Assembly: GCF_019613795.1 (NCBI RefSeq)
Contig: NZ_CP080429.1
Location: 186,001-250,000, forward strand
Direction: 5' to 3'
DNA length: 64,000 nucleotides
Source: Flavobacterium litorale
GTDB lineage: Bacteria; Bacteroidota; Bacteroidia; Flavobacteriales; Flavobacteriaceae
The notes beneath the pieces were generated by a model. That model worked only from the letters and a program-made list of their open reading frames with translations, ran no database searches and had not been told where the DNA came from. Below are positions 1 to 64,000 of the stretch, piece by piece; positions within the stretch are counted from its first letter, which is position 1, and each line of letters begins with the position of its first letter. A program made the position numbers and the translations under genes.

Positions 1-605
1 ACCATAGCATTAAGCCCTAGCTTGTTATGCTTAACAACGTATTCGGCAGCCAGTAAATAATCCCAACTACCAGTACCTACCTGAAAACTTGGGTTTACAC
101 TTCCGTTATTGGCAGTATGGTATTCGCCTGTTGGCATTTTTACGCCTCCACCCGCCTGTAGTGTGTGGCTGTACCTAGCGGAATCTTTTTGGGTTTGGTA
201 TATGGTGTATAAACCCAATACGGTAATATCGCCCAAACCATCTATCGCTTGGTAGCCTGTAGTAAGCGCTCTGTTATGGGAGTGATACGGTACTAATGCC
301 GATATTTGGAAATTTTTAAAGACAGGTATGCGTGCCCAAAGTTGTACGGTATTAAAGTTCTCGTCTATATAAGGCGAATCGTTAAAAATACCGTCTTGGC
401 TTGTATAGCTTTGATAAAAATAGCGTACCCCTACAAAGTTTTGGTTAAGCATGGAGCTAAACCCCATACCTCCGCCACTAGCAGAACAGCCACAAGCATC
501 GCAATCGTCAAATCGGTCAAGATATCCTCTAAAATTGGGTGGTGGCGTATGAGAAAACATTTGTTGTGCCACTAGCGCAACGAATAATACTATATACTTT
601 TTCAT
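1..605 (-). CDS. Outer-membrane transporter-like beta-barrel protein (3' end beyond window)
   Basis: The gene starts at an ATG at 605 and runs off the left edge in frame, so about 201 residues are visible. A signal peptide (MKKYIVLFVALVAQQMFS) is followed by a Cys-rich stretch, DDCDACGCSASGGGMG, and then alternating amphipathic strands rich in aromatic residues, typical of small outer-membrane channels of the MetA-pathway/transporter type. It lies 6 bp downstream of the diheme peroxidase gene on the same strand and is probably co-transcribed with it and the MbnP gene. Homologous clusters commonly include such a barrel, so a role in metal or small-molecule passage across the outer membrane is inferred. 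The substrate cannot be read from the sequence. The Cys cluster near the N-terminus could bind metal. Confidence 0.7.
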   Translation of the reverse strand, partial: MKKYIVLFVALVAQQMFSHTPPPNFRGYLDRFDDCDACGCSASGGGMGFSSMLNQNFVGVRYFYQSYTSQDGIFNDSPYIDENFNTVQLWARIPVFKNFQISALVPYHSHNRALTTGYQAIDGLGDITVLGLYTIYQTQKDSARYSHTLQAGGGVKMPTGEYHTANNGSVNPSFQVGTGSWDYLLAAEYVVKHNKLGLNAM

Positions 606-611
606 GATGTA

Positions 612-1661
612 CTAGGTTTGATGGTAAAATAGCGGATTTGTTATAAACTCCTCGTCTGTTAGTGTTTTCAGGAAAGCAATAATGGCCTCCTTTTCTTCTT
701 GCGTAAGCGGTATGCCTAAGGTATCGCCATTGTGCAATAAAGGGTCTAAGGTTTCAGAATCTGATACACCAGTAGCATAGAAATTCAATACCGACTCTAA
801 CGAGCCAAAACGACCATCGTGCATGTAGGGTGCTGTAAGCGCTACATTACGCAAACTAGGGACTTTAAACTTATACCTGTCTGTAGCAAAACCCGTTACA
901 ACTTCGCGCCCCAAATCGTTTAAATTGGGGTTTGGTGGTAAACCATTATTACGAAAGGTATTATCTGTAAATATATCGGTATTGTGGCATGATGCACATT
1001 TCTGCTGAAACAAACTCAACCCTTGTGTTTCTTGTGCGGTTAATGTGCCTCCTGTTTCATTACGAATGTATTTATCGTAACGGGAATTGGCAGAAATCAT
1101 CATCGTCATAAACTGCCCTAATGCTTTAAGTATTTTACCCGATGTAATTTCGGTTCCGTCAAAAGCACGGTCAAACTGTTGTACATAGTCCGCATCTTGT
1201 TTTAGTTTTTCGGCAATACTTTCCAATGTTTCATCCATCTCAACGGGGTTGTGTATGGGTACAATGGAGAGCATCTCGATACTGTTGGATGCGCCATCGT
1301 AAAAATATTCGGACTGAAATGCCATGTTTTGAACAGCAGGTGCATTACGTGTACCTTCTTGATTGTAAATACCATGGCTAAAGGTATGACCGTGATGGGT
1401 AAATGCCGATGATTGTTCGTGGCAAAAAGCACAGGATATTGTATTATCTGCCGAAAGGCGTGCATCGTAAAATAATTTTCTACCCAATTCAAAGCCCGCT
1501 TCGGTTGGCGGGTTTAGGGTAATGTCTTGCTCAGGAGCAGGAAAGTTAGCCGGCACGTTAAAATCCATTTTAGTGTCTGGCGTAGCAGTATAATTGGTAT
1601 CGTTATCACTACAGGACACCAGTAGTAGTGCCGCAAATGCGACGAAGCTAATTTTTTTCAT
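612..1661 (-). CDS. Diheme cytochrome c peroxidase, MbnH/MauG-like lipoprotein
   Basis: 349 residues. The N-terminus has a lipoprotein signal with lipobox LLVSC (Cys17), so the protein is probably membrane-anchored facing the periplasm. Two c-type heme motifs are visible, CAFCH at 77-81 and CASCH at 222-226, the layout of bacterial diheme peroxidases (CCP/MauG superfamily). PYMHDGRF near residue 280 is also characteristic of this family. In methanobactin operons the MbnH member uses a diheme centre to oxidise a tryptophan of its partner MbnP. The gene directly downstream of an MbnP homolog makes that role more likely here than plain H2O2 detoxification. The neighbour at 605 follows after 6 bp. 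Family assignment is firm; the MbnH-like role is inferred from context. Confidence 0.88.
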   Translation of the reverse strand: MKKISFVAFAALLLVSCSDNDTNYTATPDTKMDFNVPANFPAPEQDITLNPPTEAGFELGRKLFYDARLSADNTISCAFCHEQSSAFTHHGHTFSHGIYNQEGTRNAPAVQNMAFQSEYFYDGASNSIEMLSIVPIHNPVEMDETLESIAEKLKQDADYVQQFDRAFDGTEITSGKILKALGQFMTMMISANSRYDKYIRNETGGTLTAQETQGLSLFQQKCASCHNTDIFTDNTFRNNGLPPNPNLNDLGREVVTGFATDRYKFKVPSLRNVALTAPYMHDGRFGSLESVLNFYATGVSDSETLDPLLHNGDTLGIPLTQEEKEAIIAFLKTLTDEEFITNPLFYHQT

Positions 1662-1678
1662 AATGTGTTACAAATTAA

Positions 1679-1702
1679 AAGCCTACCCGTCTGGGTAGGC
1701 TT
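1679..1702 (-). terminator. Hairpin between mbnP-like and peroxidase genes
   Basis: A 10-bp perfect stem (AAGCCTACCC / GGGTAGGCTT) with a 4-base loop lies in the 56-bp gap between the two genes. On the minus strand it is followed by TTTTAATTTG, a weak U-tract. It could terminate most transcripts after the MbnP gene or act as a stabilising processing site, giving more MbnP than peroxidase. Confidence 0.6.
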
Positions 1703-1717
1703 GGTTATAGCAAAATA

Positions 1718-2545
1718 CTATTCGTGTGTATGCCCAGAGGCATTGTGCACATGGTGTACTGTAAACATTTTTTTAGAGTTTTCGGCAATCTCTATAAGGT
1801 GTTCGCCTCCCATAATGTCTGCACTAGTGCCCGCATTATTCATATTGTTATGCAATACTACTTTAGTATCACCATCAAGCAATACATTAACATCTGCCAC
1901 TAAGTGTATAGAGGGTACTTGGTTTTCTCTTACTCTTGCTGTAGATGGCAAACTCAAAGTAACTTCTCTGTAATTATCCGTTGCCGTATTGCTACCTTGG
2001 TGTACCCTAAAAGGGGTTGGTGTTATTACCCCTTGAGCCGTAAATTCGCCCTCAAAAGTAATAAAACGGTAACCTGTACTCCAAGTCCACGTTAGGTTGT
2101 TAGCTGCTGCCAAATCCCAAAAACTTTGCTGTGCTGTTTCGCCCTGTAAGTAACGTTGCTGATCTACACCAATACCAAACTTTATAGCAGTATAATCGCC
2201 TGCAGGAACATTTTTTAAATGAATTGTATTTAATCCATCTTCTTGGTTAATAATAAAATAACTCTCCTCTTTAGGGTAAACAACCTCTTTACCATCGGCA
2301 TCAATAAGTATAAAGTTGCTTACTATATAGTTTAAACGATTTATGGTAAGATTTTCTTCATTGGAGTTAGCGTAAGTACTTCCTAACACCAAAGCATCTC
2401 CTGCTACGCCATTATCAAAAAAAAGTTCTACCTCGCCAACAGTACCTTCTATTACTTCTTGGTTACTATCGTCGTCACTACTACACGATACGGTAAATAG
2501 GGCTATTGCTGACAGTGCAGCATATTTTATATATTGGAATTTCAT
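1718..2545 (-). CDS. MbnP-family copper-associated lipoprotein
   Basis: 275 residues with a lipobox TVSC (Cys21) followed by an acidic Ser/Asp linker, typical of Bacteroidota surface or periplasmic lipoproteins. The body resembles the MbnP family: a beta-rich protein with the signature LTWTWSTGYRF followed by FEGEF, and VELFFDN near the start. In characterised MbnP/MopE-type proteins a tryptophan is oxidised to kynurenine by the partner diheme enzyme and helps bind copper; the paired tryptophans in the WTW segment are the candidate sites. The C-terminus ends VHHVHNASGHTHE, a His-rich tail that could bind metal. The peroxidase and barrel genes lie downstream, separated by a hairpin. Family call is from motif recognition; copper binding is inferred. 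Confidence 0.8.
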   Translation of the reverse strand: MKFQYIKYAALSAIALFTVSCSSDDDSNQEVIEGTVGEVELFFDNGVAGDALVLGSTYANSNEENLTINRLNYIVSNFILIDADGKEVVYPKEESYFIINQEDGLNTIHLKNVPAGDYTAIKFGIGVDQQRYLQGETAQQSFWDLAAANNLTWTWSTGYRFITFEGEFTAQGVITPTPFRVHQGSNTATDNYREVTLSLPSTARVRENQVPSIHLVADVNVLLDGDTKVVLHNNMNNAGTSADIMGGEHLIEIAENSKKMFTVHHVHNASGHTHE

Positions 2546-2583
2546 CTTTGTTTTTATTATAATATTTTTAATTCGTTTTTAAA

Positions 2584-2632
2584 CGCAATTGTTGCGCACA
2601 CTAGCACAGTATAGTTTATGTACCACTATACT
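2584..2632. promoter_or_regulatory. Two inverted repeats upstream of the MbnP-like gene
   Basis: Positions 2608-2632 hold AGTATAGT and its exact complement ACTATACT separated by 9 bp. Positions 2584-2596 hold CGCAA-TTG-TTGCG. Both lie 40-90 bp upstream of the ATG at 2545, where a regulator of the copper-type cluster could bind. No convincing TAnnTTTG element was seen in this gap, so the promoter position is open. Confidence 0.35.
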
Positions 2633-2735
2633 ATATATTGATATTTAGGGGGAATGTTTTTTTGATTAGACCATAGCAGTAAGCATCGGAATCGTAGTAT
2701 TTAGATTCGACACAAAAAGGAATAATCAGGTACGT

Positions 2736-3125
2736 TTAAGAAATAAAAACTGGAGGATGAAACACCGAAGTAACAACAAGGTGCGAATACAGATTATTGT
2801 ATAATGTGAATTCTTTATTAGTAATGTTACCCGTATAATTACGGAATGAAAAAGGAACTACAGCTTGGCAAAAAAGTATTTCTCTTTCTTGATGTACTAC
2901 TTTTTTTTCTGATAATGGTTGTTCGTCTTCAGCAGCTTTGGCAAGCTCTTTCATTAAATGACATTTACCATTACACTGTAACTCTGGCTTTGCTTTGTTC
3001 TCACAAAGTTCTTGCGCTATATAATCATAATTAAAAATGTAATCAAACACAGGTAACACTGGTTTTAATAACAGTAAGAGTGCAACTATGAATACAGCTT
3101 TTTTCACAGTGCAAAAATACCACAT
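2736..3125 (-). CDS. Small membrane-anchored CxxxC-type protein, function unknown
   Basis: Up to 129 residues. A hydrophobic N-terminal segment (KKAVFIVALLLLLKPVLPVF) is followed by CENKAKPELQCNGKCHLMKEL, which has three cysteines and a His arranged like a small metal site, and then a charged region and an aromatic tail. Similar small proteins occur in Flavobacteriia next to metal-related or TonB-receptor genes, but no function is known to me. The ATG at 3125 overlaps a perfect minus-strand TAnnTTTG element (TATTTTTG, 3112-3119), so translation may instead begin at the GTG at 3107, giving a near-leaderless message. It lies upstream of the MbnP-like gene on the same strand, across a 190-bp gap. 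Confidence 0.7.
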   Translation of the reverse strand: MWYFCTVKKAVFIVALLLLLKPVLPVFDYIFNYDYIAQELCENKAKPELQCNGKCHLMKELAKAAEDEQPLSEKKVVHQEREILFCQAVVPFSFRNYTGNITNKEFTLYNNLYSHLVVTSVFHPPVFIS

Positions 3126-3216
3126 AATTGGGCTTTAAAAAAATATTTATGTGGCAGAATTAAACCTTATGTTTTGTTTACTGTCTTAACAAGTATAAAC
3201 TTTAAATAATATTACT

Positions 3217-3648
3217 ATGAAGGCGTGGATTTTAGCAGCAGTTATGATACTAGGTTTAACTGCAACAGCACAGAAAAGAGAACATGAAAGAGGAGAACGA
3301 TTAACTCCTGAACAAAGAGTTGAATTACAAGTAAAGAAATTGACGCTTGAACTTGACCTTAACAAAAAACAGCAGGGTGAAATAAAACAGCTCCTTACAA
3401 CCAAGAGTATAGAGCGTGAAAAGATGATGGAAAAGCGAAAAGTAGAAAAAGAAGCTGAAGCACAACGTACTAGCGAAGAGCGTTTTGCAATGAGAAGCAA
3501 AATGCTTGACGAAAAAATTGCCATGAAAGCTGCTATGAAGAATATTTTAAACGAAGAACAGTTTGAGAAATTTGAAGAATTAGAAAGGGAAAGACAAAAA
3601 AAACTAACAAAAAGAGGTAAAAAACTTAAAAAGCACGATAGAGACTAA
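3217..3648 (+). CDS. Spy/CpxP-like secreted helical protein
   Basis: 143 residues. A signal peptide (MKAWILAAVMILGLTATAQ) precedes an almost entirely charged, helical protein rich in Lys, Glu and Arg, with LTPEQRVE near residue 28 and LNEEQFEKFEEL near the C-terminus. This matches the paired LTxxQ-like motifs of the Spy/CpxP group, periplasmic chaperone-like proteins induced by envelope or copper stress in other bacteria. It is divergent from the small Cys protein, with an intergenic region of about 90 bp, and precedes a second small secreted protein. The family call rests on motif spacing and composition. Confidence 0.7.
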   Translation: MKAWILAAVMILGLTATAQKREHERGERLTPEQRVELQVKKLTLELDLNKKQQGEIKQLLTTKSIEREKMMEKRKVEKEAEAQRTSEERFAMRSKMLDEKIAMKAAMKNILNEEQFEKFEELERERQKKLTKRGKKLKKHDRD

Positions 3649-3729
3649 TTTTTTAATGTTAAAGTTTTGTGTAGTTTTAAAATTTAATTAGCTTTGAATT
3701 TATAAACACTAAACAAAACTTAGTTTATC

Positions 3730-4092
3730 ATGAAAAAAATAATTGCTATTGTTACCATTATGCTTGCGCTTGGCTATAGTGCCAATGCACAGCAAAGAAA
3801 TGCTACTACTGCTGTAAAACAGCAAAATGTAGAGAAAGTAGCTATACAAAAAGCTGCTCAAAAAGACCTTAAGGCACTATCAGATTTCGTTCAGTTAGAT
3901 GATAACCAAAAACAAGCTTTCTTAGGATTATTCGAATATAAGCACCGTGATTTAGCTACACCAAACTTTAGCCAAGAGCGTAAAGACATTCTTGCAGAGG
4001 TTATGGAAGCTAAGCTTAATGCAACATTAACAGCAGATCAAGCGGAAAAGCTAAGCAAAAACACTGCACTTTTACAACAGCTTACGCACTAA
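3730..4092 (+). CDS. Small secreted helical protein, function unknown
   Basis: 120 residues with a clear signal peptide ending ANAQ (about residue 21). The mature part is helical and carries LDDNQKQAFLGLFEYKH and LTADQAEKLSKN, two motifs that echo the LTxxQ pattern of the gene upstream, so the two may be diverged relatives of the same periplasmic family. A strong terminator follows 18 bp after the stop. An AT-rich 81-bp gap separates it from the upstream gene, which it may share a transcript with. Confidence 0.65.
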   Translation: MKKIIAIVTIMLALGYSANAQQRNATTAVKQQNVEKVAIQKAAQKDLKALSDFVQLDDNQKQAFLGLFEYKHRDLATPNFSQERKDILAEVMEAKLNATLTADQAEKLSKNTALLQQLTH

Positions 4093-4110
4093 GAATAGTT
4101 TTTGATACAT

Positions 4111-4140
4111 AAAAAAGCTCCCAAATTGGGAGCTTTTTTT
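4111..4140. terminator. Bidirectional intrinsic terminator
   Basis: AAAAAAGCTCCC-AAATT-GGGAGCTTTTTT forms a 12-bp stem with A and T runs on both sides. It serves the small secreted gene on the plus strand and hemL on the minus strand, whose stop is 3 bp away. Confidence 0.9.
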
Positions 4141-4142
4141 AT

Positions 4143-5429
4143 TTATAGTGTTTTAGCTACTTTACCTACGGCTTGTATGGTATAATCGAGATCGTCATAC
4201 GTAAGGGCATCGGTTATAAACCAAGTTTCGTATGCCGATGGGGCAATGTAAACACCTTCTTCTAAAAGTCCGTGAAAAAACTTTTTAAAGGTTGCATTAT
4301 CGCCATTAGCAGCCGTTTTAAAATCGGTTACAGGGGTGGCGTCAAAATGCACCGATATCATCGACCCTATTCTGTTTATAGTGTATACTACGTTGGCAGC
4401 ATTTAGCTTTTCGCGGATTCCTTGCTCCAAATACGCTGTTTTTTGTGCTAGGCGTTCGTATACCGTAATATCGTCGTTAAGGGCTTTAAGCATCTCAAAA
4501 CCAGCAGCCATTGCTAACGGGTTGCCCGATAGTGTGCCTGCCTGATATACAGAACCCAATGGTGCTAAGTAATCCATAATTTCGTTACGCCCTGCAAAAG
4601 CCCCTACAGGCAATCCGCCGCCTATTACTTTACCAAAAGTTACAATATCGGCTTTTACATCAAACAACTCTTGCGTTCCACCTTTTGCCAAGCGAAACCC
4701 CGTCATTACCTCATCAAAAATTAATAATGTACCATTGGCATCACAAAGTTGGCGTAATCCTTTTAGGAAGCCTTCGGCAGGCGGAATGCATCCCATATTT
4801 CCAGCAACAGGCTCTATAATAATTGCTGCTATACCGTTAGGGTTTGCCTTAAATAGTGCTGCAACATTATCTAAATCATTATAATTAGCCAACAAGGTAT
4901 CTTGTGCTGTACCTTGTGTAACGCCAGGGCTATTGGGTGTACCAAAAGTAACGGCACCACTACCCGCTTGTATTAAAAACGAATCGGAATGCCCGTGATA
5001 GCAACCCGCAAACTTAATTATCTTATCGCGCTTGGTATAGCCTCGCGCTAAGCGTATAGCACTCATACAGGCTTCGGTACCTGAGTTTACAAAACGTATC
5101 TTATCTATGTTGGGCACCATATTAACAGCCAGTGCCGCAATTTTAGTTTCTAGTGCTGTTGGTGTACCAAACGATGTTCCTTTTTTAGCACGTTCTATAA
5201 CGGCATCCACTACAGGCTCGTAGGCATGCCCCAATATCATTGGTCCCCACGAGTTAATATAATCTATTAAGCGGTTATCGTCTTCATCGTACAGGTAAGC
5301 CCCTTTGGCTTCTTTTATAAAAACGGGTGTACCTCCTACTGCTTTAAAGGCACGAACGGGCGAGTTTACACCACCTGGTATTACTTTAATTGCTTCGGCA
5401 AAAAGTTGGCTGCTTCTTTGGTATAACAT
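4143..5429 (-). CDS. hemL: Glutamate-1-semialdehyde 2,1-aminomutase
   Basis: 428 residues, the usual length for HemL. It converts glutamate-1-semialdehyde to 5-aminolevulinate with PLP or PMP, the last step of the C5 route to heme, in the cytoplasm. Visible motifs are [11 protein letters not shown] at the N-terminus, [17 protein letters not shown], the PLP-binding [10 protein letters not shown], and the Schiff-base lysine in [15 protein letters not shown] (Lys267). It is the last gene of a minus-strand operon, 1 bp after the glucosaminidase gene, and a strong terminator follows. Confidence 0.97.
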
Positions 5430-5430
5430 T

Positions 5431-6309
5431 TTACTTTACTTTTAAAATCTGACCTATCGAAAGGGCATTGCTAGTTAGGTTATTCATTTGCTTTAGTTCA
5501 TCTACGCTAACGTTATGTTTTTTTGATATGGAGTACAACGTGTCGCCTTTTTGTACTTTATACGAATTTCTGGGTACTTTTTCTTCAGTTACTTCTACAT
5601 CCCCATTATCGTTATCATCATCCTTTCTGGGTTCATGGCGTTTCCCTAAAACCTCAGCATCGTACTGGTCAAGCCCGTAACGTTCTATAATAGATATTAA
5701 TTTATTTGGGTATTTAGGATCGGTAGCATACCCTGCTGCCTTTAACCCTTTTGCCCATCCCTTATAATCGTCTTTTCGGAGTTTGAATAGCGATGCGTAC
5801 CTACCTCGTGTAGTTAGGAATAGTGAATGGTCGTTATACGATTCGGCAGGGTCATTGTACTTTCTAAAGCATTCTCCCTTAGCATCGTCGTCATGGTATA
5901 CGGCTTCGCCCGTCCAACCTTTATGGCATTTAATACCAAAATGGTTATTGGCATTAACACAAAGTGTACCTCTGCCCGCGCCCGACTCTAATATTCCTTG
6001 TGCCAACGTTATACTGGCAGGAATACCATGGTTGCGCATATTATCTTTGGCTATATCTTTATAATCGTATATGTACTGTTTTACAACGTCGGCATATACT
6101 ACTGTTTTGGATGTTGACTCTAGTACTTCTGATTGTTGCTTTTTACGCTCATTTTTATTTTTAGTTACCGATGTGTTGCGTTTAGAAGGTGTTTTGACGT
6201 TACGCGTTGTTCGTATTTTAGATTTTCCTCCTTTTTTTCTGCTTGTATATGATGAACCGCAACTAACCAATAAACTTAAAACGGCAAGTGCTAAAATCTT
6301 TTTTATCAT
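5431..6309 (-). CDS. Lipoprotein glucosaminidase with C-terminal LysM domain
   Basis: 292 residues. A lipobox LLVSC (Cys17) is followed by a basic, Ser/Lys-rich linker to about residue 65. A glucosaminidase domain (about 75-215) then carries [18 protein letters not shown] with the candidate catalytic Glu108 and NNHFGIKCH, features of GH73-type peptidoglycan hydrolases. A single LysM repeat fills 248-292 ([19 protein letters not shown]...). It probably trims peptidoglycan from a membrane anchor. Its ATG overlaps the stop of the upstream ACC-deaminase-like gene by 4 bp, so the two are translationally coupled. The link to heme synthesis downstream is probably only positional. Confidence 0.92.
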
Positions 6310-7211
6310 GTATTCTGGATTTTAATTTGTGGGAGTTTTTTCCTACATAACTCCTTATTCATTCCCGAAATTCCTTGTAATCCTCCTGTATGAATTAGCA
6401 GAATAGCCGCATTATCAGGAAAATAATTCTTGTTAATCAAATCTATAACGCCAAAAACCATCTTTCCCGTATAAACAGGATCCAAAGGGATACCTGTTGT
6501 ATCTAAAAAATCGTTTATAAAACCAATTAGCTCTGCATTTACTTTGGCATAACCGCCAAAATGGTAGTCCTCAATTAACGCCCAGTTATCCTGTTGCGCA
6601 AATTTAGCAATATCTGCCGATAATCCTGCATTTTTAAGTGCTGGAAATCCGAGAACTTGCTGGTGCAATTGTGCCGTATTAATAATGCCTGAAATTGTAC
6701 CTCCCGTACCTACTGCGCACGCTATATGGGTAAACTCAGCATCAGTTTCGGTAAGTATTTCTTCGCAACCTTTTACAGCCAATGCGTTGGTACCACCCTC
6801 TGGCACAAGGTAAAAATCTCCAAAAATTGTAGTAAAGGTGTTTATAAATTCAGGACTGGTTTTATCTCGGTAAGCGGTACGTGTTACAAAATGGAACTCC
6901 ATACCACAGCTTTGGGCAAAACGTAACGTAGGGTTGTTATCTATTTTGCCTTTGAGTTCTTCGCCCCTAATTACTCCAATGGTTTTTATACCGTACTTTT
7001 TTCCTGCCGCAGCAGTTGCTGCAATATGGTTGGAGTAAGCACCGCCAAAAGTGAGTAATTGGGTAGCATTTTGTTGCTGTGCCTCAAGTATATTATACTT
7101 TAACTTTCTGAATTTATTGCCTGATATATGAGGGTGCAAAAGGTCTTCCCGTTTTATGGTAAGTGTTATATTTCGCGGAAACTTTATAGGTATTAGTTCA
7201 TTCATTTGCAT
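6306..7211 (-). CDS. PLP-dependent 1-aminocyclopropane-1-carboxylate deaminase / D-cysteine desulfhydrase family
   Basis: About 301 residues from the chosen start. The fold-type II PLP lysine lies in HISGNKFRKLKYN, and TFGGAYSNHIAA plus the phosphate-binding GTGGTISG are visible. The family either opens the ACC ring or desulfhydrates D-cysteine; which applies here cannot be told from these motifs. An in-frame ATG at 7238 is unlikely to be the start, because a perfect -7 element (TACTTTTG, 7228-7235) overlaps its second to fourth codons. The ATG at 7211 or 7205 then gives a 5-15 base leader. It is the first gene of the three-gene operon ending with hemL. Confidence 0.88.
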   Translation of the reverse strand: MQMNELIPIKFPRNITLTIKREDLLHPHISGNKFRKLKYNILEAQQQNATQLLTFGGAYSNHIAATAAAGKKYGIKTIGVIRGEELKGKIDNNPTLRFAQSCGMEFHFVTRTAYRDKTSPEFINTFTTIFGDFYLVPEGGTNALAVKGCEEILTETDAEFTHIACAVGTGGTISGIINTAQLHQQVLGFPALKNAGLSADIAKFAQQDNWALIEDYHFGGYAKVNAELIGFINDFLDTTGIPLDPVYTGKMVFGVIDLINKNYFPDNAAILLIHTGGLQGISGMNKELCRKKLPQIKIQNT

Positions 7212-7227
7212 AGCATTCGCAACAGAG

Positions 7228-7235
7228 CAAAAGTA
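7228..7235 (-). promoter_or_regulatory. TAnnTTTG -7 element for the ACC-deaminase/hemL operon
   Basis: TACTTTTG on the minus strand matches the Bacteroidota -7 consensus exactly. It places the transcript start just upstream of the ATG codons at 7211 and 7205. Confidence 0.65.
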
Positions 7236-7320
7236 CATAATATTGATTAAGCTTAAAACAACCTAATATACAATTAGTTAACAATTGTTAAGACATAGTA
7301 ACAGCAAGCATATTTTTTAG

Positions 7321-7328
7321 TATTTTTG
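7321..7328 (+). promoter_or_regulatory. TAnnTTTG -7 element for the GAF protein gene
   Basis: TATTTTTG lies 24 bp before the ATG at 7352, an exact consensus match. No clear TTTG -33 element was seen at the expected distance. Confidence 0.6.
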
Positions 7329-7351
7329 TAAGTTACTAAGTAGTATTTATT

Positions 7352-9724
7352 ATGAACATTGAGCATTTTGAGAGCAGTCCGTTTGAAGTAAAGATTTCCT
7401 TTCATAAAGTGATGGAACAACTTGAGGAGATTGCTGTGTCTGGCAGTAAGCATAAGTCGGACTATGCAAAAGCTCTGTTAGATAGTACAGCGGCTTACCC
7501 AGAGTTACGCGAAGGTATTAAAGACCCTAACCAGCTTAATAAGTACGAGGACTTGATAAAAGACTTACTTTCGGATTTATTCCCTACCGCACTTAGTAAA
7601 AACGAAATCAAGGCCGTTGCAATTCCTTTTTACAACATTACTTTTAACTATACCAAAAGGTTACAAAGTATTTTAGATGAAGCGGGGACTGATTTTGATA
7701 TGAGCATTCGTGATTTTAGCGACCATGAGTTTTATGTAATGGCATGTTGCTTAATTTTAAATAACTACTACGGTTACCATTTTGATTTTAGCCGACCTTT
7801 GTTTTATGATATACCTGATGCTAGTGGTATTATGAAACATTACCGAATTTTATATAATGCTGATTTTATTGAAATTCTGCCAAAAGACAACCATAACGAA
7901 ATTACAGAGGACGATATAAAGCTATTGATGGACAACTTTGATAATTTGGAGTTATGGAAAGAAAAATTCCCTGAAGATAGCTGGGTTTTAAAAGGCTTTG
8001 GTATTGTATCGCTTTTTGACTCTACTACAGAGAGTGCCATATCCAATTTAAAAACGAGTTTATTAAAACCTGAAGATTTTGATGAAGGTGATAAGTCCAA
8101 ACAAGAAAACATATTTAGGTCGATTTATAAAATACCCGATTTGCGTATTGGGTTTACAGAAGTCCATTTAGAAGAAAACACTTTTAATTTGCCCCTTTTT
8201 GACAAAATAGATAGTTATATTTTAAAAGACAGATCTGAAATTAACTGCAATGATGTGTTTTGCGGACAATCGTTAAAAAAAATCATTGAAGACCACAAAT
8301 ATTTTGTAATATCAGATACCGAAAATTATTGCAAAGCATGTAGCGAAAATCCTGATAACGAATTTGCTCAGCATTTGCTAGATCAAGACATAAAGAGTTG
8401 TATACTGGCACCGCTAGTTAAAAACAACAAACTAATTGGTATTATAGAGCTTGTATCATCTCGTGCAGGCGAGCTTAATAGTATTAATGCCAAAAAACTA
8501 TCGTACATACTACCATTTTTAACGGATAGGATAGAAACATATTACTCTGAAATGCAAAACCAGATTGATGCTATTATCCAAAAGGAATATACAGCCATAC
8601 ACAATAGCGTATATTGGAAGTTCCGTGAAGAGGCATTAAGGCACATTAACGAACCTGAAAACAAAAACTCCGCCTACAAAGAGATTGTTTTTAAAGAAAT
8701 TTATCCGCTTTATGGGCAGATAGACGTGAAGGGTTCATCTACAGCGCGAAATCAATCTACCGAAGAAGATCTTGTTAAACAAATAGAAAAATTGCTATCA
8801 CTTTTCCGCTACATTTTCAATCTTGAAAAATTACCACTTATTGAGCAACATATTTATGAGCTCGAAAATATGGAGACTAAGATAAAAACGGAAATGCAAG
8901 CTGACTCTGAAGCGGTGATACAAAATTACATCCAAACCGAGATACACCCTATGCTTGAGCATTTTGAATCGGTTAACGAAGATATACACAACCATATTGA
9001 CAACTACTTTAGAACGCTAGACCATAGAGTAGATATGGTGTACCACAGCAGAAAGAACTTTGATGAAGCACTCTCGATAATTAATAAGCATTTAGCGGAA
9101 GTTTTAGACCAAAAGCAAGTTGAGGCACAAAAGTTTTACCCGCATTATTATGAGCGTTTTAAAACCGATGGTGTGGAGCATAATTTGTACATAGGGGCAT
9201 CTATAGCACCAAAAAACCAATACAGCCCGTTATACCTTAACAATTTACGATTGTGGCAGCTACAGGTAATGTGCGAAATGGAAAATGAGTATTACAAACT
9301 CTATCCTGCATTACCCTATCAACTGGATGTAACATCATTAATATTAGTATTTAGTTCGCCTATATCCATACGTTTTAGAATGGACGAAAAGCGTTTTGAT
9401 GTAGATGGTACGTACAATGCCCGATATGAAGTGGTAAAGAAACGGATTGACAAATCGCATATTAAAGGTACGGACAAACGTATTACCGAGAAAGGTAAAA
9501 TTACCATTGTGTATTCGCAAAAACAGGAAGAAACAGAGTACCGACGCTACATTCAATTCTTACAGCACAAAAATTTAGTAGATAGTGTTGTAGAACAATT
9601 TGATGTAGAAGATTTGCAGGGTGTTACAGGGCTAAAAGCACTGCGTATTGCTATTGTGTACAATACCGAAAGTATGCCCGAAAAAACATATAGTTATGAT
9701 GATTTGCTGAGAGAATTAAGCTAA
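7352..9724 (+). CDS. Large GAF-domain protein
   Basis: 790 residues, soluble, with no signal peptide or membrane segment. The N-terminal 270 residues do not match a domain I can name. A GAF-like sensor domain spans about 290-410, where IKSCILAPLVKNNKLIGIIELVSSR is the typical GAF core. It carries an inserted pair of cysteines (NYCKACSENPDNEF) that could sense redox state or bind a ligand. A long helical, coiled-coil-like region follows (about 410-600), and a C-terminal alpha/beta region ends with YSYDDLLRELS. There is no kinase, cyclase or HTH output domain, so the signalling partner is unknown. It stands alone with its own promoter. The GAF call is fairly secure, the rest is not. Confidence 0.8.
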   Translation: MNIEHFESSPFEVKISFHKVMEQLEEIAVSGSKHKSDYAKALLDSTAAYPELREGIKDPNQLNKYEDLIKDLLSDLFPTALSKNEIKAVAIPFYNITFNYTKRLQSILDEAGTDFDMSIRDFSDHEFYVMACCLILNNYYGYHFDFSRPLFYDIPDASGIMKHYRILYNADFIEILPKDNHNEITEDDIKLLMDNFDNLELWKEKFPEDSWVLKGFGIVSLFDSTTESAISNLKTSLLKPEDFDEGDKSKQENIFRSIYKIPDLRIGFTEVHLEENTFNLPLFDKIDSYILKDRSEINCNDVFCGQSLKKIIEDHKYFVISDTENYCKACSENPDNEFAQHLLDQDIKSCILAPLVKNNKLIGIIELVSSRAGELNSINAKKLSYILPFLTDRIETYYSEMQNQIDAIIQKEYTAIHNSVYWKFREEALRHINEPENKNSAYKEIVFKEIYPLYGQIDVKGSSTARNQSTEEDLVKQIEKLLSLFRYIFNLEKLPLIEQHIYELENMETKIKTEMQADSEAVIQNYIQTEIHPMLEHFESVNEDIHNHIDNYFRTLDHRVDMVYHSRKNFDEALSIINKHLAEVLDQKQVEAQKFYPHYYERFKTDGVEHNLYIGASIAPKNQYSPLYLNNLRLWQLQVMCEMENEYYKLYPALPYQLDVTSLILVFSSPISIRFRMDEKRFDVDGTYNARYEVVKKRIDKSHIKGTDKRITEKGKITIVYSQKQEETEYRRYIQFLQHKNLVDSVVEQFDVEDLQGVTGLKALRIAIVYNTESMPEKTYSYDDLLRELS

Positions 9725-9759
9725 AACCGAAACTTAGCTGAATGATTATAACATTTTAA

Positions 9760-10944
9760 CTATATACGGCTAAAGGCATATATAAATGCAATTACCGAAA
9801 TAATAATACCTATCATAAAAATGTTGTACGTAACTCGGAGCAATTTGTACTTTTTATTAAGCACAAGCCCTAAAAAGTAAAGGTCTTTAATCATCGAATC
9901 GTACAAGTACTTTCTATCCTTCATCATCTCATTCATCGCCCAGGTATACTCTCCAAGAGGTACTTTATAAAAATTACCAAAAAACAGCAAATTCACTTTT
10001 CGGCTATTAATATCTTGGCGCGTAAACGTACCCTCAGTAACCTTAGGTCGGGTAGACAATATGGCAAATATGATAGATACCACACTAAATAACACTAAAA
10101 TTAATGTAGGTATAATTAAGTGGGTATTGGTAGGGCTGTCCAACTTTGGTATTAGCGTTGTTAAGGACACCGATATAATAATAGCATTAACCGATATCAT
10201 TATATTAGCCTTACTATCAGCAATATCACTTAGGCGGGTATGGTTATTAAGGGTTACCCTAAACATAGTATCTATACCCCTATCAGGTCGGGTTAACTTT
10301 TCGAGCTTCTTTTTATTTATTTTATTTTTAGAAACCTTTTTTTTACCCGATTTTAATTTTTTTATGGTTTTGTGTAGTCGTGCAATATTTTTATCCTTTT
10401 CAGGCTGCATCTCTTTTTTTGCATACGGGCTGTAGTACCTGTGTTTGTAAAGTAAAATATCCCTATTCTCAATAATCCACTCTACATCGGTAAACTCCTT
10501 ATAGCCATTAAGTCGCCATTCCTCACGCAGTAACTCGGCAAATTTGGCATAACTCTTATCGGCAAAATGAGAATAATCAGCATCCCTAATAATATTCTCA
10601 AGAGGCGTTTTAGGCGCAACCTCAACTTTAGTAGCCCGTATAAGGCTAGCTACCAATTCTATTCTATCTTGCGGGTAATTTTGCTCCAATAAAAATTCGC
10701 TGGCAATAGTAGCACCAACCTCCTCATGGTTTTCGCGCCCATTTATATACCCCGAATCGTGAAACCAAGCAGCAATAAGTAATGCCTCTTTATCACTTTC
10801 ATCAACTTTTTCTTCGGTAGCTATTAATGCCGCAGCATTAACAACACGTAAAGTATGATTAAAATTATGGTAAATATAATTAACAGATAGTTTATCTTTG
10901 AATAAATTAAATACGTAGTTCTCGGCTTTTTTAACAATAGTCAT
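9760..10944 (-). CDS. HD-domain phosphohydrolase fused to Pycsar-type membrane effector domain
   Basis: 394 residues. The N-terminal part (about 1-180) is an HD metal-dependent phosphohydrolase with His30, His62-Asp63 (AAWFHDSGY), His73 and Asp121/123. A very basic linker (190-218) leads to DRGIDTMFRVTLNNHTRLSDIADSKANIMISVNAI (222-255, here in two parts), the hallmark of PycTM-type effector domains, with membrane helices near 247-265, 276-296 and 371-391. Pycsar effectors kill the cell when a phage-induced cyclic pyrimidine is made. No cyclase lies next to this gene, so the HD domain may degrade or sense a nucleotide and control the membrane part. It is divergent from the gene at 10972 with only 27 bp between. 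Domains are clear; the defence role is inference. Confidence 0.85.
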   Translation of the reverse strand: MTIVKKAENYVFNLFKDKLSVNYIYHNFNHTLRVVNAAALIATEEKVDESDKEALLIAAWFHDSGYINGRENHEEVGATIASEFLLEQNYPQDRIELVASLIRATKVEVAPKTPLENIIRDADYSHFADKSYAKFAELLREEWRLNGYKEFTDVEWIIENRDILLYKHRYYSPYAKKEMQPEKDKNIARLHKTIKKLKSGKKKVSKNKINKKKLEKLTRPDRGIDTMFRVTLNNHTRLSDIADSKANIMISVNAIIISVSLTTLIPKLDSPTNTHLIIPTLILVLFSVVSIIFAILSTRPKVTEGTFTRQDINSRKVNLLFFGNFYKVPLGEYTWAMNEMMKDRKYLYDSMIKDLYFLGLVLNKKYKLLRVTYNIFMIGIIISVIAFIYAFSRI

Positions 10945-10971
10945 CCTGCAAAAAATTAATCATACCAAATT

Positions 10972-13900
10972 ATGAAATTCTTTTCGGTTTATAATAGTAT
11001 CGGATTAAATAAGTACATTATTGTTTTCCTTACTAGTTTTTTACTCCTATCGTGCGCTACAAATCACCCACAATATGGCAAAGACGTAGTCGATAAAAAA
11101 AGTGGAAATGATGTTGTTATTGATGCTGAGCTAAACCACCGTATTTATCTAATAGGCGATGCAGGTTATGCCACCAGCAAAAACTCGCAAGCCCTATTAA
11201 ATGTGGTTACCGATAAACTGAAAAAAGAAGACAAAAACACATCGCTACTGTATCTTGGCGATAACATTTATCCGCTAGGCATGCCCCCCAAACGAAAAAA
11301 GAAAAAACGTGAAGCTGCCAAAAAAGGATTGGATCAACAAATAGCACTTGCTAAAGTGTTTGAGGGTAAAACATTTTTTATACCTGGTAACCACGATTGG
11401 TACTCGGGTTTGGATGGGCTGGACGAGCAAAACGATTATATTGAGAAAAAGCTAGACGATAACAAATCGTTCCTGCCAGGCAAAGGTTGCGGTATTGATG
11501 ATTATGAGATTAACGATAATGTAACCCTAGTTACCATAGACAGCCAATGGTATATTGAAGATTGGGACGACTACCCTACTATTAATGACGATTGCGATAT
11601 AAAAACCCGCGAAGCCATGTTTATTGAGCTAGAGGACTTGCTTAACGACAACCAAAACAAAATAATTGTAATTGCCATACACCACCCTTTAATGACTAAT
11701 GGTACACATGGTGGGCAATTCTCGCTACACAAACACCTATATCCAACAGAAGCCAAAGTACCACTACCCGTTATAGGTAGTATTATAAACACCATACGAA
11801 GAACATCGGGCTACAGCCAACAGGATAGGCAGAGCAAGCTGTACAACAAATTAACGATGCGCATTAAAACACTTATTCGCAGTAAAAATAATGTTATTGT
11901 AGTATCGGGGCACGACCATAATTTACAGTATATTGGGTATAACGACATTCATCAAATTATTAGTGGCTCAGGCTCTAAAATAGAGGCAGCACGAGCCATA
12001 TACCCCAACGATTTTTCGTACGGTGGAACAGGGTATGCTATACTCGATTTGTTTGAAGATGGTAAAGCCAACATAAAATACTTTGCTACCGGTAGCCAAG
12101 GCGAAGAACAACTGTACGAAACTAATATTGATTTACGCCCAGACATAGAAATCGAGGACTATCAGGATGAGTTTCCTCAAACCATAGAGGCTGCTATTTA
12201 CAGCCCTGAAATGACAGATAAAGGGGGCATTTACAAATTTTTCTTTGGTAAACATTATCGTTCCTATTACAGCGAGCTACTCACTGTAAAAACATTAACC
12301 ATAGATACGTTATTTGGCGGAATGACGCCTGTTAAATCAGGTGGAGGGCATCAGTCAAAATCATTACGTTTGGCAGATAAAAATGGTAAAGAATATGTAA
12401 TGCGTGGGGTTAAAAAAAGTGCTACACAATTTTTGCAAACAGTGGCCTTTAAAACAAAATACATGGGCGATAACTTTGACAATACATTTGCCGAAAGTTT
12501 CTTATTGGATTTTTATACTACAGCGCACCCCTACACTCCGTTTATATTAGGCGATTTAGCCGAAAGCGTAGGCATATACCACACCAACCCAAAACTCTAT
12601 TTTGTACCCAAGCACGATGCCTTAGGTAAATATAACAACGAGTATGGCGGCGAATTGTATATGATAGAAGAACATCCTGGTAAGGAACATTACGATTTAG
12701 CTAGTTTTGGTAAACCCGACGATATTGAGGGTACTGATGATATGCTGGAAGATTTACGAAAAGATGCCAAATACAAAATGGACGAACGCGCCTATATTAG
12801 GGCACGATTATTTGATATGCTAATAGGCGATTGGGACAGGCACGACGACCAATGGCGCTGGGCAAAATTTGAAGAAAAAGACTCCGTACTATACAAGCCC
12901 ATTCCGCGCGACCGCGACCAAGCCTTCTCTATGTACGATGGTGCACTACTATCATTAATCATGAAAATTCCAGCGTTGCGCCACATGCAGAGTTATACAA
13001 AAACTATTCAGGACGTAAAATGGTTTAACCGTGAGCCTTATCCGTTAGATTTAGCATTAACAAGCAACTCAGATATAAAGGTATGGCTAGAAGAAGCTGC
13101 CTTTTTACAAGAAGCATTAACTGACGAGGCTATAGAGAATGCATTTAGCAAACTCCCAAAAGAGATACAGGACGAAACCGCAGAAACAATAAAAGCCAAC
13201 CTAAGGCAGCGAAGAACCGATTTAAAAAAATATGCTACTGAATATTATAAGGTATTATTAAAAACAGTAATACTTACAGGTACAGACGATAAAGAAAAGT
13301 TTGTAATAACCCGATTGCCAAAAGGAGTAACAAAGATTGAAACCTACAGCCTTAAAAAAGACAAAGAAACATTTATAAGTGAACGTACATACAACAGAAA
13401 AACTACCAAAGAAATATGGATATTTGGATTGGATGATGATGATATTTTTGAGATAAAAGGAAAGCCCGAAAAACCTATAAAAATAAGAATACTTGGCGGA
13501 CAAAACCACGATGAGTATACCATAGAGAATGGTAGAAAAATTAATGTGTACGATTTTAAGAGTAAGAAAAATACGTTTAACATTGATAAACGAACGAGGC
13601 TTATACTAACGGACGATTACGAAACGAACAGTTACGATATGCACCGCCCTCATTATAACTCCACCTCAACATTACCTTCTGCTGGGTACAACCCAGACGA
13701 TGGCGTTAAACTAGGCGTACTCTTTAACTACATAGTAAACAACTTTAACCGAAAACCCTACTCGCAAAAACACAGCGTTAAGGCAGAATACTTTTTTGCA
13801 ACATCGGGTGTTGCCGCATCCTCACGGAGTGAATTTATTAATATAGCCAGCCGATGGGATTTTGCTGTAGATTTACGTTATACCAGCCCAACCTTTAGCA

Positions 13901-14700
13901 TTAACTACTTTGGTTATGGTAACGAAACAGAAAACAACGACGATGATAGGGGAATGGACTTTAATAGGGTTAAGCTACAAACTTTTAGAGTAGCACCCTC
14001 TTTATTTAAACGAAACAGGAATGGTAGTACTATAACCTTCCAACCCGCCTTTGAATCTATTGAAATAGAAAATTCTGGCAACCGATTTATTGATATGGAT
14101 GGTGTTGTACCCGAGCGTCTTTTTGAACACCGCCAGTACGGTAGTATGAATGCCGAATACAAATACGAAAATTACGACTTGCCTGCATTGCCATCTATGG
14201 GGATGAAATTCGCATTATTATTAAACTGGACTACTAGTTTTGATGATCTAAATCGCAACTTTGGTACAATAGAAGGGTTTGTAGATTTTGTACACAAAAT
14301 AACACCTGATAAAAGGCTTGTTTTTGAATCGAGTGTAAAAGGAAAATTACTTACCAATAATAACTTCGAAATATACCAAGCAGCAACCGTAGGGGGCGAT
14401 AACGACCTTAGAGGCTACCGCCGTGAGCGTTTTACAGGTAAAAAATCGTTTTACCACAGCTCCGATTTACGCTTTACGCTAAAAAGAGGTAAAAGCAGCT
14501 TTGTACCTATTAGTTACGGTATTTTTGGTGGTTTTGATTATGGTCGTGTTTGGATAGACGAACAATCGTCCAACAAATGGCACCAAAGTGTTGGTGGAGG
14601 TTTGTGGTTAAATGGTGTAGACAGTGTTACGGCACGAGTGTTTTACTTTCAGGGTGCCGATGGAGGTCGTTTTGCAGTAGGCTTACAGCTTGGACTTTAA
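10972..14700 (+). CDS. Outer-membrane lipoprotein: metallophosphoesterase, kinase-like middle segment, BamA-like barrel
   Basis: 1242 residues. The lipobox LLLSC puts the anchor at Cys28. A calcineurin-type phosphoesterase spans about 55-330, with GDAGYA (Asp63), LGDNIYP (Asp97), GNHDW (139-143), AIHHPLMTNGTHGG and SGHDHN. The middle (about 420-800) has a strand pair with EYVMRGVKK (474-482) and then LIGDWDRHDDQWRW (Asp622) and PIPRDRDQAF (Asp647, Asp649). This spacing resembles the catalytic loop and metal-binding motif of HipA, Fam20C and CotH-like atypical kinases. The last 350 or so residues are beta strands typical of a BamA/TamA C-terminal barrel. Its stop overlaps the convergent gene by 18 bp. 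The phosphatase and barrel are secure; the kinase-like reading is inferred. Confidence 0.85.
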   Translation: MKFFSVYNSIGLNKYIIVFLTSFLLLSCATNHPQYGKDVVDKKSGNDVVIDAELNHRIYLIGDAGYATSKNSQALLNVVTDKLKKEDKNTSLLYLGDNIYPLGMPPKRKKKKREAAKKGLDQQIALAKVFEGKTFFIPGNHDWYSGLDGLDEQNDYIEKKLDDNKSFLPGKGCGIDDYEINDNVTLVTIDSQWYIEDWDDYPTINDDCDIKTREAMFIELEDLLNDNQNKIIVIAIHHPLMTNGTHGGQFSLHKHLYPTEAKVPLPVIGSIINTIRRTSGYSQQDRQSKLYNKLTMRIKTLIRSKNNVIVVSGHDHNLQYIGYNDIHQIISGSGSKIEAARAIYPNDFSYGGTGYAILDLFEDGKANIKYFATGSQGEEQLYETNIDLRPDIEIEDYQDEFPQTIEAAIYSPEMTDKGGIYKFFFGKHYRSYYSELLTVKTLTIDTLFGGMTPVKSGGGHQSKSLRLADKNGKEYVMRGVKKSATQFLQTVAFKTKYMGDNFDNTFAESFLLDFYTTAHPYTPFILGDLAESVGIYHTNPKLYFVPKHDALGKYNNEYGGELYMIEEHPGKEHYDLASFGKPDDIEGTDDMLEDLRKDAKYKMDERAYIRARLFDMLIGDWDRHDDQWRWAKFEEKDSVLYKPIPRDRDQAFSMYDGALLSLIMKIPALRHMQSYTKTIQDVKWFNREPYPLDLALTSNSDIKVWLEEAAFLQEALTDEAIENAFSKLPKEIQDETAETIKANLRQRRTDLKKYATEYYKVLLKTVILTGTDDKEKFVITRLPKGVTKIETYSLKKDKETFISERTYNRKTTKEIWIFGLDDDDIFEIKGKPEKPIKIRILGGQNHDEYTIENGRKINVYDFKSKKNTFNIDKRTRLILTDDYETNSYDMHRPHYNSTSTLPSAGYNPDDGVKLGVLFNYIVNNFNRKPYSQKHSVKAEYFFATSGVAASSRSEFINIASRWDFAVDLRYTSPTFSINYFGYGNETENNDDDRGMDFNRVKLQTFRVAPSLFKRNRNGSTITFQPAFESIEIENSGNRFIDMDGVVPERLFEHRQYGSMNAEYKYENYDLPALPSMGMKFALLLNWTTSFDDLNRNFGTIEGFVDFVHKITPDKRLVFESSVKGKLLTNNNFEIYQAATVGGDNDLRGYRRERFTGKKSFYHSSDLRFTLKRGKSSFVPISYGIFGGFDYGRVWIDEQSSNKWHQSVGGGLWLNGVDSVTARVFYFQGADGGRFAVGLQLGL

Positions 14701-15549
14701 GTCGGATATTTTAACCTGATATAAAAAAGCACTATTATTTTTGGGCTTTTCGTCTACCATAAGGAGTGTGTTATCATCTTTAAAGCAAATACCCTCCTTT
14801 TGGGAGTAATGCTCTAGTTTGTACTCTTTCATCATATCCTGCGTAAAGCCTTTTTCGGCAAAGCCCTCTATAAGCCATATTTTATCGCCAGATAGTAATA
14901 CAGCCGTTTTACCATCGGGGCTAATATCAGCTCCCGTTAAAGCACATTTTCGGTATACATCGCAACTGTTTAGTGTAGCTAACAACCTCGCTTTATGCTT
15001 TCCTTTTTTATTAGGTACACTGTAAACATTAAAACGACCATCAAAACGGGCACTTCTGTTTTTAGTAAACAAATAAAAGTTTCCGTTTAACTCAAAAAAA
15101 GATTCTACATCGTAAAAACGCTTCGATTTTTTAGGTGGAAATTTTTCCTGCTCAGGGTAGTAAAACGATACTTCGTAAGCTACCTTAGCTTCATCATCTT
15201 TCAAATCATCCCTGTCAACTCTATATATCACTAAGTCCTCCCTATCGTTCTTATTATTCCCAAAATCACCAATATATAAATTCCCCTCTTTATCAGATGT
15301 TATATCTTCCCAATCTACATTATCCGCTTTTTTAATATTAACAGTATGTTTTGTTTCTCCGTTTTCTGCTAAGCCATGTATTTTAGCCTTATTACCGCTA
15401 TCCTCAATTGCCCAAAGCCATTTGCTTCCATTTACATACTCTATACCCGAAATTTCATCTTTATCTAGCTCGCCAATAATTTTCACATATTTTCCAGTAC
15501 CAGAGCAAGATAATAATAGGATTAGAAACGGCAACATCAAATTTTTCAT
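14683..15549 (-). CDS. Propeller-like lipoprotein (SdiA-regulated type)
   Basis: 288 residues with lipobox LLSC (Cys15). Repeats such as DEISGIEYVNGSKWLWAIED, VDWEDITSDKEGNLYIGDF and ALTGADISPDGKTAVLLSGD look like blades of a beta-propeller, as in SdiA-regulated or phytase-like proteins. DWEDI and DVESF supply acidic residues that could bind calcium. It converges on the phosphoesterase gene, overlapping it tail to tail by 18 bp, and might act on the same phosphorylated substrates, though only proximity suggests this. Confidence 0.7.
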   Translation of the reverse strand: MKNLMLPFLILLLSCSGTGKYVKIIGELDKDEISGIEYVNGSKWLWAIEDSGNKAKIHGLAENGETKHTVNIKKADNVDWEDITSDKEGNLYIGDFGNNKNDREDLVIYRVDRDDLKDDEAKVAYEVSFYYPEQEKFPPKKSKRFYDVESFFELNGNFYLFTKNRSARFDGRFNVYSVPNKKGKHKARLLATLNSCDVYRKCALTGADISPDGKTAVLLSGDKIWLIEGFAEKGFTQDMMKEYKLEHYSQKEGICFKDDNTLLMVDEKPKNNSAFLYQVKISDLKSKL

Positions 15550-15768
15550 AGTATAGTTTTACTTAGTATTTACGTAAGATTAAAAGTACAACAAAAAACA
15601 GAGCCTAACAATTAATATAGTTAATACAGCTGTTAATCATGCGTTAAACCTCCTACTATTACCAACAGATATTAGTAATTTTATACTAATTAAATACATT
15701 GGCTTCCTACTATCAATAGCGATAAGCCAAAAATTACAAATAATACTAACCATAAAAACAGTACCATT

Positions 15769-16047
15769 ATGAGCATTAATAATGAAAAGAAAATGAAAGA
15801 GCACAACAAAGAGCATCAAAACGCTACTGTAGGCAATTCTGAAACGAAAGAGGAAATACCGTACGATGCAGCTGCTCCGTTAAACCCAAAGGAATTGGCA
15901 ACATTTCCGAAACAGGAAGAAATTGAAGATCCTAATCCAGAGGAAGACCATGAAGCTCATTTAGCGAGCAAAGTAAAATCGCCCGTACGGAATGGACGTA
16001 ACATTACCAATACAGGTACAATGCCTGATGAAAATGGTTTCCTGTAA
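15769..16047 (+). CDS. Small acidic hypothetical protein
   Basis: 92 residues, no signal peptide, no membrane segment, rich in Glu, Lys, Asn and Pro, and probably disordered. It has a recognisable start (MSINNEKKMKEHNKEHQN) and ends just before a strong terminator, which supports it being a real transcribed gene. Proteins of this kind are widespread and unassigned in flavobacteria. No function can be proposed. Confidence 0.6.
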   Translation: MSINNEKKMKEHNKEHQNATVGNSETKEEIPYDAAAPLNPKELATFPKQEEIEDPNPEEDHEAHLASKVKSPVRNGRNITNTGTMPDENGFL

Positions 16048-16069
16048 AACAAAGCACAGCAGATACGTT

Positions 16070-16096
16070 AAAAAAGGAGTTTTATACTCCTTTTTT
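16070..16096 (+). terminator. Intrinsic terminator
   Basis: AAAAAAGGAG-TTTTATA-CTCCTTTTTT, a 10-bp stem (six A-T pairs plus GGAG/CTCC) with a T-run, 23 bp after the small acidic protein gene. Confidence 0.8.
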
Positions 16097-16121
16097 CGAA
16101 TACTAAAGTAATACAAATGGT

Positions 16122-17216
16122 ATGAAGAAATTTAAAAAGCTATGGATTACACTCGGGTCGATAATAGTACTACTAATAATCGCAAATTTTGCCCTAGAAC
16201 CTGTTGCCTTACACTATGTAAACAAAGCACTCGCTAATATTGAGGGGTATAAAGGAAGTGTAAAAGATATTGATATTCACCTGTATCGTGGTGCATACCG
16301 TATAGATTCGTTAGAAATAAAAAAGATCGAAAAAGATGGCACAGAGCCATTTGTGGCTGCCGATGCTATTGATATCTCGATACAATGGAAATCGTTGTTT
16401 AAAGGGGCTATTACTGGCGAATTTTATGTAGAGCACCCTGTACTCAACTTTATTAAACGAGGCGATGCCGTAGATACTGGTGGCGATAACGATTTTATAC
16501 AAACCATAAAAGATTTATCTCCTGTAACCATAAATAGGTTTGAAATAACTAATGGCGAGGTACACTATATTGATTATGGTGCTAGCCCCAATATAGATAT
16601 TGCTGCAACCAATGTAAACGCCGTAGCTACAAATTTAACCAATGTATTACGTAAAGACGATCCGTTACCATCAGACATTACCCTTACCGCAATTACAAGC
16701 GGTAACGGGCGCATAGATAGCAGCGCAAAGATAAATTTGTTAAAGGAAGTGCCTGATTTTGATTTCAACTTTAAGTTGGAACAAATGAATCTTACCTACT
16801 TAAAAGATTTTACCGATGCCTATGCTAAGTTTACCTTTAAAAAAGGTACACTAGCCATAACATCGGAACTAGCTATGAACAATGGTAAATACGATGGTTA
16901 CCTAAAACCTGTTATGGATGATATTAGGATTATTGACCTTACACCAGATACTGAGAGAGAAAAAGAACGTGGCTTTTTTAAAAAGGTATGGGAACTTATT
17001 GTGGGGGGAACTGTTGCGGTAGTTAAAAATAAAAGCAAAGACCGACTAGCTACCAAAGTACCCTTAAAAGGAAATTTAAAGGAAGGTGAGCCTTTTACGT
17101 GGACCTTAATTGTAAATGTTTTGCGTAACGGTTTTATAAAAGCCTTTGATAAAAATTTGGATAACTCCATTAGCTTTGATGATGTAGCAGGCGAAGAAGA
17201 ATCTAAAAAAGAGTAA
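16122..17216 (+). CDS. DUF748 / AsmA-like envelope protein
   Basis: 364 residues. One N-terminal membrane anchor (about 8-26) precedes a periplasmic beta-rich body. SVKDIDIHLYRGAYRIDSLEI (given in part) and FVAADAIDISIQWKSLF are characteristic of DUF748 proteins, which belong to the AsmA/VPS13-like bridge superfamily that may move lipids between membranes. At 364 residues it is much shorter than the large AsmA members, so a bridging role is less likely than an accessory one. It has its own short upstream region after a terminator and is followed by the antiporter gene at 97 bp. Confidence 0.8.
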   Translation: MKKFKKLWITLGSIIVLLIIANFALEPVALHYVNKALANIEGYKGSVKDIDIHLYRGAYRIDSLEIKKIEKDGTEPFVAADAIDISIQWKSLFKGAITGEFYVEHPVLNFIKRGDAVDTGGDNDFIQTIKDLSPVTINRFEITNGEVHYIDYGASPNIDIAATNVNAVATNLTNVLRKDDPLPSDITLTAITSGNGRIDSSAKINLLKEVPDFDFNFKLEQMNLTYLKDFTDAYAKFTFKKGTLAITSELAMNNGKYDGYLKPVMDDIRIIDLTPDTEREKERGFFKKVWELIVGGTVAVVKNKSKDRLATKVPLKGNLKEGEPFTWTLIVNVLRNGFIKAFDKNLDNSISFDDVAGEEESKKE

Positions 17217-17313
17217 GTAATACAAACTGTATCCTTTTTTTAAGATTACTTTAGTTTTACATAAATTTACTGTTTAGCTGTAATAGCTAAAATAATTAAC
17301 CAATATTCAACCA

Positions 17314-18312
17314 ATGCTTTTAACCGTTTTAGGCTTTACGTGTTGCGCCATAATAATATTTTTTGCAGGTAAAAAACTTTCTCACTACGGCGATTTATTG
17401 GCAGATATGACGGGTATGGGCAAAGCTTTAATAGGGCTTATTTTAATGTCTACCGTTACCTCGTTACCCGAATTAATGGTTGGCGTAAGCTCTGTAGCCA
17501 TACTACAATCAGCCGATTTTGCCGTGGGTGGCATACTAGGTAGTTGTGCCTTTAATTTGGGTATACTCTCGCTTATGGAGTTTTATATGAGTAAAAATAA
17601 ACCGTTGTTCTCGCAAATGTCGCAAAGCCACATACTGGCAGCAGCATTTAGTATAATATTGTTAGCATTAACGGGTTTAGGTTTGTTTATGGACAGCAGC
17701 ATGGTATTTATGCCAACAATAGGTTTAACCAGTATAGGCTTTGCTGTATTGTACATACTCTCCATGCGGTCTATTTATTATTATCAAAAATCCAATCCCG
17801 CAGTAGTTGCAGAAGCTGAAAGTATAACGTTGGAAGGTATAACCCTAAAAAAAGTAGGGCTACGTTATGCAATGTATGCTGTTATCATTATTGTTACCGC
17901 TATAGCACTACCCTACTTTGCCGAAAATATTGCTGCCGAAACAGGCTTAGGCGAATCGTTTGTAGGTACCCTATTTTTAGCAGTTTCCACATCATTGCCC
18001 GAAATAGCAGTTTCTATCGCTGCAGTACGCATTGGCGCTGCCGATATGGCTATGGGTAACCTATTGGGGAGCAACATCTTTAATATATTTATATTATTCT
18101 TAGATGATATTATGTACACCAAAGGGTTATTATTAAAAGATGCCTCTGATAGCAACCAAATTTCAGTATTTATGGTGCTCATAATGACAGGAGTTGCACT
18201 TACAGGGCTAATATTCCCATTTCAACAAAAACGAACCATTATGGCGTGGGATACCCTAGCCATATTTTTGTTGTATGTACTTAATGTTGTGTTACTCTAT
18301 AAATTTTCTTAA
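17314..18312 (+). CDS. Calcium/sodium antiporter, CaCA family (YrbG-like)
   Basis: 332 residues, about ten membrane helices. The two inverted alpha-repeats are clear: STVTSLPELMVG (Glu53) and AVSTSLPEIAVS (Glu230), followed by GNLLGSNIFNI. These acidic residues bind Ca2+ and Na+ in the family. It sits in the inner membrane and exchanges Ca2+ (or another cation) for Na+ or H+. A relic gene on the opposite strand reaches 21 bp into its 3' end. Confidence 0.92.
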   Translation: MLLTVLGFTCCAIIIFFAGKKLSHYGDLLADMTGMGKALIGLILMSTVTSLPELMVGVSSVAILQSADFAVGGILGSCAFNLGILSLMEFYMSKNKPLFSQMSQSHILAAAFSIILLALTGLGLFMDSSMVFMPTIGLTSIGFAVLYILSMRSIYYYQKSNPAVVAEAESITLEGITLKKVGLRYAMYAVIIIVTAIALPYFAENIAAETGLGESFVGTLFLAVSTSLPEIAVSIAAVRIGAADMAMGNLLGSNIFNIFILFLDDIMYTKGLLLKDASDSNQISVFMVLIMTGVALTGLIFPFQQKRTIMAWDTLAIFLLYVLNVVLLYKFS

Positions 18313-18558
18313 TCCTCTTTTCTCTCCAAAATCAGCTTCCATCATAAACAAGTCATCCTAACTTTGTCCTGCCTTTATTTCGTCGGAAATACGTATGGAA
18401 TCTTTTGCAAGATTCATGTATACTGGTTTGGAGTTAAAGATTTTTATTTACCTCGAAGAACCAATCAAACCCTTCTCAGTTATTTGCTGAGCAAACAAAA
18501 AGTTAGCTACAAATAAGAACAATAGCGTAAAACCAATTTTTCTTTTCGTAAAATGTAT
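18292..18558 (-). pseudogene. Broken secreted-protein gene
   Basis: Reading the minus strand from 18558 gives a clean signal peptide, TKRKIGFTLLFLFVANFLFAQ, and then QITEKGLIGSSR, a stop (TAA), a readable middle (NLAKDSIRISDEIKAGQS), a second stop (TAG), and a final stretch ending at the TAA at 18292-18294. The expected start codon reads ATA in place of ATG. A complete promoter element remains upstream. The protein would be a small exported protein of unknown role. Two in-frame stops in about 90 codons plus a lost start make this decay, not a sequencing slip. Confidence 0.7.
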
Positions 18559-18575
18559 TTATTTTAGTGTTGTAA

Positions 18576-18583
18576 CAAAAATA
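18576..18583 (-). promoter_or_regulatory. Retained TAnnTTTG -7 element of the broken gene
   Basis: TATTTTTG on the minus strand, 17 bp upstream of the decayed start. The element matches the consensus even though the reading frame no longer does. Confidence 0.5.
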
Positions 18584-18630
18584 ATGGTTAATAGTCTAAT
18601 TAATAATCACAACAATCAAAATTATATACT

Positions 18631-19428
18631 ATGACATCACACGAAATAGATTACGAAATATTTGGCGAAGAAATGCAATACGTAGAAATAGAGCTCGACC
18701 CACAAGAGGCTGTAGTAGCCGAAGCAGGTAGCTTTATGATGATGGATACAGGCATAAAAATGGAAACAATTTTTGGCGATGGCTCCAACCAAAACCAAGG
18801 CGTTATGGGCAAATTATTCTCGGCAGGTAAACGATTGCTTACAGGAGAAAGCCTTTTTATGACGGTGTTTTTAAACCAGTTTCATGGTAAACGTAAAGTG
18901 AGCTTTGCCTCGCCCTATCCTGGCAAAATAATACCTATAGACCTTACCGAATATGGCGGGCGTTTTATTTGCCAAAAAGATGCCTTTTTATGCGCTGCCA
19001 AAGGTGTAACAGTAGGCATTGAGTTTTCCAGAAAATTAGGTCGTGGGCTGTTTGGTGGCGAAGGCTTTATTATGCAAAAATTAGAGGGCGACGGTATGGC
19101 TTTTGTACACGCAGGCGGTACGCTAGCACGCAAAGAACTAGCAGTAGGCGAAGTACTTAAAGTGGATACGGGTTGTATTGTAGGCTTTACTAAAGATGTA
19201 GATTATGATGTAGAGTTTGTAGGTGGCATAAAAAACACACTATTTGGTGGCGAGGGATTATTTTATGCTTCATTGCGTGGTCCGGGTGTAGTATACATAC
19301 AATCGTTACCCTTTAGCAGGCTTGCAGGCAGAGTACTATCGTCTGCCCCACAAGGTGGCGGGAATCAAAAAGGCGAAGGCAGTATATTGGGTGGTTTAGG
19401 TAATCTGCTAGACGGCGATAACCGATAA
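18631..19428 (+). CDS. AIM24 / TIGR00266 family protein
   Basis: 265 residues. [16 protein letters not shown] and [23 protein letters not shown] are typical of the TIGR00266 (AIM24) family, a beta-sandwich protein of unresolved function whose yeast relative supports mitochondrial membrane organisation. There is no signal peptide. The Gly-rich C-terminus ([18 protein letters not shown]) is often present in the family. It is a single-gene unit with a strong terminator and has decayed genes on both sides. Confidence 0.9.
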
Positions 19429-19448
19429 GAAAATAATATATTTTATAC

Positions 19449-19480
19449 AAAAGAGCAGGCGCCAATTGCCTGCTCTTTTT
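19449..19480 (+). terminator. Intrinsic terminator after the AIM24 gene
   Basis: AAGAGCAGGC-GCCAATT-GCCTGCTCTT, a 10-bp perfect stem with a T-run to 19480. Confidence 0.9.
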
Positions 19481-19523
19481 ATATACATACAACTTGTATT
19501 AAAATTTTCTTGAAATCTATTTA

Positions 19524-19567
19524 TTGACTTTCGTCAAGTAAATGCCGTAAAAGCGTGTATAATTTTG
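19524..19567 (+). promoter_or_regulatory. Promoter with FNR/DNR-like box before a relic gene
   Basis: A perfect palindrome, TTGAC-TTTC-GTCAA, lies at 19524-19537, and a -7 element TAATTTTG at 19560-19567. The palindrome centre is about 41 bp upstream of the inferred transcript start, the class II spacing used by CRP/FNR-family activators. The sequence is close to the FNR and DNR consensus (TTGAT/TTGAC-N4-ATCAA/GTCAA). It drives the broken gene at 19589. Confidence 0.5.
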
Positions 19568-19588
19568 TCGCAATCAAACATCAATAAA

Positions 19589-19759
19589 ATGAAACACGTT
19601 ATTTTAATTGCATTTTTCATGCTAAACGCTGTTTGTTTTAGCCAAATAGAGGTAACATGAGGTAAAGAAAATGTTTTTGTAAGGGAGCATAATAGGCTTA
19701 TTAACCAAGTGAACCAGATGGACTTTTCCCCAGACTTTGGGTATAAATTTCAGTTTTAA
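19589..19759 (+). pseudogene. Broken gene for a small secreted or outer-membrane protein
   Basis: The frame opens with MKHVILIAFFMLNAVCFSQIEVT, a good signal peptide, then meets an in-frame TGA at 19658-19660. It stays open to a TAA at 19757-19759 with a terminus DFSPDFGYKFQF that ends in Phe like an outer-membrane strand. The frame is only 57 codons, so most of the original gene appears deleted between its two ends. The promoter and a regulatory box upstream are intact. Either a recent relic or, less likely, a stop-codon readthrough product. Confidence 0.6.
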
Positions 19760-19847
19760 AATATAGGTAATTAATACGAAGATTTGGTTTATAAATATTC
19801 TGGCATAGCAATAAATTAACTTTTAGAATAAATGCAATTGCTAACAT

Positions 19848-20165
19848 CTAAGTATAGATGAAATCAAAACAGCGAGCCCTAAGGCTCGCTGCTTCTACAC
19901 ATCTAAAAAAAAATTTGAATAAAATACGTCTAGCAATTAATAATTGGTCGGATTCGCCGGGGGGCAAAAAACTTTTATATTTTTTCCTGTTTTTGTAAAG
20001 AAGTAGGCGGGTCCCTATTAGTAATTCAAAATTAATAACGTTCGGGTGGCTATAAAGGCGAATTACATTCCCGCCAGGCTTCTTTTTCAGGATTAATTTG
20101 TCAGTAATGATGTATTTGTTGCTCTTATTCTGATACAAATTTGGGGAAATAATAAAGTGTACCAC
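19848..20165 (-). CDS. Unrecognised 105-codon ORF, possibly frameshifted near its end
   Basis: The ORF opens with MVHFIISPNLYQNKSNKY, continues through IRLYSHPNVINFELLIGTRL and LPPGESDQLLIARRILFKF, and then runs over a run of nine T residues. With eight T residues the frame would end FKFFLDV-stop just before the hairpin at 19871. With nine it reads on through the hairpin (ASLRARCF...). The shorter version is the more natural gene end, so either a homopolymer error, slippage, or a real frameshift is present. I recognise no family. It may be a relic like its neighbours. Confidence 0.35.
   Translation of the reverse strand: MVHFIISPNLYQNKSNKYIITDKLILKKKPGGNVIRLYSHPNVINFELLIGTRLLLYKNRKKYKSFLPPGESDQLLIARRILFKFFFRCVEAASLRARCFDFIYT
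19871..19890 (-). terminator. Hairpin at the end of the unrecognised ORF
   Basis: AGCGAGCC-CTAA-GGCTCGCT, an 8-bp perfect stem followed on the minus strand by GTTTTGATTTC. It sits just past the stop that the eight-T reading of the ORF would give. Confidence 0.55.
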
Positions 20166-20217
20166 AGGTAGAAATTACCTGTTTTAATACAACAGGTAGT
20201 TTTACAGAAGTGTAAAA
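20164..20217. repeat. Cluster of TACCTGTT half-sites and alternative hairpins
   Basis: Three copies of one half-site are present: ACAGGTA (20164-20170), TACCTGTT (20176-20183) and AACAGGTA (20191-20198). The middle one can pair with either neighbour, by 7 bp or 8 bp, so two mutually exclusive hairpins are possible. A third perfect hairpin, TTTTACA-GAAG-TGTAAAA, follows at 20200-20217. It lies between the response regulator gene and the unrecognised ORF, both read on the minus strand. Confidence 0.5.
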
Positions 20218-20240
20218 AAGATGGTAAAAGCCGTAACAGA

Positions 20241-20915
20241 CTAAATAAGAGGAAGTTCTTCGGCTTTTATTATTCCTTGTTGTATGGCATAAATTACTAA
20301 GCCTGCTATATTTTTTGCTCCTGTTTTAACAAATAGATTGTTTTTATGCCCTTCGGCAGTGCGCTGCGCAATAAATAGTAGCTCGCCTATTTCTTTGGCT
20401 GTTTTTTGTTGGCAAATAAGGCGCAATACATCTATTTCTCTTTCAGATAATCCTGCATCATCGTTTAACACTGGTTTTGGTGTTTTTACCGCTATTTGCT
20501 CCCTGAGCGTTTCGAGTTGCTCTTCCTTAAAGTAATACCCTTGTTTATGCACCGCGCGTATTACTGCAACTAACTCTAATGGAGATATTCCTTTTGGTAA
20601 AAAGGCTGCTACACCTGTTTTTACCATAAAGCCCATAAACGATTTTTGGTAATGCGACGATACTACTATTATTTTTATGTTAGGATGGTTTACTTTAAGA
20701 TGCTCGGTAACCGCTATACCATCCATGCCCTCCATTTTTAAATCGAGCAGTAATATTTCAGGTTCGTTAGGTTCAGCAGCAAGTTTATTTAATAATTCAT
20801 GTCCGCTATTGGCCGTAAACAAAACCTCTATATCCGTTTCGTTTTTAAAAAACGATTCTAATAAACTAACTATCAAGGCATCGTCGTCTGTAATTCCTAA
20901 TATAATTCTATCCAT
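20241..20915 (-). CDS. NarL/FixJ-family response regulator
   Basis: 224 residues. A receiver domain (about 3-120) carries the phosphoacceptor Asp58 in EILLLDLKMEGMDG and the Asp10-Asp12 acidic pocket. A LuxR-type HTH domain (about 152-215, LSEREIDVLRLICQQKTAKEIGEL) follows. Its start overlaps the upstream kinase gene by 8 bp. It presumably acts on DNA after phosphotransfer from that kinase; the target genes are not known. Confidence 0.94.
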   Translation of the reverse strand: MDRIILGITDDDALIVSLLESFFKNETDIEVLFTANSGHELLNKLAAEPNEPEILLLDLKMEGMDGIAVTEHLKVNHPNIKIIVVSSHYQKSFMGFMVKTGVAAFLPKGISPLELVAVIRAVHKQGYYFKEEQLETLREQIAVKTPKPVLNDDAGLSEREIDVLRLICQQKTAKEIGELLFIAQRTAEGHKNNLFVKTGAKNIAGLVIYAIQQGIIKAEELPLI

Positions 20916-21684
20916 TAGTAGTAGTGGTTTGTGGCACTGGTGCTACCAGTACTGTTGTAGTACCAACCCCTATAGTAGAGTTTACGGTGTACTTCGCATT
21001 TAAATATTGCATTCGTAGCTCTAGGCTGCTTAGTCCCAACCCTTTTGTTAGTATAGTAGTGTCAAAACCAGCCCCATTATCCTTAACTAAAAGTGCTATG
21101 CAATTGGGTGTGTAACGCAAATGTACTTTTACCGCTGTAGCGTTGGCATGTTTATTAATATTAGTAATAAGTTCCTGCACTATACGTACCATTTGTATTT
21201 TGGTGTTCGGTGGTAATGCATCCTCTGTTCTGATATCGCTAAAATAATCAATTTTAAGATTCTCTTTCCAAGGATTAATAAGTTCTGCAACAAGGTCTTG
21301 CAGCGCGGTATGCTCTAACAATGGCGGGGTAAGATCGTGCGATATTCTTCTGGCTTCGGCAATACCCTCGCCCAGCATTTCATCTATAGCGGTAATTGGT
21401 ACGCCTGTTTGGCTTTTTAGCCGTATTACTGTTAGTTTACCTATAAGGCTATCGTGCAAATCAGACGCTATGCGCATGCGCTCTTTTTCTTGTGCTTTCA
21501 GGTTGGTTTCAAGCAGTTTTTTTTGGTATTCTAATTGTAATCTGGCTTCACGGAGGTTGGCTTCCGTCATGCGCTTGTAACCTGCGTGCATTATTTTTAT
21601 TACGAATATTAGTATAGTAAACACAAGTACGAGTGCAATTGCAATCCATAACGCTATTACTTTCGGATCCTGCCATTTTTCCAT
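20908..21684 (-). CDS. Sensor histidine kinase, HisKA_3 type
   Basis: 258 residues. One N-terminal membrane helix (about 8-31) and a short coiled coil lead to the phosphoacceptor His77 in ERMRIASDLHDSLIGKL, the HisKA_3 pattern. The HATPase domain follows, with ELITNINKHANATAV, GAGFD and GLGLSSLELRMQYL. There is no periplasmic sensor domain, so the signal probably comes through the membrane or from the adjacent membrane protein. It overlaps the upstream gene by 28 bp and the response regulator by 8 bp, so all three are tightly coupled. Confidence 0.93.
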   Translation of the reverse strand: MEKWQDPKVIALWIAIALVLVFTILIFVIKIMHAGYKRMTEANLREARLQLEYQKKLLETNLKAQEKERMRIASDLHDSLIGKLTVIRLKSQTGVPITAIDEMLGEGIAEARRISHDLTPPLLEHTALQDLVAELINPWKENLKIDYFSDIRTEDALPPNTKIQMVRIVQELITNINKHANATAVKVHLRYTPNCIALLVKDNGAGFDTTILTKGLGLSSLELRMQYLNAKYTVNSTIGVGTTTVLVAPVPQTTTTNG

Positions 21685-22313
21685 ATTTCAACAATTAAAA
21701 AACCATAAAATAATAGTAATAGAATTATATTCCCCAGCCAAAAATAAAACTTTATACCTGTGCTTTCATTCAATAAAAAATTAACAGGTAAAAATATTAC
21801 CATACTTAGAGTAAAAAAAAATAATATTGCTATATTTAATTTAAAATTATCCCATCTTGACTCTTTATAAACGCTCATTTTTTCGTACAAAAATGTAAGC
21901 GATAATAGTATGATAATAAAATTATCTACCACCTTAGAATAGGGCTGATAAGACTTAGCATCGATACCCGATATAGTATGCATCAATAACTCCCAAACAA
22001 TATATATAACGCCTAATACGGTAATAATTAACATCGGTGTATGTTTTTTATTAAACATACACCGATAATAAATGTAAGCTATAGCGAGTAGTTCGAAAAG
22101 ACTGTAAAGGATAAACATTATAAGGTTATTGCCTAAGCTAAACTTTAAAAACCTACTCATTATATCTGAAATGAACATCAAAAAAAGATAGATAAGTAAT
22201 CCTTTGTGTAGTTTATCCAATCTTTTATAATAAACTACACCAAGAGTTACACCTATCATAAGGAATATAGGTGATAACTTAGGCAAATAACCTATAACCT
22301 CGAAAAACTCCAT
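21657..22313 (-). CDS. Polytopic membrane protein in a two-component operon
   Basis: 218 residues with about seven predicted membrane helices (for example SPIFLMIGVTLGVVYY, NLIMFILYSLFELLAIAYIYY, FWLGNIILLLLFYGFLIVEIW) and basic loops. Hypothetical proteins of this kind sit beside LuxR-type two-component systems in flavobacteria and may be their sensing partner. The 28-bp overlap with the kinase gene supports co-translation and a shared role. No enzyme motif is visible. Confidence 0.75.
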   Translation of the reverse strand: MEFFEVIGYLPKLSPIFLMIGVTLGVVYYKRLDKLHKGLLIYLFLMFISDIMSRFLKFSLGNNLIMFILYSLFELLAIAYIYYRCMFNKKHTPMLIITVLGVIYIVWELLMHTISGIDAKSYQPYSKVVDNFIIILLSLTFLYEKMSVYKESRWDNFKLNIAILFFFTLSMVIFLPVNFLLNESTGIKFYFWLGNIILLLLFYGFLIVEIWKNGRIRK

Positions 22314-22327
22314 TGAGTTTATTGCTT

Positions 22328-22942
22328 TTATAGCGTTAATAGATAAAAACTTGAAAGTGCTGCTGAAGCCGAAAATGGAGGTACTGGTTCTGCAAGATCC
22401 TCATAAAAAACCCTTGTTTCTTCTTTATTAGTTACAATTAAATCGGCAATAAAATGAGCTAATGGATCTATAGGATCTTTTCTGAGCGCCATATTTATCT
22501 CTGTATCTTTAACCTGAAAATCGTCTCTACCAATTCGGAAAGCTCTAAAAATACCATCTACAGTATTAATTTGTTGTGGTATCCATTGTTCATAATGGTC
22601 ATTCCATCTCTTAATTCTTTCAACAGCTTCTCGGTCTGGTAAAGTACCATTACCAACATTCCACATGGGGTAAGAAATATAAGTAAAATCCTGAAAATCC
22701 AGATCATGTGCCACCTTATCATAGTCGGCAGGAATAATTAAAAAAACTAACATATCATGATGTATTGCAGGATAAATATGAATATTAACAGATGCCTGTG
22801 CATATTTGGGTATACTGTATGAGAAGCTGTTGCCTTGTCTGAAATAATTAACAACTGTTGTTGCATCTGTGCTAACGTTTTTCCATTGATGAATTGCTGT
22901 AATAATTTCTTGTCTAGTCAAAGTTAATACTGGATTGGTCAT
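22328..22942 (-). CDS. Hypothetical cytoplasmic protein, first gene of the two-component operon
   Basis: 204 residues, no signal peptide and no membrane segment. Segments such as LTRQEIITAIHQWKN, FLIIPADYDKVAHDLDFQDF and WNVGNGTLPDREAVERIKRW look conserved, but I recognise no domain. It is the first gene after the promoter at 22995-23002, and the next gene follows after 14 bp, so it belongs to the two-component operon. It could be an accessory regulator or an unrelated passenger. Confidence 0.65.
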   Translation of the reverse strand: MTNPVLTLTRQEIITAIHQWKNVSTDATTVVNYFRQGNSFSYSIPKYAQASVNIHIYPAIHHDMLVFLIIPADYDKVAHDLDFQDFTYISYPMWNVGNGTLPDREAVERIKRWNDHYEQWIPQQINTVDGIFRAFRIGRDDFQVKDTEINMALRKDPIDPLAHFIADLIVTNKEETRVFYEDLAEPVPPFSASAALSSFYLLTL

Positions 22943-22994
22943 AATTAATAAGTGGTTAGATTAATAAATGTAAGTGTTATTACTTTAGGATAAA

Positions 22995-23024
22995 CAAATA
23001 TAAGAAGGTATTAATGAATACCTT
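22995..23024 (-). promoter_or_regulatory. Promoter and inverted repeat for the two-component operon
   Basis: TATATTTG (22995-23002, minus strand) is an exact -7 element 52 bp upstream of the ATG at 22942. Just behind it a perfect 8-bp inverted repeat, AAGGTATT-AATG-AATACCTT (23005-23024), covers the spacer between the -7 and -33 positions, where a repressor or activator would act. Confidence 0.55.
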
Positions 23025-23219
23025 TTATTTATATTTATATTATAGCTAAAGTAAAAAACATTTATTTTAATTGAAATACTATGCCGAAAAGATATTTAAA
23101 TGTTAATAGAAAAAACATACAAGATAATTTTGAAATGTGAGCACTGTAAAGTGTGATATTATTCTGTTTTGAGAAGAATGCCTTTGAGGTATTGTAAAAC
23201 AATGGGTTAACCATTTCTT

Positions 23220-23246
23220 AGTATAAGCATAGTATACTCTTATACT
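23220..23246. repeat. Inverted repeat in the gap before the tRNA
   Basis: AGTATAAG-N11-CTTATACT is an 8-bp perfect inverted repeat about 30 bp upstream of the tRNA promoter. The rest of the 375-bp gap (22943-23317) holds only the promoters, the operon repeat at 23005, a near-palindrome ATGGGTTAACCAT at 23204-23216, and short non-coding frames. I see no gene in it. Confidence 0.4.
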
Positions 23247-23275
23247 GAATACCATATATTTTATTGTAAAATTGC

Positions 23276-23305
23276 TTGTGGTTGTAAATAATGGTTGTAT
23301 ATTTG
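23276..23305 (+). promoter_or_regulatory. Promoter of the initiator tRNA
   Basis: A TTG at 23276-23278 and TATATTTG at 23298-23305 are separated by 19 bp, the classic Bacteroidota -33/-7 arrangement. The tRNA begins 13 bp downstream. Confidence 0.75.
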
Positions 23306-23317
23306 CACTCGAAACAT

Positions 23318-23390
<73 letters not shown>

Positions 23391-23393
23391 CTA

Positions 23394-23436
23394 AAAAAAC
23401 TCCTAGAATTACTATTAATTCTGGGAGTTTTTCTTT
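23394..23436 (+). terminator. Terminator of the tRNA gene
   Basis: A stem of about 12 bp with one G-T pair, ACTCCTAGAATT-ACTATT-AATTCTGGGAGT, flanked by A and T runs, 4 bp after the tRNA. Confidence 0.85.
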
Positions 23437-23489
23437 TATTGCCTTATCTTAGACTATTATTGATCTGAAAATAATAATTTGCTATTGTT

Positions 23490-24296
23490 TTGATGTTAAA
23501 AAAACTAGGACTCGAATTTATTATAACCATCTTTCTAGCCATTTTTCTGCACAGCTTGATTGATATTGAAGTTTTCTCGATATCGAATTGGCGAAGAGAT
23601 AACGTAGTAAATCTTTTACACCTTTGGCTAACAATGCTTAGTGGCTATTATATTTATAACAAAATACTGCAATGGAGCTTTAAGCAATGGGATATTAGTT
23701 CAGCTAAAAAATTGATAACCTTACTACTCGGTATTTCTGTATTAATAACGCTATACGTTATTGTAACAGATGTATTATTTTACAAGTTATACTATGATAT
23801 TACTTCGTTAAAAAAAGAAACTACTTTTTTTGAATTTGATTTACCCATAACAATTGTAGTACTAACCTTTGGAGGGTTGTTGTTTTTTCAGCGATATTAT
23901 AATAAACCTATTCCAAAAACAGGCAGTAATACTACAGTAGATGAGAATATAATAAGAATAAAAGCCCATAAAGGAAAAGGCACTGCTATTATTGACATAG
24001 AAGAGGTAAGTATTTTTTACATAAATAATGGAATTGTTTGGTTACAAACATTAAATGGTGAAAAATACCATACGGATTATACACTAACAGCATTACTTGA
24101 AATAGTAGATAGTAACTATTTTTTTAGGTTAAACAGGCAAGCAATAGTACAGAAAAAAGCCATTAAAGAATTTAGGAAATTAGAATTCCAAAAACTAGAA
24201 GTAATATTAAATCAAAAAGTCAATTACAATACCTCTTTAATAGTATCTAAGTATACTGCACCTACATTTAAAAAATGGCTGACCAATTCGGGTTAA
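23490..24296 (+). CDS. Membrane-anchored LytTR-family DNA-binding protein
   Basis: 268 residues. Four N-terminal membrane helices (about 7-27, 40-58, 74-98, 115-131) precede a linker and a LytTR DNA-binding domain (about 155-262). Its pattern IDIEEVSIFYINNGIVWLQT, YFFRLNRQAIVQKKAI is typical. Without a receiver domain it probably acts directly from the membrane, sensing a signal there and binding DNA. Its target may be the downstream hydrolase and secreted protein, but that is inferred only from order. Confidence 0.88.
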   Translation: MMLKKLGLEFIITIFLAIFLHSLIDIEVFSISNWRRDNVVNLLHLWLTMLSGYYIYNKILQWSFKQWDISSAKKLITLLLGISVLITLYVIVTDVLFYKLYYDITSLKKETTFFEFDLPITIVVLTFGGLLFFQRYYNKPIPKTGSNTTVDENIIRIKAHKGKGTAIIDIEEVSIFYINNGIVWLQTLNGEKYHTDYTLTALLEIVDSNYFFRLNRQAIVQKKAIKEFRKLEFQKLEVILNQKVNYNTSLIVSKYTAPTFKKWLTNSG

Positions 24297-24381
24297 TATT
24301 CAAGCACATTCAGCAAAAAAGCTAGAAAAAATAAGCCTTCAGTAGAAAAATCATTGTTGTTTTGCAAAAAACATAAAAGTA

Positions 24382-25431
24382 ATGAAACACTCACAAGCAG
24401 CACTCCTTTTAATACTTACTTTGATACTAACACTGTACCCATTTACCGAACCTCAAGCTCAAAATGTAAAAGATTTTTTTTATGCAGAACCTGAAACTAA
24501 AAATCTACCCGTTTTTGTACGAGGAAATTTAGAAGCCAAGAAAATTTTATTGTTCATTCAGGGTGGAGGTGCCGAACGCGGAATTGATTTTGGTCGTTCC
24601 GATTATCCATTTTGGAAAAATACACTTGAAAAAGAAGTAGCTATAGCCTATTTTGACCAAAGGGGGTTAAATAGAAGCCTAAAAAAGATTGATACGCTAA
24701 AAATAAACCCTACTCAGGTAACAAAAGATATTATTACAATAGCTAAAACATTACACAAAAAATATAATGCAGCTATATATCTGTTCGGACATAGTAATGG
24801 CGGACAAGATGTTTTGGATTGTTTGGCTAAATTCCCAGACGAAACATCTTTTATAAAAGCAGGTATAGCCTTTAACCCTCCTATTACTACCGATTTTTCA
24901 CCTGAAAGGTACAAATACTACAGACCTTTGTATCTAAAAAATTTAGCCCAAGAATTTATTGCTCAAAAAAAAGATACTGTATATTGGAAACAGGCTTTGG
25001 AGTGGATAACTGAAAAGGATTCGTTGTACGACAGAGAAACAATTATGCAATGGAAAAAATATACCAATAATGCCTATAAATCAGTAGAGCGAAAAATATC
25101 GGTTGGTATGGCGCTTAAAGTTATTTTTTCACGACCGTATAACCCTATTAAATACTTAAACAACAAACCCAGTAAATATATAAGTAATAAACTATGGGAG
25201 TTTAACAAAAATTTAAATCGCTGGGCATACTTACCCAATATAAAACACCGTTTGTTGCTTATTACAGGACGTTATGATAATATTGCTGTTCCAGAAGAAT
25301 TAGAAGAAGCACATAAGCTCATACCAAACTCAGAATTAATAATAATACCTAATAGTAAGCACTGGACTTTGCTCGACCAACCACAGCAATTTAACAATGC
25401 TGTACTCAACTTTTTAAAAAATACAGATTAA
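24382..25431 (+). CDS. Exported alpha/beta hydrolase
   Basis: 349 residues. A signal peptide (about 1-26) suggests periplasmic location. The triad is visible as Ser138 in FGHSNGG, Asp299 in GRYDNIAVP and His327 in SKHWTLLDQP. The oxyanion-loop motif FIQGGGAERG and the DQRG motif (92-95) fit the proline-iminopeptidase/alpha-beta hydrolase group. The substrate cannot be told. It follows the LytTR gene after 85 bp and precedes the next gene by 12 bp. Confidence 0.88.
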   Translation: MKHSQAALLLILTLILTLYPFTEPQAQNVKDFFYAEPETKNLPVFVRGNLEAKKILLFIQGGGAERGIDFGRSDYPFWKNTLEKEVAIAYFDQRGLNRSLKKIDTLKINPTQVTKDIITIAKTLHKKYNAAIYLFGHSNGGQDVLDCLAKFPDETSFIKAGIAFNPPITTDFSPERYKYYRPLYLKNLAQEFIAQKKDTVYWKQALEWITEKDSLYDRETIMQWKKYTNNAYKSVERKISVGMALKVIFSRPYNPIKYLNNKPSKYISNKLWEFNKNLNRWAYLPNIKHRLLLITGRYDNIAVPEELEEAHKLIPNSELIIIPNSKHWTLLDQPQQFNNAVLNFLKNTD

Positions 25432-25443
25432 AACCATACAACC

Positions 25444-26199
25444 ATGAAAAAAACACTACTACTAATTACGTACATTATATGTTTGCAATACATGCAAGCA
25501 CAAGTTGTTGATAGTGTTAATACAAAAAGTAACACGCTACGATTGGATCAGCTTAAAAGCGGTAACAACACCTATGTTGTTTACATACAAGACTCTTTAA
25601 ACGAACCTAAATATAATTTTGAATTGTGGGAACGAATAATTGATAAAAATGCTACCTCAAATAAAAACACACTCGTTTGGAACAGGTATCAGAACAATAA
25701 AACTAAATTTTACAAGTACACCATTGCGTTTACCAACAAACTAGAACCCATAAGTGAAGAAGTATACCATGAGGATATAAAAGATGGTATAACTGTTATT
25801 ACTAAAAAACACTTTGTATACAACGGTAACCAAATGCATTCTAATCCCGATAGTAATAAGCATACTGCCAAACCCGTTGAGGTTTTAGATTTGAAAAACT
25901 CTTTTAATTGGGAGTTGGATTTAGAAACACTCTCAACACTGCCTTTAGCAAAAGGCAAAACATTTGCTATTAACTTTTATCATCCAGGCTCTAGAATACC
26001 ACCAAAATATTATGATTTTGTAGTAGACAGAAGCGAAAAGTTAACTTTTAATAATAAACCTCTTGATTGCTGGGTTGTAAAAGTTGTTTACTCTAAAAAG
26101 CAATCCAGTGAGTTTTGGATAGATAAATCTACCCACAGCGTACTGCAAATGAGAGAATATTTTTATGGGAAATACCGCTACAAAAAACTAATAGTTTAG
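25444..26199 (+). CDS. Secreted protein of unknown function (DUF3108-like)
   Basis: 251 residues with a signal peptide ending near residue 20 (QAQ). The body is beta-rich and resembles DUF3108-type proteins, with a GKTFAINFYHPGSR-like core and WIDKSTHSVLQM near the C-terminus. It is 12 bp after the hydrolase gene, so they form one transcript. No catalytic motif is visible. Confidence 0.72.
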   Translation: MKKTLLLITYIICLQYMQAQVVDSVNTKSNTLRLDQLKSGNNTYVVYIQDSLNEPKYNFELWERIIDKNATSNKNTLVWNRYQNNKTKFYKYTIAFTNKLEPISEEVYHEDIKDGITVITKKHFVYNGNQMHSNPDSNKHTAKPVEVLDLKNSFNWELDLETLSTLPLAKGKTFAINFYHPGSRIPPKYYDFVVDRSEKLTFNNKPLDCWVVKVVYSKKQSSEFWIDKSTHSVLQMREYFYGKYRYKKLIV

Positions 26200-26307
26200 T
26201 ATAGCCAATTACACAACAACGCTATACACGGTAAATTTCCACTATACTATTAGAGTCTTTTTTCGTAAAAAAAGAAATATCTATACGTATAAAACAGTAT
26301 AAAATAG

Positions 26308-26315
26308 TAATTTTG
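26308..26315 (+). promoter_or_regulatory. TAnnTTTG -7 element for the fluoride riboswitch transcript
   Basis: TAATTTTG matches the -7 consensus and would start transcription just before the aptamer at 26327. Confidence 0.6.
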
Positions 26316-26326
26316 CTGTTACCAAT

Positions 26327-26380
26327 GGCAATGATGTCTGCCTCGAACTGCTTTTTATAACCAAAAGCTAATGACGTCTG
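26327..26380 (+). promoter_or_regulatory. Fluoride riboswitch (crcB motif)
   Basis: The aptamer pairs in all three expected helices: GGCA/TGCC (26327-26330 with 26339-26342), GATGTC with GACGTC (26333-26338 with 26373-26378, one G-T pair), and GCTTTT with AAAAGC (26350-26355 with 26363-26368). The conserved single strands GAACTGC and GCTAATGA also match the known fluoride aptamer. A small stem, ATGGC-TTAT-GCCAT (26385-26398), sits between the aptamer and the ATG at 26424. It lacks a U-run, so control is probably at translation or by structure change. The next gene is a CLC-type fluoride exporter, which is the expected partner. Confidence 0.88.
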
Positions 26381-26423
26381 TTTAATGGCTTATGCCATAA
26401 TAGATGTATTTAACTAAGGCAAA

Positions 26424-27707
26424 ATGACAAAAAGAAACTTTGCACCAAACATTGCAAACATTCCGCAAGTAAATTATTTCTCGTATCTACTTAAATGGCT
26501 TTTATTAGCCTTACTAATTGGCGCACTCATCGGGTCGGTAACTGCTTTTTTTCTCACGTCGCTAAATTGGGCTACCAATTGGCGCGAAAATCATGTATGG
26601 ATTATAGCACTACTCCCCATTGGCGGGCTTATAATAGGTTTAATGTACCACTACTGGGGTACATCGGTAGTAAAAGGTAATAATCAATTGCTAGAAGAAT
26701 TCCATAGTCCCAAACAAATAATACCGCTAAAAATGGCTCCTTTGGTATTATCGGGTACGCTAATAACCCACTTTTTCGGAGGCTCGGCAGGCAGAGAGGG
26801 TACAGCTGTACAAATGGGCGGCGCAATAGCCGACCAATTTACTAAGCTGTTTAAATTAAAAAATACCGACCGAAAAATTATCCTCATTATGGGGATAAGT
26901 GCTGGTTTTGCAGCCGTTTTTGGTACACCCTTAGCAGGGGCAATATTTGCGTTAGAGGTATTAGTGGTAGGGCGCGTGCGGTACGAAGCTATTTTACCTA
27001 GCTTTTTGGTAGCCGTAATCGCCAACTATGTATGCGATTTATGGAATGTAGCACACACGCACTATACCATACCCATAGTGCCCGAAATGGATATTATTAA
27101 CCTGTGCTACACCATTGCAGCAGGAATACTATTTGGTTTGGTTGCGCTTTTATTCTCCAAAACAACCCATTCGTTTGGGAGTTTGTTTAAAAAAACAATT
27201 AGCTATCCACCGTTACGTCCACTTATAGGTGGTATCTGTATTGCTTTGGTAGTATGGCTACTAGGTACAACAAAATATATTGGTTTGGGTATTCCTACTA
27301 TTGTAGATGCTTTTAACCACGATTTACCACAGTACGATTTTTTAATAAAACTACTGCTAACCGCTTTTACACTTGGCGCAGGCTTTAAAGGCGGCGAAGT
27401 AACCCCGTTATTTTTTATTGGTGCTACGTTAGGTAACGCACTGTTTTTGTTTGTACCATTACCCATAGCCTTGTTAGCAGGTATGGGGTTTGTTGCCGTA
27501 TTTTCGGGAGCAACCAACACCCCAATAGCCTGTACCCTTATGGGTATTGAGTTATTTGGCGCAGAAAGCAGCTTATACATAGGCGTTGCGTGTACGGTTG
27601 CCTATCTGTTTTCAGGGCATACAGGTATATACTCCTCTCAAATTGTAGGCAGCCCAAAACACCATATATACAAAAAGTTAAAAGGTAAAAACCTTAACCA
27701 ACTGTAA
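26424..27707 (+). CDS. CLC-F type fluoride/proton antiporter
   Basis: 427 residues, a CLC chloride-channel-family protein with about ten membrane segments. GREGT (123-127) holds the gating glutamate (Glu125) and has Thr where chloride-type CLCs usually have Pro. KGNN (84-87) replaces the Ser-containing selectivity motif, and GGEVTP (323-328) provides a Glu-Val-Thr like that of fluoride-specific CLCs. With the fluoride riboswitch in its leader, export of fluoride in exchange for protons is the likely role. The subclass call rests on these motifs and the riboswitch, which are independent lines of evidence. Confidence 0.88.
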   Translation: MTKRNFAPNIANIPQVNYFSYLLKWLLLALLIGALIGSVTAFFLTSLNWATNWRENHVWIIALLPIGGLIIGLMYHYWGTSVVKGNNQLLEEFHSPKQIIPLKMAPLVLSGTLITHFFGGSAGREGTAVQMGGAIADQFTKLFKLKNTDRKIILIMGISAGFAAVFGTPLAGAIFALEVLVVGRVRYEAILPSFLVAVIANYVCDLWNVAHTHYTIPIVPEMDIINLCYTIAAGILFGLVALLFSKTTHSFGSLFKKTISYPPLRPLIGGICIALVVWLLGTTKYIGLGIPTIVDAFNHDLPQYDFLIKLLLTAFTLGAGFKGGEVTPLFFIGATLGNALFLFVPLPIALLAGMGFVAVFSGATNTPIACTLMGIELFGAESSLYIGVACTVAYLFSGHTGIYSSQIVGSPKHHIYKKLKGKNLNQL

Positions 27708-27779
27708 GCCTGTTGGGTACAAATACAATTTTAGTACACCAATACCACTCGTATTTTACAATTATGATATTTAAAGACT

Positions 27780-27787
27780 TATCTTTG
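27780..27787 (+). promoter_or_regulatory. TAnnTTTG -7 element for era
   Basis: TATCTTTG lies 20 bp before the ATG at 27808, a perfect consensus match. Confidence 0.65.
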
Positions 27788-27807
27788 CAGATTAAAAGAA
27801 GTATAGT

Positions 27808-28692
27808 ATGACACACAAAGCGGGCTTTGTAAATATAATAGGAAATCCAAACGTAGGTAAATCTACGTTAATGAATGCATTTGTAGGCGAACGCCTATCC
27901 ATAATTACCAGTAAGGCACAAACCACACGCCACCGTATATTGGGTATTGTAAATGGCGACGATTTTCAGGTAATATTATCTGATACACCCGGTATTATAA
28001 AACCTGCCTACGAGTTGCAGTCTAGCATGATGGATTTTGTAAAATCGGCTTTTGAAGATGCCGATATTCTTATTTACATGGTAGAAATTGGCGAAACAGC
28101 ATTAAAAGATGATGCCTTCTTCAATAAAATAATACATGCCAAAATACCCGTACTATTACTCTTAAATAAAATAGATAAATCGAGCCAAGAACAGCTGGAA
28201 GAACAGGTACAACTTTGGAAAGAAAAGGTACCCAATGCAGAGTTATACCCCATATCGGCACTCGAAAACTTTAATGTAACCGAAGTATTCAACCGAATTA
28301 TAGAATTGTTACCCGAGTCGCCTCCCTTCTACCCTAAAGATGCACTTACCGATAAGCCCGAACGCTTTTTTGTAAACGAAACCATACGCGAAAAAATACT
28401 CCTTAATTACGAAAAAGAAATTCCGTACGCCGTAGAGATAGAAACTGAGGAATTTATTGAAGATGAAAATATTATTCGTATTAGAGCCTTAATTATGGTA
28501 GAGCGCGACACCCAAAAAGGGATTATTATAGGGCATAAAGGAGCAGCTATTAAAAAAGTAGGCATACAAGCCCGCGAGGATTTAGAAAAATTCTTTGGCA
28601 AGCAAATACACATCGAAATGTTTGTAAAGGTAAATAAAAACTGGAGGAGCAACAGTTACCAACTAAAACGCTTTGGGTATAACCAAAAGTAA
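27808..28692 (+). CDS. era: GTPase Era, 30S ribosome assembly factor
   Basis: 294 residues. The G domain shows GNPNVGKS (G1), TTRHR (G2 region), DTPG (G3) and LNKIDK (G4). A KH RNA-binding domain follows, with EIPYAVEIETEEF and KGIIIGHKGAAIKKVG. Era binds the 3' end of 16S rRNA late in 30S assembly. It is a single gene with its own promoter; der follows after about 90 bp with another promoter. Confidence 0.97.
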   Translation: MTHKAGFVNIIGNPNVGKSTLMNAFVGERLSIITSKAQTTRHRILGIVNGDDFQVILSDTPGIIKPAYELQSSMMDFVKSAFEDADILIYMVEIGETALKDDAFFNKIIHAKIPVLLLLNKIDKSSQEQLEEQVQLWKEKVPNAELYPISALENFNVTEVFNRIIELLPESPPFYPKDALTDKPERFFVNETIREKILLNYEKEIPYAVEIETEEFIEDENIIRIRALIMVERDTQKGIIIGHKGAAIKKVGIQAREDLEKFFGKQIHIEMFVKVNKNWRSNSYQLKRFGYNQK

Positions 28693-28756
28693 ATGGTAAA
28701 AACAGCTTTACAATAAACTATTGGCTAATGCCTTATGCCCAATCGCTTATAATGCT

Positions 28757-28764
28757 TACTTTTG
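28757..28764 (+). promoter_or_regulatory. TAnnTTTG -7 element for der
   Basis: TACTTTTG, an exact match, 20 bp before the ATG at 28785. Confidence 0.65.
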
Positions 28765-28784
28765 CAAAAAATTAAAATTCTGTA

Positions 28785-30092
28785 ATGAACAATATAGTAG
28801 CCATAGTAGGACGCCCAAATGTAGGTAAATCTACTTTTTTTAACCGCCTCATACAGCGCAGGGAAGCTATTGTCGATTCTGTTAGTGGCGTAACGCGCGA
28901 CAGGAACTACGGCAAGAGCGAATGGAATGGCAAAGAATTTTCGGTAATTGATACAGGCGGATATATAAAAGGATCGGATGATATTTTTGAAGGCGAAATA
29001 CGCCGACAAGTGGAGCTTGCTATAGACGAAGCCGATGTTATTGTATTTGTAGTAGATGTAGAGGAAGGCATTACGCCCATGGACGAAGAAGTTGCTAAGC
29101 TACTCCGTAAAGTTACCAAGCCTATACTGCTGGCTGTAAATAAGGTAGATAACGGACAGCGTGAAAAAGATGCTGTAGAGTTTTACAATCTCGGACTAGG
29201 CGAATTTTACACCTTTGCAGGAATGAACGGTTCGGGTACTGGCGATTTGTTAGATGCTTTAGTAGAGCTACTACCCAACGCACAAGAACCTGAAGATAAC
29301 GAAGAATTACCCCGATTTGCTGTAGTAGGACGCCCAAACGCAGGTAAATCATCATTTATAAATGCTCTTATAGGCGAAGAGCGTTTTGTAGTTACCGATA
29401 TTGCAGGTACTACCCGCGATGCTATAGATACTACCTACAACCGTTTTGGTTTTGAGTTTAAGTTGGTAGATACCGCTGGTATACGCCGTAAAGCCAAAGT
29501 AAAGGAAGATTTAGAGTTTTACTCTGTAATGCGCTCGGTAAGAGCCATAGAGCATAGCGATATTTGTATTTTGGTAATTGATGCTACACGTGGGTTTGAG
29601 GGGCAAGACCAAAGTATATTTTGGCTCGCCGAAAAAAACCGTAAAGGTGTTGTAATACTAGTTAATAAGTGGGATTTAGTTGAGAAAGATAATATGACTA
29701 CCCGCGACTACGAGTGTAAAATTAGAGAAGAGCTACAGCCGTTTGACGATGTACCCATCCTATTCGTATCGGCATTAACCAAACAACGTTTACTAAAAGC
29801 CCTTGAAACTGCTGTTGAAGTTTTCGAAAACAGAAAGCAACGTATTGCCACCTCCAAGCTAAACGATATTATGCTACCCATTATAGAGCATAATCCGCCA
29901 CCAGCCTTAAAGGGTAAATACGTAAAAATAAAGTTCTGTATGCAGTTGCCTACTCCAACACCGCAGTTTGTATTCTTCTGTAATCTGCCACAGTACGTAA
30001 AAGAGCCTTACAAACGTTACCTAGAAAATAAAATGCGCGATATATTTAACCTGTCAGGCGTGCCTATAGATATTTACTTCCGCCAAAAATAA
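28785..30092 (+). CDS. der: GTPase Der (EngA), 50S ribosome assembly factor
   Basis: 435 residues. Two GTPase domains in tandem are evident, GRPNVGKS at 8-15 and GRPNAGKS at about 181-188, each with DTGG/DTAG and NKVD/NKWD motifs. The KH-like C-terminal domain follows. This double-G arrangement is unique to Der. It acts in 50S subunit maturation. A strong terminator follows the stop. Confidence 0.98.
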
Positions 30093-30096
30093 AACA

Positions 30097-30125
30097 TAAC
30101 CCGAAGCAGTGCTTCGGGTTTTTTA
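30097..30125 (+). terminator. Terminator after der
   Basis: AACCCGAAGC-AGT-GCTTCGGGTT with a T-run, a perfect 10-bp stem starting 6 bp after the stop. Confidence 0.9.
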
Positions 30126-30269
30126 TTCCCCAATAGTAAACAATAAATACTATATGTAATTAATTGTAAATGTAGCCTGGACTACAATTATTAATTTGTT
30201 TTTGGCATACTAAAACACGTATTTAGCGGTTTAAAAATATTGACCTACCAATTATTAAATACAAACCTC

Positions 30270-33086
30270 ATGCAGAAAAGCATTACGCTGCTATTACTAT
30301 TGTGCACTACATTATGTTTTAGCCAGAACGTAACCCTTAAAGGCACAGTAAACGATCCTGATAATTTACCCATCGAATCGGCTACCGTTTACCTCACTTC
30401 CGTTAAAGATAGTACTGTAATTAACTATACCATATCTGATAACAATGGTAATTGGGAAATACAATTGAGAGCCAAAGAAGAACCTATCGATTTAAAAGTG
30501 TCCTTTATAGGTTTTGCCGATTATAAAGAACGCCTAGATAAAATTACAGAAGATAGAGATTTTGGCACCATCCAAATGTCCGATAAATCTACAGAACTAA
30601 ATGAGGTAGTAATAGAAGGCGAAGTCCCTCCTATTAGGGTAAAATCGGACACGTTAGAGTTTAATGCATCATCATTTAAAGTACGCCCCGACTCCAACGT
30701 ACAAGCACTAATAAAACAATTACCTGGTGTAGAGGTAGATTCCGATGGAAAAATAACCGTAAACGGGAAGGAAGTAAACCAAGTGTTGGTAAACGGGAAG
30801 CCATTTTTTGACGAAAACGGACAAATTGCACTGCAAAACCTACCTGCCGACATTATAGATAAAGTACAGGTAACCGATACCAAAACCAAAAAAGAGGAGC
30901 TAACAGGCGAAGCTGCAAGTGGCGATAACGCAAGCATTAACCTAACTATTGAAGAAGATAAAAACAAAGGCTTTTTTGGTAAGTTTATGGGCGGTTATGG
31001 TACAGACGACAGGTACGAGAGCAGCGCCCTTGTAAACTACTTTAAAGGCGACCGAAAAATAAGCCTATTGGCATCTGCCAACAACATTAACTCCCCAGGG
31101 TTTACCATGAACGAAATATTCGATAGTATGGGCGGTGGTCGTAACACGTCGGTGTATACCACAAGTAGTGGCGGTTTTGGTATAAACGGCATGCGCTTTG
31201 GTGGCGGTAATGGTATTACAAAATCTAAAATATTAGGTATTAATTATGCTGATATATGGATGGAGAACCTAGACTCTAATATGAGTTATTTTTATACGGC
31301 TGCCGATACCGAAAATGAAAACCGAACAACACTAATTACCTACCTTACAGGTAACGAAGATGGTGCAACCACCGAAAACAGTTTGGTAACAGAATCGACA
31401 TCTAAAACAAGAACAGACCAATACTCCAACAATTTTAATACTGAGTTTGAGTTTAAAATTGATTCTACCTCAACTATTTTTTTCGACCCCGAATTGGTAG
31501 TTGCCAATAGTAAAAACTACAATACATCGCAACAAACAACACGTAATCAGGATAATTTATTACTGAACGAAAGCGAAGGAACCACTTTTAACAAAAACGA
31601 AAATAAAACCTTTGGCGGTTCTTTGGACTATAATAAAAAGTTCAGTAAAAAAGGGCGGTACTTTAATGTTTATTTACAAAACAACAACAGGATTGACGAT
31701 GGAGCTGCATTTAATAAAACACAAACCCTTTTTTACGATAATAGTGATGCAGTACCTACCGTAACCTCTGATAATCGGGACCAAGTGCAATTTAACAGGC
31801 AAACAAGTGACAGTTATGAGGCTGGATTGGAATATGCCGAGCCTATTACTGACTCGATTACATTAATAGCAGGTTTAGAATATGATATAAGGCGAAATGT
31901 AGAAGACCGTGATGGTTTTAACTTTGATGCGGTAACAGATGGCTACACAAGCCGTAACGACTCGTTAACCAATTACCTAGCATCCAATACCCACACCCTT
32001 ACACCTACGCTGGGGATACGAATACGTCGAAAAAAATACTCGCTTTCCGTTTCAGGAGGTACAGCAAATACCCGATTCAGAAACGATGGTAGTTACAGGG
32101 GGGTAGATTATACGGTAAACAACGATTATTTATTACCCGAATTGCGTGCGAACTTTAATTACAGGTTTTCAAAATCAAAATCCACCTACATATCATACAA
32201 CTACGATGTTAATTTTCCGCAAGCAAGCCAAGTACTCCCCATAGAGGATGTAAGCAATGCATTAAGTACCCAAACAGGTAACCCCAACTTAGAGCCTAAT
32301 AAAGGGCATCGTTTTTACCTCAGTTTCAGGAATTTTGATTATACCACGCACTCTGGATTTAACGCTTACGGAGGCGGTACTATAAGAAACAGCCAAGTAG
32401 TGAGCAGAACAGATATTAGTAGTAGTGCAAAACGAACAACTACATTTACCAACGTATCGGGTACGTACCAAACATGGTTTGGAGGGTACTGGAGTAAATC
32501 TGTAAAAAGAGAAGGGTATAAATTGCGCTTTAACATTGGTATTAATGGTAACTTAAGTTTAAATAAAGGGTTTACTAATGGGGAGCTTTTTAAGGCGAAC
32601 GATATTAGTATTTCGCCACGCGTAAATTTTACTTGGGAGTATGGCGACATCCTTACCGTAAACCCCTCATATAACTTTAGGTACAACCAAACCAACTACA
32701 CCAACTACACCATAAACTCGGCAAGCAATACAACCCACGAGCTTAGTTTACGTACCACATCCTACTGGCCAAAGCATTTTGTTTTTGGTAACGATTTTGG
32801 GTACAACTACAACTCCAATTTAGGTAGTGGGTTTAGGAACGATTTTTACTTGTGGAATACCAGTATTGGCTACAACTTTTTAAACGATAAATTACTTTTT
32901 AAAGTAAAGGTGTACGATGTGCTTAACCAAAACTTAGGTACCTCCAGAACGATTACGGCAACTTCGGTTTTCGACCAAGAAAATATTGTATTAAAACGTT
33001 ACGTAATGTTTTCGCTTACGTATAAAATCCAAAAGTTTGGAGCTAAAAAAACAGAAGATAATGCCAACAGGTTTTGGTGGTTTTAA
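30270..33086 (+). CDS. TonB-receptor-like outer-membrane beta-barrel protein
   Basis: 938 residues. A signal peptide (MQKSITLLLLLCTTLCFSQ) precedes a CarboxypepD_reg-like domain (about 20-105). A plug-like segment (VIEGEVPPIRVKSDTLEF, LPGVEVDSDGKITVNGKEV) follows, then a long barrel rich in Asn, Tyr and Thr that ends RFWWF. It belongs to the outer membrane beta-barrel family related to TonB-dependent receptors, which import unknown ligands. The in-frame ATG at 30240 would precede the signal peptide by ten residues, so 30270 is preferred. It has no partner SusD-like gene nearby. Confidence 0.88.
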   Translation: MQKSITLLLLLCTTLCFSQNVTLKGTVNDPDNLPIESATVYLTSVKDSTVINYTISDNNGNWEIQLRAKEEPIDLKVSFIGFADYKERLDKITEDRDFGTIQMSDKSTELNEVVIEGEVPPIRVKSDTLEFNASSFKVRPDSNVQALIKQLPGVEVDSDGKITVNGKEVNQVLVNGKPFFDENGQIALQNLPADIIDKVQVTDTKTKKEELTGEAASGDNASINLTIEEDKNKGFFGKFMGGYGTDDRYESSALVNYFKGDRKISLLASANNINSPGFTMNEIFDSMGGGRNTSVYTTSSGGFGINGMRFGGGNGITKSKILGINYADIWMENLDSNMSYFYTAADTENENRTTLITYLTGNEDGATTENSLVTESTSKTRTDQYSNNFNTEFEFKIDSTSTIFFDPELVVANSKNYNTSQQTTRNQDNLLLNESEGTTFNKNENKTFGGSLDYNKKFSKKGRYFNVYLQNNNRIDDGAAFNKTQTLFYDNSDAVPTVTSDNRDQVQFNRQTSDSYEAGLEYAEPITDSITLIAGLEYDIRRNVEDRDGFNFDAVTDGYTSRNDSLTNYLASNTHTLTPTLGIRIRRKKYSLSVSGGTANTRFRNDGSYRGVDYTVNNDYLLPELRANFNYRFSKSKSTYISYNYDVNFPQASQVLPIEDVSNALSTQTGNPNLEPNKGHRFYLSFRNFDYTTHSGFNAYGGGTIRNSQVVSRTDISSSAKRTTTFTNVSGTYQTWFGGYWSKSVKREGYKLRFNIGINGNLSLNKGFTNGELFKANDISISPRVNFTWEYGDILTVNPSYNFRYNQTNYTNYTINSASNTTHELSLRTTSYWPKHFVFGNDFGYNYNSNLGSGFRNDFYLWNTSIGYNFLNDKLLFKVKVYDVLNQNLGTSRTITATSVFDQENIVLKRYVMFSLTYKIQKFGAKKTEDNANRFWWF

Positions 33087-33130
33087 AGTATAAACGAAAT
33101 ATAAAAAACAAGAACGGATAATATTGTAAA

Positions 33131-33170
33131 ACACAAAAGCAGTTACCTGATTAGTAACTGCTTTTTGTGT
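33131..33170. terminator. Bidirectional terminator
   Basis: ACACAAAAGCAGTTAC-CTGATTA-GTAACTGCTTTTTGTGT, a long stem with one bulge and T-runs on both sides, between the barrel gene and the convergent TPM gene. Confidence 0.85.
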
Positions 33171-33189
33171 TGTTATTTTTATTATTTGT

Positions 33190-33984
33190 TTACCAGCTTC
33201 CGCCTGCACCACCGCCACTAAAGCCGCCGCCGCCGAAGCCTCCTCCGAAACCGCCACCGCCAAAACCACCTCCTGAACTGCCACCGCCGAAGCCTCCGCT
33301 ACGCCCAAGACTACTTAGTATTAGTATATCGGTTAGTGTGTTGCCAAAACCACCACCCCTACCGCCACGACCTCCGCCGCCACGTCGTGAAATGGATGAT
33401 ATTATAAATATAATCAGAATAATAAAAAAGATTACGGCACCTACGGGGAAACCGTTGCCTTTTTTGGCATCAGCTTTATATTCGCCCTGCATTACCTGCA
33501 TAATAGCCGTAGTACCCTTATCTATACCAGCGTAATAATTACCTGCTTTAAATTCGGGCTTAATATCATTTTCAATAATAAGTTTAGATGTTGCATCGGT
33601 TAAAAGGTGCTGTGTACCATCGCCTGTTGCTATAAACATCTCCCTATCATTAAATGCTATTAACAAAAGTATACCATTATCTTTGCCTTCTTGCCCTATA
33701 CCCCAAGTATCGGCAATATCAAAAGCATATTTCCAAGTAGCTTCATTTCCCGTTGTAGGTACAGCAACTACAACTATTTGGGTAGATGTTGTATCGGCAT
33801 AACGAATAAGTTTTTGCTCAATACTTTTGCTTTCACTTTCGGTTAAAATGTTAGTTCCAAAATCGTAATAACTAGTTTGTTTGGATGGTTTTTCAGGAAT
33901 TTTTACCGTTTGCCCTACTACCGAAAAGGAAACAAGCAGTATTAGCAGTAATAAATAACCTTGTATATTTTTAACTTTTTTCAT
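33190..33984 (-). CDS. TPM-domain protein with Gly-rich tail
   Basis: 264 residues. A signal peptide, a TPM domain (about 35-160), a membrane segment (about 175-195, FPVGAVIFFIILIIFIISS) and a long Gly/Phe-rich tail (about 200-264). YgcG/TPM proteins work with LemA-family partners at the membrane, and a LemA gene lies two genes upstream. The Gly-rich tail, with repeated GGGFGGG units, may be disordered or aggregate-prone. The ORF on the opposite strand over the tail is an artefact of this composition. Confidence 0.9.
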   Translation of the reverse strand: MKKVKNIQGYLLLLILLVSFSVVGQTVKIPEKPSKQTSYYDFGTNILTESESKSIEQKLIRYADTTSTQIVVVAVPTTGNEATWKYAFDIADTWGIGQEGKDNGILLLIAFNDREMFIATGDGTQHLLTDATSKLIIENDIKPEFKAGNYYAGIDKGTTAIMQVMQGEYKADAKKGNGFPVGAVIFFIILIIFIISSISRRGGGGRGGRGGGFGNTLTDILILSSLGRSGGFGGGSSGGGFGGGGFGGGFGGGGFSGGGAGGSW

Positions 33985-34422
33985 TTAGCTCTTAGAAATT
34001 TCATTAGAAAGCTCATTCTCATCATCATCTTGGTACGGAAAATATTTTTTGAGGCGTTCTCCTGCTTTTAATATCCCATCTACAAGCCCCTCTTTAAAAT
34101 TGCCATTTTTAAATTGTGCAATAACGGCATCTTTAGTGCTGTTCCAAAAATCATCTTCTACCACTTTATCAATACCCTCATCGCCAACAATGGCAAATGT
34201 TTTATCGGTTACCCCTAAATAAAAGAGCACGCCATTACGGGCAGCGGTTTTATGCATTTCTAAAAGCTGAAAAACCTCCTGAGCTCTTTCGAGGGGAGGT
34301 TTTTCTGTATGATTTTCAATATGTACCCTTATCTCTCCCGATGTGTTTTTTTCGGCAGTAGCAATAGCAGCTACTATCTCTTTTTCTTGATCGGGAGTTA
34401 AAAATTCTTTTTTTGCTTTCAT
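33985..34422 (-). CDS. TPM-domain protein, short cytoplasmic form
   Basis: 145 residues, a single TPM domain with no signal peptide. SGEIRVHIENHTEK and GVLFYLGVTDKTFAIVGDEGI are typical of the domain. It abuts the next gene with no gap and follows the LemA gene at 3 bp, so LemA and two TPM proteins are one transcriptional unit. The pair of TPM genes, one exported and one not, suggests a split role on the two sides of the membrane. Confidence 0.9.
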   Translation of the reverse strand: MKAKKEFLTPDQEKEIVAAIATAEKNTSGEIRVHIENHTEKPPLERAQEVFQLLEMHKTAARNGVLFYLGVTDKTFAIVGDEGIDKVVEDDFWNSTKDAVIAQFKNGNFKEGLVDGILKAGERLKKYFPYQDDDENELSNEISKS

Positions 34423-34425
34423 ATC

Positions 34426-35010
34426 TTAGTTGAAATCAAATTGCACTTCTGGTGCTTTCTCTGCACCTTCGTCAGCTTTAAAGCGCGCCATGTCTTCAAA
34501 ACCTAATATGTTGGCAAACAACACATTTGGAAAACTATGTTTCTTTTTATCGTATTTGTTTACTGCTTCGTTATAACGGTCACGCGCTACATTAATTCTG
34601 TTTTCCGTTCCTTCCAATTGCGACTGTAATGCCAAAAAGTTTTGGTTCGCTTTAAGGTCAGGATAACGCTCTACCGTTACCAAAAGCCTAGATAATGCAC
34701 TTGATACATTACCTTGCGCCTGCTGGAATTGTGCTAATTGCTCTGGTGTAATATTGGTAGGATCAATATTAACCGAAGTAGCTTTTGCTCGTGCCTCTAT
34801 AACATCGGTAAGTGTACCACGCTCAAAATCGGCAGCTCCCTTAACGGTATTTACTAAATTACCAATAAGGTCGTTTCTGCGTTGGTAGCTACTCTCTACA
34901 TCTGCCCATGCTGTTTTAGCATCGGCTCTTACGCCTACTAAACCGTTGTACGAAAAAATTACTATTAATACTAATACTGCAAGTATAATCCATCCAATCC
35001 ACTTTTTCAT
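34426..35010 (-). CDS. LemA family protein
   Basis: 194 residues. An N-terminal membrane helix (about 4-23) with the motif YNGLVGVRADAKTAWADVESSYQRRNDLI (in part), then a helical body typical of LemA. Function in bacteria is unresolved; the conserved LemA-TPM gene order suggests envelope stress or membrane maintenance. The MerR gene lies 14 bp upstream. Confidence 0.93.
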   Translation of the reverse strand: MKKWIGWIILAVLVLIVIFSYNGLVGVRADAKTAWADVESSYQRRNDLIGNLVNTVKGAADFERGTLTDVIEARAKATSVNIDPTNITPEQLAQFQQAQGNVSSALSRLLVTVERYPDLKANQNFLALQSQLEGTENRINVARDRYNEAVNKYDKKKHSFPNVLFANILGFEDMARFKADEGAEKAPEVQFDFN

Positions 35011-35024
35011 TGTTATGTGTGTTT

Positions 35025-35354
35025 TTAAAGTTCGTTTTTAATATTATGTAATACTGTTTTTACAGCTTCTAATTTACGAATAATCTCGAATTTATCCATT
35101 GTCTTTTTCTGTCCTTCTTTCAAATGTATTTTAGCACCTTCTAGGGTAAAACCCCGCTCCTTAACCAAATGGTAAATTAGTTGCAGGTTTTTTACATCTT
35201 CGGGTGTAAACATACGGTTACCCTTAGCATTTTTTTTGGGTTTAAGTATGGTAAACTCCTTATCCCAAAAGCGTATTAACGATGCGTTTACGCCAAAAGC
35301 TTTGGCAAGCTCACCTATACTGTAATATCGTTTTTCGGGTAAATCTAAATGCAT
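35025..35354 (-). CDS. MerR-family transcriptional regulator
   Basis: 109 residues. A MerR winged HTH (about 8-75, YYSIGELAKAFGVNASLIRFWDKEF) and a short coiled coil. It shares one base with the M23 peptidase stop. It lacks the metal-binding cysteines of the classical MerR group and probably responds to a non-metal signal. It sits in the middle of the envelope operon, so autoregulation of that operon is plausible. Confidence 0.93.
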   Translation of the reverse strand: MHLDLPEKRYYSIGELAKAFGVNASLIRFWDKEFTILKPKKNAKGNRMFTPEDVKNLQLIYHLVKERGFTLEGAKIHLKEGQKKTMDKFEIIRKLEAVKTVLHNIKNEL

Positions 35355-36331
35355 TAGTCAAGCGATTGGTTTTCTTGGTTAGCTAATTTAGAGATTAAAA
35401 CATACTCTTTAGCCGAAATAGTACCGTAATAAAAATTAATAGGGTTAATAGCCTTTCCACCCTTGTGTACCTCGTAGTGCAAGTGCGGTCCTTCGGATCG
35501 ACCTGTACTCCCTACGTAGCCTATTACATCGCCACGTTTTACCTTTTTACCAACCCTAACATTATACTTGCTAAGGTGGGCATATAACGTTTCGTAACCA
35601 AAACCATGTTTTATAACAATATGGTTGCCATAGCCCGAAGCCTTGTTATCGGCACGGCGCACTACGCCATCTCCCGTTGCGTATATAGGGGTACCTGTTT
35701 TAGCAGTAAAGTCCATACCCGCATGAAACTTACGTATTTTGGTAAATGGGTCGCTCCTGTACCCAAAACCCGATGCAAGACGTTTTAAATCTTCGTTTTT
35801 AACAGGCTGTATGGCAGGTATGGCTGCAAGCAGCTTTTCTCTGTCTTTTGCCAGCTTGGCTATTTCTTCTAACGATTTGGATTGTACCACCAACTCTTTG
35901 GAGATTACATCAAGCCGTTTAGTGGTTTTTATAATTATATCCGAGTTGTTGTACCCCTCTAAACCTTTGTAACGGTTTACCCCTCCAAAACCTGCCTTAC
36001 GTTGCTCTTCTGGTATGGGCGATGTGTTAAAATACGTGCGATACAAATTATTATCACGCTCCGCTATACTTGCCAAAACCTCATCAACCTGATCCATTTT
36101 ACGGTTTAATACCTCATAACGAATCTTCATGTTTTCAATTTCGCGTGCCTGCAACTTATCTTTAGGCGTTTCAAAATAAGGGGTATTTAATAATACTATA
36201 AAACACAGAAAGCCAAACAGTGCCGAAGCTACTATAAACAGTAGCCCAACACCTATTTTTTTGCCTTTTTTTACCCTTACCTTATGGTAGGACAACGTTT
36301 CTGAATCGTAATAATATTTTACCTTAGACAT
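35354..36331 (-). CDS. M23 family metallopeptidase with coiled coil
   Basis: 325 residues. A membrane anchor (about 25-50), a coiled-coil segment (about 55-170), then an M23 domain with the zinc ligands His203 and Asp207 (FHAGMDFTA), His252 (YAHLSKY) and HLHYEV (His283, His285). It is an envelope peptidoglycan endopeptidase. First gene of the minus operon running through MerR, LemA and both TPM genes, divergent from alaS. Confidence 0.92.
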   Translation of the reverse strand: MSKVKYYYDSETLSYHKVRVKKGKKIGVGLLFIVASALFGFLCFIVLLNTPYFETPKDKLQAREIENMKIRYEVLNRKMDQVDEVLASIAERDNNLYRTYFNTSPIPEEQRKAGFGGVNRYKGLEGYNNSDIIIKTTKRLDVISKELVVQSKSLEEIAKLAKDREKLLAAIPAIQPVKNEDLKRLASGFGYRSDPFTKIRKFHAGMDFTAKTGTPIYATGDGVVRRADNKASGYGNHIVIKHGFGYETLYAHLSKYNVRVGKKVKRGDVIGYVGSTGRSEGPHLHYEVHKGGKAINPINFYYGTISAKEYVLISKLANQENQSLD

Positions 36332-36346
36332 ATTGCTAATTTATTC

Positions 36347-36452
36347 TATTTTTGCACCTTACAGCGTAGCGCATAAAGCCAAAACCAATAGACGTACAAA
36401 TGTAAGAAATGTTACGGTTTTAGAGCTACTTAATTTTCGATAAACAAAATTA
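36347..36452. promoter_or_regulatory. Divergent, overlapping promoters of alaS and the M23 operon
   Basis: TATTTTTG on the plus strand (36347-36354) lies about 108 bp before alaS. TAATTTTG on the minus strand (36445-36452) lies about 114 bp before the M23 gene. Each starts inside the leader of the other, so the two 5' leaders would overlap by about 85 nt as antisense RNA. Confidence 0.45.
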
Positions 36453-36461
36453 TACCCAAAT

Positions 36462-39092
36462 ATGAAATCGAGGGATATTAGAAAGCAGTTTTTAGATTTT
36501 TTCCAAGATAAAGGACACTTAATTGTTCCTTCAGCACCCATTGTAACCAAAGACGACCCTACCCTAATGTTTAACAATTCGGGTATGGCACAGTTTAAAG
36601 AATATTTTTTGGGGAATGCAACACCAAAAAGCAATCGTATTACCGATTCGCAAAAATGCCTGCGTGTTTCGGGTAAACATAACGATTTAGAGGATGTTGG
36701 TTTTGATACCTACCACCACACCATGTTTGAGATGCTGGGTAACTGGAGTTTTGGCGATTATTTTAAAAAAGAGGCTATTAATTGGGCTTGGGAACTACTA
36801 ACCGAAGTATATAAAATTCCGAAAGACATACTGTACGTAACCGTATATGAAGGCAGCGAGGAAGATAAAGTTCCGTTTGACCAAGAGGCATACGATATTT
36901 GGAAGGCACTTATAGGTGAAGACCGTATACTGACAGGAAACAAAAAAGACAATTTTTGGGAAATGGGCGACCAAGGACCTTGCGGACCTTGCTCGGAAAT
37001 TCATGTAGATATTCGTTCTGATGCAGAAAAAGCAAAAGTTTCGGGTAGAGATCTGATTAATGCCGACCACCCACAAGTTGTAGAGATTTGGAATAATGTA
37101 TTTATGGAGTTTAACCGTAAAGCCGATAAATCGTTAGAGGCATTGCCATCGCGCCACGTAGATACGGGTATGGGCTTTGAAAGGCTTTGTATGGTATTAC
37201 AAGGGGTACAAAGTAATTACGATACTGATGTGTTTACACCGCTAATTAAAAAAGTAGAACAACTTACAGGCAAACACTACAAAAGCAAGGCAGACAACGA
37301 TGCCGAAGAAAAAGCAAATATTGCTATACGTGTGGTGGCAGACCACGTGCGTGCTGTTGCCTTTGCTATTGCCGATGGGCAATTACCTAGTAATACGGGT
37401 GCAGGTTACGTTATCCGTAGGATATTGCGCCGTGCCATACGTTATGGGTTTACCTTTTTAGATAAAAAAGAACCTTTTATTTACGAGCTTGTAGCTGTAC
37501 TTAGTGAGCAAATGGGCGAATTTTTCCCAGAAATAAAAGCGCAACAAAGCCTTGTTACCAATGTAATTAAAGAAGAAGAAGCTTCTTTCTTACGTACCCT
37601 AGAGCAAGGACTACAATTATTGGAAAATGTAGTGCTGCAAACCGAAGGCAACGAAGTATCGGGAGCTAAAGTATTTGAATTATACGATACTTTTGGTTTT
37701 CCAGAAGACCTTACGGCACTCATCTTAAAAGAAAAAGGATTTAATTATGATAAAGCAGCTTTTAATGCTGAGTTAAAGAAGCAAAAAGACCGTTCGCGCG
37801 CTGCTGGCGAAGTAGCTACCGACGATTGGAATATTGTTATAGATAATGCTAATGAGACCTTTGTAGGCTACGACCAACTGGAAAATGAAGTGAAAATTAC
37901 CCGTTTCCGTAAAGTAAAATCTAAAAAAGAAGGTACACTATACCAACTCGTATTGGACAGTACGCCTTTTTACCCCGAAGGTGGCGGGCAGGTAGGCGAT
38001 AATGGTATTTTGGTTACACCCAACGAAACCATAGCTGTTATTGATACCAAAAAGGAGAACAACCTTATACTGCACATTACCAAAAAATTACCCGATAATG
38101 TTAATGCTACATTTACTGCAAAGGTAGATGGTACGTTACGAAGTAAATCAGCAAGTAACCACACTGCTACACACTTACTGCATTTAGCATTGCGCACTGT
38201 TTTGGGTACACACGTAGAGCAAAAAGGCTCGTTAGTAAGCCCTAACTATTTGCGTTTCGATTTTTCGCATTTTGCTAAAGTTACCGATGATGAACTACAA
38301 CAGGTAGAGCATTTTGTAAACGAAAGAATACAAGAACATTTACCACTAATTGAACGTAGAAGCATTCCGTTTCAAGAAGCAATAGCCGAGGGCGCTTTAG
38401 CATTATTTGGCGAAAAATATGGCGATAATGTACGCGCCATAAAGTTCGGCGATAGTATGGAACTTTGTGGAGGCACACACGTAAATAATACTGCCGATAT
38501 ATGGCACTTTAAAATAAAAAGCGAAGGTGCTGTTGCAGCAGGTATTCGCCGTATCGAAGCCATAACAAACCAAGCCGTAAAAGCGTATTTTGCTACACAA
38601 GAAGAAACACTTAACGAAGTAAAATTAGCCCTTAAAAACCCTCAGGACACTTTAAAAGCAGTAACCTCTTTGCAGGATGAAAATGCCAAGTTAAAAAAAC
38701 AGGTAGAAGCGCTACTAAAAGATAAAGCTAAAAATCTAAAAGGAGAATTAGCAAAAGAAATTGAAGAAATAAACGGTGTTAAATTTCTTGCCAAACAAGT
38801 AGACCTTGATGCTACAGGTGCTAAAGATTTGGTTTACGAACTCGGCAATTTAGGCGATAACCTGTTTTTACTACTGGCTACAGCACAAAACGATAAGCCT
38901 ATGCTCACTTGCTACATATCTAAGGAGCTAGTTGCCGAAAAAGGGCTCAACGCAGGGCAAGTAGTCCGCGAATTGGGTAAATACATACAAGGTGGTGGCG
39001 GTGGTCAGCCGTTTTTTGCTACAGCAGGTGGTAAAAACATCAATGGTATTAATGAAGCATTGGCAGCAGCGAAAAACTTTATAAACAAATAA
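36462..39092 (+). CDS. alaS: Alanine-tRNA ligase
   Basis: 876 residues, full length for AlaS. The class II catalytic core opens with [14 protein letters not shown] and holds [13 protein letters not shown]. The editing domain has the HxxxH zinc site HTATH (His567, His571) and CGGTH (Cys669, His673), and the C-Ala domain ends with [14 protein letters not shown]. It charges tRNA-Ala and clears mischarged Ser and Gly. It is cytoplasmic. Confidence 0.98.
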
Positions 39093-39114
39093 TAATTAAA
39101 TTTTATTCGAGAAA

Positions 39115-39876
39115 ATGAAAAACATACTTGGTTTTGTTCTATTAGTAGTAATATTATCCTCTTGTTCTAGCGATTCTGACAACAGCACAACTATTGATGA
39201 AAGCACTATTTTTTTAAAAAAAACTATTACCAACCATCCCGATGGCACATTAGTTACAGCTAACTATCATTACAATGATACATATATTACTGGCATTACA
39301 TATTCGGACGGTAGAAATACCGCATATGAATACGAAAATGACTTACTAGTGGCAATAAAAGAATACGATACTAATGGTGAGTTATCTAAAATTGAGCAAT
39401 ACAGCTACTATGATTCAATTAATAAAACTGCTGCAATGCTAACCACTACTTATCCTGAGCAAGCTAGTATATACACAACCTTTAGTTACTATACAGGCTG
39501 GCTAGTAGAAGTTAATAAGTATAATGTGATTGGTAACGGAGAATTTTATTTTCTATCTAAAATTAGAACAAAGTTAAACGGCAACGGAATTTATGAAGCG
39601 TCTGAATATGACGAAAACTATGACTTTTTGAGGCAAAACACTTATATATACGACTTAAAAAACAACCCACTAAAAAATACGGCTTCTTTTGATACACAAA
39701 TCATACATAAGTTTTGGGGTAGCGACCATAACATATTAAGCTATAATAAAAGTGGAATTGGTGCTGGCGATTCTTACACTGTTAAATACACCTATAACGA
39801 AGCTAATTTTCCAATTACAGGAAAAAAAACACTTCGCAATGGTGACATAATCAATACTGAATACTTCTACGAATAG
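39115..39876 (+). CDS. Lipoprotein with YD-like repeats
   Basis: 253 residues with lipobox LSSC (Cys17). The body is made of short repeating YD-type units (TVANYHYNDTYITGITY, YEYENDLLVAIKEYDTN), as in small RHS-like surface lipoproteins of Bacteroidota. It is 22 bp after alaS and may ride on its transcript, though function is unrelated. No toxin domain is visible. Confidence 0.72.
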   Translation: MKNILGFVLLVVILSSCSSDSDNSTTIDESTIFLKKTITNHPDGTLVTANYHYNDTYITGITYSDGRNTAYEYENDLLVAIKEYDTNGELSKIEQYSYYDSINKTAAMLTTTYPEQASIYTTFSYYTGWLVEVNKYNVIGNGEFYFLSKIRTKLNGNGIYEASEYDENYDFLRQNTYIYDLKNNPLKNTASFDTQIIHKFWGSDHNILSYNKSGIGAGDSYTVKYTYNEANFPITGKKTLRNGDIINTEYFYE

Positions 39877-39902
39877 TATAACTTAAAACCTATTTAACAA
39901 TA

Positions 39903-40862
39903 ATGCAATTCAGAACCCAAATACCTATTACAAAAAGTAGTCATAGTATTGGTTACAATTCAAAAATAGTGTCTTTGGGTTCTTGTTTTGCGGTAAATAT
40001 GGGCGAAAAGCTCAACTACTTTAAATTCAGGAATACCATAAACCCATTCGGTATATTGTTCCACCCATTAGCTATAGAAAAGTTTATTGGCTACACTCTG
40101 CAACAAAAGCAATTTACCGAAGCTGATATTTTTTACCATAACGAACGTTGGCATTGCTTTGATGCGCACAGCGATTTAAGTAATCCAGATAAAAATGTAC
40201 TGCTTCAAAACCTTACTATAGCAACTACAACTACTCGGTTGGCATTACAACAAGCCTCGCACAGTATTATTACATTAGGTACGGCATGGGTGTATCGGCA
40301 CAAAGAATCGGGGAATATTGTAGCCAATTGCCATAAAGTACCGCAAAAAGAGTTTACTAAAGCACTACTTTCGGTTACTGCTATAAAAGAAAGCCTCGAA
40401 AAAACTATGGCTTTAGTTAGAGAAGTTAATCCAAAAATAAAATTCGTTTTTACGGTTTCACCCGTGCGGCATATCAAAGATGGTTTTGTAGAGAACCAAT
40501 GGAGTAAAGCCAACCTTATAGCTGCTTTACATGAGGTATTAACAACTCCCCCTTCGGGGGCTGACGGGCTTTATTTCCCGTCGTATGAAATTATGATGGA
40601 TGAGCTACGCGACTATCGTTTTTACGAATCCGATATGATTCACCCCAATAATATTGCTATTGATTACATCTGGGAACGTTTTACCGAAACTTATATTGAA
40701 GAAACCACCCAAGCCATGATGAAAGAAGTTAACACCATACAAAAAGGGTTACTTCATCGTCCTTTTAACCCTGATTCGGAAGAACATAAAGCTTTTCAGG
40801 AAAAACTGAAGCAGCGTTCTGCTAACCTACATGCTAAATATCCTACTATTATTTTTGAATAA
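39903..40862 (+). CDS. GSCFA-domain protein
   Basis: 319 residues. The family motif GSCFA is at 26-30 in IVSLGSCFAVNMGE, and PVRHIKDGFVENQWSKANL and DMIHPNNIAIDYIW resemble a GDSL/SGNH hydrolase core, so esterase activity is possible. No signal peptide, so cytoplasmic. It follows the lipoprotein gene by 26 bp. Confidence 0.9.
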   Translation: MQFRTQIPITKSSHSIGYNSKIVSLGSCFAVNMGEKLNYFKFRNTINPFGILFHPLAIEKFIGYTLQQKQFTEADIFYHNERWHCFDAHSDLSNPDKNVLLQNLTIATTTTRLALQQASHSIITLGTAWVYRHKESGNIVANCHKVPQKEFTKALLSVTAIKESLEKTMALVREVNPKIKFVFTVSPVRHIKDGFVENQWSKANLIAALHEVLTTPPSGADGLYFPSYEIMMDELRDYRFYESDMIHPNNIAIDYIWERFTETYIEETTQAMMKEVNTIQKGLLHRPFNPDSEEHKAFQEKLKQRSANLHAKYPTIIFE

Positions 40863-40881
40863 TTTTCTTTTACAAATAAAG

Positions 40882-40924
40882 TTTCATTTTTTACTGAAAG
40901 TTTAAAAATATTATTTTATCTTTG
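40882..40924 (+). promoter_or_regulatory. GbsR-type operator and promoter
   Basis: An 18-bp inverted repeat, TTTCA-N8-TGAAA, lies at 40882-40899 and is followed by GTTTAAAA. The -7 element TATCTTTG is at 40917-40924, only 4 bp before the ATG at 40929. The repeat covers the -33 position, so a bound protein would block the promoter. The same element recurs at 41453. Confidence 0.6.
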
Positions 40925-40928
40925 AACT

Positions 40929-41435
40929 ATGGAATTCAGCGAAGCAAAAAATAAGTTTGTACAAACGTGGGGCGCATTAGGCTCGCAATGGGGCATTAAT
41001 AAAACCATGGCACAAATACATGCTTTGCTTATGGTAGCTCCTGAAGCATTATCAATGGAAGATATTATGGAAGAGTTACAAATATCGCGTGGTAATGCAA
41101 GTATGAACTTGCGTGCTTTAATGGATTGGGGCATTGTGTTTAAAGAATATAAAGCGGGCGAACGTAAAGAGTTTTTTATTGCCGAGAAAGACCTTGATGA
41201 ACTAGCGGTAAAAATAGCACAAGAACGTAGTAAAAGAGAAATTAAACCCGCACTTAGGGTACTAAAGGATGTATCTACAGGTGTAAAAAATGATAAATCG
41301 GTAGAAGCAAAGCACTTTACCAACCAAACGGCAAAGCTTTACGATTTTGTATTAAAAGCTGATAATATGATTGAGAAAGTAACTGAGTTTAAAGATAATT
41401 GGATAGGCAGATTGGTTACGAAAATTATGAAGTAA
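40929..41435 (+). CDS. GbsR/MarR-family transcriptional regulator
   Basis: 168 residues. A winged HTH with LSMEDIMEELQISRGNASMNLRAL typical of GbsR-type MarR proteins, then a helical dimerisation region. Four bases separate the -7 element from the ATG, so the transcript is near leaderless. The inverted repeat at its own promoter and before the next operon suggests it represses both. Confidence 0.92.
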   Translation: MEFSEAKNKFVQTWGALGSQWGINKTMAQIHALLMVAPEALSMEDIMEELQISRGNASMNLRALMDWGIVFKEYKAGERKEFFIAEKDLDELAVKIAQERSKREIKPALRVLKDVSTGVKNDKSVEAKHFTNQTAKLYDFVLKADNMIEKVTEFKDNWIGRLVTKIMK

Positions 41436-41452
41436 AAAAATTTACATTTGAA

Positions 41453-41477
41453 TTTCAAATATTTTTGAAAGTTTAAA
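41453..41477 (+). promoter_or_regulatory. Second copy of the GbsR-type operator
   Basis: TTTCAAA-TATT-TTTGAAA (41453-41470) has the same 18-bp length and the same GTTTAAAA following as the site at 40882. It lies 26 bp before the start of the membrane protein gene. Confidence 0.6.
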
Positions 41478-41495
41478 ACAATCAATACAATTAAA

Positions 41496-41807
41496 GTGAT
41501 GAAAAAATTAAACTATTTTTTTGTAGGTGTACCTACTCTATTAAGCTTAATAGGCTTTGTGTACAAAGAGCTTTGGTTTATTGCTGCGCTTTTTATGATC
41601 TTAACAGGATTATTTCAGATTACTACTGCAGTAATTTGGACTGGTAGCGAGGGTAGTAATAATATTTTTTTGAGAATTTATTGGCTGCTAACAATATCAT
41701 TCTTTTTAATGTGGGTGTTTACCGATTGGTATTGGATAATTGTATTGCCACCTATAATTGCAATATACTTTACTGTAATTCTCAATTATAATTTCAAAAA
41801 TACTTAA
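41496..41807 (+). CDS. Small membrane protein in a GbsR-controlled operon
   Basis: 103 residues with four predicted membrane helices separated by short loops. It is probably the first gene of an operon with the TIGR01777 epimerase (3 bp gap). No motif is recognised. Confidence 0.75.
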   Translation: MMKKLNYFFVGVPTLLSLIGFVYKELWFIAALFMILTGLFQITTAVIWTGSEGSNNIFLRIYWLLTISFFLMWVFTDWYWIIVLPPIIAIYFTVILNYNFKNT

Positions 41808-41810
41808 CCC

Positions 41811-42719
41811 ATGAAAAAACTAATCGTTGCAGCAGGAACAGGTTTTTTAGGACAAGTGCTTATAAACCATTTTAAAAATAAAGTAGCTGAAATTGTAATC
41901 CTGACCCGTAGCAAAACCTTACAGGAAAACAATATACGCTATGTACATTGGGATGCCAAAACCTTAACAGGATGGGAGACCGAATTGGAGGGCGCCGATG
42001 TACTCATTAATCTTGCAGGAAAATCGGTAGATTGCCGTTACAACGCGCAAAATAAAAACGAAATAATAGCATCGCGAGTAGATAGTACTGCAATACTCAA
42101 TAAAGCCGTACTACAGTGCACCAATCCGCCTAAACATTGGCTCAACTCTTCTACTGCTACTATTTATCGGAATAGCGAAAACAAACAAATGGATGAGTTT
42201 ACAGGCGAAATCGGTCATGATTTCTCTATGAATGTTGCCAAAATGTGGGAGAGTACTTTTTTTCAGGTAGCAACACCTAAAACTAAAAAAACAGTACTCC
42301 GAACTTCGATTGTATTGGGCAAAAACGGTGGAGCTTATCCAACATTAAAAAAATTAGCACAACTTGGTTTTGGTGGTAAGCAAGGTAGTGGTAAACAATA
42401 CGTAAGCTGGATTCACGAACATGATTTTGCCCGTGCTGTAGCTTTTGTAATTGATAAAGAACTGGAAGGCGAGATTAACATCGTATCGCCCACTCCAACA
42501 AAAAATAAAAACTTCATGGCGCTATTAAGGCGTAGTGTAAACATGCCAATAGGCATACCTGTTAGCAAACCACTATTAAAAATGGGGGCAATGCTTATAG
42601 GTACTGAAACAGAATTAGTACTAAAAAGCCGTAACGTTATCCCTACCCGATTACACAATGAAGGTTTTAAGTTTACATATAATAACCTACAAGAAGCTTT
42701 ACAAAACCTTATAAGTTAG
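41811..42719 (+). CDS. TIGR01777-family NAD(P)-dependent epimerase/oxidoreductase
   Basis: 302 residues. An extended-SDR fold with the nucleotide site AAGTGFLGQVL, ADVLINLAGKSVDCRY and a substrate-side LNSSTATIY. The C-terminal DUF1731 portion is typical of TIGR01777. The reaction is not known. Its end overlaps the convergent membrane gene by 4 bp. Confidence 0.92.
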   Translation: MKKLIVAAGTGFLGQVLINHFKNKVAEIVILTRSKTLQENNIRYVHWDAKTLTGWETELEGADVLINLAGKSVDCRYNAQNKNEIIASRVDSTAILNKAVLQCTNPPKHWLNSSTATIYRNSENKQMDEFTGEIGHDFSMNVAKMWESTFFQVATPKTKKTVLRTSIVLGKNGGAYPTLKKLAQLGFGGKQGSGKQYVSWIHEHDFARAVAFVIDKELEGEINIVSPTPTKNKNFMALLRRSVNMPIGIPVSKPLLKMGAMLIGTETELVLKSRNVIPTRLHNEGFKFTYNNLQEALQNLIS

Positions 42720-43540
42720 TACGCACTAGCCAACAGCACCAATAATAGCCAAAAAATTGGGATGCTTTCTACCCAAAACAACGTATAATATTTGGATCGG
42801 TTGGGTGTAGCAAAAACAGTAAATAATGCTGTAACTACTACCAGTACAAAATTAATAACAAGCTCTTTAGTGCTAATTGCTGTTTTAAAAAATGTTAGTA
42901 TATAAAACAGCAAAAGCAATCCAATATTGAGCCATTGGGTATATTTTATCCCGATTTTCTGTGGTACCGTCATAAGGAGAGGGTCATCCTCCTTAGAATC
43001 AATAATCTCGAAAATGAGAATCAGAATAATAACAAAAATAAAACGCTGAGCGCATTTTAAAGCTACGTCTACCAATACTACGGGCATGCCTGCATTTTGT
43101 AGCGGTAGTAACACCGTAATGCCTGCCCAACAAAGGGCAACCATATAAATTTTAATACCCGTCCAATTGCGCATATTTTTCCTTCGCGGGAAAAGTGGTA
43201 CGGTATAAAGTAATGTAAGTACAAAAAACACAATACATGTTATTTGCGTAATACGGGCTAATAATAAAAATGCCCAACCCGAGAGTAATAATGCAACAAT
43301 GCTAATAGCAGTAATTACTTTTAGCTCGGTAGTAATGTGTTTTTTGCTGCGAAAATAATCTTCATATTTTACAAAATTATAGCCCCCTATAGTTCCAAAG
43401 AAAACATAAGCAGCTATAGGAGCGTCAAACGGGAGTTGGAAGATGTGCAACGTCATTAACAACAACGATAGTACTGCAAAAGCAACGTGTATACTACCAT
43501 GTATGTAAAGTCTGAATAACGTCCTAAATACATTCATCAC
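42716..43540 (-). CDS. UbiA-like multi-pass membrane protein
   Basis: 274 residues, about eight or nine membrane helices. KYEDYFRSKKH and EIIDSKEDDP provide Asp-rich segments in the loops as seen in UbiA-type prenyltransferases, though the canonical NDxxDxxxD motif is not complete. Function is uncertain. Confidence 0.72.
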   Translation of the reverse strand: MMNVFRTLFRLYIHGSIHVAFAVLSLLLMTLHIFQLPFDAPIAAYVFFGTIGGYNFVKYEDYFRSKKHITTELKVITAISIVALLLSGWAFLLLARITQITCIVFFVLTLLYTVPLFPRRKNMRNWTGIKIYMVALCWAGITVLLPLQNAGMPVVLVDVALKCAQRFIFVIILILIFEIIDSKEDDPLLMTVPQKIGIKYTQWLNIGLLLLFYILTFFKTAISTKELVINFVLVVVTALFTVFATPNRSKYYTLFWVESIPIFWLLLVLLASAY

Positions 43541-43634
43541 ACAAAAATAATCAATATGCTAAAAGTAATAGGTTTAAGATGGAAAATTCACAAAATAGGC
43601 AACCAAAAAGCATTTTATTTTGAATATAAATAAT

Positions 43635-43642
43635 TACTTTTG
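43635..43642 (+). promoter_or_regulatory. TAnnTTTG -7 element for gcvP
   Basis: TACTTTTG lies 28 bp before the ATG at 43671, so the upstream in-frame ATG at 43620 is not transcribed. Confidence 0.65.
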
Positions 43643-43670
43643 TGCCACTAAAAACAACGCAGCAATATAC

Positions 43671-46520
43671 ATGAGAACAGATGCTTTTGCTTTGAGACAC
43701 ATTGGTCCGAGAGAAAACGATTTGCAAGAGATGTTGGACACCATAGGTGCAGAATCTATGGAACAACTAATATACGAAACACTGCCTGATGATATCCGTT
43801 TAAAGGAGCCTTTACAACTAGATCCTGCCATGACGGAATATGAGTATATGAACCATATACGTGAGCTAGGCGCAAAAAATAAAATATACAAATCATACAT
43901 AGGTTTAGGCTACCACACTACCATTGTACCTGCTCCTATACAACGTAATATATTCGAAAACCCAGGGTGGTATACTGCCTATACACCCTACCAAGCCGAG
44001 ATAGCACAGGGACGCTTAGAGGCGTTACTTAACTTCCAGACCACTATTATTGAATTAACAGGTATGGAAATTGCCAATGCTTCGTTACTAGACGAAAGTA
44101 CGGCTGCTGCCGAAGCTATGGCGTTGTTATTTGATGTTCGTACACGCGAGCAAAAAAAGAGTAATGCAAATAAATTCTTCGTATCAGAAGAATTATTACC
44201 ACAAACACTTTCGGTATTAGAAACACGCTCTGCTCCTATCGGTGTAGAACTTGTTGTAGGAAATCATGAAGAGTTTGATTTTTCCGAGGACTACTTTGGA
44301 GCATTGCTACAGTATCCAGGAAAATACGGGCAAGTATACGATTACGGAAGTTTTATTGCAAACGCAAAGCAAAACGAAATAAAAGTAGCAGTAGCTGCCG
44401 ATATATTAAGTCTTGTTAAGCTAACGCCTCCTGGAGAAATGGGTGCAGACGTTGTAATTGGCTCTACCCAGCGCTTTGGTATACCTATGGGCTACGGCGG
44501 ACCTCACGCAGCTTATTTTGCTACAAAAACAGCCTACAAACGTAGTATGCCCGGCAGAATTATTGGGGTAACTATAGATGCCAACGGTAACCGTGCGTTA
44601 CGTATGGCACTACAAACCAGAGAGCAACACATAAAACGCGAAAAAGCAACATCTAACATCTGTACGGCACAAGTGCTACTTGCTGTTATGGCAGGTATGT
44701 ATGCTGTATACCATGGTCCTAAAGGGCTTAATTATATTGCCGATAAAATACACCGCTCGGCAGTAACCACAGCCGAAGCTCTTAACGAGCTAGGCGTATT
44801 CCAAGCCAATACATCGTTTTTTGATACAATTGTTGTTAAAACCGATGTAGCCAAAGTACAGGCAGCAGCCGAAGCAAAATCCATTAACTTTTATTACATC
44901 GACAGAGAAACGGTTTCGATTTCATTTAACGAAGCTACTTCACTAAAAGACATAAACGATATTGTTGGAATTTTTGCCGAAGCAATAGAGCGCGATATCG
45001 ACCCTATAACAGAATTATCTAACGCAACATCAATTCCTAGCCAAATACAGCGTACTACCGATTTCTTAAGCCATGAGGTATTCAACAAATACCACTCAGA
45101 AACCGCTTTAATGCGCTACATCAAAAAACTAGAGCGTCGTGATTTAGCCTTAAATCATTCTATGATTTCTTTAGGCTCCTGTACCATGAAGTTAAACGCT
45201 GCGGCAGAAATGTTACCATTAAGTTTACCGTACTGGAATAGCATTCACCCATTTGCCCCTATTGAGCAAGCAGAGGGTTACCAAATAATGCTTAAAAAGC
45301 TAGAAGAACAACTTAATGTAATTACAGGTTTTGCAGGCACTACCCTACAGCCCAACTCGGGTGCACAAGGTGAGTATGCAGGGTTAATGGTTATTAGGGC
45401 ATACCATCATGCCAATGGCGATACAAACAGAGATATTGCCTTAATACCCGCATCGGCACATGGTACAAACCCAGCATCGGCTACTATGGCAGGGATGAAG
45501 GTTGTAGTTACCAAAACGTCCGAAAATGGTAATATTGATGTAGACGATTTACGTGCAAAAGCAGAGCAATATAAAGACAGACTATCGTGCCTAATGGTTA
45601 CCTACCCATCTACGCACGGGGTGTACGAGGCGTCTATAAAAGAGATTACAAAAATAATACACGATAACGGTGGGCAAGTATACATGGATGGTGCTAACAT
45701 GAATGCACAGGTTGGTATTACCAACCCTGCTACTATTGGTGCCGATGTTTGCCACCTTAACCTACACAAAACATTTGCCATACCACACGGTGGTGGTGGT
45801 CCTGGTGTTGGTCCTATTTGTGTTGCGGAGCACTTAGCGCCCTTTTTACCAACCAACCCAATAGTACCTACTGGCGGTGGTAATGCTATTACAGCCATAT
45901 CGGGTGCGCCATGGGGGTCGGCATTAGTATGCTTAATCTCGTACGGTTATATTACCATGCTCGGCGAGGAGGGGCTTACCAACTCTACTAAGTATGCAAT
46001 ACTAAACGCCAACTATATTAAGGAAAAACTTAAAGGGCATTACCAAACGCTTTATACAGGCGAAATGGGAAGGGCAGCACACGAAATGATTATTGAGTGC
46101 CGACCATTTAAGCAAAAAGGCATAGAGGTTACTGATATTGCAAAACGATTAATGGATTATGGTTTCCATGCCCCTACAGTATCGTTCCCAGTAGCTGGTA
46201 CAATGATGATAGAGCCAACAGAGAGCGAAAACCTAGAAGAACTAGACCGTTTTTGTGAAGCGATGATTGCCATTCGTGAAGAAATTGAAGCTGTTAACGC
46301 CGACGATAAAAACAATGTACTTAAAAATGCACCACATACCCTAGATATGCTAACCAGCGACGAATGGTTATTGCCTTATACTAGAGAAAAAGCGGCATTC
46401 CCATTAGATTATATAGCCGACAATAAATTTTGGCCAGCAGTACGACGGGTTGATGATGCTTATGGCGACAGAAACCTAATTTGTTCTTGCGCGCCAATTG
46501 AGGCGTATATGGAGAGTTAA
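43671..46520 (+). CDS. gcvP: Glycine dehydrogenase (decarboxylating), P-protein
   Basis: 949 residues as one chain, the fused form of the P-protein. It starts MRTDAFALRHIGP. The PLP lysine is Lys700 in HLNLHKTFAIPHGGGGPG. The enzyme decarboxylates glycine and passes the aminomethyl group to the H-protein lipoyl arm in the cytoplasmic glycine cleavage system. No gcvH or gcvT lies in the window. A terminator follows immediately. Confidence 0.97.
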   Translation: MRTDAFALRHIGPRENDLQEMLDTIGAESMEQLIYETLPDDIRLKEPLQLDPAMTEYEYMNHIRELGAKNKIYKSYIGLGYHTTIVPAPIQRNIFENPGWYTAYTPYQAEIAQGRLEALLNFQTTIIELTGMEIANASLLDESTAAAEAMALLFDVRTREQKKSNANKFFVSEELLPQTLSVLETRSAPIGVELVVGNHEEFDFSEDYFGALLQYPGKYGQVYDYGSFIANAKQNEIKVAVAADILSLVKLTPPGEMGADVVIGSTQRFGIPMGYGGPHAAYFATKTAYKRSMPGRIIGVTIDANGNRALRMALQTREQHIKREKATSNICTAQVLLAVMAGMYAVYHGPKGLNYIADKIHRSAVTTAEALNELGVFQANTSFFDTIVVKTDVAKVQAAAEAKSINFYYIDRETVSISFNEATSLKDINDIVGIFAEAIERDIDPITELSNATSIPSQIQRTTDFLSHEVFNKYHSETALMRYIKKLERRDLALNHSMISLGSCTMKLNAAAEMLPLSLPYWNSIHPFAPIEQAEGYQIMLKKLEEQLNVITGFAGTTLQPNSGAQGEYAGLMVIRAYHHANGDTNRDIALIPASAHGTNPASATMAGMKVVVTKTSENGNIDVDDLRAKAEQYKDRLSCLMVTYPSTHGVYEASIKEITKIIHDNGGQVYMDGANMNAQVGITNPATIGADVCHLNLHKTFAIPHGGGGPGVGPICVAEHLAPFLPTNPIVPTGGGNAITAISGAPWGSALVCLISYGYITMLGEEGLTNSTKYAILNANYIKEKLKGHYQTLYTGEMGRAAHEMIIECRPFKQKGIEVTDIAKRLMDYGFHAPTVSFPVAGTMMIEPTESENLEELDRFCEAMIAIREEIEAVNADDKNNVLKNAPHTLDMLTSDEWLLPYTREKAAFPLDYIADNKFWPAVRRVDDAYGDRNLICSCAPIEAYMES

Positions 46521-46523
46521 AAA

Positions 46524-46550
46524 TTTAAGCTGCCTTTGGGCAGCTTTTTT
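46524..46550 (+). terminator. Terminator after gcvP
   Basis: AAGCTGCC-TTTG-GGCAGCTT followed by a T-run. Confidence 0.88.
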
Positions 46551-46565
46551 ATTAAAGTTCATAAC

Positions 46566-46943
46566 ATGAAAGACATCGAAACCAGAGGAGATATTGAGCT
46601 TTTTATGCGCTCGTTTTACGAGGCAATGCTTAACGACCCCGCCATTAGTTACGTATTTACTGATGTTGCAAAAATAGATTTAGAAGCTCATTTACCACAC
46701 CTAACTGATTTTTGGGAACAAACGTTGCTGCGTAAAGGTACCTATCGTAAAAACGTACTCCAGATACATCTGGATTTGAATGATAAAGAGCGGTTAACAA
46801 ACGAACATTTTGAGGTATGGCTCAATCATTTTACGACTACTGTAGATAAACTTTTTCAAGGCAAAAACACCGAGCGTATAAAAACAATAGCATTATCTGT
46901 AGCATCAGTTATGAAAATAAAGATGTATCCACAAAAACATTAA
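46566..46943 (+). CDS. Group III truncated hemoglobin
   Basis: 125 residues. The ATG at 46536 lies inside the terminator, so 46566 (MKDIETRGDIELFMRSFYEAML) is preferred. The proximal His is probably His68 in VLQIHLDL, and Phe17-Tyr18 (FYEAM) match the distal pocket of the family. It binds O2, NO or similar ligands. No operon partner is evident. Confidence 0.9.
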   Translation: MKDIETRGDIELFMRSFYEAMLNDPAISYVFTDVAKIDLEAHLPHLTDFWEQTLLRKGTYRKNVLQIHLDLNDKERLTNEHFEVWLNHFTTTVDKLFQGKNTERIKTIALSVASVMKIKMYPQKH

Positions 46944-47023
46944 TTATTTCGTAATAAATATCGCTTTAAACAAGAATACACCAATTATTATGCATGCATA
47001 AGGCTATACTATTAAGATTAGTG

Positions 47024-47031
47024 TATATTTG
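47024..47031 (+). promoter_or_regulatory. TAnnTTTG -7 element for the KASIII gene
   Basis: TATATTTG, exact consensus, 29 bp before the ATG at 47061. Confidence 0.6.
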
Positions 47032-47060
47032 ACTATATTAGCTATAAAACACAGGGCAAT

Positions 47061-48119
47061 ATGAACATAAAGATTACGGGATGCGGAAGCTATATTCCTA
47101 AGCATACCGTTACGAATCAGGATTTTGCATCGCATGTATTCCTAGAAGAAGAGGGCGAGCCCTTACAGCATACTAATGAAGTTATAACAAGTAAGTTTAA
47201 ACAAATAACAGGTATAGAGGAGCGCAGATACGCCAAATCGAACCTTTTAAACTCTGATATTGCTTTCTTTGCAGCCGAAAAAGCAATTGCTGATGCTGAC
47301 GTTGATAAAGAATCAATCGACTATATAATATTAGCACATAACTTTGGCGATGTTAAAGCAGGTACTATCCAATCGGATATGGTACCTAGCCTTGCAGCAC
47401 GCGTAAAATACCGTTTGGGCATTAAAAACCCCAAATGCGTAGCCTACGATATCCTTTTTGGATGCCCTGGCTGGATAGAAGGTGTTATACAAGCACAGGC
47501 ATACATTAAGGCAGGTATGGCAAAACGCTGCCTAGTGGTAGGCTCTGAAACTTTATCGCGGGTGATTGACCCACACGACCGTGATAGCATGATTTACTCT
47601 GATGGGGCTGGTGCCACGGTATTAGAAGCAATTGATGAAACGGGAGGTATACTAGGGCACGAAACAGCTTCGTTTACACATGAGGAAGCCTACTTTTTAT
47701 TCTTCGGAAAATCGTATAATCAAAGTCACGATTCGGATATTCGCTACATAAAAATGCATGGGCGAAAAATATACGAATTCGCACTAAGCCACGTACCGCA
47801 AGCCATGAAAGAGTGTTTGGATAAAAGCGGTATTGGTATTGATGCACTTAAAAAAATAATTATACACCAAGCAAACGAAAAAATGGACGAAGCCATTGTT
47901 AAGCGTTTTTACAAACTGTACAATAAAGTGCCAACGGAAGGTATTATGCCCATGTCCATACAAAAATTAGGGAACAGTAGTGTGGCAACCATACCAACGT
48001 TGTACGATTTATTGATAAAGGGAGAGGTAGAAAATCAGGAACTTAATAGTGGCGATGTGGTTCTTTTTGCATCAGTAGGTGCAGGTATGAATATTAATGC
48101 TATAGCCTACAGAATATAA
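47061..48119 (+). CDS. 3-oxoacyl-ACP synthase III-type enzyme (FabH-like)
   Basis: 352 residues. The catalytic triad is Cys135 (FGCPGW), His269 (IIIHQAN) and Asn305 (LGNSSVAT). A stand-alone KASIII can prime fatty-acid or aryl-polyene/resorcinol-type synthesis. The gene is not next to other fatty-acid genes and is larger than E. coli FabH, so a specialised starter role is possible. Confidence 0.9.
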   Translation: MNIKITGCGSYIPKHTVTNQDFASHVFLEEEGEPLQHTNEVITSKFKQITGIEERRYAKSNLLNSDIAFFAAEKAIADADVDKESIDYIILAHNFGDVKAGTIQSDMVPSLAARVKYRLGIKNPKCVAYDILFGCPGWIEGVIQAQAYIKAGMAKRCLVVGSETLSRVIDPHDRDSMIYSDGAGATVLEAIDETGGILGHETASFTHEEAYFLFFGKSYNQSHDSDIRYIKMHGRKIYEFALSHVPQAMKECLDKSGIGIDALKKIIIHQANEKMDEAIVKRFYKLYNKVPTEGIMPMSIQKLGNSSVATIPTLYDLLIKGEVENQELNSGDVVLFASVGAGMNINAIAYRI

Positions 48120-48128
48120 TGCTATATT

Positions 48129-49598
48129 TTATTTGAGTTTTGTAAACCTCAGCACTTTATCTACCCAAATATTTACCTGATGTACTAGCTTTAACTTGTA
48201 CACGGCAATTACATTAATTGCTATTGATAGTACTACTTTGTAAATGAGGTCTGTAATGTTAGAATCTGTACTCGGTAAAAAATATAGTACCACTCCCGAA
48301 AGTAGAAATAGTAAGGCTAGTTTTAAAAAATTAGTATCAAAAGGCAGTATTCCAAACTTCTTATAAATAAAATACAGCTTGGCGGCATTAAACAACGTCA
48401 TAGATAATAACGATGCATAAGCAACCCCTGCTATACCCAAATTAGTATAATAAATAAACCACAGGTTAAGCGATACGTTTAAAACAACCAAAGTCAAAAT
48501 CATTACTATGTTAAATTTGTAATACTTTGAATAAGCAATTATTTCTGTATTAAAACCCGTAGCCATATTAATAACTACACTAAGCCCTAAAATATTTATT
48601 ATAGGGATAGTTTCTTTTAGAGCATCGTAAGTTGGCAATAATTTAAAGAGATCATTAAGCCCCATAAGTATGCAACTATATAACAACGCTCCTATAAAAA
48701 ACAGTAACCTAGCAACTTCTTTATATTTCAAACTAAGTTCACTGAAATTATTAGAAGTAATATAATTTGAGATAACGGGGGCATACATTGCAATTAAGCC
48801 AACTGCGGGTATTTGTAACGTAGCTGCCAACGTAACACCGTTGGCAAAAATACCGTTAGCCTCTTCAGATATCAAATTAAATATAAACAAGCTATCTATC
48901 CTAAAAGCTAATAACGACCCCAAGCTAGCTGCAAAGGCATACAAACTATAGTTGAAATATTCTTTTCTTGAAATTTTTTTGAACAAGGGTTCAAAGTCAA
49001 AATTAAAATTAGGTTTAAAGTGCTTAAAAATATACACACCTACTAAAATAAACACACCTATATAGCACAGCACGTATAGTATTATTGCTTGATTCTCTAA
49101 AATCAAAAAATTTAGTAACAATAAAAATACAAGAGGAAGAGTTATTTTAGGAATGATTTTTTCAAAAAGTGTGGGTACGGCAAGTTTTTGGATATTTTGT
49201 GCTTGTTTTCGAAATAAATCAATAAATGCTATGGCTATGGCTATAGGGAATGCAAAATAAATATAATTGATATACTTATAATCTGAAAAAACACCAAATA
49301 CCAGTAGCATTAACAAAACAAGAAGCCCAATAACGCTTATTGATAATATACTGTAATTAAAAAGTTGTTTCTTTCTTCCCTCATCCAACACAGGATAAAA
49401 CTTTATAAGCGCCTGAGAAACACCCAATACCATAATGGGGTAAAGAAGCTGGGCAACAGTATCGATAAACTTAATTGTTCCTGAAAAAGCAAAGTCCAGT
49501 GGATAAATAAACAATGCCGAGATAATACCGATAGCTGTACCTAAGTAATTTATAATAGTATAAAATAAAGCCTGCTTATGTAAAATCTGATTTTTCAA
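48129..49598 (-). CDS. Polysaccharide flippase (Wzx-like, MATE/MOP superfamily)
   Basis: 489 residues with 12-14 membrane helices. FSGTIKFIDTVAQLLYPIMVLGVSQALIKFYPVL (in part) is typical of Wzx-type O-antigen and capsule flippases of the MOP superfamily. It moves lipid-linked sugar units across the inner membrane. Methyltransferase and glycosyltransferase genes lie nearby, in keeping with surface-polysaccharide synthesis. Confidence 0.9.
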   Translation of the reverse strand: MKNQILHKQALFYTIINYLGTAIGIISALFIYPLDFAFSGTIKFIDTVAQLLYPIMVLGVSQALIKFYPVLDEGRKKQLFNYSILSISVIGLLVLLMLLVFGVFSDYKYINYIYFAFPIAIAIAFIDLFRKQAQNIQKLAVPTLFEKIIPKITLPLVFLLLLNFLILENQAIILYVLCYIGVFILVGVYIFKHFKPNFNFDFEPLFKKISRKEYFNYSLYAFAASLGSLLAFRIDSLFIFNLISEEANGIFANGVTLAATLQIPAVGLIAMYAPVISNYITSNNFSELSLKYKEVARLLFFIGALLYSCILMGLNDLFKLLPTYDALKETIPIINILGLSVVINMATGFNTEIIAYSKYYKFNIVMILTLVVLNVSLNLWFIYYTNLGIAGVAYASLLSMTLFNAAKLYFIYKKFGILPFDTNFLKLALLFLLSGVVLYFLPSTDSNITDLIYKVVLSIAINVIAVYKLKLVHQVNIWVDKVLRFTKLK

Positions 49599-49626
49599 TA
49601 TAAAGGAACAACAGTTTCAGTAAAAG

Positions 49627-49678
49627 CAAATATAGTTTGCATTTGCTAAAATAAGGATATAGTTTTTCTTTATTTTTG
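49627..49678. promoter_or_regulatory. Divergent promoters of flippase and methyltransferase genes
   Basis: TATATTTG on the minus strand (49627-49634) precedes the flippase by about 28 bp. TATTTTTG on the plus strand (49671-49678) precedes the methyltransferase by 20 bp. Both are exact matches. Confidence 0.6.
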
Positions 49679-49698
49679 GAAAAGAAAAAACAATTAAA

Positions 49699-50232
49699 AT
49701 GTACGAAAAAACATTTCCACATAAAAGATATAACCATACGCTAGCATTTTTAAAAAAACACATTGATGTATCCGAGAAAATACTTGACTTGGGCATTGAA
49801 AATCCATTTTCGTTAATAATGAGAGATGAGGGCTTTGATGTTGTGAATACAAACGGTGAAGATTTAGACGAGAAATACGATATGTTACAAGAAAAAAATT
49901 ACAGCGTGATTACAGCATTTGAAATATTTGAACACCTATTAAATCCATATACTATTCTTAAAAACATCAAATGCAACAAACTCGTTATTTCGGTGCCTTT
50001 ACAACTCTGGTTTAGCCCTGCTTATAGAAGTAAAACTGATATGTGGGACAGACATTATCATGAATTTGAAGATTGGCAATTGGACTGGCTACTCGAAAAA
50101 ACTGGCTGGGTTATTAAAGATCGTCAAAAATGGACGAATCCATCTGACAAAATAGGAATACGCCCTATATTGCGAATGTTTATTCCTAGGTATTATATTA
50201 TTTATGCTGAAAAAATTAACGCACAAGACTAA
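49699..50232 (+). CDS. SAM-dependent methyltransferase-like protein
   Basis: 177 residues. KILDLGIENPFS is motif I of class I methyltransferases, though the glycines are reduced, and ITAFEIFEHLLNP corresponds to motif IV with a His. Proteins of this type methylate sugars or small molecules. The stop overlaps the convergent gene by 17 bp. Confidence 0.75.
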   Translation: MYEKTFPHKRYNHTLAFLKKHIDVSEKILDLGIENPFSLIMRDEGFDVVNTNGEDLDEKYDMLQEKNYSVITAFEIFEHLLNPYTILKNIKCNKLVISVPLQLWFSPAYRSKTDMWDRHYHEFEDWQLDWLLEKTGWVIKDRQKWTNPSDKIGIRPILRMFIPRYYIIYAEKINAQD

Positions 50233-50857
50233 AATGAGACTTTAATTCTAACCTATTCCCATAGCAATCGTCATATCTAAATAAATACCAATAATCTGTA
50301 GCTGGTAACCTATAACCATTAAAAGTACCGTCCCAACCTCTAGATTTAGGCTTTACAGTTGTTATTAGCTTTCCATAACGATCAAAAATAAATATTTCTA
50401 TATTGCTTATATTTTCAATATGGTGTACATTCCAATAATCATTAATACCATCACCATTTGGAGTGAATACTTTATCTATAATAAAATTATCTTTACATGA
50501 AGGTATGCATGGCTCTATCCTTGCTAAACAATGATTTCCCTTCAGTATATTAGTGCTTGGCTTAAGAACAATTACCTTACCTGCCTTCATAACGATATTT
50601 GAACCAGAATTACTAGCAATTCTGTAATTATCACCTACTCTTATAGCATTTGCAGCCCAGTATAAATAAATAAGGTTACTTTCTTGATTATTCAGTATTA
50701 TCTCAAGATCACAATTTGTTGTAAATTGGCCTAGCAAAATAGACGTAAACACAAAGGTACTATCACTTTCGGGCTTCTCTAAAAAACTTATTGATGGATT
50801 CTTTGCGTTTAAAAAACCTATATACATAAAAAACAAGAATAATAAACTACTCTTCAT
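50216..50857 (-). CDS. T9SS type B sorting-domain protein
   Basis: About 213 residues from Met at 50857, with a signal peptide MKSSLLFLFFMYIGFLNA. The C-terminal region shows VFTPNGDGINDYWNV and GWDGTFNGYRLPATDYWY, the gliding-motility-associated CHU_C/type B sorting signal for T9SS export. The middle is a beta-rich module with paired cysteines. It overlaps the end of the fibre-like gene by 11 bp, so the two are coupled. Confidence 0.88.
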   Translation of the reverse strand: MKSSLLFLFFMYIGFLNAKNPSISFLEKPESDSTFVFTSILLGQFTTNCDLEIILNNQESNLIYLYWAANAIRVGDNYRIASNSGSNIVMKAGKVIVLKPSTNILKGNHCLARIEPCIPSCKDNFIIDKVFTPNGDGINDYWNVHHIENISNIEIFIFDRYGKLITTVKPKSRGWDGTFNGYRLPATDYWYLFRYDDCYGNRLELKSHFSLVR

Positions 50858-52136
50858 TTCTTTTTCTTTTAAGTTTGTCAATTTGCTTTTGCTGCTGTTC
50901 TATCTTTTTGTTTAATTGAATCAGATATAAGGTCAACTCTTCCACTTTTTCAAGCAACAGTTTATTCATCTCACCTAATTCGATACCACTCTCTTTTACC
51001 TTTTCTTCTGAGGGAATATTAATTAAATGTCCTTTTTGTTTAATATGATTTTCAACTTCTTGCAATGTAGGTAATTTATAATCTTCGTTAAAAACATAAT
51101 CTGCCCAATCGCTAACCAGTGCAACCCTTACTTCCTCTGTAAGTATCCCTCCCGTAACAAAAAGATTATAAAAACTAACATCCTCATCTCCAACAACTGA
51201 TGGGAAATTATTAGTGTTTACCCCTACTTTACCGTTAGTGTAAATAGCATCATTTATCGAAAAAGAAACTGAATTATCTAGCTTTAACCAATCAGCATCA
51301 TTAGTACTGCCATCACCGCCTGTAGGGACTTCATATTCAGAAACATTACCGTTGGCATCCGTACCAAGCATAAATACAGGGCTTGTACTATTAGGCAAGT
51401 TCTGAAACCTTACAGTTCCATCTATATGCAAATTTGAAGAAGGAGTTTGAACATTAACTCCTACGCTTCCGTTTGTATAAATTACATCATCAATATTGGT
51501 TGATATAACATTATCTGGTTTCAACCAATCAATATCATTTGTACCTCCTGTACCCCCTGTTGGTACAGGATACTCAAATACATTGCCGACAGCGTCTGTA
51601 CCCAACATAAATACAGGCGTCATAGCATTTCCAAGATTCTCAAAACGTACACTACCGTTATTATGTAATCGTGCAGTAGGTGTGTTTGTAGCAATACCTA
51701 CATTTCCATTTGCTGCTATAGTCATCAGTTTAGTCGAAGAATTTCTCCATTCAAATAATGGTCTGTTAGAGATAGGAAGGTATGTTCCAGAAGGTCCCCA
51801 AACAAAATTACCAGTTGTTGGGGCATTAAAATCAGGCTGGGTAGCTATTGTAGTGGTAAAAAGCATTAAAGGTGAATTACCTGTATCAAAATTAGAAGCT
51901 ATTGATGAGGTAAAAACCATAGAAAAAGTATTATCGGTATCTCTGTATGACCAAAAGGTAGGTATAAACCTTCCTCCAATTAATGTACCGTTTGCAATTT
52001 CTAACCTATCGTTACCTGCATCAGATACCGTAAAATTTGAAACACGTTCTGCTCCTAGTGGAGAAGCTTGATGAGGGTTTGCAACTTGAGCAAAAATATT
52101 TACAGATATTAATATAAAAAATAGGGTTATTTTCAT
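50847..52136 (-). CDS. Secreted fibre-like protein with internal repeats and coiled coil
   Basis: 429 residues with a signal peptide. Two related repeat units, each with GNVG/GSVGV..TP..LH, then FMLGTDA.GNV.EY.VPTGG and NDADWLK-like, span about 140-300. The C-terminal third contains KLPTLQEVENHIKQKGHLINIPSEE and a long coiled coil (LLLEKVEELTLYLIQLNKK), as in trimeric phage-tail-fibre-like secreted proteins of Bacteroidota. There is no T9SS signal of its own. The next gene supplies one, so the two may form one surface assembly. Confidence 0.82.
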   Translation of the reverse strand: MKITLFFILISVNIFAQVANPHQASPLGAERVSNFTVSDAGNDRLEIANGTLIGGRFIPTFWSYRDTDNTFSMVFTSSIASNFDTGNSPLMLFTTTIATQPDFNAPTTGNFVWGPSGTYLPISNRPLFEWRNSSTKLMTIAANGNVGIATNTPTARLHNNGSVRFENLGNAMTPVFMLGTDAVGNVFEYPVPTGGTGGTNDIDWLKPDNVISTNIDDVIYTNGSVGVNVQTPSSNLHIDGTVRFQNLPNSTSPVFMLGTDANGNVSEYEVPTGGDGSTNDADWLKLDNSVSFSINDAIYTNGKVGVNTNNFPSVVGDEDVSFYNLFVTGGILTEEVRVALVSDWADYVFNEDYKLPTLQEVENHIKQKGHLINIPSEEKVKESGIELGEMNKLLLEKVEELTLYLIQLNKKIEQQQKQIDKLKRKRNEE

Positions 52137-52209
52137 TATAAATATATATGTTTTTTACGGCTGCAAATTACCAAAAAATAACCATATTTGCATCCACTTC
52201 GGCACTAAT

Positions 52210-53058
52210 ATGAAATATTACGTTATCATACCTGCTTATAACGAAGCTGCCTATATTGGTGGTATGCTCCAATCGTTGGCAACGCAAACCATACCACCCG
52301 ATAAAGCGGTTGTAGTAAACGATAATTCTACGGATGCTACTGCTGAGATTGCCGAATCGTTTTGCCAGAAATATTCATGGCTAACGTTAGTGAATACAAC
52401 ATCCAATGCAGCACACATGCCTGGCAGTAAAGTAATACAAGCGTTTATGGCAGGTTACAATACTGTGGATGAAGCGTACGATGTGATTGTAAAACTAGAT
52501 GCCGACCTTATAGTACCACCCAATTACTTTGAAAAAATACTAGAAACGTTTGCGCAAAACGAAAAAGTAGGTATGGTAGGAGGTTTTGCCTACACAGAAC
52601 AAAATGGCGAGTGGGTATTGGAAAATCTTACTGATAAAGACCACATAAGGGGGGCGTTTAAAGCCTACCGAAAAGAATGCTTTTTGCAAATAGGAAAACT
52701 AAAGCCTGCCATGGGCTGGGATACTGCAGACGAATTGTTGGCAAAATACTATGGGTGGCAGGTACTAACCATAAGCAGCCTAAAAGTAAAACACCTAAAA
52801 CCTACAGGAGCAAGCTATACCAAACAAGCACGCCACAAGCAAGGCGAAGCCTTTTATACTTTAGGATATGGCTTTATTATTACTGCTATAGCAAGTGCTA
52901 AGCTAGCAATACGCAAAAAGAAACCCTTACTTTTTGCAGACTATATTGGGGGTTATTTAAAGGCAAAAAAACAAAACAAACCCCTATTAGTAACTAATGA
53001 GCAAGCTAAATTTATAAGGAACTACCGCTGGAAAAAAATGAAAGCTAAACTATTTTAG
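52210..53058 (+). CDS. Family 2 glycosyltransferase
   Basis: 282 residues. The GT-A fold starts with VIIPAYNEAAYIGGML and has the acidic DAD motif at 97-99 (KLDADLIVPP). It is probably an inner-membrane-associated glycosyltransferase for surface polysaccharide. It starts the plus-strand run that continues with the Mla-type genes. Confidence 0.93.
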   Translation: MKYYVIIPAYNEAAYIGGMLQSLATQTIPPDKAVVVNDNSTDATAEIAESFCQKYSWLTLVNTTSNAAHMPGSKVIQAFMAGYNTVDEAYDVIVKLDADLIVPPNYFEKILETFAQNEKVGMVGGFAYTEQNGEWVLENLTDKDHIRGAFKAYRKECFLQIGKLKPAMGWDTADELLAKYYGWQVLTISSLKVKHLKPTGASYTKQARHKQGEAFYTLGYGFIITAIASAKLAIRKKKPLLFADYIGGYLKAKKQNKPLLVTNEQAKFIRNYRWKKMKAKLF

Positions 53059-53138
53059 TAGTAATAGTATTAAAAAACTATTAACAATTATCAAAAAGTG
53101 TTTACAATTCGGTACTTTAGCCGATATTTTTATATTAA

Positions 53139-53879
53139 ATGATAAGAGCCTTACACCAAATAGGATTGTATTTCCTAATGTTAAAGGAAGTATTTAATAA
53201 GCCTACCAAATGGAAGGTTATGAAACCGCTGATATTTAAAGAAATAGACGATTTAATAATCGGCTCTTTAGGTATTGTTGCTTTTATATCTTTCTTTATC
53301 GGAGGGGTTGTAGCCATACAAACGGCACTTAACTTAACCAATCCGCTTATACCCAAACAGCTTATTGCATTTGCTACCCGACAGTCGGTAATACTTGAGT
53401 TTGCCCCTACCTTTATTTCTATAATTATGGCAGGACGTGCAGGTTCGTACATCACATCCAGTATCGGTACCATGCGTGTAACCGAGCAAATAGATGCATT
53501 AGAAGTTATGGGAGTAAATGCCATTAACTATCTTGTATTCCCTAAAATAGTCGCTTTTTCATTATACCCATTTGTTATTGCAATATCAATGTTCTTGGGT
53601 ATATTCGGTGGTCTTATGGCAGGAGTTTACGGTGGTTTTATCGGTTTTGACGAATTTATAACGGGTATTCAAACCGATTTTATATCGTTTCATGTTTTTT
53701 ATGCCTTTTTAAAGACATTTATTTTTGGTATGCTACTCGCAACCATACCTTCTTTTCATGGTTTTTACATGAAGGGTGGCGCGCTAGAAGTTGGTAAGGC
53801 TAGTACCACATCGTTTGTGTGGACGAGTGTAGTTATCATTCTTGTAAACTATATTATTACCCAATTACTTTTAAGCTAA
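53139..53879 (+). CDS. MlaE-family ABC transporter permease
   Basis: 246 residues, five or six membrane helices. FISFFIGGVVAIQTALNL, and EFAPTFISIIMAGRAGSYITSSIGTM (in part), are typical of MlaE permeases, which move phospholipids between the membranes. The ATP-binding gene starts at the last base of its stop codon. Confidence 0.95.
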   Translation: MIRALHQIGLYFLMLKEVFNKPTKWKVMKPLIFKEIDDLIIGSLGIVAFISFFIGGVVAIQTALNLTNPLIPKQLIAFATRQSVILEFAPTFISIIMAGRAGSYITSSIGTMRVTEQIDALEVMGVNAINYLVFPKIVAFSLYPFVIAISMFLGIFGGLMAGVYGGFIGFDEFITGIQTDFISFHVFYAFLKTFIFGMLLATIPSFHGFYMKGGALEVGKASTTSFVWTSVVIILVNYIITQLLLS

Positions 53880-54649
53880 TGATAGAAATAAAAAACATAG
53901 AGAAGTCGTTTGGCGACACGAAGGTACTAAAGGGGATATCAACTGTATTTGAAACAGGAAAAACAAACCTTATTATTGGGCGAAGTGGATCGGGTAAAAC
54001 CGTTATGATTAAAACCCTGTTAGGTATACACAAACAAGATAAAGGAACCATATCTTTTGATGGTAGAATTTATTCCAAACTTTCTGACGACGAAAAAAGA
54101 ACGCTGCGTACCGAAATAGGTATGGTATTTCAGGGGAGTGCCTTGTTTGACTCGATGACGGTGGAAGATAATGTAGCTTTTCCGTTAAAGATGTTTACCA
54201 AAAATAGAAAATCAGAAATTAGAAAACGTGTAAACGAAGTATTGGAAAGGGTAAACCTTGAAGACGCGAATAAAAAATTTCCAGCAGAACTTTCTGGTGG
54301 TATGCAGAAAAGGGTAGCCATTGCACGTGCAATAGTAAACAACCCTAAGTATTTGTTTTGTGATGAGCCCAACTCGGGGCTTGACCCTGAAACGGCTATA
54401 GTTATTGATGAGTTAATACAAGAAATTACACGAGAATACGATATAACTACGGTAATTAACACCCACGATATGAACTCTGTGTTGCAGATAGGCGAAAAAA
54501 TTGTGTACCTGCAACATGGGGTTAAAGAATGGGAAGGTACTAACGAGGAGATACTCGAAACACGAAAAAGATCTGTAGTTACGTTTGTATATTCTTCAGA
54601 TCTTTTCAAAAAAGTACGTGAAAGTTTACTTGAAGACGCGGAAGACTAA
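53879..54649 (+). CDS. MlaF-like ABC transporter ATP-binding protein
   Basis: 257 residues from the ATG at 53879, which overlaps the permease stop (TAATG). Walker A GRSGSGKT (34-41), signature LSGGMQKR and Walker B YLFCDEPNSGLD are all present. It powers the MlaE-type lipid transporter. The substrate-binding MlaD subunit is not in the window. Confidence 0.95.
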   Translation: MIEIKNIEKSFGDTKVLKGISTVFETGKTNLIIGRSGSGKTVMIKTLLGIHKQDKGTISFDGRIYSKLSDDEKRTLRTEIGMVFQGSALFDSMTVEDNVAFPLKMFTKNRKSEIRKRVNEVLERVNLEDANKKFPAELSGGMQKRVAIARAIVNNPKYLFCDEPNSGLDPETAIVIDELIQEITREYDITTVINTHDMNSVLQIGEKIVYLQHGVKEWEGTNEEILETRKRSVVTFVYSSDLFKKVRESLLEDAED

Positions 54650-54665
54650 ACAGCTATTATTCCTT

Positions 54666-57600
54666 TTACCTTGCTTCTCTTTGTAAATATACCCAGCCTG
54701 TAACTTTTTTACCTGCCGATAGTGTTACTACATAAAAGTACGTGCCTGTGGGCAGTTCGCCTTTATCGCTTTGCCCATACCACTCGTTACTGTAATTTAC
54801 TTTTTCGTATACCTGCAATCCGTATCGGTTGAATATCTGTAAATCACGTACATCTAAATTCGATAAATCGAAGTTTTGGTTGTAACCATCGTTATTTGGC
54901 GAGATTCCTCTCGGAATAATGCACGCCGTATTATCTACAATTATTGCAGCTTCTGCACTACAACCATCAGGATTGGTTATAGTAACCGTATACTCTCCAG
55001 TAGCTAGGTTGGTAATTACAGCCTGTTCGCCTATGTAATTATAACCATCTGGTCCAGACCATTGGAATTCTGAACCTGCCATTTCGTTTATGTTAGCTAT
55101 GCTAATAACGTATTCAAAATCGTTACAACCATCCTCAAGCACCACATCAAAACCTACTGTATTTTGCGTAATAGTTACGGGTTGTAAAGTTTCGCAAGTA
55201 GTGTTGTTTACGAGTACTTCATAATTTCCTATATCAAAAATTTCAATAACATCACTCGTTACTTCAGTAAGTAATTCTCCTTCAAAATACCACTCAAAAG
55301 TTACATCGCCTACTGTAAAGTTCTGCGGATTAACGCTTATTACTGTACTCTGCCCTTCGCATAACGCTGTTTCACCCTGTATTTCAAAGTCTGGTATACT
55401 GTTTACTGTAACAGCTACAGTGGCAGGGTTAGATGTACAACCATTTGCAGTAGCTGTAACACTATATTCTCCTGAGGCAGCAAGTGTAGCATCAGCTATA
55501 ACGGAGTTATTAGTTGTGGCAGTAAAACCGTTGGGCCCTACCCATTGGTAGCTTGCTCCTGCAACTGGTGTAACGGAAAGTTGTATTGTTCCGCCCTCGC
55601 AAAGGGGTGGTACAACCTCTACAACAGGTACATCGGGTATGTCGTTTAGTGTTACAGTTATTAATGCCTCGTCAGATGCATCGCATAAACCGTTTACGGT
55701 ATACTTAAAGGTATATTTTCCTGATAATATACCATCGGTGTCAAACATATTATCTGTTAACGCTCCTGTAGCATTGATATCCTCCCAAGTACCGCCAACA
55801 TCGTGTGGGTTGGTTAAGTAATCTGCTAAGTTAATTGTAGCTCCTGCGTTACACAATGTAATATCATCTACATCCTCTCCTGCATTGGGCAGTGCAGTAG
55901 GTGCTACTTCGTATTCCAGCAACTGATTCATGCACGAACTGTCGTTAGCTGCCATTATATTTACAAAGTAAGTTCCTGCATCTGTTACAGCATTAAAGGC
56001 GGGGAAAGTAAGTATATTGGTATTGCTTAATATGGTATCAGGATCCGATTCTTCATACCATTCGTAGGTTAGGAATGATAAGGGTTGTACAGAAAGGGTA
56101 CTTTCTTCGCCATCGCAAAATCCAGAAGGCGAAACAACCAATGGGTCTACAGCATTAATGCTAAATTGTGCATTAAGGATGTTACCACAATCATCGGTTA
56201 CTCTAAAATTATAATCCGCAGGCTCAATGCCCGAAAATATATTAGATGTACCATTATCTATTAAAAATGGTTCTCCGTTTTTGGAGGTTATACTGTATGC
56301 AAAAGGTGCTACACCCTCTACTTCTAGGGCTACCTCAGTCAAGTCATCAGCACAAGGAAAACTGTATACGTTGGTAATAACAGGTGCTCCTGTAAAGGTA
56401 AAGGTATCTATTACATCAAAACATAACGAATTGAATGCGGTACCGTTAGCATACGTAAAGAATGTTTTTATTACACGGAAATCGCCTGTTGCAGCGTAGA
56501 ACGGCAAATCGTCTGAAGAGGCATTTATGTTAATACTGTCGGAGTTATCACTATTTGGTAATCCCGATTCATAAGCAGTACCTGTTTCAGGGTCGCCCCA
56601 TGTATCGGTAACCTCATCATAGCGTTGTAGCCAAAATGATTGTATGTAGTTACCATTACTAAAATGGTCTACATCTACCTGAAACGAACCGCAATATTGT
56701 AGTACTGTTACATTGTTAATAGTAATTTCGTAACCTGTAACGCTAAATTGTCTTTCGCGCACTACGCCACAATTATCAATAGTTGAAACGCTGTAACTCC
56801 CTTCGGGTAACGAGTTCATATAAAAGCCACCATTAGAGGCTATGTTTTCTGATACATCTATAGGGTAGGTTGTACTGAATGCTGCAGGACCATTGGTTAA
56901 GGTTACTATCTCAAAATCGCCCGATGCGTTTAAGCGTATTGAGCCAAAACCTTCTTCGCAACCTGGGCGTTGAAATAAGCTTATAGCAAGATTATTACTC
57001 CCTACAACTTCAACTTCTACCTCCTCCGTGTATTCAACACCGCAGGAGTCGGTTATAACAAAAGTATAATCGCCCAAAGGTATATCTACTATAGTAAAAA
57101 TACCTTCATCGTCTACCAAATCCGTTACATTATCAGGTACAGTACCATAAGCAGCAGGTGCTGCGGTTATTACTATATCTGTTATAATTCTGGCATTAAT
57201 TTCAATAATAACATTACCATCATCCGATCCGCAATCGGTTTGTATTGTTACCTGCGGTTGCACCTCTGGCGCAGTAATTTCAAATTCCTCAGTATAACTT
57301 CTGCCGCATGCATCTGCTATGGTTACGGTGTAACTACCATACGGAACAAGGTCGTCTGTATCATACTCTGCTTCCCCATCAAAATTAGGATGGTTGGCAT
57401 TATAATCTGTTGGGTTAAACCCTACTGGTGCACTATCAAAATTTATTGTTATAGGTCCCACAAAGTTTCGGGGCTGTATCGTAAGCGAATTATCATCGCA
57501 ACCTTCATTATCAATAAGGTTTTCAAATGATAGCCCTTGATTTACTATGTTATTATCTTGTGTAAAGGTATTACCACAAACATCAGTAACCAAAATATCG

Positions 57601-58436
57601 TAATAATATTCTTGGTCGTTATAAAAAGGAATTGTAGTGGTTACAAGGTTGGGGTTGGTTAAGCTGCCCGTAGGTACATTTTCGGTAATTATAGTAGGCG
57701 CGCCACCTCCTGGAGGATAAACACTATATTGGAATGTTAGCGGAAAAAAAATGCTGTTACCAGATAGTGCTACATAGTTATTACCTACTGTTATGGTATT
57801 ACAATTGGGTAACTCGCCACCAAAAAACACAGGGCTAGTTATTAGCATAGCGGTAGTATCCTGAACAACTTGTATTGTTACTACTACAGCCTCGCCACAA
57901 TTATCAAAAACCCTAACAGAGTAAAGCCCTTCGGGTAAATTATTAAAAACATTAGAGGCTTGCTCGGGTACTGTTACTGGTCCTGATAGTATTTCGTACG
58001 ATGCTGCATTACCTGTTAGTACATTAACAGTAATAGCACCATCGTTACCACATTGTACTTTTGTTGGAATAAGATTGTACGTTAGCGTTGTTACCTCATT
58101 GGTAATAGTAGCGTTTGCTGAACTGGTATTGGATAATGCTCCTAACGATTGCGTAGCAGTTACAAGATAATTGCCCGCAGAAAGTCCGTTTACAATAGCA
58201 TCAGTTGTAACTGTTATTGGTGTAGCCGTATTGGGCAGTAAGTATACAGAATAATCTAATGAGGCATCAGGGTCGGTTCCCGAAACGGTAAACGACAATG
58301 CACCGTTGCCCAAGCATGTTTGTGGTGTTGGCGTTACGGTTAGTGTAAAATCGGGTAATTGTGCGTAAGAGAATAGCGTACACAATAGGAGTGTAAAAAC
58401 TGCTATTGTTTTTTTGGCAGGTGGGTAGTTAATCAT
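54666..58436 (-). CDS. Large T9SS type B surface protein
   Basis: 1256 residues from Met at 58436, which begins MINYPPAKKTIAVFTLLL and has a signal peptide; the longer in-frame start at 58472 is less likely. The body is a chain of Ig-like/PKD-type beta-sandwich repeats rich in Asp, Gly and Cys (for example the repeated CG..Y..T.TD.CG pattern). The C-terminus is a type B sorting domain (ISPNNDGYNQNFDL, LQIFNRYGLQVYEK, LPTGTYFYVVTL). It is exported by T9SS and may act in adhesion or gliding. Confidence 0.92.
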   Translation of the reverse strand: MINYPPAKKTIAVFTLLLCTLFSYAQLPDFTLTVTPTPQTCLGNGALSFTVSGTDPDASLDYSVYLLPNTATPITVTTDAIVNGLSAGNYLVTATQSLGALSNTSSANATITNEVTTLTYNLIPTKVQCGNDGAITVNVLTGNAASYEILSGPVTVPEQASNVFNNLPEGLYSVRVFDNCGEAVVVTIQVVQDTTAMLITSPVFFGGELPNCNTITVGNNYVALSGNSIFFPLTFQYSVYPPGGGAPTIITENVPTGSLTNPNLVTTTIPFYNDQEYYYDILVTDVCGNTFTQDNNIVNQGLSFENLIDNEGCDDNSLTIQPRNFVGPITINFDSAPVGFNPTDYNANHPNFDGEAEYDTDDLVPYGSYTVTIADACGRSYTEEFEITAPEVQPQVTIQTDCGSDDGNVIIEINARIITDIVITAAPAAYGTVPDNVTDLVDDEGIFTIVDIPLGDYTFVITDSCGVEYTEEVEVEVVGSNNLAISLFQRPGCEEGFGSIRLNASGDFEIVTLTNGPAAFSTTYPIDVSENIASNGGFYMNSLPEGSYSVSTIDNCGVVRERQFSVTGYEITINNVTVLQYCGSFQVDVDHFSNGNYIQSFWLQRYDEVTDTWGDPETGTAYESGLPNSDNSDSININASSDDLPFYAATGDFRVIKTFFTYANGTAFNSLCFDVIDTFTFTGAPVITNVYSFPCADDLTEVALEVEGVAPFAYSITSKNGEPFLIDNGTSNIFSGIEPADYNFRVTDDCGNILNAQFSINAVDPLVVSPSGFCDGEESTLSVQPLSFLTYEWYEESDPDTILSNTNILTFPAFNAVTDAGTYFVNIMAANDSSCMNQLLEYEVAPTALPNAGEDVDDITLCNAGATINLADYLTNPHDVGGTWEDINATGALTDNMFDTDGILSGKYTFKYTVNGLCDASDEALITVTLNDIPDVPVVEVVPPLCEGGTIQLSVTPVAGASYQWVGPNGFTATTNNSVIADATLAASGEYSVTATANGCTSNPATVAVTVNSIPDFEIQGETALCEGQSTVISVNPQNFTVGDVTFEWYFEGELLTEVTSDVIEIFDIGNYEVLVNNTTCETLQPVTITQNTVGFDVVLEDGCNDFEYVISIANINEMAGSEFQWSGPDGYNYIGEQAVITNLATGEYTVTITNPDGCSAEAAIIVDNTACIIPRGISPNNDGYNQNFDLSNLDVRDLQIFNRYGLQVYEKVNYSNEWYGQSDKGELPTGTYFYVVTLSAGKKVTGWVYLQREAR

Positions 58437-58557
58437 GAATGTGTTTTTAAACCCGACACGTATAATCAACATTGCTAGTCGGTTACATATTACAATACTG
58501 ATTTAGTAAAACATTTAAAAACGGGTATACCCTACCCAAAAAATGAGTTTTCTGTTA

Positions 58558-59619
58558 TTATTTTTGAGGGACTATATTGATGAATTTTTTAATTTCCTGC
58601 TCTTTATCTTTAGGATAAATTAAAAGTACATCGCCTCTATCTACTACTATAAAGTTATCAAGCCCATTTACCACTACTGTTTTACCACCATCGGTATGGA
58701 TAATAGTATTGTTGGTATCTTCTACAAAAACCTCAGCATTAACTATAGCGTTGTTGTTGCTATCTTTATCCAGTTTTTCGTACAAAGAGCCCCATGTACC
58801 CAAATCGTTCCAAGTAAAGGTAGCGGGTACTACATATACATTGCTTGCATTTTCCATTACTGCATAATCTATGGATATGTTATCGGACTTTACATAGTTC
58901 TCCTCAATAAATGCTTTTTCTGCTTCAGAATTATAGGTTTCGTACCCATTACAAAAAAGCTGATACATTGCAGGCTGGAATTTCTCAAAAGCTGCTGTTA
59001 TAGCAGCTATACTCCAAATAAAAATACCCGCATTCCATAAAAAGTTACCGCTATCTAAAAACGATTTAGCCGTTTCGTAATCAGGCTTTTCTCTAAAATG
59101 CGAAACTTTTTTTATGGCACTTGTATCTTCTTTATTATACTCTATATAACCATAACCTGTGTTGGGGAACGTTGGTTGTATGCCCAACGTCATGAGTACA
59201 TTTTCTTGCTCAGCATACGCAAACGATTGGCTTAAGTTGGCTATAAAAGCATCCTCGTTTTCTATCCAATGGTCACTTGGTGCTACCACCATAACAGCAT
59301 TGGGGTTCTTCTTTTTTATTTTTAATGATGCGTATAGTATACACGGTGCCGTATTGCGCATAGCAGGCTCCAACACTACCTGCTCTTGCTTTACTGCTGG
59401 TAGTTGTTTTAGTACTTGATTGTTGTACTTTTCGTTAGTAAGGATAAATATATTTTCGGATGGAATAAGCTTGGTTAGCCTGCTAAAGGTTTTTTGGATG
59501 AGTGTTTCGCCCGTTCCTAACATATCATGAAACTGCTTTGGGAATTGCTCGGTACTAACAGGCCAAAACCTAGACCCTACACCACCTGCCATTATCACTG
59601 CATAGTAATTACTATTCAT
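58558..59619 (-). CDS. manC: Mannose-1-phosphate guanylyltransferase
   Basis: 353 residues. The nucleotidyltransferase loop AGGVGSRFWPVS (11-22) and FPKQF are characteristic. It makes GDP-mannose from mannose-1-phosphate and GTP for polysaccharide. It lacks the C-terminal isomerase domain seen in bifunctional forms. Confidence 0.95.
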   Translation of the reverse strand: MNSNYYAVIMAGGVGSRFWPVSTEQFPKQFHDMLGTGETLIQKTFSRLTKLIPSENIFILTNEKYNNQVLKQLPAVKQEQVVLEPAMRNTAPCILYASLKIKKKNPNAVMVVAPSDHWIENEDAFIANLSQSFAYAEQENVLMTLGIQPTFPNTGYGYIEYNKEDTSAIKKVSHFREKPDYETAKSFLDSGNFLWNAGIFIWSIAAITAAFEKFQPAMYQLFCNGYETYNSEAEKAFIEENYVKSDNISIDYAVMENASNVYVVPATFTWNDLGTWGSLYEKLDKDSNNNAIVNAEVFVEDTNNTIIHTDGGKTVVVNGLDNFIVVDRGDVLLIYPKDKEQEIKKFINIVPQK

Positions 59620-59692
59620 TGTTTTGTTGTTTAAATATTAATAAAGATAGTATCCATGCCGCCACCAACAGATATTTTTCTTTTTAATACGG

Positions 59693-60289
59693 TTAAGGCA
59701 GTAACTCTACCTCTGCATTGGGGTTAAACAAATATATTTTTCCTGTACTTATTTCCAAACACTCAAAGCGTTTTACACGCTGCGCACCCTTTTTAAAAAT
59801 TTTACCGTTGTGAATACGGAAATTACTACCATAGGGAATCTCAAAGATATAATTCTTTTCCGACTTTTCATCGAATTGCTTTAACGCAATAGACAATGTT
59901 GCATCGGTATCACTACTTGCTCTCGGGTTTTTAAAATGCCGTGCTAATAGTGGTAATAATTGGTTTGGAAAGATTTCGGGACGGATAAACGGAACCATTA
60001 GATGCTGAAATGTGTGCTTCCATTCTTGCCCGTGTGGTTTTATAGCACGTCCGTATTTTTGGAACGCCACCAAATGTGCAATTTCGTGTACCAGTGTAAT
60101 TAAAAAACGATATTTATTTAGGTTAGCGTTTACCGTTATTTGGTGCATACCATTACCATCTCGCCTATAATCGCCATGCCTAGTAACACGCTCGTTTACT
60201 ATTTTTAGGTTTACGCCATAGGTTTTTATAAGTTCAAAAACGGCATCAACAGCATGTTCGGGTATGTAGGGTGCAATTATATGCTTCAC
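59693..60289 (-). CDS. SprT-like zinc metallopeptidase-domain protein
   Basis: 198 residues. The HEIAH motif (His68, Glu69, His72) with a third ligand likely at His86 (KPHGQEW) is typical of SprT-like proteins. No signal peptide. It follows the SDR gene after 14 bp on the same strand. Confidence 0.9.
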   Translation of the reverse strand: MKHIIAPYIPEHAVDAVFELIKTYGVNLKIVNERVTRHGDYRRDGNGMHQITVNANLNKYRFLITLVHEIAHLVAFQKYGRAIKPHGQEWKHTFQHLMVPFIRPEIFPNQLLPLLARHFKNPRASSDTDATLSIALKQFDEKSEKNYIFEIPYGSNFRIHNGKIFKKGAQRVKRFECLEISTGKIYLFNPNAEVELLP

Positions 60290-60303
60290 TATAAACTAAT
60301 TTG

Positions 60304-60981
60304 CTACGGTGTGCTAGATGACACTTGCAATACTTTTCCGTTGTAAAATTTATTTCCTGTAAGGGCAAAATCACAAATATAATCACTCATTTCTTTTGCC
60401 GATAAGGGCGCTTCGTAACCTGGAAAGGCTTCCTGCAACATCTCGGTATTTACAGCACCCAAAGCCAGTACATTAAAAGCAATACCCTGCTCCTTATACT
60501 CTTCTGCTAAAAGCTCAGATAATGTTATTACAGCACCTTTACTAGAACTGTATGCCGATAGCCCTGCAAACTTCATGGAGCCTTGTATTCCGCCCATACT
60601 GCTTATAGTTACTACATGGCTACCCTTAAGCATATAAGGCAATACAGCTTGGTTTAGGGCTGCCACACCAAATACATTTACTTTATAAATATATTCAAAC
60701 TCACTAGTGGTAATTTCGGCAAAGGGTTTTAACAGTAATGCCCCCGCATTATGGATTATTATATCTACCTGTTTCCAAGTGGTGGTTATAAACTGTGTTA
60801 CTTGTTGTAAATTATCAGTTACCGAAATATCGGCACTAATACAAGTAATGTTTTTATGCTGCTTTAGGGTTTCGGGCACTTTACGCGATAGCGCTAGCAC
60901 CTGATACCCTGCATTGGCAAATTGCAACGCCATTTGGTAGCCTATACCCCTACTGGTGCCTGTTATTATGATGTTTTTCAT
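60304..60981 (-). CDS. Short-chain dehydrogenase/reductase
   Basis: 225 residues. The nucleotide motif GTSRGIG (8-14), HNAG (77-80), catalytic Ser127/128 and Tyr144/Lys148 in AYSSSKG are all present. The substrate is unknown. It overlaps the M28 gene by one base, so they form an operon. Confidence 0.93.
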   Translation of the reverse strand: MKNIIITGTSRGIGYQMALQFANAGYQVLALSRKVPETLKQHKNITCISADISVTDNLQQVTQFITTTWKQVDIIIHNAGALLLKPFAEITTSEFEYIYKVNVFGVAALNQAVLPYMLKGSHVVTISSMGGIQGSMKFAGLSAYSSSKGAVITLSELLAEEYKEQGIAFNVLALGAVNTEMLQEAFPGYEAPLSAKEMSDYICDFALTGNKFYNGKVLQVSSSTP

Positions 60982-61931
60982 TATTTTTTTAAAACTATTT
61001 CGCGTGTTGATGCATTTACCATTTGTGTAATTACAGGCAGCATGGTTTGCATAAACGATGCCATGTGCTTGGTATCCATATTTTCAAACTCATCATCCAA
61101 ATGATGGTAGTATTTAAACGTATTCATATTCGTGGTAGATACGGTATGCGCAGGGATATTCATCTCCAAATAAAAAGGATAATTATCCGATGCCTTAAAT
61201 AACTGGTAACGTACTGCAAAATCGGTATAACTAAATAACTTTTCACCAGCGTATTCATTCATCTTCTCTGTAACGTTCGATCGACTATAGCCTGTTACAT
61301 ATGCCGTAATGTCCATTCCTAAAGGTACACCTACCATCTCGAAATTTAGCATTACATACGGGCTAAAGCTTTGTTTTTTGAGCTTTGCAGCCAAATGATA
61401 GCTCCCAAGCAATCCTTTTTCCTCCGCCGAGAAAAAACAAAATAGTATACTGCGCTTGTTGGTTTTTGTTGTAGCAAAATAACGGACTAACTCGGTAACG
61501 GCTGTAGTACCCGATGCATTATCGTCGGCGCCGTTATATACCTTATCACCATTAGTCATATTGGTAGCCATACCAATATGGTCGTAATGTGCGCCTATAA
61601 TTACATATTCCTCTTTTAGTTCAGGGTCGTTGCCCTCAAGATAGCCTACAATATTGTAAGCAGGCTTATTATAATTGGATAGTGTATCTCTGTAAGTGGC
61701 AAAATAGGGTTGTACACCGTTTTCTTTAAAGAGTTGTTCTAAAAATGTAGCTGCTTTTGCTATGCCTTCGGTACCACTATCACGCCCTTCTAGCGCATCT
61801 GACGATAGAAATCGTAACGTTGCAGCAACTTGTTCTTCGTTTACAACATAGCCTTTCTGCTCCTGTGATTGAGCATGCGATATGCTCACGAAGCTTAGCG
61901 CAATACACAATAAAAAGAGTTTTATTTTCAT
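60981..61931 (-). CDS. Secreted M28-family zinc peptidase
   Basis: 316 residues with a signal peptide. Metal ligands appear in AHYDHIG (His115), GADDNASGT (Asp137) and FSAEEKGLLGS (Glu170/171), the M28 aminopeptidase pattern. It probably acts in the periplasm or outside the cell. First gene of the M28-SDR-SprT operon. Confidence 0.93.
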   Translation of the reverse strand: MKIKLFLLCIALSFVSISHAQSQEQKGYVVNEEQVAATLRFLSSDALEGRDSGTEGIAKAATFLEQLFKENGVQPYFATYRDTLSNYNKPAYNIVGYLEGNDPELKEEYVIIGAHYDHIGMATNMTNGDKVYNGADDNASGTTAVTELVRYFATTKTNKRSILFCFFSAEEKGLLGSYHLAAKLKKQSFSPYVMLNFEMVGVPLGMDITAYVTGYSRSNVTEKMNEYAGEKLFSYTDFAVRYQLFKASDNYPFYLEMNIPAHTVSTTNMNTFKYYHHLDDEFENMDTKHMASFMQTMLPVITQMVNASTREIVLKK

Positions 61932-61984
61932 ACTATAAATTTTGTGTAGCTAAAATAAGAAAAATTAAACCATTGGCATACAAA

Positions 61985-62013
61985 ATGCCCGCCCTGAAAA
62001 ACAGAGCGGGCAT
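61985..62013 (-). terminator. Terminator of the pyruvate dehydrogenase E2 gene
   Basis: ATGCCCGC/GCGGGCAT forms an 8-bp stem with an inner CTG/CAG helix, followed on the minus strand by a short T-run. It separates the E2 gene from the M28 operon. Confidence 0.7.
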
Positions 62014-62038
62014 ATAGTTTGAGTGCTGTAACAGTCAA

Positions 62039-63730
62039 TTATGCTAACATTGTTACAGGATTCTCTATGTATTGTTTTAATGTTTGTAAAAACTGCGCTC
62101 CAGTAGCACCATCTATAGTACGGTGGTCGCACGTTAAAGTAACCGTCATGGTGTTACCTACTACAATTTGTCCATCTTTAACTACTGGTTTTTGTACGAT
62201 TGTACCTACTGATAGTATGGCTGAGTTAGGCTGATTGATAATAGAGGTAAACTCTGTAATACCAAACATACCAAGGTTAGATACCGTAAAGGTACTCCCT
62301 TCCATCTCTTTAGGTTGTAGCTTTTTGTTTCTTGCTTTACCTGCCAACTCTTTAACGCCTGCCCCTATTTGCGAAAGGCTCATGTTATCGGCAAACTTAA
62401 GTACGGGTACTACCAATCCTTCATCCACAGCTACAGCAACACCAATACTAATATGGTGGTGGTATAGGGTTACATCATCTTTCCACTGGGTATTTATTTG
62501 TGGGTGCTTGCGCAATGCCATGGCACTTGCCTTTATAACCATATCGTTAAACGATACTTTGGTTTCTGGCAATGCATTTATTACACCTCTTGATGCGATA
62601 GCTGCATCCATATCGAGCTCTACAGTTAAGCTATATTCTGGAGCGGTAAATTTAGAATTCCCTAAACTACGCGCTATTGCTTTACGCATTTGCGAGTTTT
62701 TAACCTCCTCAGTACTTTCTTCTCCCGTAGGAACATAAGCAGGAGCTGTAGCTTGCTGTGCCGCAGGCTGCTGTGCTTTTTCAGCAGATTGCGCTGCTTT
62801 TGGTGTATAGTTTTCGATGTCTTTTTTAACGATACGACCGTTTTCGCCCGTACCTTTTACATCGTTAAGGTTAATTCCTTTTTCTTCAGCTATTTTGCGT
62901 GCTAATGGCGAAGCAAATATTCTATCGCCATCATTAGTTGTAGCTACTTCTTTATCAGTAGTTTCTTTAACTTCTGAAGTATCGTCTGATTTTTTTTCTT
63001 CTTTTGATTCCGATGTGTCACTACTGGGAGCATCACCGCCATCTTTACCATAATTTTCGGCTACACCAGAAACGTCTGTTCCTTCTGGACCAATAATGGC
63101 TAAAACGCTATCTACAGGAGCCGATTCGCCTTCCTGAATACCAATTTTTAAAAGTGTACCTGCATCAAAGGCTTCAAACTCCATAGTAGCTTTGTCCGTT
63201 TCAATCTCAGCAAGTATATCGCCTTCTTCAATTTTATCGCCTACGCTTTTTAACCATGTTGCTACTGTACCTTCTTCCATTGTATCGCTAAGGCGGGGCA
63301 TTGTTATTACCTTAACACCCTCAGGTAATTTTGCAGGAGCTTCTTTTTTAGCTTCAGTAGTTTTCTCTTCTTTCTCTTGTTCCTCTTCTTTCGTTTCTTT
63401 TTTATCTTCGGTTTCGGTATTCTCGTCTTTCTTTTCCTCTTCATCATCAGAAGAAGTTGCTTTACCATCAAGCAATGCTTGGTAGTCTTCTCCTTCTTCT
63501 CCTATAATGGCAAGTACCGAATCTACAGGGGCAGTATCGCCTTCCTTTACACCAACGTACAATAGTGTTCCTGCATCAAAGGCTTCAAACTCCATCGTGG
63601 CTTTATCCGTTTCTATTTCGGCAAGTATATCGCCTTCTTCAATTTTATCGCCAACATTTTTAAGCCACGTAGCTACAGTACCTTCCTCCATCGTGTCACT
63701 AAGACGGGGCATGTTTATAATTTTTGCCAT
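62039..63730 (-). CDS. pdhC: Pyruvate dehydrogenase E2, dihydrolipoamide acetyltransferase
   Basis: 563 residues. Two lipoyl domains are present with lysines at 43 and 180 in ETDKATMEF, joined by an acidic Lys/Glu linker. An E1/E3-binding domain (about 269-305, FASPLARKIAEEKGINLNDVKGTG in part) and a catalytic core with HRTIDGATGAQFLQ (His536) follow. It transfers the acetyl group to CoA in the PDH core. It starts 6 bp after the E1-alpha gene. Confidence 0.95.
   Translation of the reverse strand: MAKIINMPRLSDTMEEGTVATWLKNVGDKIEEGDILAEIETDKATMEFEAFDAGTLLYVGVKEGDTAPVDSVLAIIGEEGEDYQALLDGKATSSDDEEEKKDENTETEDKKETKEEEQEKEEKTTEAKKEAPAKLPEGVKVITMPRLSDTMEEGTVATWLKSVGDKIEEGDILAEIETDKATMEFEAFDAGTLLKIGIQEGESAPVDSVLAIIGPEGTDVSGVAENYGKDGGDAPSSDTSESKEEKKSDDTSEVKETTDKEVATTNDGDRIFASPLARKIAEEKGINLNDVKGTGENGRIVKKDIENYTPKAAQSAEKAQQPAAQQATAPAYVPTGEESTEEVKNSQMRKAIARSLGNSKFTAPEYSLTVELDMDAAIASRGVINALPETKVSFNDMVIKASAMALRKHPQINTQWKDDVTLYHHHISIGVAVAVDEGLVVPVLKFADNMSLSQIGAGVKELAGKARNKKLQPKEMEGSTFTVSNLGMFGITEFTSIINQPNSAILSVGTIVQKPVVKDGQIVVGNTMTVTLTCDHRTIDGATGAQFLQTLKQYIENPVTMLA
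63080..63718 (-). repeat. Direct repeat encoding the two lipoyl domains
   Basis: 63491-63718 and 63080-63307 code for nearly identical lipoyl domains, offset by 411 bp (137 codons). The nucleotide match is close over long blocks, which points to a recent duplication or gene conversion. Confidence 0.85.
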
Positions 63731-63736
63731 AATAGT

Positions 63737-64000
63737 TTATAGTTTATGGGGTAAAAATGGATAATCTTCTTGCTCGTAAACAACATCGTACATTACGTTG
63801 GCATCTGGGTAGGGAGATTCTTCGGCAAACTGTTCACATTCGCTTACCTTATCCTTAACTCTTTTATCTATTGCCTCAATTTCTTCCTCGGTAGCATAAT
63901 CGTTTTCTTTAATTATATCTAACACTTGGGTAATGGGGTCTATTTTCTGGTACTCTTTTACCTCTTCTTTGGTACGGTAATGTTGTGCATCACTCATAGA
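63737..64000 (-). CDS. pdhA: Pyruvate dehydrogenase E1 alpha subunit (C-terminal part; 5' end outside window)
   Basis: The last 86 or so residues are visible and the frame runs off the right edge in frame. SMSDAQHYRTKEEV is the E1-alpha motif that follows the thiamine-diphosphate region (as GHSMSD...YRTKEEV in the family), and the C-terminus ends with EDYPFLPHKL. The methionine seen at 63997 is internal. It lies 6 bp upstream of the E2 gene in the same operon. Confidence 0.88.
   Translation of the reverse strand, partial: SMSDAQHYRTKEEVKEYQKIDPITQVLDIIKENDYATEEEIEAIDKRVKDKVSECEQFAEESPYPDANVMYDVVYEQEDYPFLPHKL

Follow-up and report, generated by a model that had tools for sequence, protein, structure and literature searches.

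The question raised by this locus is how a fluoride aptamer can govern the gene behind it in a bacterium whose translation starts would offer no Shine-Dalgarno (SD) sequence to hide. We analyzed a stretch of 64,000 nucleotides of the Flavobacterium litorale genome (hereafter the window), in which the initial annotation had proposed a fluoride riboswitch ahead of a CLC-F antiporter gene (features in Table 1). We consider it likely that the element is a fluoride-ON riboswitch governing a CLC-F exporter through the exchange of two strands at the level of translation. The aptamer, the CLC-F relationship and the competing pairings are read from sequence, and from them we infer the ligand, the direction of control, its translational level, and transport. 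Transcription would start near the edge of the aptamer. When fluoride is absent, a downstream hairpin (26374–26407) would take the 3' strand of P3 from the pseudoknot, and the freed 3' strand of P1 would pair with AGGCA beside the AUG, leaving the start region occluded. When fluoride is present, the P1/P3 fold would retain both strands and the start region would open; CLC-F would then be made and fluoride exported.

Table 1. Features of the locus in window coordinates
Feature	Position	Strand	Basis
-7 promoter box, TAnnTTTG type, TAATTTTG	26308–26315	+	motif fit
Fluoride riboswitch aptamer (RF01734)	26318–26387	+	46.4 bits against 34, E 1e-9
P1, GGCA/TGCC	26327–26330 / 26339–26342	+	sequence reading
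P3 pseudoknot, 5' strand GATGTC	26333–26338	+	six pairs with GACGTC
P2, GCTTTT/AAAAGC	26350–26355 / 26363–26368	+	sequence reading
P3 pseudoknot, 3' strand GACGTC, also used by the competing hairpin	26373–26378	+	
Putative competing OFF hairpin, outer stem ACGTCTGTT / AATAGATGT	26374–26382 / 26399–26407	+	fold, covariation
Putative OFF hairpin, inner stem ATGGC/GCCAT	26385–26389 / 26394–26398	+	
AGGCA ahead of the start codon, complementary to aptamer TGCCT (26339–26343)	26417–26421	+	best leader fold
Gene for a CLC-F type fluoride/proton antiporter, 427 aa	26424–27707	+	6d0j E 2.5e-64, PF00654 E 1.3e-78, signatures

When the 64 kb were searched with all Rfam families (cmscan), two matches exceeded the cut-offs, namely one tRNA and one Fluoride riboswitch. 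The Infernal check proposed in the initial annotation thus matched the Fluoride covariance model well above its gathering score of 34 bits, and the alignment spanned positions 1–64 of the 64 in the model with no non-standard pairs marked. All three helices described there (P1, P2 and the pseudoknot P3) were found, including the six-pair helix with a single T-G wobble (26335/26376), while the aptamer excludes the initial 10 nt of the annotated interval 26308–27707. The element is confirmed as a fluoride riboswitch aptamer with fluoride as its presumed ligand, and it is the only one detected at E ≤ 0.001 in the F. litorale genome (2.73 Mb, one contig). Since the flavobacterial -7 box occupies positions -12 to -5 (PMC9723704, in part), the box upstream of the aptamer predicts a start at about 26320, and transcription probably begins at the aptamer edge. 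Of 118 distinct aptamer loci, 77 carry a TAnnTTTG-type box between -40 and +5 relative to the aptamer, compared with 177 of 8230 control windows of 45 nt; the contrast is somewhat flattered because the controls contain coding DNA. No sigma-70-type promoter was detected on the + strand by a pattern scan of 26180–27820.

The first competing helix is the hairpin that would disrupt P3. In F. litorale, the segment 26373–26408 folds at -16 kcal/mol (z -5.59), and none of 200 shuffles was equally good. We assessed this anti-P3 pairing among 124 aptamer loci, of which only L101 scored under the cut-off. Removing 14 loci in which no ORF was found or the first ATG lay over 130 nt away, as well as four duplicates, left 106 including F. 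litorale, and other aptamer matches under the cut-off (L038–L047 and others lacking a locus) were left out. As the start we took the earliest ATG in the CLC ORF or, if this was lacking, in the first ORF (a later ATG for L014 and L132). We then computed the pairing of the 15 nt that open with the P3 3' strand against the leader as far as the AUG. The pairing was better than in dinucleotide shuffles with p ≤ 0.05 in 65 of the 106 distinct Bacteroidota leaders (p ≤ 0.01 in 36) and missed this level in 41, and cognate partners averaged -9.84 kcal/mol against -6.23 kcal/mol (sd 0.24) for swapped partners, with 0 of 2000 permutations as low; as related loci are not independent, both the counts and the permutations make the events seem more numerous than they are. 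The F. litorale leader alone gave p 0.023, and its nearest relative, L017, gave p 0.216.

We further chose by eye 15 leaders of the F. litorale type. L133 (a close copy of L062) and L143 and L144 (a different layout) were left out, and L025, L028 and L032, in which the TGGC/GCCA stem bears a longer loop, are not among the 15 either; the anti-P3 pairing is weak in the latter three (p 0.379, 0.063 and 0.608, respectively). In these hand-picked leaders, the P1 and P3 pairs were present in 98.0% of cells, and the OFF hairpin pairs in 91.5% of cells as opposed to 25–42% in slid controls. The covariation score of the hairpin was 0.221 against 0.150 when shuffled (1 of 500 shuffles), and nine cells were changed on both sides against 3.2 (0 of 500 shuffles). 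Two other measures in the same 15 leaders stayed within the shuffled range: the number of pairs with both sides changed (72 of 500 shuffles) and that of further pair types (188 of 500). The anti-P3 duplex reached p ≤ 0.05 in only seven of the 15. Altogether, a competing anti-P3 pairing, as predicted from these leaders, is present and partly conserved.

A short in-frame ORF in the leader (ATG at 26385, MAYAIIDVFN, stop at 26415–26417) overlaps the OFF hairpin; it initially seemed conserved and was rejected as it is not kept in three of the relatives read: it ends at codon 3 in L154, runs on without a stop to the CLC start in L017, and lacks its ATG in L004. The conserved letters are thus taken for the inner stem, of which the closing pair is U-A in 11, C-G in three and U-G in one of the 15 leaders. 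In L048, L054, L065, L069 and L087, the anti-aptamer segment lies before non-CLC ORFs (several of them CrcB-like by eye) and contains AGGAG, which resembles an SD sequence but may be only a pairing partner in Bacteroidota.

The second competing helix lies at the AUG. The best fold of 26321–26444, by a method that cannot hold pseudoknots, joins TGCCT with AGGCA and TGTC (26335–26338) with GACA (26426–26429), so that the AUG would lie between or in two stems. The TGCCT/AGGCA helix was better than in single-base shuffles (p ≤ 0.05) in 12 of the 15 hand-picked leaders, with F. litorale itself at 0.064, and was absent in L004 and L111; swaps within the 15 leaders were as low in 12 of 5000 cases. 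Outside this leader type, p ≤ 0.05 was reached in only seven of the 54 loci examined. Covariation in alignment A2 of the 15 leaders was confined to one pair and not beyond shuffles (87 of 500), a count lowered by the misplacement of L004, L005, L105 and L111 near the AUG. The predicted second helix is therefore supported more weakly than the first. As the OFF hairpin stops 16 nt ahead of the AUG, occlusion in F. litorale would depend on the second helix. We give an even chance to the broader proposal that an SD-free, two-strand translational fluoride switch is spread across Bacteroidota, in which a pre-AUG segment would compete for the 3' strand of P3 and, in the Flavobacterium group of F. litorale, the P1 strand would also capture the AUG-proximal AAGG(C/T)A.

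From the lack of a U-run after the aptamer, the initial annotation had suggested that control may be translational. The observation stands: a pattern scan of 26180–27820 found no terminator-like site between the aptamer and the ORF (and two inside the ORF), and the tail after the hairpin, TTTAACTA, contains 4 U of 8. In Flavobacterium johnsoniae, SD sequences are not used and structure at -20 to +20 accompanies lower translation (PMC6847099, in part). These points favour translational control, and the competing pairings reach the start region; the level of control, taken alone, is what we infer with somewhat better than even confidence. In a crude accessibility model holding no real pseudoknot, the paired fraction at -20 to +20 drops from 0.526 to 0.440 in F. 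litorale; the same model gave a drop of more than 0.02 in 74 of the 106 loci and a rise of more than 0.02 in 12, the rise being clear in L004 and L143 and slight in L017.

The main rival to translational control retains the riboswitch and the exporter and has the 26374–26407 hairpin terminate transcription early. We regard this as unlikely, albeit deserving more weight than any other alternative. The hairpin would break the pseudoknot as the terminator of the Bacillus cereus switch does (PMC11077080, in part), and at least 5 U lie within 8 nt after the pairing in 14 of the 65 leaders with significant anti-P3 pairing, including L004 and L005 of the F. litorale type. On the other hand, the F. 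litorale leader has neither such a tail nor a detected terminator-like site, and the pairing segment ends at most 8 nt from the AUG in 48 of the 65 leaders (43% in shuffles), leaving scant room for a U tail before the gene.

Aptamers over the cut-off were found in 20 of 397 genomes of the family, 46 of 395 of the phylum and 40 of 299 of the genus Flavobacterium, in searches whose filters lose weak matches. Of the 299 Flavobacterium genomes, 186 have a CLC relative at E ≤ 1e-60, and comparing the lists by reading placed all 40 aptamer-bearing genomes among the 186 and none among the other 113. The CLC loci of other genus genomes that were read singly are the best 29 (L102–L130) of the relatives from the 186 genomes; the aptamer is present in the first ten (66–88% identity) and L116, and was not detected around the remaining 18 even at E ≤ 0.5. 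These 18 (L112–L115 and L117–L130) belong to a Flavobacterium CLC-F group bearing GREGT and GGEVTP. Among 15 further CLC loci (7 kb each), 11 carried an aptamer over the cut-off. On a rapidly built tree of 109 CLC proteins, the aptamer label required four changes against about 20 in shuffles, the proportions being no census since the rows were gathered partly by aptamer. The 18 aptamer-less loci formed one group (support of 93, drawn open) beside the aptamer-bearing L152 (the 19 together having a support of 100). Loss of the switch in one lineage would give this pattern, and this group perhaps reflects such a single loss. The segment 26300–26480 had no match among plasmid records.

In L006–L008 and L016, which are of Dysgonomonas, the aptamer lies more than 1.4 kb ahead of the CLC gene; in these four and L083, it precedes an ORF that is enolase-like by eye, with CLC-F further downstream in the Dysgonomonas loci.

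The sister CLC-F group of the same genus, with no detectable aptamer in the 18 loci read, implies that the switch can be lost. The F. litorale aptamer departs from the Rfam consensus at two sites, with AACTGC for AACCGC and GCTAATGAC for GCTGATGAC, and the nearest relative, L017, carries the consensus at both. The aptamer could then be a decayed relic and CLC-F be made constitutively, which we find quite improbable: the element scores 46.4 bits with every helix intact, each departure recurs elsewhere (AACTGC in L005, GCTAATGAC in L033 and L034), and the competing hairpin is retained in the F. litorale leader.

The gene that the switch would control begins after 36 nt of leader. Among the solved structures, the best relative of its product is the fluoride/proton antiporter 6d0j of Enterococcus casseliflavus (220.9 bits, query residues 17–406), whose variants 6d0k and 6d0n match as well, and the Pfam family Voltage_CLC (PF00654) is clearly recognised. 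The glutamate of GREG (E125) and the Tyr of GIY, which we take to be functional residues in 6d0j, align between the two proteins; F. litorale has GNN and GREGT where the E. casseliflavus protein has GMN and GREGV. The residues listed in the initial annotation are all in the ORF (KGNNQ at 26673–26687, GREGT at 26790–26804 and GGEVTP at 27390–27407). Compared with the published CLC-F signatures, GNNLI/GMGLI, GREGT/V and GEVTP (PMC11139923, in part), the F. litorale protein shows GNNQL, GREGT and GEVTP, deviating from GNNLI at the final two residues. All 121 loci read (some of them duplicates) bear GGEVTP together with GREGT (117) or GREGS (four). The assignment of the product as a CLC-F F-/H+ antiporter is thus supported, with transport predicted from this relationship. 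A chloride CLC that stands behind a fluoride aptamer by coincidence is scarcely credible. In favour of this reading, NCBIfam yields ClcA/ClcB models alone, all far under their cut-offs. Against it, the chloride and other CLC structures listed reach at best E 3.7e-11 and 45.7 bits or less, the GNN, GREGT and GEVTP signatures are present, and the aptamer is linked to CLC in relatives too.

A profile search of the F. litorale genome with PF02537 found no CrcB/Fluc (the control was positive in 10 of 14 genomes), and the second CLC of the genome is 25% identical and lacks GREG and GGEVTP. The CLC-F would accordingly be the sole recognised fluoride exporter of the genome. The single fluoride role claimed for aptamer and transporter is supported by the covariance-model match, the CLC-F assignment, the joint occurrence of aptamer and CLC within Flavobacterium, and the lack of a recognised CrcB/Fluc. 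The CLC gene is followed, at 27808–30092, by two genes for GTPases that by eye resemble Era and Der; MMR_HSR1 and KH_2 domains were found in the first. Both were seen only at L017 and L102 among the fetched loci, which mostly had flanks of 1.5–3 kb; L017 and L102 have an equal CLC score and are perhaps of one genome.

About 30% of CLC-Fs are reported as riboswitch-regulated, and CLC-Fs are commonest in Bacteroidetes among the major phyla (PMC11139923, a review, in part), so that the pairing of aptamer and CLC-F is of a known kind. The aptamer and the exporter are therefore familiar, and the switching arrangement is less so. The locus resembles the crcB motif (RF01734) in the full-length model match, P1, P2, the pseudoknot and the position ahead of a fluoride exporter, and differs in that no terminator was found in F. 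litorale and the competing segment lies towards the start region in a phylum rarely using SD sequences. It shares with the transcriptional switches of B. cereus and Thermotoga petrophila a downstream hairpin competing for the pseudoknot, but theirs is an intrinsic terminator and that of F. litorale has no U-run (PMC11077080, in part). The fluoride riboswitches of Pseudomonas syringae and Burkholderia pseudomallei are named as translational controls (PMC13273304, in part). As for these two, no intrinsic termination would be expected in F. litorale. The lineages of P. syringae and B. pseudomallei use SD pairing. In contrast, Bacteroidetes are described as lacking SD sequences (PMC6847099, in part). 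We found no description of the SD-free arrangement in the titles and abstract openings of the mainly open-access literature on fluoride riboswitches, Bacteroidetes riboswitches and SD sequestering.

Through this analysis, a function is attributed to a CLC gene of a genome without a detected CrcB/Fluc. Moreover, the base pairs named here allow riboswitch control of translation to be tested where there is no SD sequence to hide, and the putative SD-free switch at the start site is the part worth testing.
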